A stretch of DNA of 64,000 nt from assembly GCF_026212465.1 (NCBI RefSeq), contig NC_080049.1, positions 36,806,885 through 36,870,884 of the forward strand, written 5' to 3'. The DNA comes from Amaranthus tricolor (lineage: Eukaryota > Streptophyta > Magnoliopsida > Caryophyllales > Amaranthaceae). Position 1 is the stretch's first letter; every line of letters starts with the position of its first letter. A program made the position numbers and the translations under genes. The notes beneath the pieces are model-generated. The model was not told the DNA's origin. It made no database searches and worked only from the letters and a program-made list of their open reading frames with translations. This document shows, in pieces, positions 1 to 64,000 of this stretch.

Positions 1-348
1 TATAATTTTTTATCTTAATGAGTTGATCAATATCATGCGTCAAATATCAAAAAGAAGATTTTAGTTATATGTTTTAATGTTCTTACTTATAAGGTACACT
101 ATCTATTATAATCATAGCTATATTTAAAATTTTGAAGGTTATAAAAGATATTAATAATTAAGTAGTAATTTATTTGATAAAATAATACCATCAGGGGAAT
201 TCAAATTAGATTTGAAAAAAATTATAAATTTAAAAATATAAATTTTATTATAAAATAATTTATGATAAATATTAAAGGTTAAATTTATGATAAATATTTC
301 AAAGTTATTCTAAAATTATAATATAGCGTTTTTTGTACAATTCTATTA

Positions 349-598
349 CTCTCTCTATTTTCTAATTATGTTTTTCCCGTTTAGAATATTCTACTTTGGA
401 GAGAGAAATTTAATTAAGATTTTTAAGACATATATAGATGATAGAATATATCTATATGAGATCTCGTTAGATTCGTCTTAATATATACTTTTTTATTATA
501 TATTTTTTATGATGCGTATTTAGAGATATTAACGCTTAAAATTTACTTTGAAAATTGTGCAAAAAATAAACGGGAAGAACATTAGGAAACGGAGGGAG
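349..598. mobile_element. Stowaway-like MITE
   Basis: Terminal inverted repeats begin CTCTCTCTATTTTC on the left and, read from the right end, CTCCCTCCGTTTCC. Both arms continue into a shared TTCCCGTTTA motif. TA dinucleotides flank both ends (347-348 and 599-600), the target duplication expected of Tc1/Mariner-derived Stowaway MITEs. The interior is non-coding. Confidence 0.75.
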
Positions 599-600
599 TA

Positions 601-3595
601 TTTGTTATGAAAATCATTGTTTGCATGTTTCAAAACTTTTGAATATTAGACTATATCGTTTAATTTACTATAGCTATTGATTGATAGTATTCCATAAAAA
701 TTGATTAATAGTGAAGCATATATGATACTATTATTTTCTTTATCGATAAAAAAAATTACATGTGTGCAATTTCATGTAATTAATTGCTTACAATTTCTAC
801 TTTAGATTGCTAATACTCCTTTTTTTTTGCTTATTTGTTTTGATTCTGAATTGACAATATTCTATAATGTTGAATTGCTAAATTTTTGTTACTTCATTTA
901 AATTGTTATCTTTTCCCTTTGATCGCTAGATATTTTTTTTTAACATTGATAATATTCTTTAATCTTTGATAATTATAAATGATGGTTGATTTCAAGTTTT
1001 ATTTATAATAATCAATCTCTGATGTGTATAAAAATCAAATATTATATGCCCGTATAGTTTTCGATATTGACAATAATTTATCTTTTTATATATTTAGAAT
1101 GTAAATTTTTGACTTTTAATAATTTTCTTACTTTATTAATTTAGGAAAACTTTTCTTGATAGGCACACTATTTATTGTAATTGAACTATTTCTTTGTGTT
1201 AATATTCGTGTGAAAACTTTAATAACTAAAGAACTTTCATTCTTTGTGTTAGATCGGAAAATTAGTAATTAAAAGTAATATTCATCTCTTTGGTTACTGG
1301 TAATATCTGATAAGTAATGATTTTTTTTTCTAAAAATTTATATCATCTTTTTTTTTAAATATATATCATATATATCATCCCTTTCTTTAATTAATTGAGT
1401 AATAATATTTCATAAGAATGATTATCTTATAATTTATACATAATTATATGTCCTCTTAAATTATTTCTCTAATAATATTTAACTGTCTAGTAATATTTCA
1501 TAAGAATGATCTTCAGAATATATTATTATCAACCTAAAATTAGCATAAGATTGATAATTTAATGATCATATTTGATTAATTAATGTGATTGATATAAAAA
1601 AGAAAAAAATTTTCTAATTACCATATTTAGCCGAATGAAGGAAATTTCTAGTATATATCCTTTTGTCTTTGGAGGGAAAATATTAAATATAAGAATGACA
1701 TTTGTCCTATTGAAGAACCCTTTTAATATATAGTAATTGAAGATTACAAATACAAACATCATTAACTTATTTTGTTAAACGTGCATTTACTATGTAAATA
1801 CATTATTAATAGAATATATATCTATACATATTGTAGAACTTTAACTATCAAATAAAATATTTAATCAATTTAAGTTTTCGGCATGATACTAAAAGCAAAT
1901 ATGACATTACAGTTATATGTTTAAATATCTTATACATTTCTTATTTTTAGTGGACACTATGTATGACAGTATAAGGAGCAGCGACATAGCAAAAATTGAC
2001 AAATTTCTTACGGCCCATGCAATTTAGAAAAAAAATATGACACTTATTTTCTAACAAGTTTACAAACTTAATATATTCTACGGAATTTAATATTAAAACC
2101 CCTAATTTTTGAAGTCCTGTGCAACCGAACATGCTCAGAACATCCCTTGATGAGGAGGACACATGTTGCATCAACAATTCTAACCTAAAGAGTTTCGTGT
2201 AAAAAGGGCGTGAGAGAGTATACATAAAATATTCTGATATTTGAACCATCAACTTAAAATTTTAGTTGGATAGAATTTTTGAAGATTATTACGGTCTAGA
2301 AGTTGAGAATTACTCTGAGTTGAGCGGCCAATAACAATCATAATAATTGGAGGCAGTTGATAATCAGCATTCTGAGGTGCAAAACGTGACAGTACAATGA
2401 AGTCTTTAATTGGGCTCTATAAACTTGAATACTAGTAATATTTTCAATATTTGATCATCATTAATTCATCCATACATTTCATATTTAAAGTACATCAATA
2501 CAATATAAGCAATCAGTTATTAATGCAAGAGAATTTAAGTTGGTATTTTCTATGGCTATTGGATGAACAACAATGCATATGAAAGCTGCAACGTGCGTGT
2601 TTATTTTCACAACAATTTAACCAAATACACAATTTTATTATTTATGGTATTTTGTGACCACAACTTAATGAAATTGCAATATGTAATTCAATGGGTGATG
2701 AGGAGACAAAAGCTGATGAGTTTATATCTTTTAATGCATGTAACATAGTGTTCGAATAAGGCATGTTCAAGCTGCCACATGCATTGAATGATCCAACAAA
2801 TACAAAGAAGTCACTAATGAAGTGTTCGAACGAGCAGATATGGCGCTCGAACGAGCACTCGTCAGTCGTCAAGCCCACCACTATTTTGATATGTGCTACT
2901 TTGCGGCGAACTTAATCTTTCTTTATGTTGTGGACCTTTTCAATATATTATTGGCATATGTTAATTAGTGTAAATAAAAGTGACTGCCCTCAAACCTTAT
3001 GATGATTTTAACACTATACACTATAGCCTACTTTCTCCATTATCTTCTAGTGTAACTCCATTATAAGAGTTCTTGAAAAAATCCATTGTTTTCTTTACTC
3101 ATAATCAAAGCTAGCTACCACTAAGGACGCAGCCCAAGTTATACGAACCTCATAAATAATATTACGTCTTGTTTATTTTGCATTCATTTTCTATTGCATA
3201 TTCATTCCTAGTCATTGATATATTAAGGTTCTTTTACAAACAAGAGTCTTCATACCTTCAATCGTACGTGTCTTAGGGGTGAAATTTAAATTTTTAAACT
3301 CTCATCCTTCAACGTGCGTTTACTATGAACAAACATTAGTTAATATTGTTCCCCCGTCTCAATAAATACGATTTATTTTCTACTTTAGTCCTTTCTAATA
3401 AATTTATCTCTTTATTTTGGACATGGCTTCACCGTACTATCTTTAATCTTTATATTATCTCTCTTATTTTTAAATATTCATTAACTCAACTTCTTAATCT
3501 CTATACTATTTACAAATAGGGCAAACTATTTGATACGAAGGGATATATCAAATACTTTCTTTATTCTATTATACTTGCTACATTTGACTTTTTTC
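601..3595. other. AT-rich intergenic spacer
   Basis: No convincing gene is visible on either strand. Short open frames here have no domain, codon bias or splice context. The block at 2290-2700 is a diverged copy of sequence at 7240-7740 and 12,590-12,680 (see findings). A weak Stowaway-like arm, CCCCCGTCTCAATAAAT, begins near 3352 without a clear partner. Confidence 0.6.
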
Positions 3596-3773
3596 CACTA
3601 CAAATAACTATCGAAATAGCGATGGAAAAATAGCGATGGGGTTGGTTGGTCGCCAGTGGCGACGGATAGGCGAGGGCAAGAAACGTCGCCAAAAGGAAAA
3701 GCAAAATAGCGACGGGCATACTGGTCGCCACTCCGTCGCTCAATGCTTTTAATTTTTTATTTTTTTTAAAAAA

Positions 3774-3951
3774 TATTTAGCGACCGGCGCTCTGGTCGCT
3801 GGGCCTTGGAAATGAAAAAAGTTTGCGTGCTGCAATAAGAAAAAAAACGGCTTCTAGTATTTTTTTTAATTATTATTATTATTATTAATATTATTTTATT
3901 ATTAGTATTAGTATTATTATTATTGTTATTATTAGTATTATTACAACGTTG

Positions 3952-3989
<38 letters not shown>

Positions 3990-4060
3990 TTATTATTATT
4001 AGTATTAGTATTATTATTATTGTTATTATTAGTATTATTACAACGTTATTATTGTTATTA

Positions 4061-4129
<69 letters not shown>

Positions 4130-5355
4130 TTTTATTTTATTATCTGGCGACAAGATGATCGCCAATTTTTTTTTTGTTTTTTTTAAATAATTCTTTGCGA
4201 TATTCAAGTTGTGTCGCGATTTAGTCGCCAAGTAGACCGTAATTTTTTTTTAATAAACATAGGCGACGGTGGCTTGGAAGCCATATGGTCGCCGCCACTT
4301 TTTCAATTTGAATTTGAAAACATGGCGATGGGTTTGTCATGGCCGTGTTGTCGCCATATTTTCTATAAATAACACGTAGAATTATTGTGTATCGTATATT
4401 TCGGTAACTAAAGAATTAGAAGAGGTTTTTTATTTAATTAGTACATATTTTACTCGTTTGTTATTAATTTACTTGAGTTTTTTATATTATTTTATTGTTT
4501 TATATTTTATTTTAATTGTCATTAATTTTCCTTAATAATTGTTATTAGAATAATTATATTATTATCATATATTGTTACTTTCATGAATTGTTTTATATAT
4601 TTTTATTGTCATTAAATTACTAATCAGTTGAATAATTATATTATTATATTATATTTATGTGTTAAAAATGAATTTTAGTGTGTTTCCAGATGGTGCATAT
4701 ATGTGCTATTGTGAACGAAGTGTTATCAGAAGAGAATACGATGGTAAACAACTTCTAAGAAACGAAAAAACAAATTGCTTGAAGAAGATGCATCGGAACA
4801 TAATAAAGAGGTTAGTAAGTACTCTGCAGGATGGAAGGAGAGGAGCATATTTTGGGATTTGTCATATTGGAAAACAAACATTTTGTTGTGTGTGCCAAGT
4901 AAAACAAAGGATCACATCAAGGGTTGAAACGAAAAACGAGTAACCTATCAAACGAGTAACGTTGTTCAAATGTCATTAGTATGACCCAATTACTACTGAA
5001 AATAAGTTAACATACATCAAGATCGCTCGTATTGTTTATATGATCCATTTGTGTTGGCAAGTCAAGCACGTCAATTATATTATCTTCCATATCCGAGTAC
5101 AACACAAAATTTAAAACATGTGGATCTTGTACTCTCAGAAAACGAAGAATCCGAAGATGAAGATGTTGAGAACAACGAGTATTTTAGTGATGAAGAGTAG
5201 TTTAATTATTTATATGTAATTATTTATATGTAATTATTTAATATTTTGTAATATTTAATACAATTTTATTATATTCCTCCGAATTATTAATATTTTGCAG
5301 TAATAATATTAATAACAACAACAACAATAATAATAATAACACATAAAAATAAGTA

Positions 5356-5437
<82 letters not shown>

Positions 5438-5444
5438 AAATAAC

Positions 5445-5521
<77 letters not shown>

Positions 5522-5571
5522 CGTTGTAATAATACTAATAATAACAATAATAATAATACTAATACCAATAA

Positions 5572-5639
<68 letters not shown>

Positions 5640-5787
5640 TAATAATAATAATGAAAATAACAACAACAATAATAATAATAATAATAATAATTTTAAAAAA
5701 ATACTGCAAGCCGATTTTTTCCTTACTGCAGCACGCAAACTTTTTTCATTTTCAAGACCCAGCGACCACACTGGCGGTCGCTAAATA
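3774..5787. repeat. Inverted repeat with TTA/TAA arrays inside the CACTA element
   Basis: Sequence from 3774 (TATTTAGCGACCGG) runs through a TTTGCGTGCTGCA core into a TTA array. It recurs in reverse complement ending at 5787. The arrays occupy about 3866-4136 and 5322-5694. Each is interrupted by the same ACAACGTTGT island and AGTATTAGTATTA phase breaks. The interval between the arms is about 1.2 kb. Confidence 0.85.
5039..5200 (+). pseudogene. CACTA transposase-associated protein remnant (DUF4216-like C-terminus)
   Basis: The plus-strand frame 5039-5200 reads 53 residues then TAG. It starts YDPFVLASQARQLYYLPYPS, the core motif I recognise from the DUF4216 region of CACTA TNP2-family proteins. 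It ends in an acidic Glu/Asp/Asn-rich tail, ENEESEDEDVENN, then YFSDEE. The upstream frame is broken, and the open frame at 4659-4943 gave no recognisable domain. The piece lies inside the inverted-repeat arms of the CACTA element. It is a decayed fragment, not a functional gene. Confidence 0.75.
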
Positions 5788-6600
5788 CTGATTATAAATG
5801 CCGTTTAATCTGCTCTCATTTCTCATTTCCTACAACTCTATCTTCACTTACCTTATACTTCTTCATTCCTTATACGCGTTTTTATCTTTCCAACTCTAAT
5901 TTTTCTTTTCATCCATTAATCTCAATCTCTATTTATTTTCTTTTCTTTCTTAATCTCATCCTCATCATCTTGGGGTTACAACTTATTTTCAACTCTAAAA
6001 TTCTCATCTTGTTATTAAAAGGTTAGTATTTATTATATATTTTTTTGTATTTTTTCAATGTTCTTGATGATTATGATAATATTTTGTTTCATGATGCCTT
6101 TTTTTTATGTTTTTTTTTAATATTTTCGAATAATGGCATTTTTGAAACATGTTTATTGCTAGTATTTTCCAGTTTTTTCTTATATTCATATTTAGTTTTA
6201 AATCGTTTTTTTTTAATATTTCAAGAACAATCGAAAGGTCCAAGAGCCACAGCCTATGGAGTTTAATAATCAATTATGGGAAGCGGTGCAAATGGTAAAT
6301 GAAGTTCAATAATCAATTAAGGAAAGCGGTGACTGAACAATCAAATGGTCAAAGATCCACAGCCTATGAGACTCACCAAAGGTCGACTGAACAAATTCAA
6401 AGAGAATGAGAACTCTTTTTTAAAATTCATTCAATCCTATCTCAATTTGTAACGACCCCCTCTTTCAAATGAATGATTAAATATATGTACTTTTTGTGAC
6501 TTTGTACATAAACTTTAATTATATATATATATTTCCAGCTCATTATTTTTATTTACTTGTTTTACATGTATATATATATATTTATCTTAATATTACAACA

Positions 6601-6604
<4 letters not shown>

Positions 6605-6687
<83 letters not shown>
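6605..6687. repeat. (TA)n microsatellite inside the CACTA element
   Basis: An uninterrupted TA dinucleotide array of about 80 bp lies just inside the right subterminal GCGAC-rich zone. Confidence 0.95.
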
Positions 6688-6688
<1 letters not shown>

Positions 6689-7010
6689 TAATAAATAAAA
6701 TAGGCGACAGTTGGCGATGGAAAGCGGGTCGCTAAGCAGACTGATAGGCAGGCGACGACCCAGCTACGACATGGTGGTCGCCCGTTGGCGACTAAATAGC
6801 TAGAAGACGGTGGTCGCCAGTTTGGCGACGGGATTCAGGTCGCAAATTGGTCGCTAAGAAAAGGCGAGGAAATGGCGTCCATTTTGAGATTAGCGACGAA
6901 AGGAATAGCGACCACCTCGTATCTCGTCGCCAGACCTACTTTTTGACCGTTTAGCTATCAAATGGCGATGAAATGGTTTGTCGCCATTTTATTATTTTAT
7001 TGTAGTGTTC

Positions 7011-7891
7011 GCAATCCAATATGTTATTTTGATTATTTATATATTGAACTATGCATTTCAAAAAACTAATTATAAAAAATTAGCATTTCAAAGTATGTGA
7101 TTAGACAATTCAAACAAGATTCCAATTGACAATATTTTTTATTATACATTAACCATAATATGTATATAAAAGCTTGAAGGATAAATAGCGTAAAAAATCG
7201 CAATGTAATATAATGTATTTCTGAAAAGAGGAAGTAGTTAACTGGTATTGTGAGGTCATGAACCGGCCACGAGACAAGGACTATCATAATAATTGCAGGC
7301 AGTTGCATTCTGAGGTGGAAAATACTACATCATAGTACAATCAAGTCTTTAATCGGTCTCTATAAACGTCAATCAAATTGTTGGCATTCACTCATTTTAT
7401 TCCCTCTTCACTTGTTGATACTAAATTAATGATAATGATGAAAATCATTATTTGTATAAATTTTTATAAAATCATGTACTATATATTTTCATGATGTTGT
7501 TTTGATTAAAGTTTTCTATTTATAATTATTAATTACTATCGAACTTAACATCTCCAAAAATCAATGTTTTAAAATTAATTTTTAAAAAAATAAAATTATT
7601 AAAATAAAACAAACATAACCATCTAACTTTTTATGAGAGTTTTCAACTAATATATTAATTTCCACAACCAAACATACCGTAATTGTATACCAATATGAGC
7701 AATAAGTGGTCTAGTGAATTTAAGTTGGTTCCATAGCTAAAGAAGAATTTTTAATATTAGTATAAATTAGACGAATACTTATTTCTAAATGTATACATAA
7801 TTAACATGCCGATTATTTTGTATGTTATATGTATAAATATTTGTTGAGTTTTTGATTGCTGCATTAATTATTATTATTATTTATTTAAGTC
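7011..7891. other. Intergenic spacer with duplicated block
   Basis: No gene is visible. The segment 7240-7740 resembles 2290-2560: shared strings include ATCATAATAATTG, GCATTCTGAGGTG, CTCTATAAAC and GAATTTAAGTTGGT. The two copies flank the CACTA element. Confidence 0.6.
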
Positions 7892-7896
7892 AATAT

Positions 7897-8192
7897 TTTT
7901 AGAGTATATAATATATTATGGGGTCTCAATCATCAATTTAAGCTTTTAGTTGAATTGATTCTTTAACATGGTATCAGAAGCCAAAGAAACAAGAGATCAC
8001 GGGTTTGAATCTCAACCACACCTAATTTAAAGTGGAATAGTCGGTGCTAGGTATGAGGAGGGTCTATGTCGCATCCACACTTCAAGCCCAAAGGGCTCTC
8101 GTGTGAAGGGACGTGTTAGAATATATAACATATCCTAGGGTCTTAACTCTTAACCATCAGTTTAAGCTTTTAGTTGAGTTAGTTTCTTAACA
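7897..8192 (+). mobile_element. TRIM (terminal-repeat retrotransposon in miniature)
   Basis: Two direct repeats of 72 and 79 bp (7897-7968 and 8114-8192) bracket a 145-bp interior. The right LTR runs TGTTAGAATATATAAC to TTCTTAACA, the TG...CA form. Immediately after the left LTR lies TGGTATCAGAAGCC (7969-7982), a tRNA-iMet-type primer binding site. A purine-rich GTGTGAAGGGACG precedes the right LTR. A perfect 5-bp target duplication AATAT flanks the element (7892-7896 and 8193-8197). It has no coding capacity and needs trans-acting enzymes. Confidence 0.92.
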
Positions 8193-8242
8193 AATATATC
8201 ATGACTATGAGTTGAAAGATTTTTTTGGCCCATTATAAAAAA

Positions 8243-8374
<132 letters not shown>

Positions 8375-9332
8375 TAGCGAAGAAAACTACATTTTATTTA
8401 GTAATTTTTTTACTCAATTCTTATTTTTCGCTACCTTTTTCATTTTATCGCCACCCCTATTTTAAATTAATTTAATAAAATGACGAAAATGCCCTTGGAC
8501 TTAAAAATTTTAAAACTTCTATAAAACACTTCAAACTCACTCAATAGCACTTTTATCACTTCAAAAAACACAAAATCTACACATTAAATTAATCGGAGCT
8601 AAAGTGCGACTAAACCTAGGAGAAGTAGTTAACAAAAACTCGAGGTAACTTCTATTTTAATGTAATTCAAAATTAAAAAAAAATAAAATAAATTAAAATA
8701 AAAATTACTAGTCGCACAAAAAGTGCGACTGAACCTAGGAACAGTGGCACAAAAAGTGCGACCAAAACTAGGTCCAGTCGCACTTTTTGTGCGACTCCTC
8801 CTAGGTTCAGTCGCACTTTTTGTGCGAGTCGTAATTTTTTTTTTTTTGAATTTTGAAAGTCCTTTTGTTTATTTAATTTATTTTTTAAGTTATTATTATT
8901 TAATAAATGTTGTAATAAATTATTTTATTTTAATATATTATTATATTATGATAATATTATTATAATAATTAGTTTTGAATTTAAATAATTTATTTAAATG
9001 TTTAATTATTTTTTAATATAATAATAATATATTAATTAAAATTTAGTTGTTAATAATTTATTAATATAATAATTTTTAATAAAATTTTATTTTAGTTGTT
9101 AATTAAATTTTAGTTGTTTAATTATTTATTAATATAATAATTGTTTATTTGTTTATATGTGTGAATTGTTTTAGTTGTTAATAATTTATGTGATTGTAAG
9201 TGTTTATTAAATTTAATTAAATTTTTATTAAATTAATATTGTAATTTTAATTACAATGAATATAACCTAATGTATTTTTTTATCCTTTTAATTTTTTATT
9301 AATAGCTTATTAAATTATAAAAATTGTAATAA

Positions 9333-9812
9333 ATGGCTGGAAATCAGGAAAAAAGAAAAGGCTTTTTTAGAGGGTTATTGAGCGGCAATAGTTCTAGGCC
9401 GATTTTACTGAGAGAGGATCCCCATGAGAGGGGGGTTAAGGGTTCTACAAGGCGCGCCAAGCAGGAATAAGCGGCCAGACATAGTCAGGCCCAACGTTCG
9501 AGTACCCTAGACCATGTGCGTAGCCGCTTTGAGCGTCAGACTAGCCTGCGTAGTAATACGGTCGGCTCAGGTGATGATGATACTAATTACGATGAGTCTG
9601 TCAGTCAGGAAGAGTCTGTCGGTCAGGATGAGTCTGTCGGTCATCCTGTTGATTGGACGCTCGTCAGAGGGCATGCCGGTCAGTTTAGGATTAGAGGGCA
9701 TAGCACGGCTGACACTTCTGATCACGTAGGAGTCAGCCAGGTTGAGGATGCGGCTCCAGGGGGGAGGACTCTGCCGTTAATATCCCTCAACCTCTCCAAC
9801 ACCCAAGAATAA
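9333..9812 (+). pseudogene. Element-A open frame with one in-frame stop (function unknown)
   Basis: From ATG 9333 the frame reads MAGNQEKRKGFFRGLL and stays open to 9812, except for a TAA at 9468-9470. It then continues with a basic stretch (RSRFERQTSLRS), an acidic three-fold repeat of the type ESVGQDESVGH, and a Gly/His segment (RGHAGQFRIRGH). It overlaps the minus-strand transposase fragment at its 3' end. It loosely recalls N-termini of plant-mobile-domain proteins carried by some MULEs, but I see no diagnostic motif. The single stop suggests recent decay or a sequence error. Confidence 0.45.
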
Positions 9813-10084
9813 GACATAGCCGCCTCATCTCGCATCAAACAGAACGCAACCAAGAAGTTGTGATTGGTTGGTGTCATTCCAATTATTTCGCAAAGGGGCG
9901 ACTTTTGCTTATTAGTTTTGTACGTTGTGTCTATCAACACAACATGGGGCCACGAACGTATCATCTGCATAGATGTAGGATTTGCAATCAATAATCTACT
10001 CAACTGCACCTCACTATCCAAGTCTGTCCAAACTACATAACTCTGTGGCCATATAAAGAAAGTATTGAAGAGGAGTCCTTCCAT
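9722..10084 (-). pseudogene. MULE transposase domain fragment
   Basis: The 120-residue minus-strand frame matches the start of the MULE transposase catalytic domain as I know it from FAR1-like proteins. It contains IRSWPHVVLIDTTYKTNKQ, where the Asp of the LIDTTYKTN motif is the usual first catalytic acid. It continues with a SPLCEIIGMT / NFLVAFCLMRDE pattern and YSWVLERL. The frame is lost downstream, where the remaining catalytic residues would lie. It sits about 115 bp downstream of the FAR1-domain frame with stops between them. Confidence 0.82.
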
Positions 10085-10199
10085 CCATCTCTTCTCTCCT
10101 TATTAACAGACTTACATTATAAATTTTATTCATATTAGCAAAAAACCAGGAAAATTCCTTCTAATTGAAGTCATTATAAACGCCAGTTACACTAAGATC

Positions 10200-10637
10200 T
10201 CATATGTGCTGCCTAATATCGACCGTCATCCTATTTACTCTTATTTGACCATCTCTGTACACCAAGAATGGGTGGTTATGTCTTCCTTTTTCACCAAGAA
10301 ACACTCTTACCGTCCAATGTCTTTTCCCTGGTTTACGACTACTTCCTAAAATCATAAATTTACACCCACAAGCCCTACTTTTAGAACCAGGTCGGGTAGC
10401 ATTGTCTAAGTTATGCAAATCACTCCTTATATTACCATAACGGTGACATCTTAAGTACAAACTCACTCTAGAACGTCCTTCCTTTTGTTTATATGAAGCA
10501 CGTGTAAATTGAAAACCAATTCTTAGTGCTATTTCATCAGCCCAAGCATTTAAATCATCTATAGAATCAAATTCCCTATCGATAACAAATCTATCAGAGT
10601 AATCTACATTATCCCCTAAGTTTTCAAAGTCCTGCAA
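10200..10637 (-). pseudogene. FAR1 DNA-binding domain fragment
   Basis: The 145-residue minus-strand frame resembles the FAR1 (WRKY-GCM1 zinc finger) DNA-binding domain. It starts with FDSIDDLNAWADEIALRIGF and then a basic YKQKEG region. It has a zinc-ligand pattern of Cys in YLRCHRYG and ACGCKF, and His in GRHNHPF. It lies upstream of the transposase fragment in the FAR1-then-MULE order. Stops separate the two, so it is a relic. Confidence 0.82.
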
Positions 10638-11585
10638 ATATAAATTTATTCTTAATAATTAAAAGATTAAACTATTTAATATATGAACAATATCAATTAG
10701 TTTAATAATTCAAATTTCAATATATTAACAATATCAATACAATAATATGAAATAAAAAATTTTACTAAATAAAATACATACATAAAATAAAATAAATTAA
10801 AATAACATAAATAAATAATTTAAGTAAACACAAATATATATATAAATATATAATAAAATTAAATAATTTACTATAATATTTGATAAATAATAATAACTTA
10901 AAAAATAATTATAATAAATAAAAAGAATTAATTTCAAAAAAAAAATTGATTAAAAAATTTCCAGAACCCCCAATCGCCCAAAAGTGCGAATTGACCTAGG
11001 AGGAGGCCCACAAAAAGTGCAACTCAGCCTAGGTCCAGTCGCATTTTTTGTGTGACTCTCCCTAGGTCTGGTCGCACATTTTGTGCGACTGGGGGGGGTT
11101 TTGGAAATTTTTTTTTTGACAAATTTCGAATCAATTAATTACTTACCGAATCGTTATCATGCTCGTTTTTGTTCGCCATTGTTATTCGATGTACATTTTT
11201 AGCTTATTTTAAGTTAACATAGTGTTTTTGAAGAGTTTCAGAGAGATGTTACAGTTTTTGAGTTCGAAAATTATACAGGGGCAATCTTGAAAATTCATTT
11301 TATATAGGATGGTGATAAAAAGAAAAAGGTGGCGATATTTAGTAATATTTTTTTTTATTACAACAAAAAGAATAAAATAATAATAATTAATAACTTAATG
11401 AGTCAAACTTGACCCACCTGCAATCGACTAATGTGACATCTCTTGATATATGTTACACATTTTATTACCCAATCCTTAAAGTTTGCTACCCCTTTTCATT
11501 TTTTTGCCACCCCCCTCTAAAATTACGTATTTGCCCCTGTAATTTAAAAAATTACAAAAATGCCACTCCTTACAAATTTCTTATT

Positions 11586-11623
<38 letters not shown>

Positions 11624-11761
11624 CAACAATAATAAAATTAAATAATAATAATAAATAAAATTAATAATAATAATAACAGTAATAATAATAATAATAATAA
11701 AAACAACAATAATAAAATTAAATAATAATAATTATTATTCAAAAAAAAAAAAAAAAAAAAG

Positions 11762-11856
11762 TTGAGTCGCCCAAAATTGGGAGACTGAACCATGGTCGAG
11801 TCGCCCAGATCTGGGCGATTGAACCATGGTCCAATCGCCCAATTTTGCGCGACTCA
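11762..11856. repeat. Hairpin-module array, element B left arm
   Basis: Three modules of the GAGTCGCCCAAAATTGGG type are separated by GAACCATGGTCG / GAACCATGGTCC spacers. Each module is itself a short palindrome. The mirror array is at 12,238-12,332. Confidence 0.85.
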
Positions 11857-11943
11857 ATTTTTTTTTTTTTTTTTTTTCTTTTTGGATAATAATAATAATA
11901 ATAATAATATTAATACTAATAATAATAATTTATAGATTAGTGT

Positions 11944-12017
11944 GGTCTATTAGCTCAGTTGGTTAGAGTGTTGTACTAATAACGTGAAGGTCACAGGTTC
12001 GAGACCTGAACAAGCCA
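11944..12017 (+). pseudogene. tRNA-Ile(AAT)-like sequence, left copy
   Basis: The 74-nt cloverleaf-length sequence starts GGTCTATTAGCTCAGTTGG and ends CAAGCCA. The A box (TAGCTCAGTTGG) and B box (GGTTCGAGACC) are intact. The anticodon loop reads CTAATAA, giving anticodon AAT (Ile). The acceptor stem has mismatches (about two of seven pairs), so I call it a pseudogene or transposon-borne copy. It lies in the left inner arm of palindromic element B. Confidence 0.85.
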
Positions 12018-12079
12018 TTATTTAATAATTATTAATTTTTTATTATTAATATGATAAAAAATTAATAATTATTAAATAA

Positions 12080-12153
12080 TGGCTTGTGCAGGTCTCGAAC
12101 CTGTGACCTTCACATTAATAGTACAACGCTCTAACTAACTAAGCTAATAGACC
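12080..12153 (-). pseudogene. tRNA-Ile-like sequence, inverted copy
   Basis: This is the reverse-complement partner of the left copy, the same 74 nt long. The B box GGTTCGAGACC is intact, while the A box is altered to TAGCTTAGTTAG. The anticodon loop has changed to CTATTAA, so the Ile anticodon is lost. The two copies are separated by a 62-bp AT hairpin, placing them head-to-head across the palindrome centre. Confidence 0.85.
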
Positions 12154-12237
12154 ACATTAATTTATAAATTATTATTATTAGTATTAATATTATTATTATT
12201 ATTATTATTATCCAAAAAGAAAAAAAAAAAAAAAAAT

Positions 12238-12332
12238 TTGAGTCGCCCAAAATTGGGCTACTGGACCATGGTTCAGTCGCCCAGATCTGGGCGACTCGAC
12301 CATGGTTCAGTCGCCCAATTTTGGGCGACTCA
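12238..12332. repeat. Hairpin-module array, element B right arm
   Basis: Mirror image of the left-arm array. Modules such as CGCCCAATTTTGGGCGACT alternate with ACCATGGTTCAG spacers, then run into a poly-T and TTA array. Confidence 0.85.
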
Positions 12333-12388
12333 ACTTTTTTTTTTTTTTTTTGAATAATAATTATTATTATTTAATTTTATTATTGTTG

Positions 12389-12429
<41 letters not shown>

Positions 12430-12803
12430 AATAAAAAGTTTAAAATGAGTGGTAAAATTGTAATTTTCAAAAAATCAAAGACAAATTTGTAATTTCATTT
12501 GGAGGGGTGGCGAAGTTTAGCAACACTATTTTATTATTAGTAAGGTTTCTCATAAAATAATACATATATGATCTACACTTTACATATGAGGCTGTTAGAT
12601 GAACAACAAAGCAATATATGTGAGAACAACGACATGTTTTTTTGGTGACCACATTGAATTACAATCTTATAAATGTTCTTTATCATGCCTCACTTAGAGA
12701 AGTCAGTAGGAATTATTAAGGCTGCTAGATGTAATACGTGTAAGTCTACCGTGAATAAAATCCCAACGGTAGTTCTTTTGAGTTCACTATGAAACATTGA
12801 AAG

Positions 12804-12922
12804 TTATTAAATTTCGCCACTCATTTTCATTTTATCACTATTCACCACCCTTCTTCAAATAAAATTATAAATTTATCCTTAATTTTTAAAAAATTACAAT
12901 TTTATCATTCCATATAAATTTC

Positions 12923-12972
<50 letters not shown>

Positions 12973-13322
12973 TAACTTTATTATATTCTTCAAAAAGAAT
13001 ATAATTAAAATTAATAATAATAACAGTAATAATAATAATAATAATATTTATAATAATAATAATAATAACAACAACAATAATATTTTAAAAATAATTATTA
13101 TTATTCAAAAAGAAAAAAAAAATTGAATCGCCCAGAACCGGGCGATTGGACCTCGGTTCAATCGCCAAAAAAGTGGCGATTGAACCGGGGTCCAATCGCC
13201 AAAAAAGTGGCGATTGAACCGGGGTCCAATCGCCAAAAAAGTGGCGATTGAACCGGGGTCCAATCGCCCAGTTCTGAGCGATTCAATTTTTTTTCTTTTT
13301 GAATAATAATTATTATTTTTAA

Positions 13323-13369
<47 letters not shown>

Positions 13370-13622
13370 GTTTTATTTATATTCTTTTTGAAGAATATAA
13401 AAAAGTTAATTATTATTGTTATTGTTGTTATTGATGATATTATTATTATTATTATTAATATTATTATTATTATTATTATTATTACTATTACTATTACTAT
13501 TATAAATAAGAAATTTGTAAGGAGTGGCAAAATTATAATTTTTTAAAAATTAGGGACAAATTCGTAATTTTATTTAGAGGGGGGTGGCGATAAAATGAAA
13601 AGGGTGGCGAAATTTAAGAATT
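12804..13622. mobile_element. MULE-like element C (short palindromic copy)
   Basis: Terminal repeats read TTAAATTTCGCCAC on the left and GGGTGGCGAAATTTAA on the right, the clearest end pair of the three-element family. Inside each end come a segment shared with element B (ATTTGTAAGGAGTGGCAAAA on the right), TAA/TTA arrays and a shared AAAAAGAATATA patch. The centre is a hairpin array. It has no coding capacity and no clear target duplication. Confidence 0.72.
13160..13261. repeat. Three exact 34-bp hairpin units
   Basis: Three tandem 34-bp units start at 13,160, 13,194 and 13,228. Each contains the palindrome AATCGCC(A)6GTGGCGATT followed by GAACCGGGGTCC. They form the core of element C and are flanked by variant GAATCGCCCAG modules. 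Confidence 0.92.
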
Positions 13623-13625
13623 GGG

Positions 13626-14341
13626 ATCGTTACAAGGCTAGGATCACTAGTCAGCTCATATTTACACTTGTAGATAACTGAAAAATTGATTACACATAAA
13701 TTTAGTAAAGCATTTTATAAAGTATGATATTAAGAGGATGGAGTATTCTACAAAATTTATATATTAGTCATCATCATCATCACGTTTAGCGTATCCCGCC
13801 CATAGAAAACTATAATCAGGGTCTAGAGAGGGAAAGAAAGCGGTAACTCATACCCATAAAACAGAGCGCAGCCAAAGAGTTTCTTGACACAAAAAATATC
13901 AAGAGATATTCCTGCAGTGGAAAGGATTGAGTGAAGTTGAATCTAGCTCCTCAGGACACTCCATTTTGTTTTATCGAGAGAAAATTATTTACGTAATGTA
14001 CATATTTCTAATTTTAGTTTAGTAGAACTTAGTAATAAATAAGATTAAATTAATGTGATTAATTATAAAATTTAACTTTGTAAACAAAAAAATAAACAGA
14101 ATATATGAAATTTCTACTAAAGTACTTACAATTGAGCAGAAGATTTTGTACCAATTAAGAAAAGTATAATGATTGGGTTACAGTCCTATCTATTATTATA
14201 ACAACTTATCCTAAGATTATTAGAACGCCTTTAAATTATTATATACTTTTCAAAAATTTCTGTTAAGTATTAAATGTATCCAAATATATATGCAATGCTA
14301 TGTTTGGTTACTCCATTAGTTTTCGCAAACCATAAAATTCA
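13626..14341. other. Spacer with SINE-like fragment
   Basis: No gene is visible. At about 13,785-13,890 lies a dispersed-repeat fragment with CATCATCATCATCACG, GCGTATCCCGCCCATAGAAA and a GGGTCTAGAGAGGGAAAG block. A shorter relative, GGGTCTGGGGAGGGAAGAAAG, occurs at 38,570-38,630. The layout is SINE-like, but I cannot name the family. Confidence 0.45.
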
Positions 14342-14346
14342 AAGAC

Positions 14347-14942
14347 TGAAAACGATCGCCAAATACTTACGATGTTAAGAACAAACAACAATGAGCAAAA
14401 ATAAGTTTGACAAAGTAACAAACAAGGACACAAAAATTTAAGGAGGTTCACCCAATGATGGCTACGTCCTCCGTGGTGTGTAGTTATGTTTATATTATAT
14501 CAAATGAATACAAACAACACTTCAATATGAAGAATTACAATTGAGATAGAGATAACAACAATAGGCTATGTGTTTGGCTTAAGGGTTGTGTTTGATGTGT
14601 TTTTACATACTTGAAGTGTGGGTATGAGAGCCCTATTTATAGTGCTAGGTACTTGAAGATGAATGGCTCACATAAATACATAGTTAATTTAGGGTAATGA
14701 ATACTATGAAATAACTCTAAGAACTTGAAAAGGCATTATCTCAAGAGTCACACACATGAGACTCTTCACCTTAATCTTCATTAACACCAATAATTCCCAT
14801 GAATACTCTTCACCTTATTACACCCTTTTGGATTCCACAACTCAAGAGTCACACACATGAATTCAACCCTTTAATGTGCACTCAAGTCACACATTAGTAT
14901 ACTATCATTTATAATCACATTAGTATACTACCATTCATAACA
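14347..14942 (-). repeat. 3' LTR of the Copia element
   Basis: It begins TGAAAACGATCGCC and ends TTCATAACA on the plus strand (TG...CA form, 596 bp). A TATA-like CTATAAATAGG in minus orientation lies at about 14,632-14,642. AAGAC target duplication immediately outside. Confidence 0.9.
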
Positions 14943-15037
14943 ATCTCCACCTTGACTTGAGTTCACCCAAGTCACAACATTCATCAATCCACTTCATATT
15001 CAAAAAACATACACACCTCAAAATGCCCAAGAGGGCA

Positions 15038-16561
15038 TTATCTCAAGCAAGGAGTTAAACCTACCAAGTCAACACATAACTCAAACTTGGTAGTAGGTAA
15101 TGACTTTGTCATCATGTCGGCCGGATTTTCCGTAGTGTCAATTTTCTTCAATAACATCCTTTTGTGCTCAACTTCATCCCGGATAAAGTTATACTTAATG
15201 TCAATGTGCTTGGACCTTCTATGAAATGTATTTTGATTTCTAGCCAAATGTATTGCACTTTGACTATCACAATGCACACTTACCTCACACACCTTATTGC
15301 ACATTTCACCAACAAGACCTTTAAGCCATTTTGCTTCCTTGAATGACTCGGCCACGGCTATGTACTCCGCTTCGGTTGTAGAAAGAGCAACCACATCTTG
15401 CAAAGATGATTGCCAACTAATCGCCGAACCACCCAAAGTAAACACGAACCCACTTGTGGACTTTCTATTATCTAGATCACCACCATAATCCGAGTCACAA
15501 AACCCGGTTAGCTCACTTGAATTTTTCCCATACATGAGATAAACATTTGAAGTATCTTTCAAATACCTCAATAGCCATTTTAGTGCCTCCCAATGTCCCT
15601 TACCCGGATTAAACATATATCTACTCACCAAACTCACCGCATGAGCAATGTCGGGCCTAGAGCATACCATAGCATACATAACGCTACCAACGGCACTAGT
15701 GTATGGAATTCTTACCATTTGCTCTTCTTCCTCTTTTGTTTGTGGACACAAATTCTTGGACAATTTGAAATGAGAAGCAAGAGGAGTAGACACACCTTTA
15801 GCATCATCCATAGAGAAACGTTGAACAACTTTCTCAATGTACTTCCTTTGACTAAGGTATAAGACACCCTTAGCCCGATCTCTCAAAATCTCCATCCCAA
15901 GAATCTTCTTGGCTTCACCAAGATCATTCATATCAAATTCACTTGAAAGCAACTCTTTCAAGTCCTCCACCTTAAGCAAAGAGCTACATGCTACTAGCAT
16001 ATCATCAACATATAAGAGCAAATATAGTAAAGAACCATCTTCAAATTTCTTAAGATAAACACAGCTATTATAAGAACTTCTAACAAAATCATGTGAAATC
16101 ATAAAGGAAGCAAACCTTTTGTACCATTGCCTTGGAGATTGCTTCAACCCATACAATGACCTCTTCAATCTACACACATGATTCTCCTTACCGGCTACCT
16201 CAAAACCTTCCGGTTGCTTCATAAAGATTTCTTCTTCAAGCTCACCGTGAAGAAAAGCCGTCTTTACATCCAATTGATGTAACTCCAAATCCTCCATCGC
16301 CACCAAAGCAAGCAATGCCCTAATAGAAGAGTGTTTCACGACCGGAGAGAAAACTTCGTGAAAATCAATACCCTCAATTTGAGAGTATCCCTTTGCAACA
16401 ACCCTTGCTTTGTAGATGGGAGGAATATCACTAGAAGGACCCTCCTTCCTCTTGAATATCCACTTGCACCCCACAATCTCTTTTTCTTTGGTGCAACAAC
16501 GATATCCCAAGTTCCATTCTTCGCAAGAGATTCCATCTCTTGTTTCATAGCAATCAACCAC
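15038..16561 (-). pseudogene. Copia reverse transcriptase - RNase H segment
   Basis: This 507-residue frame is the C-terminal part of the polyprotein. It shows the RT start (KARVVAKGYSQ), VKTAFLHGELEEEIFMKQPE, the catalytic YVDD (LLYVDDMLVA), and RNase H motifs (GFCDSDYGGD and ALSTTEAEYIAVAES). The stop at 15,038 is close to the 3' LTR, as usual. It overlaps the integrase frame by 226 bp in a different frame; the shift falls near 16,480, beside a short T run. It would copy element RNA in virus-like particles if translated with the upstream parts. The frameshift could be real decay or an indel error. Confidence 0.93.
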
Positions 16562-17490
16562 TTGCTTGAGTCATTTGAGGCCATAGCCTCCTTGTACGTA
16601 CTTGGTTCATTTAACCCTTCGACTTCGCTAGCAATGTTGAGAGCATAAACAACATAATCACACTCTTCAATGTACCTCCTTGGAGCCACGATCTTCCTTC
16701 TTTGCCTAGTTGTGGACAAAGGAGGAGACCTTTGTTGAACATCATCATTTTTCTCATTATCAACATTGGAGGATTCAACCTCCACTTGTGCTTCATTATC
16801 ATCATTATTAAAAGGTTTTTCAACATTAGATACAAGCATGCTATCTTCATCAAAAACAACATCTCTAGAAACAATAATTTTCTTTGATTCATTACACCAT
16901 ACCCTATACCCCTTTACACCCACTCCATACCCCACAAAGATACCTTTTCTAGCCCTAGGTTCTAACTTACCATCATTTACATGAATATAAGCTGGACAAC
17001 CAAAGATTCTAAGACTAGAATAGTTTACCGGAGTGTTGTACCATACCTCTTGTGGCGACTTGAACTTCAAGGCGGTATGAGGTGAACGGTTGATCAAATA
17101 ACATGCCGTAGCCACCGCTTCGGCCCAAAATTGTTTCCCCAAATTTGCTTGATTTAGCATGCATTTTGCCCTTTCCAATAACGTTTTATTCATCCTCTCC
17201 GCAACACCATTTTGTTGAGGACGACCTGCACAAGTTCTATGTCTAACAATACCTTCATTAGAACAATAATTGAGAAACTTGCTATCAACAAATTCAAGAC
17301 CATTGTCGGTTCTCAAGGTCTTGATGCTCCTACCGGCTTTCTTTTCAATCATCTTCTTCCATTCCAAGAAGACATCAAAAACTTCATATTTATGTTTTAT
17401 AAAGTAACACCAAACTTTTCTAGAGTAATCATCAATAAAGGTCAACATGTAGCTACAACCACTAAGGGAGGGCGTTCGTGAAGGCCCCAC
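16336..17490 (-). pseudogene. Copia integrase segment
   Basis: The 384-residue frame covers the integrase catalytic core: FIDDYSRKVW, the second Asp in LRTDNGLEF, and Glu in NGVAERMNKTLLERA. The first Asp and the zinc-binding region lie in the preceding frame. It continues through the IFGCPAYIHV and KGIFVGYG motifs to the linker before RT. The reading frame is offset from both neighbours, with shifts near 17,480 and 16,480. The last about 30 residues are out-of-frame read-through. Confidence 0.92.
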
Positions 17491-18965
17491 AAGTCGGAAT
17501 GGACATAATCTAATATCCCCTTAGTGTTGTGGATGGCGGGTTTAAAACTAACTCTCTTGTGTTTCCCATAAACACAATGTTCACAAAAACCAAGGTTCCC
17601 AAAATTTTTTCCATCAAATAAACCTTGTTTAGAGAGTTCAAACATACCTCTTTCGCTCATGTGACCAAGCCTCAAGTGCCAAAGTTTGGTGTCACGATCG
17701 GACATTGTGCTTGTGGATACATTCGCCGAGCCAAGAATGGTTGAACCTTGAAGAGCATACAAACTCCCATTCAACCTCCCCTTCATCACCACTAGTGAAC
17801 CCTTGGCTACCTTCATAACTCCACCTTCACAAGTGATTCTACACCCGATCTTATCAAGAGTACCCAAAGATAAAAGATTCTTTTTCAAGCCCGGGACATA
17901 CCTTACATCGGTTAAGGTCCTCACAATCCCATCAAACATTTTAATTTTAATGCTCCCAATCCCAACAACCTTACATGTGGTGTTGTTTCCCATGGTAACA
18001 TTTCCCCCATCAACACTTTCAAATGTATGGAAGAAAGTTTTGTTGGGAGTCATGTGGAATGTGCACCCCGAATCAAGAATCCATTCATTATTACCTTTGT
18101 ACTCATGAGTGGCAACAAGAACATCGCCATCATCACTATCATTCACGTAACTAGCATTGGCATTGCTAGTTCCTTCCCTTGCCTCTTCTTCTAGCTTTCT
18201 CTTAAGCTTCCAACAATCATTCTTGATGTGGCCCTTAAGCTTGCAATAGTTACAAGACTTATTTTTGTTTGGCCTCACGGACTTGGACCTTCCTTTACCC
18301 TTGTTTCCACTCCCACTAGTGGAACCTTTCTCTTGTGACCTCCCTCTTACAAACAAACCGTCACTAGCATTGCTTGGTGACTTTTGTGACAATTGTGTAT
18401 CAATGAGATCCCTTTGAGTCAAGGCATTCTTCACATCATCACTACTCAAATTATCTCTACCATAAAGTAGAGTTTCTCTAAAATTTTTATAAGAAGGGGG
18501 TAAAGAACATAAAAGATAAATTGCCAAGTCTTCATCATCAAGCTTAACATCAATGTTTTGTAAATCCATAACAATGGAACAAAACTCATCCAAGTGAGGT
18601 TTTAAAGGTTTACCTTCCTCCAAGCGTAAGTCGTAGAGTCTACTCTTCAAAAGTAGCCTATTGGTAACACTCTTGGCCATGTAGAGTGATTCCAATTTCT
18701 CCCATATACTCTTGGTTGTTGTTTCTTTAACAACCTCTCTTAGAACTTCATTGGATAAGCATAATTGGATTGCCGATAACGCCTTTGTGTCTATCTCTTC
18801 CCGTCTCGATGCGGACATTCCTTCCGGCATCTTCTCTACACCATCAATCGCCTTGTGCACACCATTTTGAATCAAAATGGCTCTCATTTTGACTTGCCAT
18901 AAGCCAAAATTTACATTCCTATCAAACTTCTCAATATCGAGCTTCATTGTAGTCATGATTTTCAA
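17442..18965 (-). pseudogene. Copia gag - protease - pre-integrase segment
   Basis: The 507-residue frame starts at an ATG at 18,965. Residues 10-200 are a Copia gag (UBN2-type; NFGLWQVKMRAIL, YLLCSLPPSYKNF). A CCHC zinc knuckle (CNYCKLKGHIKNDC) lies at 238-251. The protease active site is the DSG in WILDSGCTFHM (298-300). The GAG-pre-integrase motif WHLRLGHMSERGM follows, then the first integrase Asp (HSDLWG) just before the frame is lost. The patchwork region starts directly upstream, so no native leader or primer site precedes this start. Confidence 0.93.
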
Positions 18966-19496
18966 GTAATAACCTTACGATGTTAAGAACAAATACTTAC
19001 GATGAATGTTGTGACTTGGTGTATTAGAGCATAAACAACATAATCACACTCTTCAATGTACCTCCTTGGAGCCACGATCTTCCTTCTTTGCCTAGTTGTG
19101 GACAAAGGAGAAACGTATTCATCCATTGTATTCATCCATGGAGAAACGTTGAACAACTTTCTCAATGTAGTTCAATGTTGTTCAACGTATTCATCCATGG
19201 AGAAAGTTTGATGGGATTGTGAGGACCTTAACCAAAGGAAGTACATTGAGAAAGTTGTTCAAAGGAAGTACATTAAGAAAGTTGTTCATACCTTAGTCAA
19301 AGGAAGTACATTGAGAAAGTTGTTCAACGTTTCTCCATGGATGAATACAACATAATCACACTCTTCAATGTACCTCCTTGGAGCCACGATCTTCCTTCTT
19401 TGCCTAGTTATGGAGGTACATTTAACATCGTAAGGTTATTACTTGACATACAATACTTACCATTCATAACAATCTACTTACGATGAAAGTTTACAA
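18963..19496. other. Scrambled patchwork of Copia-derived fragments
   Basis: About 530 bp made of short copied pieces from elsewhere in the same element, in both orientations. Pieces at 19,029-19,110 and 19,348-19,409 match 16,641-16,724. Repeated pieces in both orientations match about 15,800-15,860. GATGGGATTGTGAGGACC matches 17,916-17,938 inverted. GAATGTTGTGACTTG matches 14,968-14,985 inverted. CCATTCATAACAATCT matches 14,931-14,946. TTACGATGTTAAGAACAAA matches the 3' LTR start zone. It replaces the U5 end of the 5' LTR and the primer binding site. Confidence 0.9.
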
Positions 19497-19921
19497 CACT
19501 TCAATATGAAGAATTACAATTGAGATAGAGATAACAACAATAGGCTATGTGTTTGGCTTAAGGGTTGTGTTTGATGTGTTTTTACATACTTGAAGTGTGG
19601 GTATGAGAGCCCTATTTATAGTGCTAGGTACTTGAAGATGAATGGCTCACATAAATACATAGTTAATTTAGGGTAATGAATACTATGAAATAACTCTAAG
19701 AACTTGAAAAGGCATTATCTCAAGAGTCACACACATGAGACTCTTCACCTTAATCTTCATTAACACCAATAATTCTCATGAATACTCTTCACCTTATTAC
19801 ACCCTTTTGGATTCCACAACTCAAGAGTCACACACATGAATTCAACCCTTTAATGTGCACTCAAGTCACACATTAGTATACTATCATTTATAATCACATT
19901 AGTATACTACCATTCATAACA
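19497..19921 (-). repeat. Truncated 5' LTR of the Copia element
   Basis: Nearly identical to 14,518-14,942. It lacks the first about 170 bp of the LTR as seen on the plus strand, i.e. the end nearest gag. It ends TTCATAACA and is followed by AAGAC. The minus-orientation TATA motif is retained near 19,610-19,621. Confidence 0.9.
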
Positions 19922-19926
19922 AAGAC

Positions 19927-20346
19927 AATATATAAATGAGTCAAAAAAATTTTAAAAAACGACTCAAAATTGAGATTATTTATGCTCAGAAACTAGAATA
20001 TAGAACACATAAGTTTTTATCAAACCGTAAATAACCTAGACACTTGATTGAAAACAAGTGGATTATCCTAAATCTTGACTCGTAACTTGAAAACAACCCA
20101 ACCCTACACATTTAGACCTATCCTTTGGGTCAATATTTAAAGGGTGAAATCTTAGAAACAATATACTGATCAACTATTAAAAGAAAAATTAATTCAATAA
20201 TTCAATAAAAACTGGAGTAATTTAATTTTAAAATGACCCAAAAAATAATGGGTCATTCTCATGTTTAGGATTTTTCTTTACACCCTTACAACAAGGACTC
20301 AATTTTCATTACGTTCATGAAAAAAATTTTCCTTGCTCGTAAGGTT
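19927..20346. other. Intergenic spacer
   Basis: AT-rich sequence between the Copia target duplication and a MITE. I see no gene, RNA or repeat structure in it. Confidence 0.5.
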
Positions 20347-20720
20347 TTGGGGTGCTTGGATGTTGGAGTTTATATTTGCTTTTTTGATTTACTTAGATTT
20401 TTGGCTTGTTGGTTGGTCAAATAGTCAAAAAATGTATTTAGTAAATGCTTTTTAAGCTAACTAAAAAGCTATATTATTAGGCCAAAATAAAAAAGCTACT
20501 CTAGTTATAGTTTTTTTTGTTGGCTCTTGGTTGTTGGCCCACTTTTTCTAGCTATAAGAAACAACCAACAACCAATACCTTATTTAGCGAATATCTCCAT
20601 AAACAATTGGTTTTTAGCTAGCTTAAAAGCAAACAAAATAACCAATACTTACAATAAGTTAAACAAGTCAATAAAAAAAACAATAAAAAAACAATCAATA
20701 ACCAATTACCAAACACCCTT
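20347..20720. mobile_element. hAT-like MITE
   Basis: The left end reads TTGGGGTGCTTGGATGTTGG and the right end ATTACCAAACACCCTT. Both arms share long imperfect complementarity (AAGCTA / TAGCTT segments and TTGTTGGCCCAC near the centre). No clean 8-bp target duplication is visible, so the superfamily is inferred from the GGTGTTTGG-type terminus. Confidence 0.55.
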
Positions 20721-21040
20721 TGCTAGTCTGCCACATAAAATTGTGAGGCTTTTCCTTAATGCTTTCTTTGGGAACAATGATTTCAATTAGAAATTCAAAA
20801 TAGGCTCAAATTTATTAATTGACAAATCAAAAATTTTTAAAATTGAATTTGGATCAAATTTCACCGTTGTTTTTAAAGTAGCTAAAGTTGAAAATTTGAG
20901 AATGACTACCCAAACTTTGTCATTTTCAAATTCTTTATTTATAATTTCATAATTAAAATCCATAATTTAAAATGAAATGTTTGTTACCAAACACTACATA
21001 ATTAAATTTGACCTATTTGGGTCATTGGGTGTATGATACT

Positions 21041-21058
21041 TATAAAGTTCTATATATA
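21041..21058 (+). promoter_or_regulatory. Probable TATA region of the HCT-like gene
   Basis: TATAAAG at 21,041 and TATATATA at 21,051 lie 80-95 bp upstream of the ATG. That spacing suits a plant core promoter with a short leader. Confidence 0.45.
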
Positions 21059-21135
21059 TTCATGAACTAATGGAATCCTAATACCACTACCATAATACCC
21101 ACCATTTACAAACACATAATACATAGTTTAGAAAA

Positions 21136-23241
21136 ATGAGCATCAAAGTGAAAGAATCCACAATGATATTCCCATCCAAAGAAACTCCAAGACTAAATCT
21201 TTGGTTATCAAAACTAGACATGACAATTAGAACACCATATTCACATACAAACGTTCTATACGTTTATCATCCCCAACCTCAAAAAAAATCTTCACCAAAT
21301 TTTTTTGACACCAAAATTCTAAAAGAATCCCTCAGCCAAACCCTTACAAAATTTTACCCAACGGCCGGGAGATTAATTTTCAACGACAAAAATGGTCGAT
21401 ATGAAATCGATTGCAATGCACAAGGAGCATTATTTGTTGAAGCTGAAACAATTAGTCCTCTAAGTGATTTTGGGGATTACTGTAAGCAAGATTCTGAACT
21501 TAGAAAGTTGGTATTTGCAAAATGTGATTATTCACTAGGGCTTTCTATGTTTCCTTTAATGATGGTTCAATTGACCCGGTTTGGATGCGGGTCGGTTTGT
21601 ATCGGGTTTTCGCAACATCATCATGTGGCAGATGGAGCTTCACATATGCTATTTAATAATTCATGGGCAAAATTAGCTAAAGGGTTAGAACTTTTGGTTG
21701 AGCCTGTGCATGATAGGGCTAAGTATTTTAGTCCTCGTGATCCACCTCAAGTTAAGTTTAGGCATTTGGAATATGAGCCACCTTTGCCTTCTATACACCC
21801 TAAGGACTTTTCAGGTAATTTTTTTGTATAATATGAAATTTAATTTAATAGATAAGTTGTGGTAGAGTTTTGATTAATGGGGTGAATTCAAAGGTAAGTG
21901 GGGAAGTCACATGTTTTAAACCAGGAGGAGTTTTGAGGGGAAAATAACTAATTATTTATATTATATTGGTTTTATGTTCTTTACGGTCCGTTTGGTTGAT
22001 GGTAATAAAGTAATAGGAATGAAATGTTGTAATGGCAATAGTAAATAAAGATTCTTTTGTTTGGTGTGCATAACTAAAGAATGGTAATGAAAGATAATAT
22101 TCCATTGATTGCCTTTGGTTGTTAGTAATAAAAAATGGTAATTGACTCTTAGTTTCATTATTGTATATTTATATCTAAAAGCATTATTGTATCTAAATTA
22201 TTCTATCTAATGATTCCTTTTTTGATAATAATATTTTTTTGGATAATTACATACATTACCTTTTTTTTCTTCATTATTTTTTTTCTTCAGCTTGAAACAA
22301 CATTACCTTGTTTCATTACCACAATAATACTTCATTACCATTACAGCCTAATACCAGGTTGTTTGATGGTAATAAAAGTGGCCATTTTTGGTAATTTCAT
22401 TACCTTATTTTATTACCATCCATTACCATTGAAAGCATCCAAACAACCAAATTTTTTATTACTTAATTTTATTACCATTACCGCCTTCTAATATCATGTA
22501 CTAAACAGGCTGTTAAGGTAAATTGAAATATACTTATACTGATATAGTATCCATATATTTACTCTTTATTATCTATTATTAGGTGAAATGGCGACAACAA
22601 TGGAGAGTATTTTCAAGCTGACTAAAGAACAAATGGACACCTTACTACTACAAGCAACATCTCAATTAGCACCTCAAACAAAAAAACTAAGCACATTTGT
22701 GGTTCAAGCTGCGCACGTGTGGCGTACAGCATGTAAAGCGCGTGGACTAGCACACGATCAAAACGCCAAAATTTACATCCCAGTAAATGGACGGCCAAGA
22801 TTGAATGATATAGCATTACCAGAAGGGTACTATGGGAATGTCACACTTTTTGCAAGTTGTCTGGAAAAGGCCGGAGACATAACAAGCAAACCACTCTCGT
22901 ATGCAGCGAGTAAATTACACGAAGCACTAAAAAGAATTGATACAGAGTACATAAGATCAGCCGTTGATTGTTTGGAATCACATCCAGATTTAACGGCTAT
23001 TACTCGTGGACCAAAAACATCTACTTGCCCTAATCTCACAGTTAATTCTTGGGCAAGATTGCCTTGTTATGAAGCAGATTTTGGATGGGGCCCACCTTCA
23101 TTTACAGGTATTAATGGAATTAAATTTGAGGGACAAGCTTATATTACATCAAGCTCAAATGAAGATGGTAGTTCTTTTGTTGCCATTAAGCTTTTCACCC
23201 CACATATGAAACACTTTGAAAGGTACTTGTATGATTTCTAA
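21136..23241 (+). CDS. HCT: BAHD acyltransferase, HCT-like (shikimate/quinate hydroxycinnamoyltransferase type)
   Basis: Two exons, 21,136-21,814 and 22,583-23,241 (GT at 21,815, AG at 22,581-22,582, phase 1), give 445 residues, the usual BAHD length. The catalytic motif HHVAD (HxxxD, His162-Asp166) is in exon 1 and the structural motif DFGWG (392-396) is near the C-terminus. The start VKESTMIFPSKETP and SWARLPCYEADFGWG resemble the HCT clade. Such enzymes move p-coumaroyl or caffeoyl groups from CoA to shikimate or quinate in the cytosol on the way to lignin and chlorogenic acid. The N-terminal third is less HCT-like than the C-terminus, so another acyl acceptor is possible. The intron position near residue 226 matches the common BAHD intron. 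The intron contains a MITE. Confidence 0.93.
21984..22512. mobile_element. hAT-like MITE in the HCT intron
   Basis: The left arm begins GGTCCGTTTGGTTGATGG and the right arm ends ACTAAACAGGC, related inverted termini. The interior is rich in GGTAATAAA / TTTATTACC complementary pieces. A smaller hairpin with termini GGTTGTTTGATGG and CATCCAAACAACC is nested at about 22,355-22,451. No target duplication was resolved. Confidence 0.6.
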
Positions 23242-24130
23242 GATCCATCTATTCTTGGTTTGCTTTTATCAATTCCAATTTATGTAATCTTCAATTTTAT
23301 TTTTCAATTTTTTAATTACAAATATGTATTTTGTTATACAATTCTTTCGGTGATAATAATAAATTAATAGTACTATTTTATTTTTATTAAATAAAGAACT
23401 GATTGGTTTGATTAAATTAATTAAAAAATAAAATACAACAAATAACAATATTACTATTTTTTTTTGCATCAAAGAGAAAATAGATGATCTTAATAAAAGG
23501 ATGGATAATGATAATAATTGAAGTGAGAGAACTAATTATGTGAATAAAATTAAAAAAAATTAAAATTTATGAATTAGATTAAAAAAAGTGATGGATCATT
23601 ATCCAAAATAAATTTGACGTAAATTAAGTTAAACGAATCAAACTAGCGAAGAAACCGTGTGTGTCGTCTACGCGACAATGCATTCAACTTATATATTAAT
23701 TACAATTACAATTTTCAATTACAAGTATCCGAGTGAGGCATCAAAAATCAAAATAACCTTTGAACCATTCCTACGCACCTTTTTCATATCATTATAAAGA
23801 AAATTTGAATATAATATTGGTCAAATTAAGAACCAATATATTATACTTCTATTATAATTCAAACATCATAAATTGTAATCCAAAACATATCCATACATAC
23901 CATACAATATCTATAAAATCACAAATTAACAATACATACTACTTAATTCATAAACAAAAATTATTAGAGTATATAAGATATCCTGAGATCTCAACCAAAA
24001 GCTTAAGCTGATGATTGAGGTCTCAGGATATATTATATAATAACACAAATATTCTATTCTAATAAAAATGACATATTATTCTCAAAGAAATAACATATGT
24101 TAGACAACAACTATAATTTTCGTATGTCTT
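23242..24130. other. Intergenic spacer with TRIM-derived inverted fragment
   Basis: No gene is visible. At about 23,965-24,045 the sequence TTAGAGTATATAAGATATCC...CTCAACCA meets its own inverse (TGATTGAGGTCTCAGGATAT). Both halves match the TRIM LTR found at 7897-7968, so this is an inverted pair of LTR fragments. Confidence 0.55.
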
Positions 24131-24141
24131 TTCCTAAGTAA

Positions 24142-24396
24142 TATGGCTATATTATACAAATTGTTGAAGGAATTGGTTCAAGTTCATCGTCGTCGTCTAG
24201 TTTGAGGGGTTCATCGTCGTCTAGCACGAGGAGTTCATCATCGTCTAGTTTGAGGAGTTCACCTGCATCAGGAAAAAGTCCTACCAGCACTCGTAGGAGT
24301 CCATCATCGACAAGGTCAAGTACAACATTAAGAAAAAGCCCTCCAAATTTTAGGGGAAGTCCGCCAATTAGAGACAATGTGAAATCTTGCCTCTAG
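24142..24396 (+). pseudogene. Ser-rich small-protein relic, possible member of the VEGKGG family
   Basis: A plus-strand frame reads YGYIIQIVEGIG, then Ser-rich repeats (SSSSSSSLRG, SSSSSTRS, SSSSSSLRSS), then TSTRRSPSSTRS and SPPIRDNVKSCL, ending at TAG 24,394-24,396. The IVEGIG start resembles the KLVEGKGG and DMVEGKGG junctions of the secreted proteins at 30,632 and 33,603. An in-frame TAA just upstream removes a signal peptide. The stop nearly abuts the probable 3' LTR of the decayed Copia element, so the native C-terminus may have been cut off. The Ser codons form 24-33-bp tandem DNA repeats. The relationship is tentative. Confidence 0.4.
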
Positions 24397-24439
24397 CAGT
24401 TTTCTATAGAAGCTTTAAAACAAGAGAAAGAAAAAGAAA

Positions 24440-24443
<4 letters not shown>

Positions 24444-24519
<76 letters not shown>
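24444..24519. repeat. (TA)n microsatellite
   Basis: An uninterrupted TA array within the probable 3' LTR of the decayed Copia element. Confidence 0.95.
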
Positions 24520-24521
<2 letters not shown>

Positions 24522-24751
24522 AACTATCCTAGGTGGCAAAATATATATAACAAACAATCTTAAGCCACAACTAAAAGAGAAAGGGATATAATAAAAAAGC
24601 TAATTAATTAAGAGCCGTAAATATTCACCCTCCCCTCAAACTTGGAGATGGAAAAAATCCAAGTTTGGACAATAAGTGTTGAAATTGAGTAGACAGTAGA
24701 ATCTTCGTAAATATGTCTTGCTAGTTGAGCTGTTGTAGGAAGATATGTGAG

Positions 24752-25015
24752 CTAGATCAATCCTTCAAGAATTTTGTCATGAGTGAAGTGGCAATCCATC
24801 TCAATGTGCTTTGTTCGTTCATGGAAGATGGGATTATGAGCAATGTGAATGACAGATTGGTTATCGCAATCCAAACGAACATGTTTGAGATTTGACAAGC
24901 CAAGTTCTTCAAGGAGACGGACAACCCATGTTATTTCTGAAGATGCGAAAGCTAGAGCTCTATATTCGGCTTCTAATGATGAATGGAAAACTGTAGGTTG
25001 TTTTTCGATTTCCAA
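24752..25015 (-). pseudogene. Copia RNase H fragment (decayed element)
   Basis: The frame contains HSSLEAEYRALAFASSEITW, the standard Copia RNase H motif. DCDNQSVIHIAHNPIFHERT and KHIEMDCHFTHDKI follow. It is separated by stops from the RT fragments. Confidence 0.88.
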
Positions 25016-25143
25016 CTAATCGGAGACCCACCTAATAGTAAAAGATAACCAGTAACTGATCTTCATGTCTCCGTACATGATGCCCAATCAGAATCAGAAA
25101 AGGCTTGCAATGTAAGCTGATTTATGCCATGTAAAAGAATACC

Positions 25144-25789
25144 CTAACCAGCAGTGAAATGTACATAATTAAGAGTATGGACAAGAGCCTGATAATTATC
25201 TTTAGATGGTATCTGCATGTATTGACTTAAACTCTGTACGGTAAAGGATAAATCGGGTCGGGTATGAGTTAAGAAATTGAATTTTCCAACTAGATTGCGA
25301 TATTTAGTGGGATCCTCAAAAGGCTCTGAAGAATCTTGATGAAGTTTGAGATTCAAAGGTAAGGGAGTAACTACATGCTTAAAACTATCAATCCCACTTT
25401 CTTTGAGTAATTCTTTGGTGAACCGTTTTTGAGTAAGGACAAAACCATCATCCAAAGAAGAACCTCTCTATGCCCAAGAAAAGGCTAATGTGCCCTAAAT
25501 CCTTGATGCTAAAGACCTTGTAAAGATGTTGTTTTAGCTTATCCATATGAATTTGGGAGTCCCCCGTCAAAAGAATGTTGTCAACATAAACAAAAATGAT
25601 GGTCATACAATCATCAAAGTTACGAATAAACAAAGAATAATCATTTTTGGATTGAAGAAAACCTTGATGGAGGAGTTCGGCAACAAGTCTAGCAAACCAT
25701 TGCCTCGAAGCCTGTTTTAATCCGTATAGAGACTTTTTCAGTTTGCATACCATATTAACATCAGCAGACAAACCTTTCGGAATTTTCAT
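25144..25789 (-). pseudogene. Copia reverse transcriptase fragments (decayed element)
   Basis: Two overlapping frames (25,448-25,789 and 25,144-25,455) cover the RT core. They show the VCKLKKSLYGLKQASRQW motif, then FVYVDNILLTGD, where the second catalytic Asp of YVDD has become Asn. LGHISLFLGIE follows, then the thumb motif RFTKELLKESGID and VGKFNFLTHTRPDLSF. The frame break is near 25,450. Confidence 0.9.
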
Positions 25790-26952
25790 ATAAACCTATT
25801 CGTGAAGATCCCCGTGAAGAAAAGCATTGTTGACGTCTAGTTGAAACACATGCCATTTTTTACTAGCTGCAACGGCCAAAAGGCAGCGAACGGTAGCCAT
25901 TTTAACAACAGAAGAAAACATCTTCAAATAGTCTATAGCGAACTCTTGACTGTATTCTTTGGCACCAAACCTGCTTTAAATCTTTCAATAGACCCATCGG
26001 ACTGTAGTTTCACCTTAAAGACCCATTTACATCTTATGGGTTTCTTTCAGAAGGTAAAGAAACTAAATCCCAAGTGTTATTTTTCTCTAAAGCTTGCAAC
26101 TCTTTTGACATAGATTCAACCCAATGAGAATCTTTAAGAGCTTGTTTATAAGTTATGGGTTCTTCATATTGAAAAAAATTCTGGCATTTAAAGTATTAGA
26201 AGAGACTAGATTACACCAATGCTTAGGAACAGGAGAATAAATATAATCTTGCAAATAAGAAGGAGGACCACGTAGTCTTGAAGAGACACGTCTATCCGAA
26301 ATGTTAATTTCCTGCACATTAAGATTAGAAGATAAATCCAAGATATGTGTATTATCATCATTATTAAAACAAGATGAAGTGTCATGGTCATTAAATGTTA
26401 GAGGAGACTCAATTTGGTGCCCATCCTGGGAAATTTCCAAGGAACCAATAGACAATGACTTTTCATTTAATGGGCAATAGCAAAAGTAGTCTTCAAAGTT
26501 GGTACAATAGTATCATTGGAATATGTATTAGAAAAAGTAGTCTCAAAAGGTTGTTCAGTAGCAATAGTGTTGGTATCATGTGTGTCAGTTATACTTGGTT
26601 CATGAGCACGCGTGTCAGACTTTGCATTGTGCAGTATGTTGAGTGACCGGTTACAAGTTACTGTTAGAAACATGAATATTAGTTTGTTGTTTGCTGCATG
26701 GATCAATAAAAGGCAACAATTCATTATGTAACAAAACATCACAAGATGTTGAATTATTAGTATTGATGGGTAAAAAGAATTGATGAACTTTATTAATATC
26801 ATAGAATAATGAAAAGGAAAATGTTTTTCATAAAAGATAACATCCCTTGAAATAATAATTTTCTTGATAACAAGGTCATATAATTTGTATGCTTTTTGTC
26901 CGTAAGGATATCTAATAAAGATACTAGGATGTGCCCGAGCATCAAATTTCGA

Positions 26953-27354
26953 TCATTCAGGTTTGGTGATGGAAGTAAAAGCTAAACAACCAAAAGATCT
27001 TAAGTCATCATTTTTATGAGAATGACCAAAAAGTTTAAAATATGGAGAAAAATTATCAATAGAAACTAATGGCATTCTATTAATAAGATAAGTAGCACAT
27101 TTTAAACATTCTCCCCAGAATTTGGATGGCAAATTAGATTGAAATGGCAAGGCATGGGCTGTGTCAAGGAGATGTCTATGTTTGCGTTCCAAAACTCCGT
27201 TATTTTGAGGTGTGTAGACGCATGATTTTTGATGTAAGAATATCATAGCAGTAGAATTAGCTTCAATAGAAGAGTAAGAAAGGACTTCAGTAAAATATAA
27301 TCCTTGGGTAGCTTTACCAAGAGGAGGCCTTTTCATTGAAGGGCCCTGTATCAT
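26953..27354 (-). pseudogene. Copia integrase fragment (decayed element)
   Basis: The frame keeps the Glu-bearing motif (NNGVLERKHRHLLDTAHAL), FWGECLKCATYLINRMP, the FKLFGHSHKNDDLRSFGCLA region and a downstream linker. The upstream catalytic Asp residues are outside this frame or lost. Confidence 0.88.
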
Positions 27355-27515
27355 GCAAACTTGTTAGTAAACTCCATAGAAACACAATTATAAAGACAAA
27401 ATTTATGCACTGAGATCAGATTAAATTGGAATTCAGGACATAAAAGACATTTTTTAGAGTGAAATCTTTATTTAGTCTAATATTTCCAATTTTATCAACC
27501 TTTACTTTGACTCCA

Positions 27516-28160
27516 TTAGGTATAGTGATAACAAGATTTTGAGAGGTGACATCTTTTAACATTCAAGAAATTCTCAATATTATTACTTATATAATCAGAT
27601 GCTCCACTATCTATAATCGAATTAGTATGATTGTTAGATAGTAAACAAAATTTAGCAGCCAAGATAGAGGAACTTACAAGTTTTGCATGATGTTGGTCAT
27701 AAGACGGATGATCTTGTCTTTGGGCACAAACAAGACTCATCAGTTTATTAAACTGGTCCTCAGAATGACCCACATGACTAGCATCTGTATCATTTTCATT
27801 ACATGCTATGGCTGCAATCCTTTTGTTTCTTGTTGGGTATCCATGAAGTTTATAACGCCTACTAATTGTATGTCCACTAGTCTTGCAATGATCACAAAAG
27901 AAATTTTTTCTTGAATTATTACTTTGTCCTTTTGATGGTCTTTCTCTATCTTGATAATGTCTTTTGACAGTAACGAAGGCAGTAGGTTCTATGGTGGTGT
28001 TATTTTGCTTATTACTCAAATGTTTATGCATTATTGCATTTCTTCTTGAAGTAAAATGCTATAAACGTGTGAAGTGGTAGGTAACTTGGGCATCATTAAA
28101 AATTTTGACCTTACATGTTCATATTTCCCATCCAAATTCATCAAAAAATGAAGAGTTCGG
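27516..28160 (-). pseudogene. Copia gag and protease fragment (decayed element)
   Basis: The minus-strand frame 28,031-27,516 has a zinc-knuckle-like CDHCKTSGHTISRRYKLHGY in which the last Cys is replaced by Tyr-region residues. The protease start IIDSGASDYIS follows. Further upstream (to about 28,160) a gag C-terminal motif of the LNLDGKYEHVRSK type can be read in another frame. Confidence 0.82.
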
Positions 28161-28165
28161 TTGTT

Positions 28166-28288
28166 AGATAGAATTTCTTAAAACTTGCTAGATTGGTTAC
28201 ATGAATTACAACAACTGTAGATAGGTAAATTTTGTAAGGTAGATTAATTCTCACGGTTCTCATATAAGGATGGTTCTCACTGAAAATT

Positions 28289-28329
<41 letters not shown>

Positions 28330-30631
28330 CTATTTTTTGTAAGTAAAATCTCCGTTGTTTCAAAACTACAGAAGGTCCTTCGAGAATTAATTAGATACCA
28401 ATATAAAATGATACAATTAAATTAAGCCAACACTATCGGATTGTTTGGCAAATCACTTAGGTTTTGGTCGGTTAAGTTCACTTGATAACTAATTAAAAAA
28501 GTTGTTTGTTTTTATTAGTTTTTGAGTATCTTTCATAAATTTACTGTTTATTAAAGATGTTTGATAAAATTAAATATTGATTATCTGCAATTTATAAGAG
28601 AAAAATAGGTCAAATGGTCAATATGTCAAAGTCCGCAATAATAACATATACAGAGTCTAATATATCCATCTTGAGCACTGCTAGTGAACGACGTGTGTTT
28701 AGCAAACAAATTACAAGCTAATTTTGTTCAGCCCACATACTAGATGAGTGTTTGATCCATCTAAACAAGAACTTCTTCCATTCTTTAAATCTTTCTCGAT
28801 TTGATTATCGTGCACTATTTAGCAGTAAAAAATTTGACTCTTATATTGTTGTTAATCTATCATATCGGATTTTGTTTGAATTGTCTCGATCTAAAATATA
28901 TTAATTTGTAGTAATTCTTAATTTTTTGATACGCACAAATAGAAATATTAACAATTAAAAACGATTAAAATTGTATATAGGAAATATGAAAAGTCAAATA
29001 TACATTGGTATAAAAGTTTTTTGATCATATATCATTCATTTTCTAATCACTAAACTGATACATTTACGATCCCTTAACGGTAGTAATGAGAATGAAAACT
29101 AGTGCAATTTTAGTTGAAAAATCTCTTGCTACCTTGATGGTCATTCCTTGTTCAACATCAATCATCTCATTTTCTTCATAAATTTTATTCCAATACATTA
29201 TCATTGAAAAATGTGGTATTAGGTGGTAATATATAAAAATCTATAAACAAAAAAAACTTTTTTGTGACCAAAGTTTCATCACCACGAAAATGACATGAAA
29301 CTTTAATGAAATTTTACACTATAAATTATTCTTATTACTACCATTTAGTACCACGCACTAACCAAAGGAGTCGTTAGTCACTTATCTATAAGCTAGAGAT
29401 CAATTAGATCTTATCTCAAAGCAAATATCATTTCTAAATTCCATTATGATCAATTAGTCCTCGTTTCTCTTCGGCTCACCTATCATAACTAATTTTTTTT
29501 CAAAAAACGGATATCGTAATTATCCTAATAGGGTAACTCTTTCGAAATCCGATCGAAATAAGTACTTATTCGCCTATTTTTTGATACGTAAACCGAAAAA
29601 GATATTTGACGTCATTTTTACCAATCATAACAATTTTTTATTTTCAAATTCGCGATTATCCTTATGGGATAAATCTTTCGAAAATCTGGTCAAAACAAGT
29701 ACTTATTCTTTTATTTTAGAAAAAAATCGTTATGATGGGTAATCACGACGTCCGTTCTTTTAAAAAAATCATTATGATGGATAAAAATGACGACAAATAT
29801 CTTTTATTTTATTTTGTTAAATTATGTGTTTTAATTTTAATTATTTAAAAAACGAGGACCAATGAGATACTGCCACATAGACAACTTAGCCTCGCAAATT
29901 GGTCAAACCCTCAAACTTAATAGGCAATTAACATTTTTCGTTAAATAGTAGTTATTTACAGAGAAATATGTAATTTCTTAAAACTTTTCCTTAATATTAG
30001 GCATGTGATCTATTAGATAACCTGGCAACTGATGACAAGGTGTTCTATAATTGTACTATATATCAACATGGAACCAACTACTATGTTATATACTTTGTGT
30101 AGCCATACAAGCCGATGATCCCTTAGCTGTTTTTTTGATTACCATTTTTAATTAGAATTTCAATTATTATATGGTATAAATCAATCTACATATATGATAA
30201 TTTAATCACATCTTATTCAGTCGAGTTTATTTAAAATGTCAGTTTGAGCAAATAAACTATCATTTACTTGTAACTACTATAGTGAGTTATTAACTCTAGA
30301 CCTCCTCATAATTATTTAAGCCGATTTGTTAAAGAACTACAAACTTATATTGATATTATATTTATGAAGACGTATGTACTTCATTTACTACCAATTAGGT
30401 TTTAGGCCTCTGAACAAATTAACCACAACTATGTTTCAAACTTTGGACCAAGCTAATTGATAGCCCAAAACATCCCTTTTAATTAATAACCATTTTCATA
30501 TTAAAAGTTGTCAAATCAAAAGGCATTAAAACATAAATTATTATTTCAAAACACAAATATATAATAAACCTCAGGTGTACAAAATAACATACACAAACAC
30601 AAAATAATAATTAAGAGTTAAAAATTAATTA
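28166..30631. other. Intergenic spacer with diverged internal repeat
   Basis: No gene is visible. A TA array lies at 28,294-28,326. At 29,478-29,800 a roughly 150-bp unit is repeated in diverged direct order (ATTATCCT...TAA.TCTTTCGAAA, then AACAAGTACTTATTC), with a partial inverted third piece. Confidence 0.55.
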
Positions 30632-30925
30632 ATGAAAATGCCTTGTTTTCAGGTAAGAAAAACAATTGTTATGATTCTCATGGTGTGCATAATATTCGGT
30701 ATTTTTACCATAAAACTGGTTGAAGGAAAAGGAGGAGGAGGAAGAGGTGGCGGTGGCGGTGGAGGACGATCATCACGAAGAAGCTACCCACGTTACTATC
30801 CGCATGGAACATCATCATCATCTAAATCCCATAAATCTCAAAGCTCCCCTATCCATCACCCATCATTCAAGAATATGCTTTCATTATTTTGTTTGTCTTC
30901 TTTTTTATTTACCATTTGGTCATAA
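30632..30925 (+). CDS. Small secreted Gly/Ser-rich protein (paralogue 1), function unknown
   Basis: Single-exon frame of 97 residues. Residues 11-29 are strongly hydrophobic (TIVMILMVCIIFGIFTIKL) and look like a signal peptide, followed by VEGKGG. Residues 32-45 are almost all Gly (GKGGGGRGGGGGGG). Then come RSSRRSYPRYYPHGT, a Ser/Lys stretch, and SQSSPIHHPSF. The last about 17 residues are hydrophobic (LFCLSSFLFTIWS), as in a GPI-attachment signal or second membrane segment. It shares every block with the gene at 33,603, so both are likely real and locally duplicated. An AATATATAATAAACC core-promoter-like stretch lies upstream. I do not recognise a named family; cell-surface or wall location is inferred. 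Confidence 0.75.
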   Translation: MKMPCFQVRKTIVMILMVCIIFGIFTIKLVEGKGGGGRGGGGGGGRSSRRSYPRYYPHGTSSSSKSHKSQSSPIHHPSFKNMLSLFCLSSFLFTIWS

Positions 30926-31069
30926 TAAAAAGTAAAGATGTGATCATTTGAATTTTGAGAACGTGTTTCAGGGTGAGTACACATATTTTTATACTAATAT
31001 ATGTTTAAAGTTTGACATCTAATATTGAATGGGGGTGCAATATATAATTACAGATATTAATTCATTTCC

Positions 31070-31110
<41 letters not shown>

Positions 31111-31657
31111 CAATGTGATTTGTGTTTAATTTAGCTTCAAAATTGATGACGTTTTGCATAAATTAAACTCTATTATTATATATTTTTATTGGAATTTTTC
31201 TCTTTGAAGTTATTAATATGGGAATTCTCTATGAATTGATCTTTAACATTATTCTCGTTTTAGTGTTAGTGTCTACGATCCGATCGACGTGGTATTTTTA
31301 GCTATGATCAAATGTTTTCTGCTTTTGATTGAAGCGTATAATTTCTTATCTTTAGAAACACTCACAATTTTCAAATAAAAATACCCTAAAAGTGCAGAAA
31401 TTACACGATATTAATTATTATATTGGAATATTAATTAAATTTAGTTTCAACCATCAAGTAAGTTCTATGAGGAAGGACCGAAGATACATTAGCTACATCC
31501 AAAATTCTAATTTAATGAACTCTCATGTAAGGGTATGTAACAACATATAAAATATATTCTTTAATTTTAGCCATCAGCTTGATTTTTTAATTAAATTGAT
31601 TCTTTTATAATGATAAAATCATGTGTCAATTAATCAAAAAGTGTCTCGTAAAAGTTG
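30926..31657. other. Spacer with TA array and diverged TRIM copy
   Basis: A TA array lies at about 31,077-31,107. From about 31,450 to 31,620 the sequence resembles the TRIM at 7897-8192 (AACTCTCATGTAAGGGTATG, then AGCCATCAGCTTGATTTT), a diverged internal-plus-LTR relic. No gene is visible. Confidence 0.5.
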
Positions 31658-31662
31658 ATAAA

Positions 31663-32329
31663 TGTTCAAGATGATGACTCGACTTGAGTCTTGTCTTGAT
31701 GTTTTAGATGAGTCAACTGTTGGGTTCACGAATCCAGTAGGCAACGCCGACTCGACGTTGTGGTGGCCAACGAAGAAGACGACTCCGCGTGGCGTGCTAT
31801 TATCGAAAGAATGTTCCAGTAAGTATCGTCGACTCGGCGTCGAGGCACATTGGGTGACAGCCGAGTCGGCTGTTGGTTCTGGAAATATGATGTTTTGTTC
31901 AGTAGCTTATGCCGACTCGGCGGTTGGTCTTCATTTGTGGAAGCCGAGTCGGCTTTGTGAGCAGGAAAGATGGAGCAGTTTTTCCTCCATGTAATTAACA
32001 GTTACTTTTTCTTGTGGGCAGGTTATTTTGTGATAATTAAGCTATAACCTCTTTTATGAGAGTATTAGTATAAATACCCCTCTTAGGGTTAGGTTTTATT
32101 ATGATTCACAAATCGAGAGAAATCACAAGAGAGTCATTATAATTTGTGAGTGTGATTGGAATTCATTTTGTAAATTCTTTGCGATCATAGTGAAATTGTG
32201 CCGGTGGACGTAGCTATCACATTGATAGTGAACCACGTTAAATCTCTTATGTCATTTTCTTATTGTTTGCTTAGAATTTCTTATCGTTTCATTATTGTTT
32301 AACGACCTTGCTTCCGCTGTCCCGCAACA
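31663..32329. mobile_element. Solo LTR
   Basis: A 667-bp unit begins TGTTCAAGATG and ends CCGCAACA (TG...CA). It is flanked by a perfect 5-bp duplication ATAAA (31,658-31,662 and 32,330-32,334). A TATA box TATAAATA is at 32,069-32,076. The downstream U5-like part has GGTGGACGTAGC and GAACCACGTTAAATC, motifs common in Copia LTRs. There is no internal domain, so it is the product of LTR-LTR recombination. The open frame at 31,662-31,994 lies in U3 and is not a gene. Confidence 0.93.
31748..31960. repeat. Repeated GCCGACTCGGC palindromes in the solo LTR U3
   Basis: At least five copies or near copies of GCCGACTCGGC / GCCGAGTCGGC occur in about 210 bp, in an otherwise AT-rich window. They sit upstream of the LTR TATA box, where enhancer elements are expected. 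Confidence 0.8.
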
Positions 32330-32334
32330 ATAAA

Positions 32335-33153
32335 TTTTTACTCAAAAAAAAGTTGATAAAATTTACACTATTTCTGTCGCACTCACCTTACATAAATTGT
32401 CATTTTAGGCTATTCTATTTATTTGCATCATTTATATTTTTGGACAATGATCTACTATTTTCTTTTAATCACATTTATACATTTTTAAACTCTCTTTTAA
32501 ATTTATTCATACAATTTATTCCTTCTCTTCATTTATTACCAATATCCAATTTTTTTTAAAAAAACCTACTTTTCTCTTTAATAAAATTCTATTAGACAGA
32601 TGAATATTTTAAATTTTTTAAATTGCATACATGTAAATCTTTTCCCTTAAGGAATGTTAACTGGCAATGTCTTTTTCCAAAAAAAAAAAAAAAAAAAGTC
32701 ATTTTGCGTCAAAATTCATTTTAGATCCTTATTTGGATAATGAAATTCTGTTGGAATTAAAAATGAACCAACATTGATATAGAAAATTCCTTACACGACT
32801 TCAATTTCGTGGGGCAAACAACAATAGCCAGAGATAATTTATTTTGATTGTTTCTATGCAAGTTGAGGCGTACCAGTAGCCTTTACAACTTCCAAAGTTG
32901 ACAAACTGGACAATGTTATGTCACTCATATTTATATACTCTAAACTCTCTTTTATTTTTTAAACGTTTGTTAATACACTCATATTTACATGGGACCCACT
33001 ATACACGCGTAAACCGTGTAGCGTAGGCGTGGAAGTCAACATGGTCGTTTTGAAAAAGCATATTCAATTTCAGCATAAGCTTCTTGGTCAAATTATCAAT
33101 ATACGAAACTAATCCGCACCTGTTAACGTCTCTTTTTAATAATGAAAGATATA
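32335..33153. other. Intergenic spacer
   Basis: AT-rich sequence with a poly-A run near 32,680. I see no gene or organised repeat here. Confidence 0.5.
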
Positions 33154-33400
33154 CTCCCTCCTTCTATTCACCCAATGCGGCATTTAACTTTTCACTATTT
33201 TTATGTGGTCAAATAGAATTACATGTAAAAGAAAAAAGTATAGTGTTTTTAAATTTTAATAGGGTAAAGTGGAATTAGTAGAGGTAAGGTATGAAAAAAC
33301 TAAGTTTAATAGGGATAAATTAGTAAAGATAACATACAAAAAATAAAAATGAGACATTTAGATGGAATTTTGACCAAATAAGAAAATGAATAGGTGGGAG
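33154..33400. mobile_element. Stowaway-like MITE
   Basis: Terminal inverted repeats are CTCCCTCCTTCTATTCACCC on the left and GAATAGGTGGGAG on the right. TA duplications lie at 33,152-33,153 and 33,401-33,402. Length 247 bp. It lies in the promoter region of the secreted-protein gene at 33,603. Confidence 0.85.
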
Positions 33401-33523
33401 TAATATATATCCAAAATTGGTCAAAATGTATGTATCATTAAACCAGATTATTTATATATATAATAGAATATTACGTTGGTTCTCAAACATGGATATAATC
33501 ATAAGAATAGAGCTAGACCATAT

Positions 33524-33530
33524 TATATAA
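33524..33530 (+). promoter_or_regulatory. Probable TATA box of paralogue 2
   Basis: TATATAA lies 73 bp upstream of the ATG, followed by AGCTAGCTGCTAGCC and an A-rich leader. Spacing suits a plant core promoter. Confidence 0.5.
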
Positions 33531-33602
33531 GCTAGCTGCTAGCCAAATACTTGCAACTTAATTAATACAACATATAACACAAATTAAGCACAAAATACAA
33601 TT

Positions 33603-33884
33603 ATGGCTTATTTTCAAAGAATTATGATCCTTATTTGCATTATTATTGTACTAAGTGTAATCGTAACCATAGATATGGTTGAAGGGAAAGGTGGTAGAGG
33701 TTCTTCATCAGGTGGAAAGAGTTCGTCATCCACGAGAACCACATCAGGACGAAATTATCCTTATTACCATGGAACAACAACCACAACAAGATCACATAGC
33801 TCTCAAACCTCCCCTATCTATTATCCTTCATTTAACATCTTTTTCTTTGTTTTGTCTTCTCTTCTTTTTACCTTTTGGTTTTAA
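33603..33884 (+). CDS. Small secreted Gly/Ser-rich protein (paralogue 2), function unknown
   Basis: Single-exon frame of 93 residues. A hydrophobic segment at residues 7-25 (IMILICIIIVLSVIVTIDM) is followed by VEGKGGRGSSSGGK. A Ser/Thr/Arg stretch, RNYPYYHGT, a Thr run, SHSSQTSPIYYPSF and a hydrophobic tail (IFFFVLSSLLFTFWF) follow. The order of blocks matches the 30,632 gene: signal peptide, VEGKGG, Gly/Ser region, YPYYHGT, SPIxxPSF, hydrophobic tail. Conservation of the flanking motifs with loss of the long Gly run points to purifying selection on the ends. Function unknown; GPI anchoring or secretion is inferred. Confidence 0.75.
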   Translation: MAYFQRIMILICIIIVLSVIVTIDMVEGKGGRGSSSGGKSSSSTRTTSGRNYPYYHGTTTTTRSHSSQTSPIYYPSFNIFFFVLSSLLFTFWF

Positions 33885-35132
33885 TGACATATATTCACTT
33901 TCATGAAATTTAATTCTTTTTTTTTTTTTTTGTACTTGTATAGAATTTTAGGGGTGAATCTAGAATACAACATACATATATAATTATTTTAATTGTTTTT
34001 TTTCTTATATATATGTTACATTATTTGTTAAGTTGTATGATTAAGGCACTCTTTTTGTCTTTTTGTTTGCCCCACTGTGTAAGATAGCTCCATTTCTCCT
34101 TAATTTCCTTATATAGAATTTTGTTTCCCTTAATTATTACTTTTTGATCTCTCTTGTTCTGTATAATCATTTTGGTAATATATAATAAGAAGAACCAAGC
34201 TTAAGACTTTAATTTAAAATTATTTTCAATAAACTAACTCAATTAAAAACTTAAGTAGAAAGTTGAGACCTCATAATATATATATTATATATTTTAATAC
34301 GTCTCTTCATATGAGAGCCCTTAGGGCTTGACATGTAAATGCAGCACAAACTCTCATTTTACCTTGCAGTGTGAAATATTCCACTTGAATTTAAGGAGTG
34401 GTTGAGATTCGAATTCATAATCTCTTGTCATGTTTGCCTTTGATACCATGTTAAAAAATCAATTAACCAAAAATTTAAGGTAATGATTGAGGTCTATGAT
34501 ATGTTATATTCTCTAACACTTGAGAATTTATAAATATACGTGAAAAATCCAAAACCTCATAATTATCATATATAATTTTCCTAAATTTTTTATATATATT
34601 ATAGATGCACTCCGCAATTTAGTATTGTTTAGAATGTAAATGTTATTTCAAGATATACGTTACATACTCTATTTGTAATATAAAGTTTATTTTACTTTTC
34701 TTTAGTATGTCCCACCAAATTCATTCATATTTATTTTTTTTCTCATGATTTACTTTATTTATTTAGTTTTAATCCACAAATTTACATTTCATCCTTTAAT
34801 ACAACCAATATTCTTCTTTCCACTTACATGACAATTGTAAAACTCTTTTTTTTTTTTTAAACAACTCCAAATATATCCAATCTCCTCCTTTAATCCCTCA
34901 CATCCACAAACCCTATTCTTTTCAAATGTTCAGTTATTCTATTACCATCTATTTTTCCCTAATCAATTTCCACACATCCACAAATTCCATTTCCTCCACC
35001 CTGTTGAATTTTTCAACTAAATTTCTAAAAACAAAACCATAAAAATAAAATTTCATTAAAAAAAATAACCCTTAAAATAAATATTAAACCAAAAACAAAA
35101 ACAATAATAATAAAACAACGCCATTTTTTACA
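33885..35132. other. Spacer with minus-strand TRIM copy
   Basis: A diverged copy of the 7897-8192 TRIM lies in reverse orientation at about 34,224-34,518. The right LTR starts TGTTAAAAAATCAATTAACC and ends CTCTAACA. A reversed primer-site-like TTTGATACCATG precedes it. No target duplication survives. The remainder is AT-rich 5' flank of the peroxidase gene. Confidence 0.6.
34224..34518 (-). mobile_element. Diverged TRIM copy
   Basis: Same architecture as the intact TRIM. Left repeat AAACTAACTCAATTAAAAAC and right repeat ATCAATTAACCAAAAATTTA derive from the same LTR. Reverse-complement internal motifs include GAGAGCCCTTAGGGCTTG and GAGATTCGAATTCATAATCTC. The element is on the minus strand. 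Confidence 0.75.
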
Positions 35133-36741
35133 ATGGCGAGGTTACTATATTCATCAAATAAAACAATGAATTTCATCATCAATATCAAATTCTCTCATTT
35201 CTTTTTTATTATCTTCCTTATTCTTCCATTTATTGCTCTAGCAAAAGATTTTAAAAAACACCAAATGTCTCTCACAAAAGATTATTATAACAAAACATGT
35301 CCTCGTTTCGAGGATATAATGAGACAAATTGTAACCTCAAAACAAGCCGAAACACCAACGACTGCAGCTGCAGTCGTTAGGGTCTTCTTCCATGATTGTA
35401 TGGTTGATGGTTGTGATGGTTCGACACTGGTAGCGTCGAACCATTTTCATGGTATAGCTGAAAGAGACGCAGATATAAATCTGTCTCTTCCAGGAGATGC
35501 ATTTGATCTGGTAACTAGGGTTAAAACTGCCCTAGAATTGGAATGTCCTGGTGTTGTTTCATGTAGTGATATTTTAGCTACTGCTGCTAGGAATCTTATT
35601 AAGATGACTGGTGGTCCTAAAATTGATGTTCTTTTTGGACGTAAAGATGGCCTTGTTTCTCAGGTTTGATCCTCTTCGTGTTTACAATTATAAACTTCAA
35701 ATTTATCCTCGGATCTACAAGCCATGACCGAAATCATTTAATTAAAGACTATAACGCAAAGATAAATCTAAGTCCAGACTCAGGTTATTTGATCTAAAAA
35801 CAACATATTAATCTTGAGTTTTATAACATAACACAAACGAAATCTATGAAATAATATATGAGCAATCTAAATTTCACTATATATTAGTATTCTAAATTCG
35901 CCCTTATTTATTATGATAATTAGATTTCCATCTAATGGGATATTTTGATTTAAATTTGAATATAGCAGTGCATCAAATCTATAACTTTGTATAATGTGAC
36001 CTTGGGTAAGATTGATGAATGAGAAGGTAACGAAATTTGGCAATACAAGAAGTTTTTATAAAATTTTGTGCAAAATAATTTTTGAATTGACTATCACTAT
36101 TTTTTTTATTTATGCTAGAGAATTTATAATTAAATAACAGGATCACCATCTAGACAGATTCGAACATAGATTTACTAACATATTTACGCATTGTTTCCTT
36201 GTGCTAGGCTTCAAGAGTGAAGGGAAATTTAGCCCTTCCAAACATGACTATGACGCATATCATAAACATGTTCAAAGTAAAAGGATTCACAGTCAAAGAG
36301 ATAGTTGCTCTAGTAGGGGCCCACACAATTGGTTTTTCTCATTGCAAAGAATTCAGCACCAGGATTTTTTCCTACAGAAAAAACCAACCTGTAGACCCCA
36401 AAATGAACCCCAAATATGCTGAGGGGCTAAAAAGATTGTGCGCCAACTACACAAAAGATCACACCATGGCCGCCTTCAACGATGTAATTACACCTGGAAA
36501 GTTCGATAACATGTACTACAAGAACCTCCAACGTGGGCTGGGCCTACTCGCAACGGACCAGGCCATGGCAGACGACCCTAGAACCAAGCCCATTGTCGAC
36601 CTCTACGCTGAAAACGAAGATGCCTTCTTCAACGACTTCGCTAAGGCGATGCAGAAGGTTAGTATGCTGGATATCAAAACTGATAAGAATGGAGAAGTTA
36701 GACACAGGTGTGATACGTTCAACCAACAAAGTGGAACTTGA
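35133..36741 (+). CDS. Class III secretory peroxidase
   Basis: Two exons, 35,133-35,663 and 36,208-36,741 (GT at 35,664, AG at 36,206-36,207, phase 0), give 354 residues. A hydrophobic N-terminus ending FIALA is a signal peptide; translation may start at Met1 or Met12, and the latter gives a more typical length. Distal haem residues are in RVFFHDC (Arg83, His87), followed by the calcium-site motif VDGCDGS. The proximal haem ligand is His216 in VALVGAHTIGFSHC. CPGVVSCSDILA and GRKDG are conserved family motifs. The set LPGDAFDLVTRVKTALELECP is closest to the PER41/PER65 group in my memory. It oxidises phenolics with peroxide in the apoplast. Only one of the ancestral introns is kept. Confidence 0.95.
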
Positions 36742-38253
36742 ATATGGGATTGATTTTATTTATTTGATTTCTTGTGTGTAATATAACCAATCATCTTTCT
36801 AACTAAATGAAAATTTTCTTATTACATTTGCATTTCCTGGGTTTTTTTGGTTGATTGTATTTGACTCGAACTAATATTTTGTACTTCGTGTGTATAAAAT
36901 AAAAATAATTAAGGCCTGGATTACTAGCATGATAGAAATAAATACAAATAGAAAGCAAAGTACACAAAGTATTGTATGAGATGATTTTATCGAGAGATGT
37001 GTCTAATAGATGGATTAAATAGTCATCCCATACATATTATGAGAATATAGGCTCCTTGTTTGAGGTCGTCTCACTGAGAAATAGTCTCTTACAAAAGTAC
37101 CATTTTGAACAACTTAAGGAATTAGAAACTATCCTAGCCCATTTCTTTGAGTTCATATGTCTGAATGACATTTTACTGAATAACTAGGAACATTTTTGTA
37201 AAATTGTGTCTCTCTATTCCATGAATTTGCAACACCATATAGCACAAAAATTAAGAATGGTGGGACACTAAATTTGTATGAACGGTGTAATAAAGAATTG
37301 AAACTGTGAATGTGAATAGGGGTGAACACGGTCCAGTTTGGTCTGGTCTAATACTAAAATCAGACCAAACTAGAAATTCCTTTGAAAATTTTTCGAATCG
37401 AACCGGACCGTTTAAATCACCAGACCGGACCGGACAAAACCGTTTTATGGTCTGGTCTACGGTTTTTTATTTTTATATTTTTCATCCAAATTAATACATG
37501 CATTTATGCAAATATTTCACACCTATAATTAATACATATAATAATTTGTAATTAGTTGATAACGTCAACATCATTCAAGTATATATTGCTATATAAAAAT
37601 AATTACATCTTAAAATATCTAGTAGCAACTTAATTTTTTAAATACAAAATTATGATTTTTAACCACAGTACGGTTTGCGGTCCGGTCTGGTCTGAAAAAT
37701 AAAAAAACGAGACCAGACCGTAAATCGTGGTTTAATTTGAAAAAAAAACAGACCAGACCATTTAAATCGTAGACCAGACTAAATACTAAAATTCCGGTTT
37801 TGTTTACGGTTTAGACCAAACTTTATTCCGCTAAAAAAATCTTTCAAAGTTTAAGGGATTCACAAAAAATAAAGTGTTGTGAAATCAAAGAGACGGATAG
37901 CGTACATGAATAATATTATGGATTTTATAAGATGCAAATTTTCAAAACTCGGAATACATGAAATAGCAGAAGGATCTCTTACAAGAGGATAATAAGGAAA
38001 GCATAGAAACAACAAGAATGAAATTTTATAAAAGAAATGAATAACTAGAGCTTTACAAAGGGCGGTACCCAGTACCAAATCAATAGGTTTCAAGACATGC
38101 TTGCTCCATATCCTGAACCTTTGCGAAAAATTGCAGTCACAGACATGTATAATCTACGAATCCAAGCATCTGGATTAGATAAAATCCTCATAGCGCCCCA
38201 TCTGAATATATAAGAATAAGCTTATAACATTATCACACGGTAACTTACAGTGC
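36742..38253. other. Spacer with GGTCTGGTC-rich repeat
   Basis: No gene is visible. A dispersed repeat with GGTCTGGTC and GACCGGACCG pieces in both orientations covers about 37,318-37,830. The part before 38,253 probably holds the 3' UTR of the DnaJ gene. Confidence 0.5.
37318..37832. repeat. Imperfect inverted-repeat element rich in GGTCTGGTC / GACCAGACC
   Basis: The left end begins AGGGGTGAACACGGTCC. The right part has CGGTTTAGACCAAAC. Many GGTCTGGTCTGAA and AGACCAGACC strings occur in opposite orientations. It looks like a non-autonomous hAT-type MITE, but the right terminus and target duplication are unclear. Confidence 0.45.
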
Positions 38254-41200
38254 TTAGCATGGCTTCCTTTTATCGACCTTTAAGTGGATATTGAACCATT
38301 TCTTCTTCTTCAGCCGATCCCTAACAGGCTTCCTTTCTTTCCAGCTAGTTGAGTATCCTTCTTCCTTAGGCTCTTTTGTTGAACTCGTCCTCTTGGTTTT
38401 ACTCAAACTACGCTTTATCGGAGGAGCAGCTGTGTACGAGGCATGGATTTCATTTCGCTGTTTTAGAAGGTCATCAATCTGCAAAACCACGTTTCCAAAT
38501 GCACGGATGAGTTTGTAACTTTTTATACTGACACAGAAATGGGAGATACCGAGATGTTTTACTATAGTCAGGGTCTGGGGAGGGAAGAAAGACAACAACT
38601 CATATCCTTTCCATAAAGGAGAGTGCGGTCAAAGATTTTTTACTAAAGATTTTTTTTTAAATAAAAAAATATGGAGTATAAAAGTCCCAAACTTACGGAT
38701 TGCATTTCTTTTGTGTATCTACTTGTCATATCTGTAAATTGGGCAAGAACCTACACAAATAGCAACATGTAAGAGAAGAGAAGAGAACAGTATACATTAC
38801 ATTTAGCAAGAGGAAGCAATTACTTCTCTGTATTCACTCTCGAACTTTGAGATTTCCGCCCTTTTCTTTAATAATTGTGCTTCTACATCTCTAAGATCAT
38901 TCTTTTCTTTCACAAAAGGTGATCCACAAAGAGCCTCGATTGTGTAGCTCACACTTTTAAAAAAGTTGTCGCCTGTAAACATGCAAGAATCAAAATAATG
39001 TTAAGGTCCCTCTACTTACGGTTTCTACTTTCGACATAGGATTTTGAGTGTTCCACACTGAAATTCACTTTTCAGTTGACCATGGAGATTACCGGTGATC
39101 CGTAAACATGAAATTAAAAACGTAGGCTCCCCAAAAAAAATGATTATCAAGATATACAAAATGTGCTGCAAGGGGGAACCTTGATCTGAAGAGTGGCATA
39201 CTTCTAGTACAACCAACTCGTCCAACTCAAAGTGATGTCAAATGACAGCATTGACGTCTTTTTGTATCCGCCACAGAGAGCGGAAAAGGGGTTACTGAAG
39301 TATTGCACAAGGAAATACTCCCCCCTTGCCTTTGAATTTTCTACACATCTAAGAAGCCTTTACTTTGATTTGTTATGTAGCAAATTCAAAGAATCATAAA
39401 GAGTAATAATTGTTGATGGGTAAAGAGAAAATGGGAAAGCAATTTTTACATTATAAACCTAAGCTAAAAGAAAAAGTGTGACTTTTTTTGACTACCGAAT
39501 AGAAAAATCAGCTATATGCGTATAAATAACAGAATTAAGAAAGCACAAAATACCAGCACTTATAGGTCAACCTACCATAAACGGCAAATACATGAGTTCC
39601 AGCTTTCAGTTCAGTCAATTCACACTGCTGAAACCCATCTAGCTTTTTAAAGAAGGCTGCATCGGGATCCTTGGCAGCAGCCGCCTGCAATGTTGGCAAC
39701 ACAGAATAACATATGATTGTTTCAATTGAAGTAAAGAACTGAAACGTAATACTAGAGATCACTCACCGAAATAGCTGCACGATCCAACCGATAAACAGGG
39801 AAGCCAAGGAAAAACATGCCGGCAGACGTAACTTTTCTAGTCTTGTTGCTGTCTTCCTATGTTGAAGGGAGCAAAACTTTAGCACTTTCAAAAGATTAAC
39901 ATAGAGATATAAGCTTATCTTTGTCCAATGATAACCTTCAAATAGCCTCACTTGTAGTGAGTTAAGAAACTAGCACTAAATTATAAAAGACCGAAAATTA
40001 CGCATCTGTGCTAACAATTATCCAGGGCAGGCTCACCGAAAGCTAAATTTTAAAATTGCTATCGAAGTTGGAAATAAAGAAGTGAAGTACCTGTAGGGCA
40101 AGACTTAAACCACCATTCTCTTCCTGTTCAAAATACAATAGCTGCACGAAAGGCAAACTTCAGTAAGCAGAAATGAAATTGTCATAACCAAATATCAAGT
40201 GACAATTTCAAAGTCAATGTGATGTCACTAGAAAATAGCAAGTATTGGAGATCAGAAGCCATATGCTCCGAATATCAGCCTCCAAAATAAGCAAATAAAT
40301 ACTTTTAATCCATAGAAAGGGTATTTTCTGAAATTAGCTCTTTCTAACACAGTTGAAATATATTTTCGTCCTTTTCAAAAAGTAAGAAAAAAAAAATCTT
40401 CAGCAAGACCTATAAGTGTTGGCAACTGAAGAGTGATTCAATGAATATGTATTTGATGAAGATTTAGTTTAGCGCCTGCCGGTCTACCTCCATTGTGGGA
40501 TTCATGAGATACAAACTAAGGAATTCATGGTCATTTGGAAGGTAATAGCTTTCTCGGGTATTTTATCTATGATTCCAAAAACAGGTAAAACCTTTCCTCG
40601 TGCTGCAATTATTCTCACTTATCACCTTTCTCTCTCAGCTTCATCCTCGCTTCCAACACTGCTACTACTATCCTTACCACCGCTGTGGTGTTGCCACCAT
40701 AGTTTCTCTCACTAATATATCTTCTCTTCATTGCCACCAACCCTCACCGCCGCTAACAATTTCTGATGAGCTGCAGCAGACAGAATGGCAAAGGACAGAA
40801 AAATCTTGATTCTGGGTAGATGAAATCGGAAGAAACTTCAGACTAGAAAAGGCAAATTCAAAGCCCATTGAATAAAATATTTGCAACCTTATTCTATCTC
40901 CTCTACTTATCTCTTCTATGCTTTCGATTATCTTAGATCTGCATATTTTGATGGTCGTTTATCAGTGGCACTTGGATCATGCTGGCTGTTTGTGCAATGG
41001 TTTTTGCTGTGGTTTCCTGTCAGTGGGATTCGGTTGGTGTTATAGCATTGCAGAAGCGATATATAAAGGTGCAACTTTTACCCTTGAACGATGCCAAACT
41101 AATAGAGTTCCTCTTTGAAATTTCCTTCAAGATTTATCCCCATAAATATTACTCTAGTAGTCAGTCCTTAAAATACAAGCATGCCCTCAGAGTGAGAAAT

Positions 41201-44200
41201 CAATACGTTTGCACAGAAACAAATAAGAAGAAAGAAAACCGAGCTCTCGCATATTCATGTCATATCATTGTGATTTAAAAAATTTCCCATGCAAACATTG
41301 ACCATCACTCAATATGCAGTTACATATGAAAACCACTGGAATGGCAGCATCATACAAACATCAGTTCAAGCTCTCGCATACAATGCTAGGAATAGCAGAC
41401 ATTCATCTGTTAGTAGCACTACAGGCTCGGACCAGCACTAAGCACAATAACTAAGAAGTAAGTCAAATCAAAATAATGTGGCAGTATAATACGAACCTTA
41501 AATTTACTTTTATCAGATGATTGCACACGGCAGACAAGTCCACCCTGCACCTCCTCGTCAGTTATTGTGACAGAGTAAAAATGGGCAGATTGTTTTTCTA
41601 CCTGCAAACCAGGGTGGAATTCAATTAGCCATTAGAAAAGATCAGCACAGAGAAATGATTGAAACATGCTTCATTTGTACCTTTCTAAACAATGGCTGAC
41701 CCAGTGGAAGAGGGGACACAGAGACCCTTCCATTCAATGCCTCTTCTAACACTGTCGCTGAAACTGTGGTCTTGATGGGCACACCAAGTTTACTGTCCAA
41801 GAAAAAGGAACAAAACCAGGAGTCAGACATACAAGGAGTAAGGACGAAGCATCGGAAAATCATGAAAACGGATTTTAAAATGCATAAAATCCAAAAGGGG
41901 GGATATAGTAGTAACCTAAATAGTGCTGCAAACATTGTATTTACAGTTCCCAAACTTGAAAGATCGAGCTCAAGTTCTTGATTTTCACATTCAACAGCCT
42001 AATTTACAAATTCGAAATATTAGCCAACTAAAAGAAAAACAAAAAATCATTAATAAAAAATTCAAAATTACTTTTACAACTTCACTTGGGGTAAAAAAAA
42101 GAAAAGTAACATCACAATTCACATGCCTTGACAAAATGCTCACCTCAAAACCAGCTGCATCATATTGGCGTCTTTTCTCAGGATCTGATATTATGTTGTA
42201 AGAGAATGTAACCTCTTTGAACATATCTGCTGCTTTAGGATCATTTGCATTCTTATCAGGATGATACCTTTACAGTTACAACAGTAGTTTAATTTGACCG
42301 AATAATAATAGCTACAATCATATATGACAACTAACAACTGCTTCGTACTTTTTCATCATCAATATTGTTAGTAGGCTTGCTTTTATATTCTATTTAAACA
42401 AACAAGTCATCATTTACACTTTATATGACTAGTCACCGCCTAACTTGAGATTCTGTAACAGAAAGCACAGGGGCAGGCTCAATTCAGATTCTTTAATCTC
42501 TCCTTATTTACTGATTAATAAGACCTACATCTTCAAGTCTGCACCAAGCATTGTTTGCAGTATATAGATAAGATTCCCCATGTATCATATTAAGTGCGAC
42601 TTAAGCTTTCGTTCTTGCTTATGCTGCAATCACAAAGAGGTTGTTTCCGATTGACCCCCAATGGCAAAAGTGCAAAAGTCAAACTATTAAGATTGGTATA
42701 CGATGGATAGAATACTAAAATTTAACATTCTCCACTAGATTTTCCTGATTGATGGCTTTTTAACAAGGTATTACGAATTCAGATATACTCGTATAAAAGG
42801 GTTAATATTCTATTGAAAAACTGCAAACAAGGTCTCCTGCTTCTTTCTCCAAGTTTTCTCCTTCCTTTGATTCCTTTGAAAAAATCCACGATGAGATCTC
42901 AGGGATGAAGCAACAGATCACTTAAGCTCTTTGACATCTTTCAATTTTAAATAGTTGGATAAACCCATAAAGTCAGAACAGCAAAGCCAACCTTCATATT
43001 TGGAAAGTGATTAAACCCTTAGCCCACAGTATAATACATAATTCCCCGGAACATCCACGGAACACTTCACTTTTCACCTTTCCAAGCAGCAAAATTGCTT
43101 TATGCAATCCTATCTCTAGATCCATATAAGCCCTAGACCCTACCATCAGCAATATTCAAATTATCACTTTTAGTAACTCATACTTCCTCTGTTCTAAAAT
43201 ACTCGGTATATAAGACATAGTGGTACTATTTATCTTTCAGCTTATTTTATATATTGCGGCTAATGTGTTTGAAGAAATATAGTCAAGTGGAATCTTGTTT
43301 GAATCGTCTAATTACATACTTTTATTATATCAAATTTTTACATTTTTAGTTAAGAATAGATATAAATGATTAAATTTACATATTAGATTGCGTAAAAAGT
43401 GATATGTAGCAAGTATAATGGAACAGAGGAAGTGTTGATTATGACAAAAGCAACTTCCATGTAAGTGATGAGGTGTCCTATATTTTAATATAATAAACTC
43501 ATGGACACCTATTGTTTTATTTTTACAAAGTACTAATACATTTACCAATTAGTTTCAGATCAGGGAAAATTGCCATAGCTTTAGCCCAATCTTTCATATT
43601 TGATTATCACAGTCACCTTAAGATAAGAGTCCCTTCAATGTAATCCAAAACACTTAAAATGTCACTATGACCACTCAATACAACAAGAAACAATCAATAT
43701 ACACAACAGCATAAGTACTAACGAGCCAACATTACGTCTAATTGGTCACCAAACTTGCATGTTTGGTATAGCTCACTCTCCTTTTTAAGGTGCAGGTCCA
43801 ATTAGTTGTAAAGATAAGGAATGTATTATTATGCGTAATTTTCTTGTTTTCATTAAAACTTAAACTCAGACAATAATGGTCAACCAATTGCACACTATAT
43901 ACTGATACATTGAACCATTCAAGCCCAACAGTCCAACGTCTAACTTGGGCCTCCATTCCTTTTCTGCTCAAAAAAACCAATTTTTCATAATACTGTTAGA
44001 TACTAACAGTAAGGCTTCAGATGTTATAAACATTCAGCACACCTTGAAGGTGTAATACTTTACAGAATAAACACCATATAACCAATACGAGAGTCTCTCC
44101 TTCCAAACCAGTAATGAGAATTTAAAGATGGAAAGTGAAAATTGAGTTTATGATTAATAAGTCCCTTCTCAACTCTCTAGTATCCCTTGTCCACGTATGA

Positions 44201-45536
44201 TTTTTTCTGTATTATTTATTCCAATATACATTATCAAGAGTTCAATACATGTAAAAAGATTTGTGAATCACAAATCAGGCATTTCCATAGTTGAAATAAT
44301 CTCAAGCCCTATCAAGAATCCAATAATTGTTCAATTAAAAGTATTTTTCCTTCCAATCACAGAGTCATTGCAATTGGAACCCTAATGAACCTGATTAATC
44401 TACCAATTAATCTTGGAAGCCTCAACTGAAGAAAGATCAAAACTTATAAGCTGAAAGACACTTGTACTCATTCTATAAACTGCAACCAACTCTATCCTTC
44501 TTTAATACCAAATGAAATACAAGTAGTTTCCAAATTTTTCAATCCACCAAACAAGGGGTACTAAATTCCAAAATTCAATAAAGATTAAAATAAACCCATT
44601 AAAACCTTTTTTTGAAAAAACTGAAAATCCATAGAAACCCTTCAGCTTAACACTTCTGAACGGTTGGTTTGCAATTACAACAGTCCATAACCCTCCAAAA
44701 GCTGGGTCTCATCTTTCAAGATATCAAGTTCCCATCTTTACTACATCCCCACCAATAATTCAATCAATAAAAAGAGTTAAATGAACCCATTGAATCATTC
44801 ACCCCAAACACTTTTATATTGTTGATTTTTGCATTTACCACAACCCACAACCAAAAAATACCAAACAATATACTTTACTACAGTTAACTCTTTAGGGCTA
44901 ATTGTTATTAGTTCATTTGAATGCCATCAATACCAAACAATATAAGTTCCCATTTTTACTAATCCCACTAATCACTCAACCAAAAAGGATTTGAATATAT
45001 CTATTGAATAATTCTCTCAAAACACTTTTAAATTGTTGCACTATTAAATACCACAACAATCACCAGACTCCTCTCTAAATCCACCGAGTTGCCGCCTTTA
45101 CAACATTTCCACCATTGCCTCAACCAAAAAAATAAATTTCATTTTAATACCATCAAAACTAAACAATTTCCACCATTAATTCTAAATAAATAAATAAATA
45201 AAATCTCCATTTCCACTCAATAATTAAAGAAAAAAGAATAATAAATTTAATAACCCCTTATGAAAAACAATAAATACCCATCAAAGTCAATAAGCCCAAC
45301 CAAAAAGAGGCATTAAACTCGGTAACATAACAAATTTCTACAAAAGAAACTAACAAAGATACATACTTTAGGGCTAATTTGCGATAAGCAGATTTGATTT
45401 CTTGATCATTAGAGTTGCGAGAAACACCCAGAACTTCATAAGGGTCTCTTCTAAATTGTTGTTGTTGTTGTTGTTCATGTTCTTGCTTCTTCTTTGAATC
45501 AATTCTTTCTGGCTTTGATTTCTGAGCTGCAGGCAT
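38254..45536 (-). CDS. ARG1/ARL1: DnaJ (J-domain) protein of the ARG1/ARL group
   Basis: Eleven exons: 45536-45367, 42267-42144, 41998-41916, 41792-41681, 41601-41497, 40141-40091, 39856-39767, 39684-39576, 38972-38824, 38750-38697, 38478-38254. Every junction is GT-AG and in frame, giving 423 residues. The N-terminus has a polyQ run ([10 protein letters not shown]), then a J domain (about 30-95) with intact HPD (KYHPDKN). The middle part ([57 protein letters not shown]) is characteristic of the ARG1 group. A coiled coil follows ([20 protein letters not shown]) and a basic tail ([15 protein letters not shown]). ARG1 proteins are membrane-associated co-chaperones acting in root and hypocotyl gravity signalling. 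An upstream in-frame ATG at 45,575 would add 13 residues. Intron 1 is 3.1 kb. ARG1 versus ARL is not settled. Confidence 0.93.
40440..41280. other. Unexplained segment in DnaJ intron 5
   Basis: About 840 bp of intron 5 is less AT-rich than its surroundings and has C/T-rich stretches (CATCCTCGCTTCCAACACTG, CCACCAACCCTCACCGCCGC) and several modest plus-strand open frames. I recognise no protein or transposon in it. It may be inserted sequence. Confidence 0.35.
43183..43433. mobile_element. Stowaway-like MITE in DnaJ intron 1
   Basis: Terminal inverted repeats are CTTCCTCTGTTCTAAAAT and ATAATGGAACAGAGGAAG. A TA precedes the left end (43,181-43,182). The right duplication has mutated to TG. Length about 251 bp. 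Confidence 0.8.
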
Positions 45537-45599
45537 TTTTTTGCAATTGATTTGGAGAAACTCTCCGCAAACCAAGAAAAGAAACCTAGAAATCTACAC

Positions 45600-47680
45600 T
45601 TTTATAGTAATGAAAATCACCCAAAAACACAATGATAATGCCAAGAAACATCATAGATTTAGCGGGCAAATAAATGGGATTTTGAAAGTGTAAAATTGCT
45701 ATTTTAAAAAGAAATAAATTTTAAGATATAGTTGTAAGTTGGGTTTGATTATAAGAAGTTGAACATGTAAGTTAACAAGCTGGAGTTGGAAAGAGAAGAG
45801 AGAGAAAGATGGGACAGAAGGAAAGGAATACGATGAGTAAAACTTAGGAGTAGGTGAATTTTTTATGGGTTGTTCATATAAAGAACTTGAGCTTTCAAAT
45901 TTTTTAAATTTTGAAAGCATTTCTTCATTTTAAAATGTGTCATGTTTGCAAAATGTCATTACTTCTATTGTGGTAGGGAGATGCCCATGGGCCGAGTTCA
46001 ATAGATGCTTATAAGTCGAATTTGAATCACATTCAATAAGATTTAAATTTAGATTCAAATTATTTATGTATATGAATTCACATTTGAAGATATAGAGTCT
46101 AAAATTTTAAACTTGAATCGAAACCTATTATAAATTTGATGGATTTAGATCTTAACCAAATCTTTAGTTCATCCTAAGAGGGACTTAATATAACTATTTA
46201 CATTTTATCCTTTTACATCTTTAAGGTCTAATAAGATCTAAAATAAATCTATACGTTAAATATAGGTCTAATATTAGTCCAAACAAACATATAATATATG
46301 GGTTTTAAATAAATCTAAAATTGATTATGAATCTGGTCGTGGGTCGAGTCTAAGTTTAGAGAAAGTCTAGAGTAGGTTAGTAAGGTATTAGTATGTATTC
46401 TCACAACCCATACCCTAATATTAAAGTCAAAATTATATTTATTTATTAATTATATATTATCCTGGTTTTTGGAATTTTTATATGCTCGAGGTTTTCATAA
46501 GCATATAAAAGTTGTACTCATTATCTTTCTCTTTTAATTTTTCTTACTTTTATTTCAACTTGATTTAATATTTCGAGACGCAGTTATAGATTTTTTTTAT
46601 GGAGCACTTCATTATCTACACTAGAAACGAATTCTCAATGAAATATCGTCTTAGATCAAAACCGTAAGTATATCATTATGGTTTAACTTTCTACCTAGTC
46701 ATAATTTCAAAATTGAGTGGTAATTCAAATCAACATAGTTATAAAACTATTCTAAACTTGTATATAGATGTTAGTAGTACAGAAATTCGGTAAAAGGCGA
46801 CTAAATGAAGCAACGAACCAACCGTAAAGTGAGTATTGATATTAGTACAAGTGCAACCCAAAGCATTACAACAAATTGTTACTTAATTTGTTTAAATTGC
46901 CATTATATAATTTGTGACCGAACTATATTAAAAAAAATATTTTATTATAAATGATTAAATTTGAATAAAATAAAAATAAATTTTTTTGTTAACAGAGATT
47001 GCGAGTTATAATTTTTCTATGTTAATAATTTTAATTAATACAATGGAAAATATATGTGCTGAATTAGTGATAATCACCACTTAAATTAATTTTCTTTCTA
47101 TTATATATACTCCTATTAGATTTTCTAGTCATAAAAACTAATTAACATGTGTAGAATGTTTGGCAACTCTTGGCTTTTCTTTATGTTTTCATTTAAAATC
47201 TTAATTATTTTTAGCAACCTAAATAATGGATTAAAATTAAAATTGATCTGGATATTAGTCTTATTAAATTAAGGCATTTAATGCGTTGTAGATTACAGAT
47301 TCATTTGTACCCCATGTGATGGAGAGTGGGCAATGTGCAACTTTACGATGCAACATTGACATGTAGATATTTTTAATAGGTTATACTCCTAATTAAATAT
47401 TTATTATATCATAATTTAAATGAAATGAAATATATCATTTTTAATGATATTAAGTTGGTAATTATTACTCCGTATGTCTTAAATATAGTTAATATTTAAA
47501 ATTAAAATTTTTAACTTTTTATAAAGATATAAGTGAATATAACAAATGTTTTTTTAATAAAACTTCTAATTAACTTTTGAATTTTTAATTGCTAGCAGAT
47601 CACACAATAAAAAGATGTGTTTGATACAACTATTATATAGACTACATGAATTAATAAATTATTTTCTATGATATATATAT

Positions 47681-47735
<55 letters not shown>

Positions 47736-47984
47736 ATTAAGAAGGGCTTGAAAATGAGAAGGGTAAGAAGGACTCTACACCATTAATTTCACTAAAATAA
47801 AAAAATCTATGGTCACGATTGAGCAAAAAATTCATAATTGTAAAAGTAACTATATTACACAGAAAGGTAACTATGAAATAATTTTTAAAATGTTCTTAAT
47901 TTATAACATAGTGTATTTTTTTATAACCAAACAAAATCAAACAATTTTTTCTCACCTTTCTCATTTTAAAATCCTTCTTATTTG

Positions 47985-48033
<49 letters not shown>

Positions 48034-48590
48034 TCTTTTTCTATTCATTTTAATTTTCTACTATCTCAGCTAGTAAATGCATATAATTTTTCTTAGTATT
48101 ATTTTAAACTCATGCACTCTAAGTCATCTTTGATAATTTCTTGCTTTTTTTTTTAAGTCTTTTGAAGTTTAATTTTTTAATCGCTCTATACATTTTGGTT
48201 CAATCTTGGTGAATTAAATAAAAATTTGAAAAAAAATAAAGATTAGCAAATGACCAACGAGGAAAGAGAATGAAAAATGAAGTCCGTAATCAAAGCAGAA
48301 AAGCTAGTAGGCCATTGAGAACGGATTTAACAGACAATTAGTAGGCCGGGGATTGGGGATCACTGATCACTGATCACACAGCAGGCATTGGAAACTAGAT
48401 TTTGAATTCATACACTTACACTAATTATTTTGATTTTGAGTATTATTTTACATGACTCCTAATTAGTAGGAGTAGAATATGATTTTGCTTTTTCACCTTT
48501 TTGTTTTACTCCTACTAGGTTTGCTTTCAAGTCTGAGGTAATTATTATTGTCTGACAAATAACTCATATTTTGTCTGTTTCATAATAATA
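45600..48590. other. Intergenic spacer
   Basis: No gene is visible. TA arrays lie at about 47,671-47,732 and 47,987-48,031 and bracket an inverted-repeat insert. The sequence near 45,975-46,400 has a TAGGGAGATGCCCATGGG start and GTGGGTCGAGTC pieces reminiscent of the hAT-like MITE at 61,879, without clear ends. Confidence 0.5.
47733..47986. mobile_element. MITE-like insert within a (TA)n tract (Micron-like)
   Basis: A 254-bp non-coding segment lies between two TA arrays. Its ends are inverted: CATTAAGAAGGGCTTGAAAA with GAGAAGGGTAAG on the left, and CACCTTTCTCATTTTAAAAT with CCTTCTTATTTGAT on the right. Insertion into TA microsatellites is the hallmark of Micron MITEs known from rice; family identity here is inferred from placement. 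Confidence 0.6.
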
Positions 48591-48864
48591 CTCCCTCCGA
48601 TCTTATGAATTAGTCCCATTTGCTTGGGCACGGATATTAAGGATTGTGTGGGGTCCATTAAAAAGGGTAAATAGTAAAGGGTAAGTAGTGAAGGATAAGT
48701 AGTGAAGGGTAGTTGGGTAAGTAAGGTATATGGAGGTATATTCGTAATTACTTGTGTGAACTAAGGGTATTTAAGTAAAAAAGGATTGCCAAAAATAGAA
48801 ATGGGACTAATTCAAAGGTTTTGCCAAATAAAGAAATGGGACTAATTCATAAGATCGGAGGGAG
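48591..48864. mobile_element. Stowaway-like MITE
   Basis: Near-perfect terminal repeats CTCCCTCCGATCTTATGAAT and ATTCATAAGATCGGAGGGAG are flanked by TA at 48,589-48,590 and 48,865-48,866. The left arm continues TAGTCCCATTT and the right AAATGGGACTA (with a second copy nearby). High arm identity suggests recent activity. Confidence 0.92.
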
Positions 48865-48866
48865 TA

Positions 48867-49932
48867 TTAGTTATGTTTGTTAGAAATATAAATAAAGATT
48901 AACTTTGGAACAAAGTTTATAAATTTCTAACTTTGTTATTTGGGTATGTTAATCAAAAGACTTTTAACATTTTTGCAATTCTTATTAGATTAATGGACAA
49001 ATGAAATTGCCCTATCATTTTCCCAACAAATTAGAAAAACTTTCCATAAAAGGGAAAGATTTAAATCAACAAAAAAGAAAACCTAAAACGAAATATGTAA
49101 TCATTATTCTAATATGGATGGAATATTAATATGCTAGCACAATGTTTGTTGACAATTAAGTGGAAGGTTAAAAGTAAACTCAGCATCATACACATTATCT
49201 TCCGCATTGAAGCTATGAGTCTAAAATGATAAGATGACTACAAACAATGACTTGCAAATTAAAATGCTAAACACGCATAGGCAAGTAAAATAACAAGAAA
49301 AGACAAGGCCAATCATATAAACTAAAAAAAATATAGATTATAATCATTAAGTCAGAAACAATAATCATAACAAAGTAAACTAATCAAATGAAATACTAAA
49401 ACATACTCTACAATGTTATTTTGAATTAGATAGGAGTAAAATTTAACTAAGCTAAGTTTAATCAAGTAATACTCCTAATTATTGAATTTTATCTTGTTTT
49501 ACTGATTGCTAAATAGTTCCTCTTAATATATGCTTCTACATAGTGGCATAGAAAACTCCTTATTCAATTCTTATTTTTATTGGGAAAAATATTTTGAAAG
49601 ATAAGTTTTTTCTGGCTAATCTAGTAATTTTCACTCAACGTATTACACAAAAGTCGCAGCTTTTTTATCAACAAAAAAAAAAAAAAAAAACTTATCATAA
49701 ATATCTAAGTTAGTTTCGACACAGGCTTCAAGTATCGATATCTTATAAGCTTTCAATGGCAAGAATCAACCTAATTACCAAGACTAGAAAAAAATGATGC
49801 ATTTGCCGAGCCGGGTACTACTATCAAAAAAAGGAGCTGGCAACCGAGACGACCCAGAGCCAAAGTAATCCATTGCAAATGTCTATAGTTCAATGAACCC
49901 AAGATTACCTCCAAATTTAATCATAAAACTCG
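48867..49932. other. Intergenic spacer and ARPC2 3' flank
   Basis: No gene is visible. A poly-A run sits near 49,673. The last few hundred bases before 49,933 probably include the 3' UTR of ARPC2. Confidence 0.5.
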
Positions 49933-51239
49933 TTATCTCCAGCTGGCGGAAGCCCTTGAATTTGAATTGCTCCGAGATTCCTTCAGGCTCTAATAAATCA
50001 TAGAGATAGAATAGTCAGGTAAAAGATTATATGTAATTGAATTACATGTTATATAGACAAGCAGTGCAGCTAACCAGTCGCTTGAAGGACGTTTTAGTCC
50101 CGACTTTCTTTGTCTTATCAGGGTCTGACTTAGCGCGATCTAGTGCCTGTGAGTTGCAAAAAGAAAATCGTTCAGTTGTATCATCAGACATACTAAGGAC
50201 ACAACAGATGGTTTCGTCAGCTGTCTTTAGTGGATAAGAAACAGAAGTAATAAATGAAGTCCTAATACCCACCCACTTAGATCCTAGAATATATGTTTAC
50301 GTATAGGTTCTGTTTTCCAGTTTTCCCTGCATTTGCATAAGCAAATCTGCATGAATTTAACTACTTTTCCTCAATCTAAGTGGTAGAGATCTAGCAGTTT
50401 GTGTAATAGGTCCGGTTGAAATCAGCTTTTATGTCACATTCAGACTGTACAACAATGACACAGCCTTATTCCCAACAATATGGGGACATCAGATACATTC
50501 AGACTCAGACTGTTCAGAAAATTTGTATAAGGAGTTTATTCATTTTAGAAATAAAAGATAGACACCGACAGCTCTAGCACTTAAAGTTCAGATAATCCGA
50601 TACAACTAGATCTGAGATCCAAAGAATACCTCCATCAAGCCAAACCTCATCAAAAACACTCGGGACACTCTATTTAGCGGGGTCATTGGCAATGACATTA
50701 TTCACGATGACAAAAGGAAAATGAGCACTTGTCCAACACCATTAAAGAGGCTAGAGCATCATCAACAATGATTTGTAATGGATCACCCTACACATACTCA
50801 TTTGCCAAGCCCGAACAATCAGTTAAGCATCACCTACGATGTCCACCCTAGGCCAACCTACGTTACGAAGTTGTTTGCTGATTCGATGTTGGACAACTGT
50901 TTGTGATGCCCAACTGATTTCTGAAATTGTCTAGGAAAAGGAAGCAGAAAAATCAACTGTTTGATTTCTCAATAAATGAGCCTTATTTTCTCTCCACTTT
51001 CCAACAACCTACCACTACTGGACACTGGTAAACATGCCCACCCATTTATCCAACAATTATCTTTATTATCTACAATAAAAAAGCTTCCTCAATCTCCACT
51101 GACAATAAGCAGCTTCTTCAATCAACAAGAACTCCAAATTAAGAAGTTAAAACCCATATTCGACCACCAAGGCGCCAACCGAAGCCAAAAAGTGCACACA
51201 TTCTACCACCCATCAATAAATGTATTGGTGTTTAATGAA

Positions 51240-51270
<31 letters not shown>

Positions 51271-53723
51271 GCAGACACACACAAAATATTGAAATTGGAA
51301 GCATAAGAATTGGCAGCCGTGGAAAGTATATATGAGTGCTGTGTTTTAGCAGTAGAGAATTTCTTTGTAATATATATTGCAGGGTGTAAGGAAGGAAACA
51401 GTGCATAAAAAATTAAGAAAACTGAAAAAGAAAAGAGGTGAAAGAGAATAAAAAAGATAAACAAAATGCATGCCAAGAGGGCCATGGAAGCCAATTCTCT
51501 TTCCCTTTCTCGAGTCACCTCAAACACAATATTGCCAAAGCCTTAATCCCAAAAAACGGCCTTTTAATTACAAGCTTGGGTCACATAGTCATGTCATCAG
51601 ATTACAAGCATTCGTAACAGGTTAGCCACTTTCCAGAGATATTCTGCATTACATGCAATATAATACATCTTCATAACCATGTAAGAAAACAAGAATTACA
51701 GTCCAAGAATACCGGATCAACAGACGTCAAATAATTGTGCAAAATATTTTGAGGTGTCTTTTTTCTAACACAATTTATGTCTTACCCAAGTGGTCATGAC
51801 TCCCTATATTGAAAATTCCAGTCAAAGTAGCATGACAACTAAAGGCTACCGGTGTAAAAGGAGTTCTACACTCGGTGCAAGAAAGAATACCTCAATCAAA
51901 GATTCCACACGACGCCTCATCCGAGTATGCATAAACCCTTCAGAGCACTGATGAAACAAATGAGTAAATTTCAAGTAAGATACAACATCAGGAACTTAAA
52001 TGTAGTTTACAAATGTTAAAGGAAGCTGAGAAATGGAATCTCGTAGAAGATCATTAGACTGAAAGCCAAAGGAATCCAGTTTGGCCGTTAGTTTCAGCTC
52101 GTCAAACATCACAAGAACAAGTTATTATATGGTACTCACAAGTCATTGATTTTTGTGGCAATGCTCTATTTTATTAAAAGTCAACATCACACAACTGATA
52201 ACATATCAGGTTAGCATAATATTTCTTAGTGTCCTTTTCCTTTTCCTCTTTCTAGGGATAGTGAGTGATAAGAATATAGAACAGGACAGCCTCCATGTAT
52301 AAGTAATATTTCATAATCTCTTAACTGCAAAGACTGCAATCAAATTCAAGTAGATGACATAGCAGGCATTTTTCATATATATGATGTTGCTATAGAAGAG
52401 ATGACAATATTTTCCACATAATTACAACAAAGGAATAAGTTTTAGAGTCAAAAAAGGAGATAATAGTGGGCTTGAGAGACATCACCTTGACATGGTAACT
52501 CACATATGCATGAAAAGTCAACAAATTCCAAACAGTTCTATCAATCTTTCTGCCGTCAACATGGCGCGGAAAAATAACTGAACATTAACACGAGGTCCAG
52601 TTAAATTTAAATACATATATGCGTAAAAAACACATGGTATGCAACCAGTGTCAGAATATACCAAGGGAAACAAATCCAGCATTTGCAGATAATGCTTCTT
52701 CAGGGACTCCCTCAAGCTCTTCTGGTGGTGAAGGTGACCATTGACAAGATGGAGCATTATTAAGCCCAGGACCAGCACTGCGCCGCGCCTCGACAAATTC
52801 CTAAAATTTACATTAAAAGCTATCACAGAGCAAGATCATGAAGCTGTCTAAATAAAATGGACACTTGTTGATTAACGACCATGACATTACCAAAAGCCAA
52901 GTGCATTTGGGGGCTTTGGTTCGATGAAAATTTTGATTGTTTTCCCATTAATCACCAATGTTTGATCTCAAACAAATCGAAGAGATTATGCAGTAACAAT
53001 GAAAATGCAGCCTTTCTCGATACTAGGTAGAGGCGTTATCTATACTTTTCTAATGTAAGAGTTCCCCCTCAAGGTGCTTTGGATCGTTTAAGATTCAAAA
53101 TCTACTTTAAGATTTGATATATAACTGCCCACACAAGATGTACAAAGCACATACAATCTTGAACATGAACAATATGAATACAAATGTGATAATATAGATA
53201 TAACACAAAAGAATCTGCTAAGTTCTTTGGTACAAATGCATATTAGACAAATTCTGAATTTCAATCATGATTTGACTGTTCCCATCATCTACAATTTGTA
53301 TAGCAAGGAACCCCTTAAGAAAATACATTCAAAGTTTAAAGATTTGTGTTCGTTAGATTAACCCATACATCTTTTCATCAAACAGAGACAATGTTCCATG
53401 AAATTGTGTTTTCGTAAGCCTGTTCCACCAAGTCTAGCCTAACTGCTCGGTCTAGCGGTGCACGTCAAGCTAGAGCACTTGGTCGAGTGTGAGGCTAGTC
53501 TGCTTCCTCTTAGTGTCATTTTCTTTGCTTAATGTTATTAAGCACTTGCACAACACTTTAGCATCATATTTATGATATTTGTATACTAATACTCTGAATT
53601 ATACGACAATTTTCACCGATTCATCAATTATTAACCTAGTTTGGTTTGATTTCTTTTAGTTGAAATGTTTGTTCTTGTTTTCTAATTCTCATTCCTGTAG
53701 CCTCCCTTAACTCCTCTCTCCCT

Positions 53724-53755
<32 letters not shown>

Positions 53756-56184
53756 CTAAGTGTACATTCTAGTTATGCTACCTTCATCCGTTGCTTTAAC
53801 AAAGAAAACAATATCATGTATTCTAGTATAGTGTTGCTTCTTATTTCATGACTTTTCACACGGGACACAAATTCATATTCACCATGGAAAAATACGGATA
53901 CATTGAATTTTGCACCTCTTTTGAGATATAACTTGCCCATGGTTTGATGTTCCGTGTGTGAGCGTGAATCCTCCCTTTGTTTTCATCTCTTCTAGTCTTC
54001 TGTGACAGGATTATAGGTATTGGAAGACTGTATGTGTAGTATGGCCACGAGATGGCAAGTGTAAGTTTTTGCAAGTGGTGTTTTAGTTGAGAGAAAGCAG
54101 GCACTATGCTAGTGGAGGGTAAGGGAATCCAATACAGCAAGGGATGGAAGGGATATAGGAGAAAGTGGGTTAAACGTAAGTGAGTTCCTTTTCCATCTGT
54201 CTTCCCATAAAATTACCAAACTAAACAAACTCACAAAGTGGAAATATATCATATATTCCCATCACGTGTACTTCGCAAAGATCAAACTTACAAATCTGAA
54301 GAATGAGATGTAGTACCTGTAGAAAAGAAGTTGCAAGAACTATATCTGTGGAATCCTTGAATCTCATAGGATATATAACAGTCACTTTATCAGTCTGCCA
54401 TTAGAAAATATCTTATTTGAGATAGATTTGTAAAAAGAATACATGAAAGAACTAAATTTGGCTCGAAACCTAACCTTTATAGAGAAAACTAAAACACAAC
54501 TCACCTGAGGAAAAACAAAGAATGATTCGTTAGGCCGATGCACTAGAGCAACTATTTGATCCATACCCGGTGCAAGCCCCCTTGATGCTAGATGTTTTAG
54601 GATTACCCTTAAAGGTGCACCAAGCACCACTTCTCTTACAGAAGCAACCTTCATCAGCAGAGCCTGTCTGGTGTCTGAAAACCACAAGCAGAAAACTGTC
54701 ATAAGAGGGTCGCTAAGAAAATGACAGGATCAGGGAAACAAAAATCAAGAAGCAAGCTAAAGAGTTCATCCATGATGTGTATGTTGAAATAGTGGACCGC
54801 ATTCCAATAAAAACTCAGATATACCAAATTATTCAACCAAATTCAATTAGAACGTCGAACTCCACATCTGTCAATATGCAGATACTTAAGTGTGTGTAAA
54901 CTCGTACACTACATGCAAATCATTAGGTCAACCATAACACATAATGTTAAGAATCCCTCACGAAAAAAATAATACCACCACAACCTACCATAAATACCAG
55001 TCTAGCCTAAATAAATTTCTAACGGTTGTTTTACTTTAAACCATCATCACACGTTTTACAAGAAAGCTACTCAAGGAACTTAACCAACTTGATCAAGGGA
55101 GTTTTATAAAAGTAATAGTTTAGAAAAAAAAACCTATCGCAACATTGAGGGAATAATGGAGAAGCCACCATCTAAATCATACAGATAGACACAAGAAATT
55201 TTAAGACAAAGGCATGTTTAAGATGATATGATTCAACTAGTCACAGCAAGATCATAATGACCTTAGAAAGAAGAACTCGTAAGACCTTCATCTGGTGAGA
55301 GCTTTGAGAAGTTCAGCTTCAGTGTGAGATTAAAACCATCTTTAGGAGGATCAAGAATTTGAACCACGGTTCCATATGCCGCTTTTACAGCTTCAATGGC
55401 CCCATAAGGCAGTCCTCCAACAAACATTGCTCCAGGAGGTGGTGTTGGCAATGATACTGACAACAGCAAGAGATGAGGGTTCTTCACAGAAGTCTGTAAA
55501 ATTAAAAGAAATCAAACAGAGGAGCAGAAAACAAATAAGTCAGGCTTGTTCTCTAGTATTTTTCTATTCAAGTTATTATCAAATACAGTAATAAGACCTC
55601 CAAAGACATTACCTGGACATTGAATCGTACATCATCAAACTCAATCCATTGGCAGTCCAGTTCAACGCCTTTGTCAAGACTATAACACACCACAAAAGAG
55701 GAATTATGAAAGACAAAGGCAAAGCAGTAAGAAAGTAAAACTATCATCGACAAACATAGAGTGCTCTACCCTCTGATTCAAATCCATGACAATTGTACAT
55801 CATTTTCAATTTCTCTTCATAGCTACGTTAAAAAAATACTGGTGGTCTCAAACACACGGTATTTATCTAGCGTAAGTGAGCATCCCAAAGGTAATTAAGT
55901 AAGATTTCATATGCAGAAATATAAGAACTATTGCATGAATTCCATAAGGTTTATAGCAAAGAACACATCCATAACTTTGAGTTTGGAATTTACAAAAAAA
56001 AAAAAAAAAGAAAAAAAAAAAAGAAAGATTTTGAGAGCTGAATCTCTATTTATCAAATGAAACAGATAGTGTGTAAAGTCTTTTATGAACTTAATCACTA
56101 AGGAGCAAAACTTAAAGCTTACTTTTGAAGGCGATTGGTGAGGAGCTGAAGAAGATATTTTGATTGGGACTGCAGAAGTATCAT
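49933..56184 (-). CDS. ARPC2A: ARP2/3 complex subunit 2 (ARPC2A-like)
   Basis: Ten coding exons: 56184-56123, 55679-55613, 55493-55286, 54674-54505, 54394-54317, 52800-52662, 52577-52486, 51947-51891, 50146-50075, 49989-49933. All are GT-AG and in frame, giving 333 residues; the Arabidopsis protein is about 318. The N-terminus is MILLQSQSKYLLQLLTNRLQ. Conserved blocks include QWIEFDDVRFNVQ, NPHLLLLSVSLPTPPP, YGTVVQILDPPKDGF, LKLNFSKLSPDE, FPRHVDGRKIDRTVWNLLTF, and HTRMRRRVESLI. The tail is basic and Ser-rich. ARPC2 is a core scaffold subunit of ARP2/3, which nucleates branched actin; loss in Arabidopsis (DISTORTED2) deforms trichomes and epidermal cells. The start was chosen because upstream frames in the same exon are closed. 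Confidence 0.95.
51241..51284. repeat. (TC)n(AC)n microsatellite in ARPC2 intron 8
   Basis: A TC run followed by an AC run, CTCTCTCTCTCACACACAC, lies in the large intron between exons 8 and 9. Open frames crossing it are not genes. Confidence 0.9.
53717..53757. repeat. (CT)n / CCCTCT microsatellite in ARPC2 intron 5
   Basis: A CCCTCT hexamer run leads into a pure CT run, inside the 1.5-kb intron between exons 5 and 6. Confidence 0.9.
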
Positions 56185-57650
56185 TTGATTTAACCACTAC
56201 CAAACTGTAACTTTCTCAGTAGCAAATGGTAGTGGATCAAAGGAAGCAGCGCTCTCTAAAACTTGCTTCAAAAGCTTTAAACATTCCCAACATCAAACTT
56301 CTCTGCACTTGTCAACTCAACATCATAAGTTCCTTTTCCTAAAGGTAAATCCCTAAATGCCAACAAAGTTTACAGAATCCAAATAAACTAACAAAATAAA
56401 GGATAAAGTAATTATATTTTACAATGAGCGTATTGGAAACAAAAATTTTAATCAATTGTTGTAAGAATAATGGAAGTAAAAGGACAGGAAACACCTAGAG
56501 CATTCATTTGTCATCTAAATCTTGCCAGGTTGAATAAATAAAATAATATTATTTAAAATATCACAATTACAATACTCGCATAGTCTCATATAGAACAGAT
56601 TTAAATCTGTTGAATATTGAATAAATAAGGCAGACTTATCAAACATTGGAGAGAAGATCAAAACCCCCAATATTCTACTGCTGGAAAAATGAAACAATCA
56701 GCACAGAAAAAATAGCTTTAGAAGTAAATCGTGATCAACATTATACTAGGAGCTCAGAGCTCAGAAGATATGTTTGCCTCACTTCTCTAACCAGAGTTAG
56801 TTTTCTTCTGTGGGGGGCTTTGTGCACTATGAGCATTTGAAAAGGGAATACAAACTGCTCTTATTGTGCAACCTTTTGTTGCCTATTTTCAGGCTAAAGA
56901 CAATGGTATTCCAATAATTACTCTCATCTCCAACATGCACTCAACCTTAACTTCTTCATGCTCAAGCTCATATTAATTAACAGATACTCACTCGAGCATC
57001 TCAAAAATTAATTCTTGCCTCAGCATTTCTAATTTCCAATGAAGCTTAAATTCAAATACAAACTCATGTACAAATGTAAACTAGTGATTCCTACAACACT
57101 TGCTCCAAAACCAATCACCACATGCATCGAATGCAACAAACCGATTGACATGAAATGTAATCATCAACCAAATACCAATCCATGAATCAATTCAATTATC
57201 TTTGACCTAAACTATTCAAATTCTCAAAAAAAAAAACATTACATTCCCAAAATCGAGCAAAAACCCTAATTTTCAAACAGCTACAAACTAATAACCGTAA
57301 CTTTCAAACAGCTATCCGGTACCGGCGTAATTAACCTCAAAAATATCAGATTGAACTCAAAAATTGACTATCAAGCAAATAATCAACGAATTTTCACCAT
57401 TGACAACATAATCAAGCATTAAAACAGGGAATGTGATCCATAAACAAGAGCAATACAATCTTTAATAAATGTTAGGGATATGATTGATAGAAAGGAAAGA
57501 AAAAGGAAGAAACAATCTAACCTTGGGAGAAGCAGGAAGATCGTGAGAGGGAGAGATATGATCACTGATCAGAGCAGAAATGATGGGTAAAATCGTGGAA
57601 GTTTGTGTTGCTGTCCTTACGCGTTTCATTACAAAAAGAAATTATTTTTT
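56185..57650 (-). other. ARPC2 5' leader: spliced UTR with an upstream open reading frame
   Basis: A plausible first non-coding exon ends at 57,522 (CCCAAG|GTTAGA). It is joined to an acceptor GCATTTAG at 56,353-56,360, giving UTR exon 56,352-56,185 contiguous with coding exon 1. An ATG at 57,629 opens a uORF of 36 codons (MKRVRTATQTSTILPIISAL...) that continues 9 codons past the junction and stops before the main ATG. The 5' end is a guess; transcripts were not available. Confidence 0.5.
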
Positions 57651-59284
57651 CTTTTGTTTTTGTTTATTTAAGAAATAGCGTATATGGTTTTAAATTTCAA
57701 TAAATGGATCTCGCTAATGAAGGATTTTCAGATTGTTAATAGAAATATAAATCAAATTTATTTAACCTTTAAATTAAATGAGTTGGGTTTTGTCTAAGTG
57801 GCAACAAGACGTTCGTTAGTAAGAATACAAAAAAAAAAAAAAAAAAAAAAGCTACTAAACAAAGAGATTTGGGTGTAGTCTTAGTGGCGGTAATTACCTT
57901 ATTATATTTGCCATATTTTAAGCAGAGGCAGAATAAAAATACATATTAATTTTGAAGGTTTTATTTATTTTATATTTTTTTGGTAATTTTGGAGTCTGAA
58001 AGAGAAGTAACTAGACTAAATCCAAGGTATTGTAAAACTAACGCCGACTAAGATTTGAGACTCGTTAAATTAAGAGGTCCTATAGAATTGGACACCTTGC
58101 ACATGTCCAGAACCACTCTTGTTGCCAAGCGAGACCTAAGTTCACTTTTCATTGATTTTCTTTCTCGGCCTACCTTGTGACCCAAAAAATAGTAAATTTG
58201 AATATATTTTAGACTTTAAATTATATAATCATCAATTATATTACTTAATATGATATAAAATTTGGAATTTATCAATAAATATGTTATATTTATCTTCTTC
58301 TTTTTTTTTTCTAAGTTCACTTTCAATTTCAAATATATTACTCCTATTATTGTTAACAAATATAAATATATTATTATTTTAATTAGCAAATATAAGATAG
58401 AACTGTTAGTCAATTTGCATTAGTAAATTGATGTCACTAAACGTTAATTATATTAAAGAAAATGGTATTTTAAATAGCAATAAACTTTATAATCATTAAT
58501 TATATTATATAAAGTGGCGTTGTTTAAATTTATCACCAAATCATGATCAATGGAAGTAATTAATATTTTACATAGGGCTATAAATATAATCATCTTTTTT
58601 TAATTCTTAGTTAACTCAAAAAAGAAGATCAAAATTAGTTTTATGAAATCCTAATAGAATTAAATATGGACAGTCCGCTGATTTAGGAAGACCATCATAT
58701 ACATCACCTATTGTTGTTTTGTCTTCTTAGTATTAGTATTATTAGTATATCTTCTAAAAAATTTGATAAATTGTATTACAACATATGTTTTATTGCCCAA
58801 TAAAGTTTACCTAAACTTTGGACGGCGTCGACTAATAAATCTATTTTAAGTGTAATTTTAAGTAGAAAATAAATTAAGTTAAGCTAAGTCAAAGCTATTG
58901 GAATTAATTAGTCTCAAGTATATGATAGTCCATCAATGATTGTACTTAATTGGTATAAAATAAAATAAAATAAAATAAAAATAAATGGACAACAATTATG
59001 CAGGTATGAATTATTATGATTGATTCCATAAACTAATAGAAAAATGTTTAATCTTGGGGCACCCATGCAATAATTAATTTAGAATTAATAGCTCTTTTGG
59101 AAATTTTAATTTTGATGATAGTACTATAAATTGTGCTGACCGGTCCAAATTTGGAGCTTTTTTCATTCTAGCATACAATAATCTTGCATATTCAAATTAA
59201 TACTCCTAGTAGGTTTTAATATTATTTAAGAATTGGGGTGCATGTTTATAATTTTTTTTCAATTAATATCTTAATTAAATATTA
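57651..59284. other. Intergenic spacer
   Basis: AT-rich sequence upstream of ARPC2 with a poly-A run near 57,830-57,850 and TAAAA repeats near 58,950-58,980. No gene is visible. Confidence 0.5.
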
Positions 59285-59512
59285 CTCCCTTTTATTCCAA
59301 TTAAATGTCTCATTTTCCTTTTTTTATTAATATTTACATTAAATATTTCATTTTTTATTTGGTAACTTTTTTTCTTACTTATGTTCTCATGAGATCCAAT
59401 TATTTATACAATTACCATTAACTCACAACTCTAATGTATTTTCGTGTGATTCCTTTCTTTTTTTTAAAATGATTTAAAATTAAATGAGATATTCGATTAA
59501 AATATAAGGGAG
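59285..59512. mobile_element. Stowaway-like MITE
   Basis: Termini CTCCCTTTTATTCCAATTAA and ATTAAAATATAAGGGAG are inverted, with TGTCTCA / TGAGATA just inside. TA flanks at 59,283-59,284 and 59,513-59,514. Confidence 0.82.
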
Positions 59513-59514
59513 TA

Positions 59515-60587
59515 ATATATTAGGTATAGTACATCATAAAGAAAGATAACAACCAATAACATCATGATAATATAATTAGTGACCCTTTATTACTAATTAA
59601 ATATTGTGGAAACTTGACCTTATTTTTCATTAGGGGGGCATTTTAAGGGAAATGCAATTTTAAACTTTGAAATAAAAATCAAAAAGAGAGATCAAGACTA
59701 TCAAATAAATCTTATATATTCTTGGCTCTTTTGTTTTTCATTAAGTACGTTAATTTTTATGCATTTTATACATCTTATTTTGATAGTTTAGACGATATAT
59801 TGATCTTCAGATAAATACTTTATTTTTTGATGATACAATTTTATCTTTTATATTCATATATAAAGTTGATACTTGATACCATGAATATACTATGCATGCA
59901 TGTTTTGCGATGCATTCATAAACATTATTATCTCAAAATATATTATATGTGTAGCGTAAAATAAGTATAGTTTGAAAGATGAACATGTACAAATTACAAA
60001 CATATTAAAGTTTAAAGCACGTTGTTAACCTAAGGGACATAAATGTAAGGTAGGTAAGATTTGATCAAGAAACTCGTAAGAACTAATTAACATTTGGATA
60101 ACTCAATCATGCATGAAAATCAGATTTTGTCTCACTAAAAACATATATCATTTTCTTATGAGAACTTGAGTTTAATTGTTGTTGGTCCCTTTCGTATTTT
60201 AATTTCTCCTTCTATAGCTAGCCTTACACTATACGTTGTCTATACCCAAAACTCACTCGTTCATGATCGAAAACATAGCTTTAAAAAGAAAATAAAAGGC
60301 AAGAAAAATAAACATGTTGATGACTACAACTAAAACAACTTGTTAAAAGCCATGAACACAATAAGTATTAATAGTTAGGAATCTCCAAAGGAGACAATGA
60401 TGGGTTTAATTTGTTTTCTGGGTCACGAAGAGGCATTGATATTTGTGAATTGTCCACCAAAGAGGTGGTATACTTTAATGCCAAATGATTCTAATTTTTG
60501 CTAATAAGTTCTAATATTCTTACAAATTGACACACTTGCTTCCATCACTTTGTCCCTTCTTCTGTAGTAAACATCTCCTGCATCTTA
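59515..60587. other. Intergenic spacer
   Basis: No gene or organised repeat is visible between the two MITEs. Confidence 0.5.
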
Positions 60588-60820
60588 CTCCTTGTCCCGT
60601 AAATAGCCCCAATAGGGTGAAAATTATAAAAATAGATAAAGCAAATTTGTATATATTTTATGCCAACTAAGAGAAATGTGCAAATAAAATAAAAATATAT
60701 ATCAAATATATAGATGAGAATTAAAAAATAAATTATGACTAAAAATAAAAATAAAATAAATTTAATAAGATGGATTAAAATAGAGAATAAGACTATTTAA
60801 TTTAATGAGACAAAAGGGAG
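60588..60820. mobile_element. Stowaway-like MITE (diverged)
   Basis: Left end CTCCTTGTCCCGTAAATAG pairs with right end TTAATGAGACAAAAGGGAG. TA flanks at 60,586-60,587 and 60,821-60,822. Length 233 bp. Confidence 0.75.
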
Positions 60821-61809
60821 TATTACAATGCTGTTCTTCTATGACTATTTGTCCCATTTGTTAAGAACACCCACTTAAGTTTGGCGAGTTTATACAAGTA
60901 AATAATATAGGCGTATAACACTAACTAATCAAGTAAATAATAATCATATAATAAAATCAATAAATCATAAATTTATTATTTATTTTTCGCTGTATTACAG
61001 TTAATTGAAGGCCAATAATAGCAATGATCGAAACAACAATGTCTATCAAGCTTATATCTATAACGGTTATATTATTATATTCTCTGTTTTTTTTATTTGT
61101 GTGATAAATGTAGTACAATTTTTTTTAAAAAATCAAAAAAATCTACTTAGTTGTAAGGTATAAATTCAGCACTTTGAATTTTGGTGCATAAAAATGAGTA
61201 ATTAAGTTAACACTAATTGTTCCTGCTAGAGAAAGAACAATCAACACTCAATGAGGATCAAGAGAATGTTTTTTTAAAGTTCACAGTGAATATGAACTAC
61301 TTGGGAGGCTTGAGTAGCGTCCTAGCTGTTTCACCGTATCTTCTTGCGCAAGGTAGCGAATGAGGGTCGGAGAGGGGTCCTCCGAGGGTCCTCCTCCGAT
61401 GATTAAGTCAGTAAACGTACTGAGAAGATTGCTGTTAAAGCTCAAGAGAATACTTTGAACGGGTTTCAGTGTAAAAAGATACGTTACCCTTGGCGATGCA
61501 TGACATCGTGTATTTATCGTAGTGGACCTTAGGAGAGGATCCCAAAACCCTAATGGCAGTCTTGGCTTAACCTTGAATGGAATCTTTTTAGGAATTAATA
61601 GAAAGAGAGATAGAATATCTCGTACGCTCATGTGGCGTCTAGTGGTTTGTTGGCCCTTGCACCGTGGTCCCCACTTTTTTGTCTTTTAGTACATTTTAGT
61701 ACGTTTTCCTGGATAGAGTACGAGGTAGGTGTGGTGCCTTGCCTTGTAATATTGACAACTTTTTCTAAGTACGACTGCAGTTATCTTATGCCATGTCCTT
61801 GCTATCATT

Positions 61810-62790
61810 CTGCTGGATTAACCATCCTGCAGGTATTTATGTTCCTCTATCATTTGGCAGGATTAACCATCCTGCAGGTAGAGATGGTCATGGGTTTAGG
61901 ACCCTGTTGGACCCGCCCCTTTTTTAAAGGTCTGGGTCTTAATTTTTTAGACCCATCGGATCCAGGTGATCGAAATTTGGATCCAAAAAAATACTTTTTT
62001 AATATTCTGCTTTCTGATTTCTAATATCCCTATTTCTAATATTAATTTTTTAAATATTAATACATAGTGCCTCCTCACCTGACCCTTATTTTTCTTACCT
62101 TCGTATTCCATTTCCTTCTTCAGAACTTAGAAGCGCCGTTCTTCCTGTCCTCTTACGTTTTAGTTTTTCTTCACGTCATTCTTCGGTCTCCAGTCTCCAC
62201 TTTTACATTTTAATTTTTCTTCACGCCATTTTAATTTTTCTTATTCTAGTCTCCTGTCTCCACGGTCGCCATTCATGCCATTCTTCGGTCTCCCTCAAAA
62301 TTGATTGTAATGTTATGGAATATAAACTAGGTATCTCTTTTAGTCTTTTATATTTCGACATTCACGCCATTCACGCAATTCACGCATTTAGACAAGTGTA
62401 TTTGAATTTCATGGACTCGAACAAGTGTTTCTAATACGATAATAAATTGCTTACAAAAATACAAAAAGAATCGCAAAAGGTTCAATTTTGACAAATCAAA
62501 GAGACTTTGTTTCAGACCCATTAAGAACCCTAAACTCGTTAGATCAGGAGGGTCTGGGTCTAGGTCAGAAAATTTTGGACCCTTAGGGTCCGAATCCGGG
62601 TCTGAATCTATAAAAAATAAAAGGGTCCGGGTCCTAGTCTGGCCAGACCCGCTCCGGATCTGCCTCATGACCATCCCTACTTGCAGGTGTTTTATGCTCT
62701 TTTTTCGTTCTGTAGGATTAACCATCCTGTAGGCATTTGTACTTCTTTATCCTTCTGCACCATTCTACAGGTATTTGTGTTCTTCTTTCA
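61810..62790. repeat. About 45-bp minisatellite, split by a MITE
   Basis: Copies carry GGATTAACCATCCTGCAGG and TATTTGTGTTCTTCT / TATTTATGTTCCTCT. About two lie at 61,810-61,878 and two to three diverged copies at 62,685-62,790. They are in the U3 region of the probable solo LTR. Confidence 0.75.
61879..62679. mobile_element. hAT-like MITE
   Basis: Terminal repeats TAGAGATGGTCATGGGT and, at the right end, CCTCATGACCATCCCTA. Flanking 8-mers CCTGCAGG (61,871-61,878) and CTTGCAGG (62,680-62,687) match at 7 of 8 positions, as in hAT target duplications. The interior is rich in GGGTCCGGGTC / GACCCGGA strings. No coding capacity. Confidence 0.85.
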
Positions 62791-62823
62791 AGATCTTAGG
62801 ATTAAGGGTTGTATGTTTTAACA

Positions 62824-64000
62824 TATACAATAATTAATTAATATAAATTTATAAATAAGCCAGCTCTTATTTGTAAAGATTTTGCATCTTGTACATGTTC
62901 AAAAACACTTCTACTTTATTAATTAATTCCTCTATTAATTATGCACTTCAAATTTGCCTTCTATTTTCCAAGACTTCTCGGCTTGTCATATAGGAAAATA
63001 AATTGTCTGAGAATATTTTTAAGATTGTTTTTCACATACCTCACAACTAGTGAACCTTTTATTATTCCCTCTCTCACAAATGTTCTTCGGTTCTCTTCTA
63101 CTCTAGGACCTAGGTATTTAAGAAAGTATTTGTTCAGTACAAGGTACTAAAGGAAGTCATAATCTAGTATTATGGTTCACTTTATTTATTGTCTTTCTAT
63201 CACCGCTTTGAGATAGCTATGAATTTATGATTCTATTGGATTTACTTTAGATTTGGGTTGATTTTGGATTCAAAAAAAATGAGTTTGAATCTGGATCTTG
63301 GGTCTTCAGATTCAAATCCAACCTAGACCCTCTCTCTATACTCATTTAAGATCCATACTCGCTAGACTCGTCTCAGACCCACCAGACCCGCTTCATTTCA
63401 GATTCAAAGAAGTTTGTTTTAAACCTAATTTTATGATTATTTGAACTCAATTTCGACTTGCATATAACTCGTAGACCTATTTTAGTACTAATGAAATTTT
63501 TAGATTGTAAAAAAATTTATACGTGAATAATTAAATCAAGATCATATAGCATTTAGGACTATAGACCCATGACGGGATTAAATTCGAATCTAAGAGTGCG
63601 GATCTGAATTGGTGTATGAGTACACAAAAAAATAATGAATCTGTATCAAAATTCAATTGGATCCGATCCATGACCATACCTACCTCTGTACGTAGAGTAT
63701 TTGCTCCACACATCGTTTGACCATGTGGGCTGTGGCTAGCAATCCAACAGATTATCAGAACTAGAGATGATCACCGATCCACTCATAAGATGTTTGATTA
63801 AAATTTTATCTAGATAAGTTAAAATTAAATAGTCAAAATTTAATACAAACTAGCTCATTTTGAATTGAAAACAATTGAAATGTTAAAATAAAACTCGGCT
63901 TGAGCTATTATATATATCTCCCATAATTTATATGGTAAGGCAATATGTTTACCCAATATAGATTCCTATCCCTTTCATATGCATCAAGTCATCCTTTTTC
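62824..64000. other. Intergenic spacer with partial hAT-like MITE
   Basis: No gene is visible. A diverged relative of the 61,879 MITE spans about 63,230-63,682, with GGATCTTGGGTCTTCAG, CCAGACCCGCTTCA and an end GATCCATGACCATACCTA. Its left terminus is not clear. Confidence 0.5.

What the first reader, a model, noticed from the sequence alone, without database searches (positions are those of the whole stretch)
8416..13622. A clustered family of MULE-like elements built from swappable hairpin modules
Three elements within 5.2 kb share related ends (AAATTTCGCCACC-type) and an internal plan. Short palindromes containing (A/G)TCGC...GCGA(C/T) alternate with spacers. The palindrome core and spacer differ by element: GTCGCAC(A)nGTGCGAC with CCTAGG in A, GTCGCCCAAAATTGGGCGAC with CCATGG in B, and ATCGCC(A)6GTGGCGAT with ACCGGGGTCC in C. 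The architecture is conserved while the sequence changes, as if modules were amplified and exchanged within each element. I know of no named family with this design.
Basis: partly seen in the sequence, partly recalled or inferred. Interest (0 to 1): 0.8.

Follow-up and report, generated by a model that had tools for sequence, protein, structure and literature searches.

The report
Amaranth jumping genes with module arrays
Three neighbouring DNA elements in an amaranth genome belong to one large family of cut-and-paste transposons that carry fast-changing clusters of short mirror-image DNA motifs near their ends, probably docking sites for the transposon's own proteins, which makes it a natural system for watching such sites evolve.

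Summary
The window is plant DNA, very probably Amaranthus tricolor. Elements A (8413-11349), B (11468-12528) and C (12799-13625) belong to one large Mutator-like (MULE) family. Genome-wide, the end motif AAATTTCGCCACC occurs 230 times (reversed control 6). Eleven of 17 paired copies have exact 8- or 9-bp target duplications. Coding copies pair a MULE transposase gene with a convergent plant-mobile-domain (PMD) gene; A keeps fragments of both. The 'hairpin modules' are dyad motifs in subterminal arrays, on the transposase side inside predicted intron 1. One perfect module, AGTCGCAC-N5/6-GTGCGACT, occurs at 1,694 places (control 0). Arrays differ in sequence and copy number between elements whose transposases are 98-99% identical. 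RNA-pairing constraint finds little support: none in clade 1, one two-sided pair in clade 2. Best reading: clustered DNA-binding sites for an element-encoded protein, turning over quickly as proposed for VANDAL/VANC targets. Modular foldback MULEs are known, so this is a new variant, not a new kind.

The parts
8413..11349 (.). Element A: deleted PMD-MULE with two module arrays
   Evidence: end alignment, exact ends (by the tip rule); PF10551
8405..8412 (.). A target duplication, left (TTTTTTTA, low complexity)
   Evidence: needs a 13-nt right tip, one short of the family's 14
11350..11357 (.). A target duplication, right (TTTTTTTA)
8709..8834 (+). A left module array (4 dyads, period 33, CCTAGG spacers); a degraded module also at 8590-8626
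9333..9812 (+). N-terminal remnant of a PMD-protein gene; in-frame stop at 9468, next stop at 9810
   Evidence: relatives continue into PF10536
9722..10631 (-). MULE transposase exon 2 remnant, broken (open pieces 9722-10099 and 10200-10658)
   Evidence: PF10551 2.6e-12; tblastn of P0034 and P0001
10632..11146 (-). Predicted transposase intron 1, holding the right array
   Evidence: GT donor after 11147, AG acceptor before 10631; by homology to P0023
11147..11179 (-). Predicted transposase exon 1 (MANKNEHDNDS)
10970..11095 (-). A right module array, partly degraded
11468..12528 (.). Element B: non-coding, two arrays around a tRNA-derived palindrome
11460..11467 (.). B target duplication, left (TTTTATTA)
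12529..12536 (.). B target duplication, right (TTTTATTA)
11762..11858 (.). B left module array (3 dyads, CCATGG spacers)
12238..12334 (.). B right module array (3 dyads)
11861..12236 (.). B central palindrome, 186-nt arms, 95% complementary, 4 nt apart
11943..12018 (+). tRNA-Ile(AAT)-derived sequence, copy 1
   Evidence: (34.1 bits)
12079..12154 (-). tRNA-derived sequence, copy 2 (anticodon ATT)
   Evidence: (37.2 bits)
12799..13625 (.). Element C: non-coding, one central array; no target duplication found
13121..13286 (.). C module array (5 dyads, the middle three identical)

Best explanation
A, B and C are members of one large MULE family of (very probably) Amaranthus tricolor. SHOWN by sequence: coding members carry a transposase gene and often a convergent PMD gene; arrays of dyad modules sit mostly 190-460 nt inside the ends, within predicted transposase intron 1 on that side, and also in short non-coding copies; lineages differ in module sequence; arrays change faster than the sequence around them. 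INFERRED: each dyad is a paired DNA site read by an element-encoded protein, more likely the transposase's N-terminal part, else the PMD protein (that sub-reading is also listed as a rival; the odds are not additive). Clustered sites at both ends would recruit the protein for end pairing and cutting, and/or keep the ends free of silencing. Slippage and gene conversion spread variant half-sites through an array, so site and protein can shift together. Non-coding copies keep arrays because the sites act in cis. The tRNA pair in B is captured cargo.
For: End motif 230 against 6; exact duplications in 11 of 17 paired loci, exact 8-bp match in 0 of 2,000 shuffled pairs. Perfect dyad at 1,694 places against 0. 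20 of 20 loci L029-L048 hold GTCGCAC-type modules. AGTCGCAC is in 17 of 17 and GTGCGACT in 16 of 17 clade-1 upstream parts, level with exon-1 coding words (16) and above the end word TCGCCACC (12). 7 of the first 8 listed end sites have a module within 800 nt inside, 0 of 8 outside. Of 15 paired loci tested, 12 have modules in both halves, of like kind by eye; seven of the 15 are close relatives. 63 of 150 listed transposase hits have a convergent PMD hit within 8 kb, 0 divergent, 1 same strand; shifted control 0. L051 and L054: transposase 98.7%, leader plus exon 1 96.5%, arrays of different half-sites. Precedents: VANC targets; subterminal or terminal tandem repeats in Muta1 and Tm1.
Against: No binding, methylation or expression data. 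Module type following transposase clade is also what joint descent would give, and L057 breaks it: its transposase is outside clade 1 but its modules are GTCGCAC-type. Both fold models are poor (pLDDT 50 and 40); no Pfam domain was found N-terminal to the DDE part and no PDB relative at E up to 10. Recent-burst copies have partly lost the CCTAGG spacer and have 24-25 bp spacing. In A, modules match less across its two arrays (0.59) than within one (0.67), and the element-label effect is modest (58 of 5,000 permutations reach it). An earlier count seemed to put half-site words above exon-1 words; it cut off exon 1 in some loci and one search corrects it, so I lowered this reading from 0.60 to 0.58 and raised the neutral rival from 0.22 to 0.24.
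Confidence: 0.58

Rival explanations
1. The arrays are selectively neutral minisatellites that arose in the ancestor and turn over by slippage; the dyad shape only reflects foldback-prone DNA.
For: Copy number varies from 3 to 6 among nine clade-2 loci; arrays sit between AT-rich, low-complexity stretches; joint descent explains module type by clade.
Against: Retained across diverged clades and in non-coding copies; half-site words are as widely shared as exon-1 coding words; spacers changed or were lost while dyads stayed.
Confidence: 0.24
2. The modules act as RNA: intronic hairpins that feed small-RNA silencing or control splicing of the transposase pre-mRNA.
For: Arrays lie in predicted intron 1 (24 of 34 loci modelled), so they would be transcribed; whole arrays are near-palindromic, 44 of 48 pairs in B right but 40 of 61 in A right; between A, B and C the arms differ on both sides while pairing is kept; one clade-2 pair shows GC 9 and TA 4.
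Against: 0 compensated cells of 728, and 17 wobbles against 28 A-C changes (modules were picked by likeness to one consensus, which biases against finding compensation); one clade-2 pair mismatched in 33 of 37; non-coding copies keep arrays without the gene.
Confidence: 0.1
3. The arrays are targets of the PMD protein, acting as an anti-silencing factor as VANC does, not of the transposase (a sub-reading of the best explanation).
For: PMD gene linked to the transposase gene; Ikeda et al. speculated that MULE-captured PMDs serve anti-silencing; fractions of the genes needing MAIN, MAIL1 and PP7L carry a 'DOWN' promoter motif.
Against: No DNA binding by a PMD protein in the passages read; no methylation data here.
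Confidence: 0.25

Closest known systems
VANDAL MULEs and their VANC target arrays, Arabidopsis (PMC5735166, PMC10398659; abstract and passages seen)
   Same: MULE with an accessory gene; short motifs in non-coding tandem repeats that diverge fast between related elements
   Different: Here the accessory gene is PMD, the motifs are dyads, and inverted ends are clear; VANDAL ends are degenerate
Tm1 Mutator/Foldback of root-knot nematodes (PMC3169594; abstract and passages seen)
   Same: Asymmetric terminal motifs, 9-bp duplications, tandem motif arrays, mostly MITE-like copies, a histone-hairpin motif carried by some
   Different: Tm1 repeats are 13-15 bp units making up most of the TIR; here 33-34 bp dyad units inside the TIR, in introns of coding copies
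Muta1 and other mosquito MULEs (PMC5225508; passages seen)
   Same: Long TIRs with short subterminal tandem repeats; derivatives carry variable numbers of them
   Different: 12-bp repeats with 3-4 bp spacers; no second gene described in the passages read
MuTAnT, and FARE1 as cited there (PMC4486113 passages seen; the FARE paper is not held)
   Same: Plant MULEs with modular foldback ends
   Different: No intron-borne dyad arrays or PMD gene in the passages seen; MuTAnT targets TA repeats
PMD-MULE fusions of grasses and Amborella (PMC5418596; passages seen)
   Same: A PMD carried by a MULE
   Different: There fused to the transposase; here a separate convergent gene in a eudicot
MuDR (two genes: passage; convergent order recalled) and barley Abermu (PMC9168764, abstract)
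   Same: Transposase plus further gene(s); in Abermu one runs in the opposite direction
   Different: Relation of the second genes was not tested

Membership tests
Mutator-like (MULE) superfamily | MULE transposase domain | tested here: met
   PF10551: 2.6e-12 in A; 4.3e-20 and 3.6e-20 in L029 and L051
Mutator-like (MULE) superfamily | 8-11 bp target duplications | tested here: met
   11 of 17 paired loci exact, 8 or 9 bp. A and B 8 bp, C none
Mutator-like (MULE) superfamily | Terminal inverted repeats | tested here: met
   about 100 nt, 54-84% alike among the six ends, behind asymmetric 14-nt tips
VANDAL/VANC | VANC-type gene | tested here: inconclusive
   A PMD gene was found in the accessory place; no VANC sequence was compared
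VANDAL/VANC | Fast-diverging tandem motif arrays in non-coding parts | tested here: met
VANDAL/VANC | Motifs bound by the accessory protein, causing methylation loss | not testable with these tools
   no binding or methylation data
VANDAL/VANC | Degenerate terminal inverted repeats | tested here: not met
   inverted ends clear in A, B, C and in 16 of 17 loci; L021's left end is doubtful
PMD-MULE fusion of grasses/Amborella | PMD fused to the transposase | tested here: not met
   opposite strands in 63 of the 64 linked pairs
Foldback/modular MULE (Tm1, FARE type) | Ends made of repeated modules | tested here: inconclusive
   arrays lie inside the TIR, mostly 190-460 nt from the end
Pack-MULE (element B) | Carries a fragment of a host gene | tested here: met
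   tRNA-derived pair, RF00005 34.1 and 37.2 bits
Pack-MULE (element B) | Parent gene found elsewhere in the genome | not tested
   the tRNA DNA query did not complete

The most novel reading that the evidence does not exclude
A eudicot MULE lineage has paired a captured plant-mobile-domain gene with private, hypervariable dyad arrays in its own first introns, and the PMD protein (or the transposase) reads those arrays. Array slippage and protein change then create new, mutually blind specificities within about 1-2% transposase divergence: a VANC-like anti-silencing or autoregulation system built from an unrelated protein, giving transposon-borne PMDs a function.
Probability: 0.25. Interest if true: 0.82.

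Novelty: new variant of a known kind. Interest (0 to 1): 0.62.

Why it matters
The role of the PMD in transposons is open in the literature seen here. This family gives many recent copies, both genes, and well over a thousand sites whose sequence changes while the rest of the element hardly does, so site-protein coevolution can be tested directly. It also shows that a MULE can spread a tRNA-derived palindrome through a genome.

Tried and rejected
First target duplication for A (TATTTAGTAAT, chance about 0.006) was dropped: family copies put the duplication 14 nt outside TTCGCC, which gives TTTTTTTA. A fixed 21-bp, two-helical-turn spacing was read off A, B and C by hand but fails in the recent-burst copies. 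The claim that half-site words outrank exon-1 words was an artefact of a 900-nt cut and is withdrawn. RNA-hairpin constraint was tested and finds little support. One search lost the first module of several arrays and misphased L059; one search replaces it, L059 (4 misphased units) left out of its pair counts, L058 not parsed. Two fold models were too poor to use and no fold search was run. Viral and bacterial collections gave nothing. The module-pair pattern and the genome-wide counts of B- and C-type modules did not complete by the busy search machine. Rows that did not translate (window:9332-9466; L010) were left out of the next call.
Full report
WHERE IT IS. The window is plant DNA. Proteins of element A match Amaranthus tricolor proteins. 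Two contigs of the window's genome have exactly the length of A. tricolor contigs in those listings (34,495,491 and 31,692,477 bases); two other listed lengths differ by 2-3 kb from C2 and C14, so the species is very probable, not proven. The window is G000:C3:36806885-36870884 in a 519.85-Mb assembly.

THE FAMILY. The end motif AAATTTCGCCACC occurs 116 times forward and 114 reverse; the reversed control 1 and 5. I took 15 inverted pairs from the 100 places listed, and the first five places with 6-kb stretches; two of those five also gave pairs, making 17. In 16 of 17 one tip is of the GGGAGTTACTAAAT kind and the other of the CCCGATCCTTAAAT kind, with changes, each directly outside TTCGCCACC; L021's left end is doubtful. 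With these tips, 8 of 17 have an exact 8-bp duplication and 3 an exact 9-bp one; an exact 8-bp match occurs in 0 of 2,000 shuffled pairs. The window's A and B fit, with TTTTTTTA and TTTTATTA; C has both tips but no duplication. A's right tip must be read as 13 nt and its duplication is nearly all T, so it is weak evidence alone.

THE GENES. A holds a broken transposase on the minus strand (PF10551) and, convergent to it, the start of a second gene on the plus strand with an in-frame stop. Relatives of the second protein continue into a plant mobile domain (PF10536, 47.7 bits in P0057, cut-off 34.9; P0056 and P0071 stay below the cut-off). Genome-wide, 150 transposase hits were scored of 1,808 candidates and 150 PMD hits of 1,284. 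Of the 150 listed transposase hits, 63 have a PMD hit within 8 kb in convergent order, 0 divergent, 1 on the same strand, and 86 have none listed; shifting by 200 or 500 kb gives 0. Many transposase hits share one score, which suggests a recent burst.

THE ARRAYS. Modules lie inside the ends. Of 20 loci L009-L028, 19 have at least one module by a scan for RTCGC-type dyads with 6 of 7 pairs; L017 has none. For the first eight listed end sites, 7 of 8 have a module within 800 nt inside and 0 of 8 outside. Of 15 paired loci given to (L017 and L021 were left out), 12 have modules in both halves; L014, L018 and L022 in one. Distances from the end run from 191 to 793 nt, mostly 190-460, and left and right arrays look alike in kind; L011, L013-L016, L019 and L020 are close relatives, so these are not independent. 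On the transposase side, a short exon 1 (33 nt as a rule) and a GT donor precede the array and an AG acceptor follows it: 24 of 34 loci gave such a model, with motifs between the two sites in all 24 (in L044 and L048 the script chose a nearer GT); L043 gave a spurious model, five gave none, and exon 2 was not matched in four. The predicted A. tricolor protein P0023 starts MAYQDVHDNDP-DFENLGDN, which spans this junction as read in L048. The matching intron on the PMD side (donor near 8645) is a guess from sequence.

MODULE TYPES AND TURNOVER. All 20 loci L029-L048 have GTCGCAC-N5/6-GTGCGAC-type modules; with A they form one side of a FastTree tree whose supports I did not print. On the other side, L049-L053, L055, L056 and L059 have GGCGC-type modules with mostly CCATGG spacers, L054 and L060 mixtures with GTCGC, L010 ATCGC; in L058 none was found. 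L057, outside clade 1 on the tree, nevertheless has GTCGCAC-type modules, so module type does not follow clade strictly. The perfect dyad occurs at 1,694 places, control 0. In 22 loci (the 20, A and L057), 49 of 91 modules are perfect. Among 17 clade-1 upstream parts, after dropping four of five near-identical copies, AGTCGCAC is in 17 and GTGCGACT in 16, level with exon-1 words (16) and above TCGCCACC of the ends (12). L051 and L054 share 98.7% of 900 nt of transposase and 96.5% of leader and exon 1, yet their arrays have different half-sites and 3 against 5 modules; L060 is a mixture; nine loci have 3 to 6 modules.

DNA OR RNA. In the 91 modules none of 728 paired cells is a compensated change, and single changes give 17 G-T wobbles against 28 A-C, so there is no sign of pairing in RNA; modules were picked by likeness to one consensus, which works against finding compensation. 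Of 37 clade-2 modules in nine loci, one pair is mismatched in 33; another pair holds GC in 9 and TA in 4, a two-sided change, but is mismatched in 24. Between A, B and C both arms differ while pairing is kept, which suits a dyad protein site as well as a hairpin. Non-coding copies keep arrays without any intron. Sequence-specific reading of double-stranded DNA fits better; this is not proof.

HOW IT MOST LIKELY WORKS. Clustered sites at both ends suit recruitment of a protein: the transposase for end synapsis, or a VANC-like factor against silencing. I favour an element-encoded DNA-binding protein at 0.58 in all; the transposase is the simpler choice because short copies need only cis sites for movement. 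That PMDs might serve anti-silencing in MULEs was suggested by Ikeda et al. (PMC5418596, passages). VANC targets are the nearest studied precedent (PMC5735166, passages).

THE tRNA CARGO. B contains a tRNA-Ile(AAT)-derived sequence twice, inverted. By blastn 12 of 20 loci L009-L028 and B carry it, 10 of these 13 twice and inverted; ARAGORN reports a tRNA in 10 of 20, in L025 as Asn. A 33-base element-type core occurs 43 times, control 0. The acceptor stem looks imperfect in most copies by eye, so working tRNAs are doubtful.

LITERATURE LIMITS. Nine searches of the held library listed no paper whose title or shown abstract describes this family or intron-borne dyad arrays in a MULE; most subscription papers and Repbase are not held, so it may be annotated elsewhere.

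Noticed in passing
window 11943-12018 and 12079-12154; 12 of 20 loci L009-L028: An inverted tRNA-Ile-derived pair at the centre of a non-coding subfamily; 43 exact copies of its core genome-wide.
   Followed up: partly
window 3596-7007: A CACTA-type element (CACTACAAA...TTGTAGTG, TTC on both sides, weak alone) whose subterminal motifs share the GTCGC/GCGAC core with the MULE modules; sharing a 5-base core may be chance.
   Followed up: partly
window about 14890-19919: A long copia-type retrotransposon: RVT_2 domain and a repeated 26-bp tandem at both ends.
   Followed up: no
L043, L046, L048: Copies of the recently amplified transposase subfamily have modules 24-25 bp apart, without the CCTAGG spacer there.
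   Followed up: partly
L047, reverse strand 33-250, outside the element end: A different tandem hairpin repeat, TCGCAGTT-ACT-AACTGCGA, every 46-55 nt.
   Followed up: no
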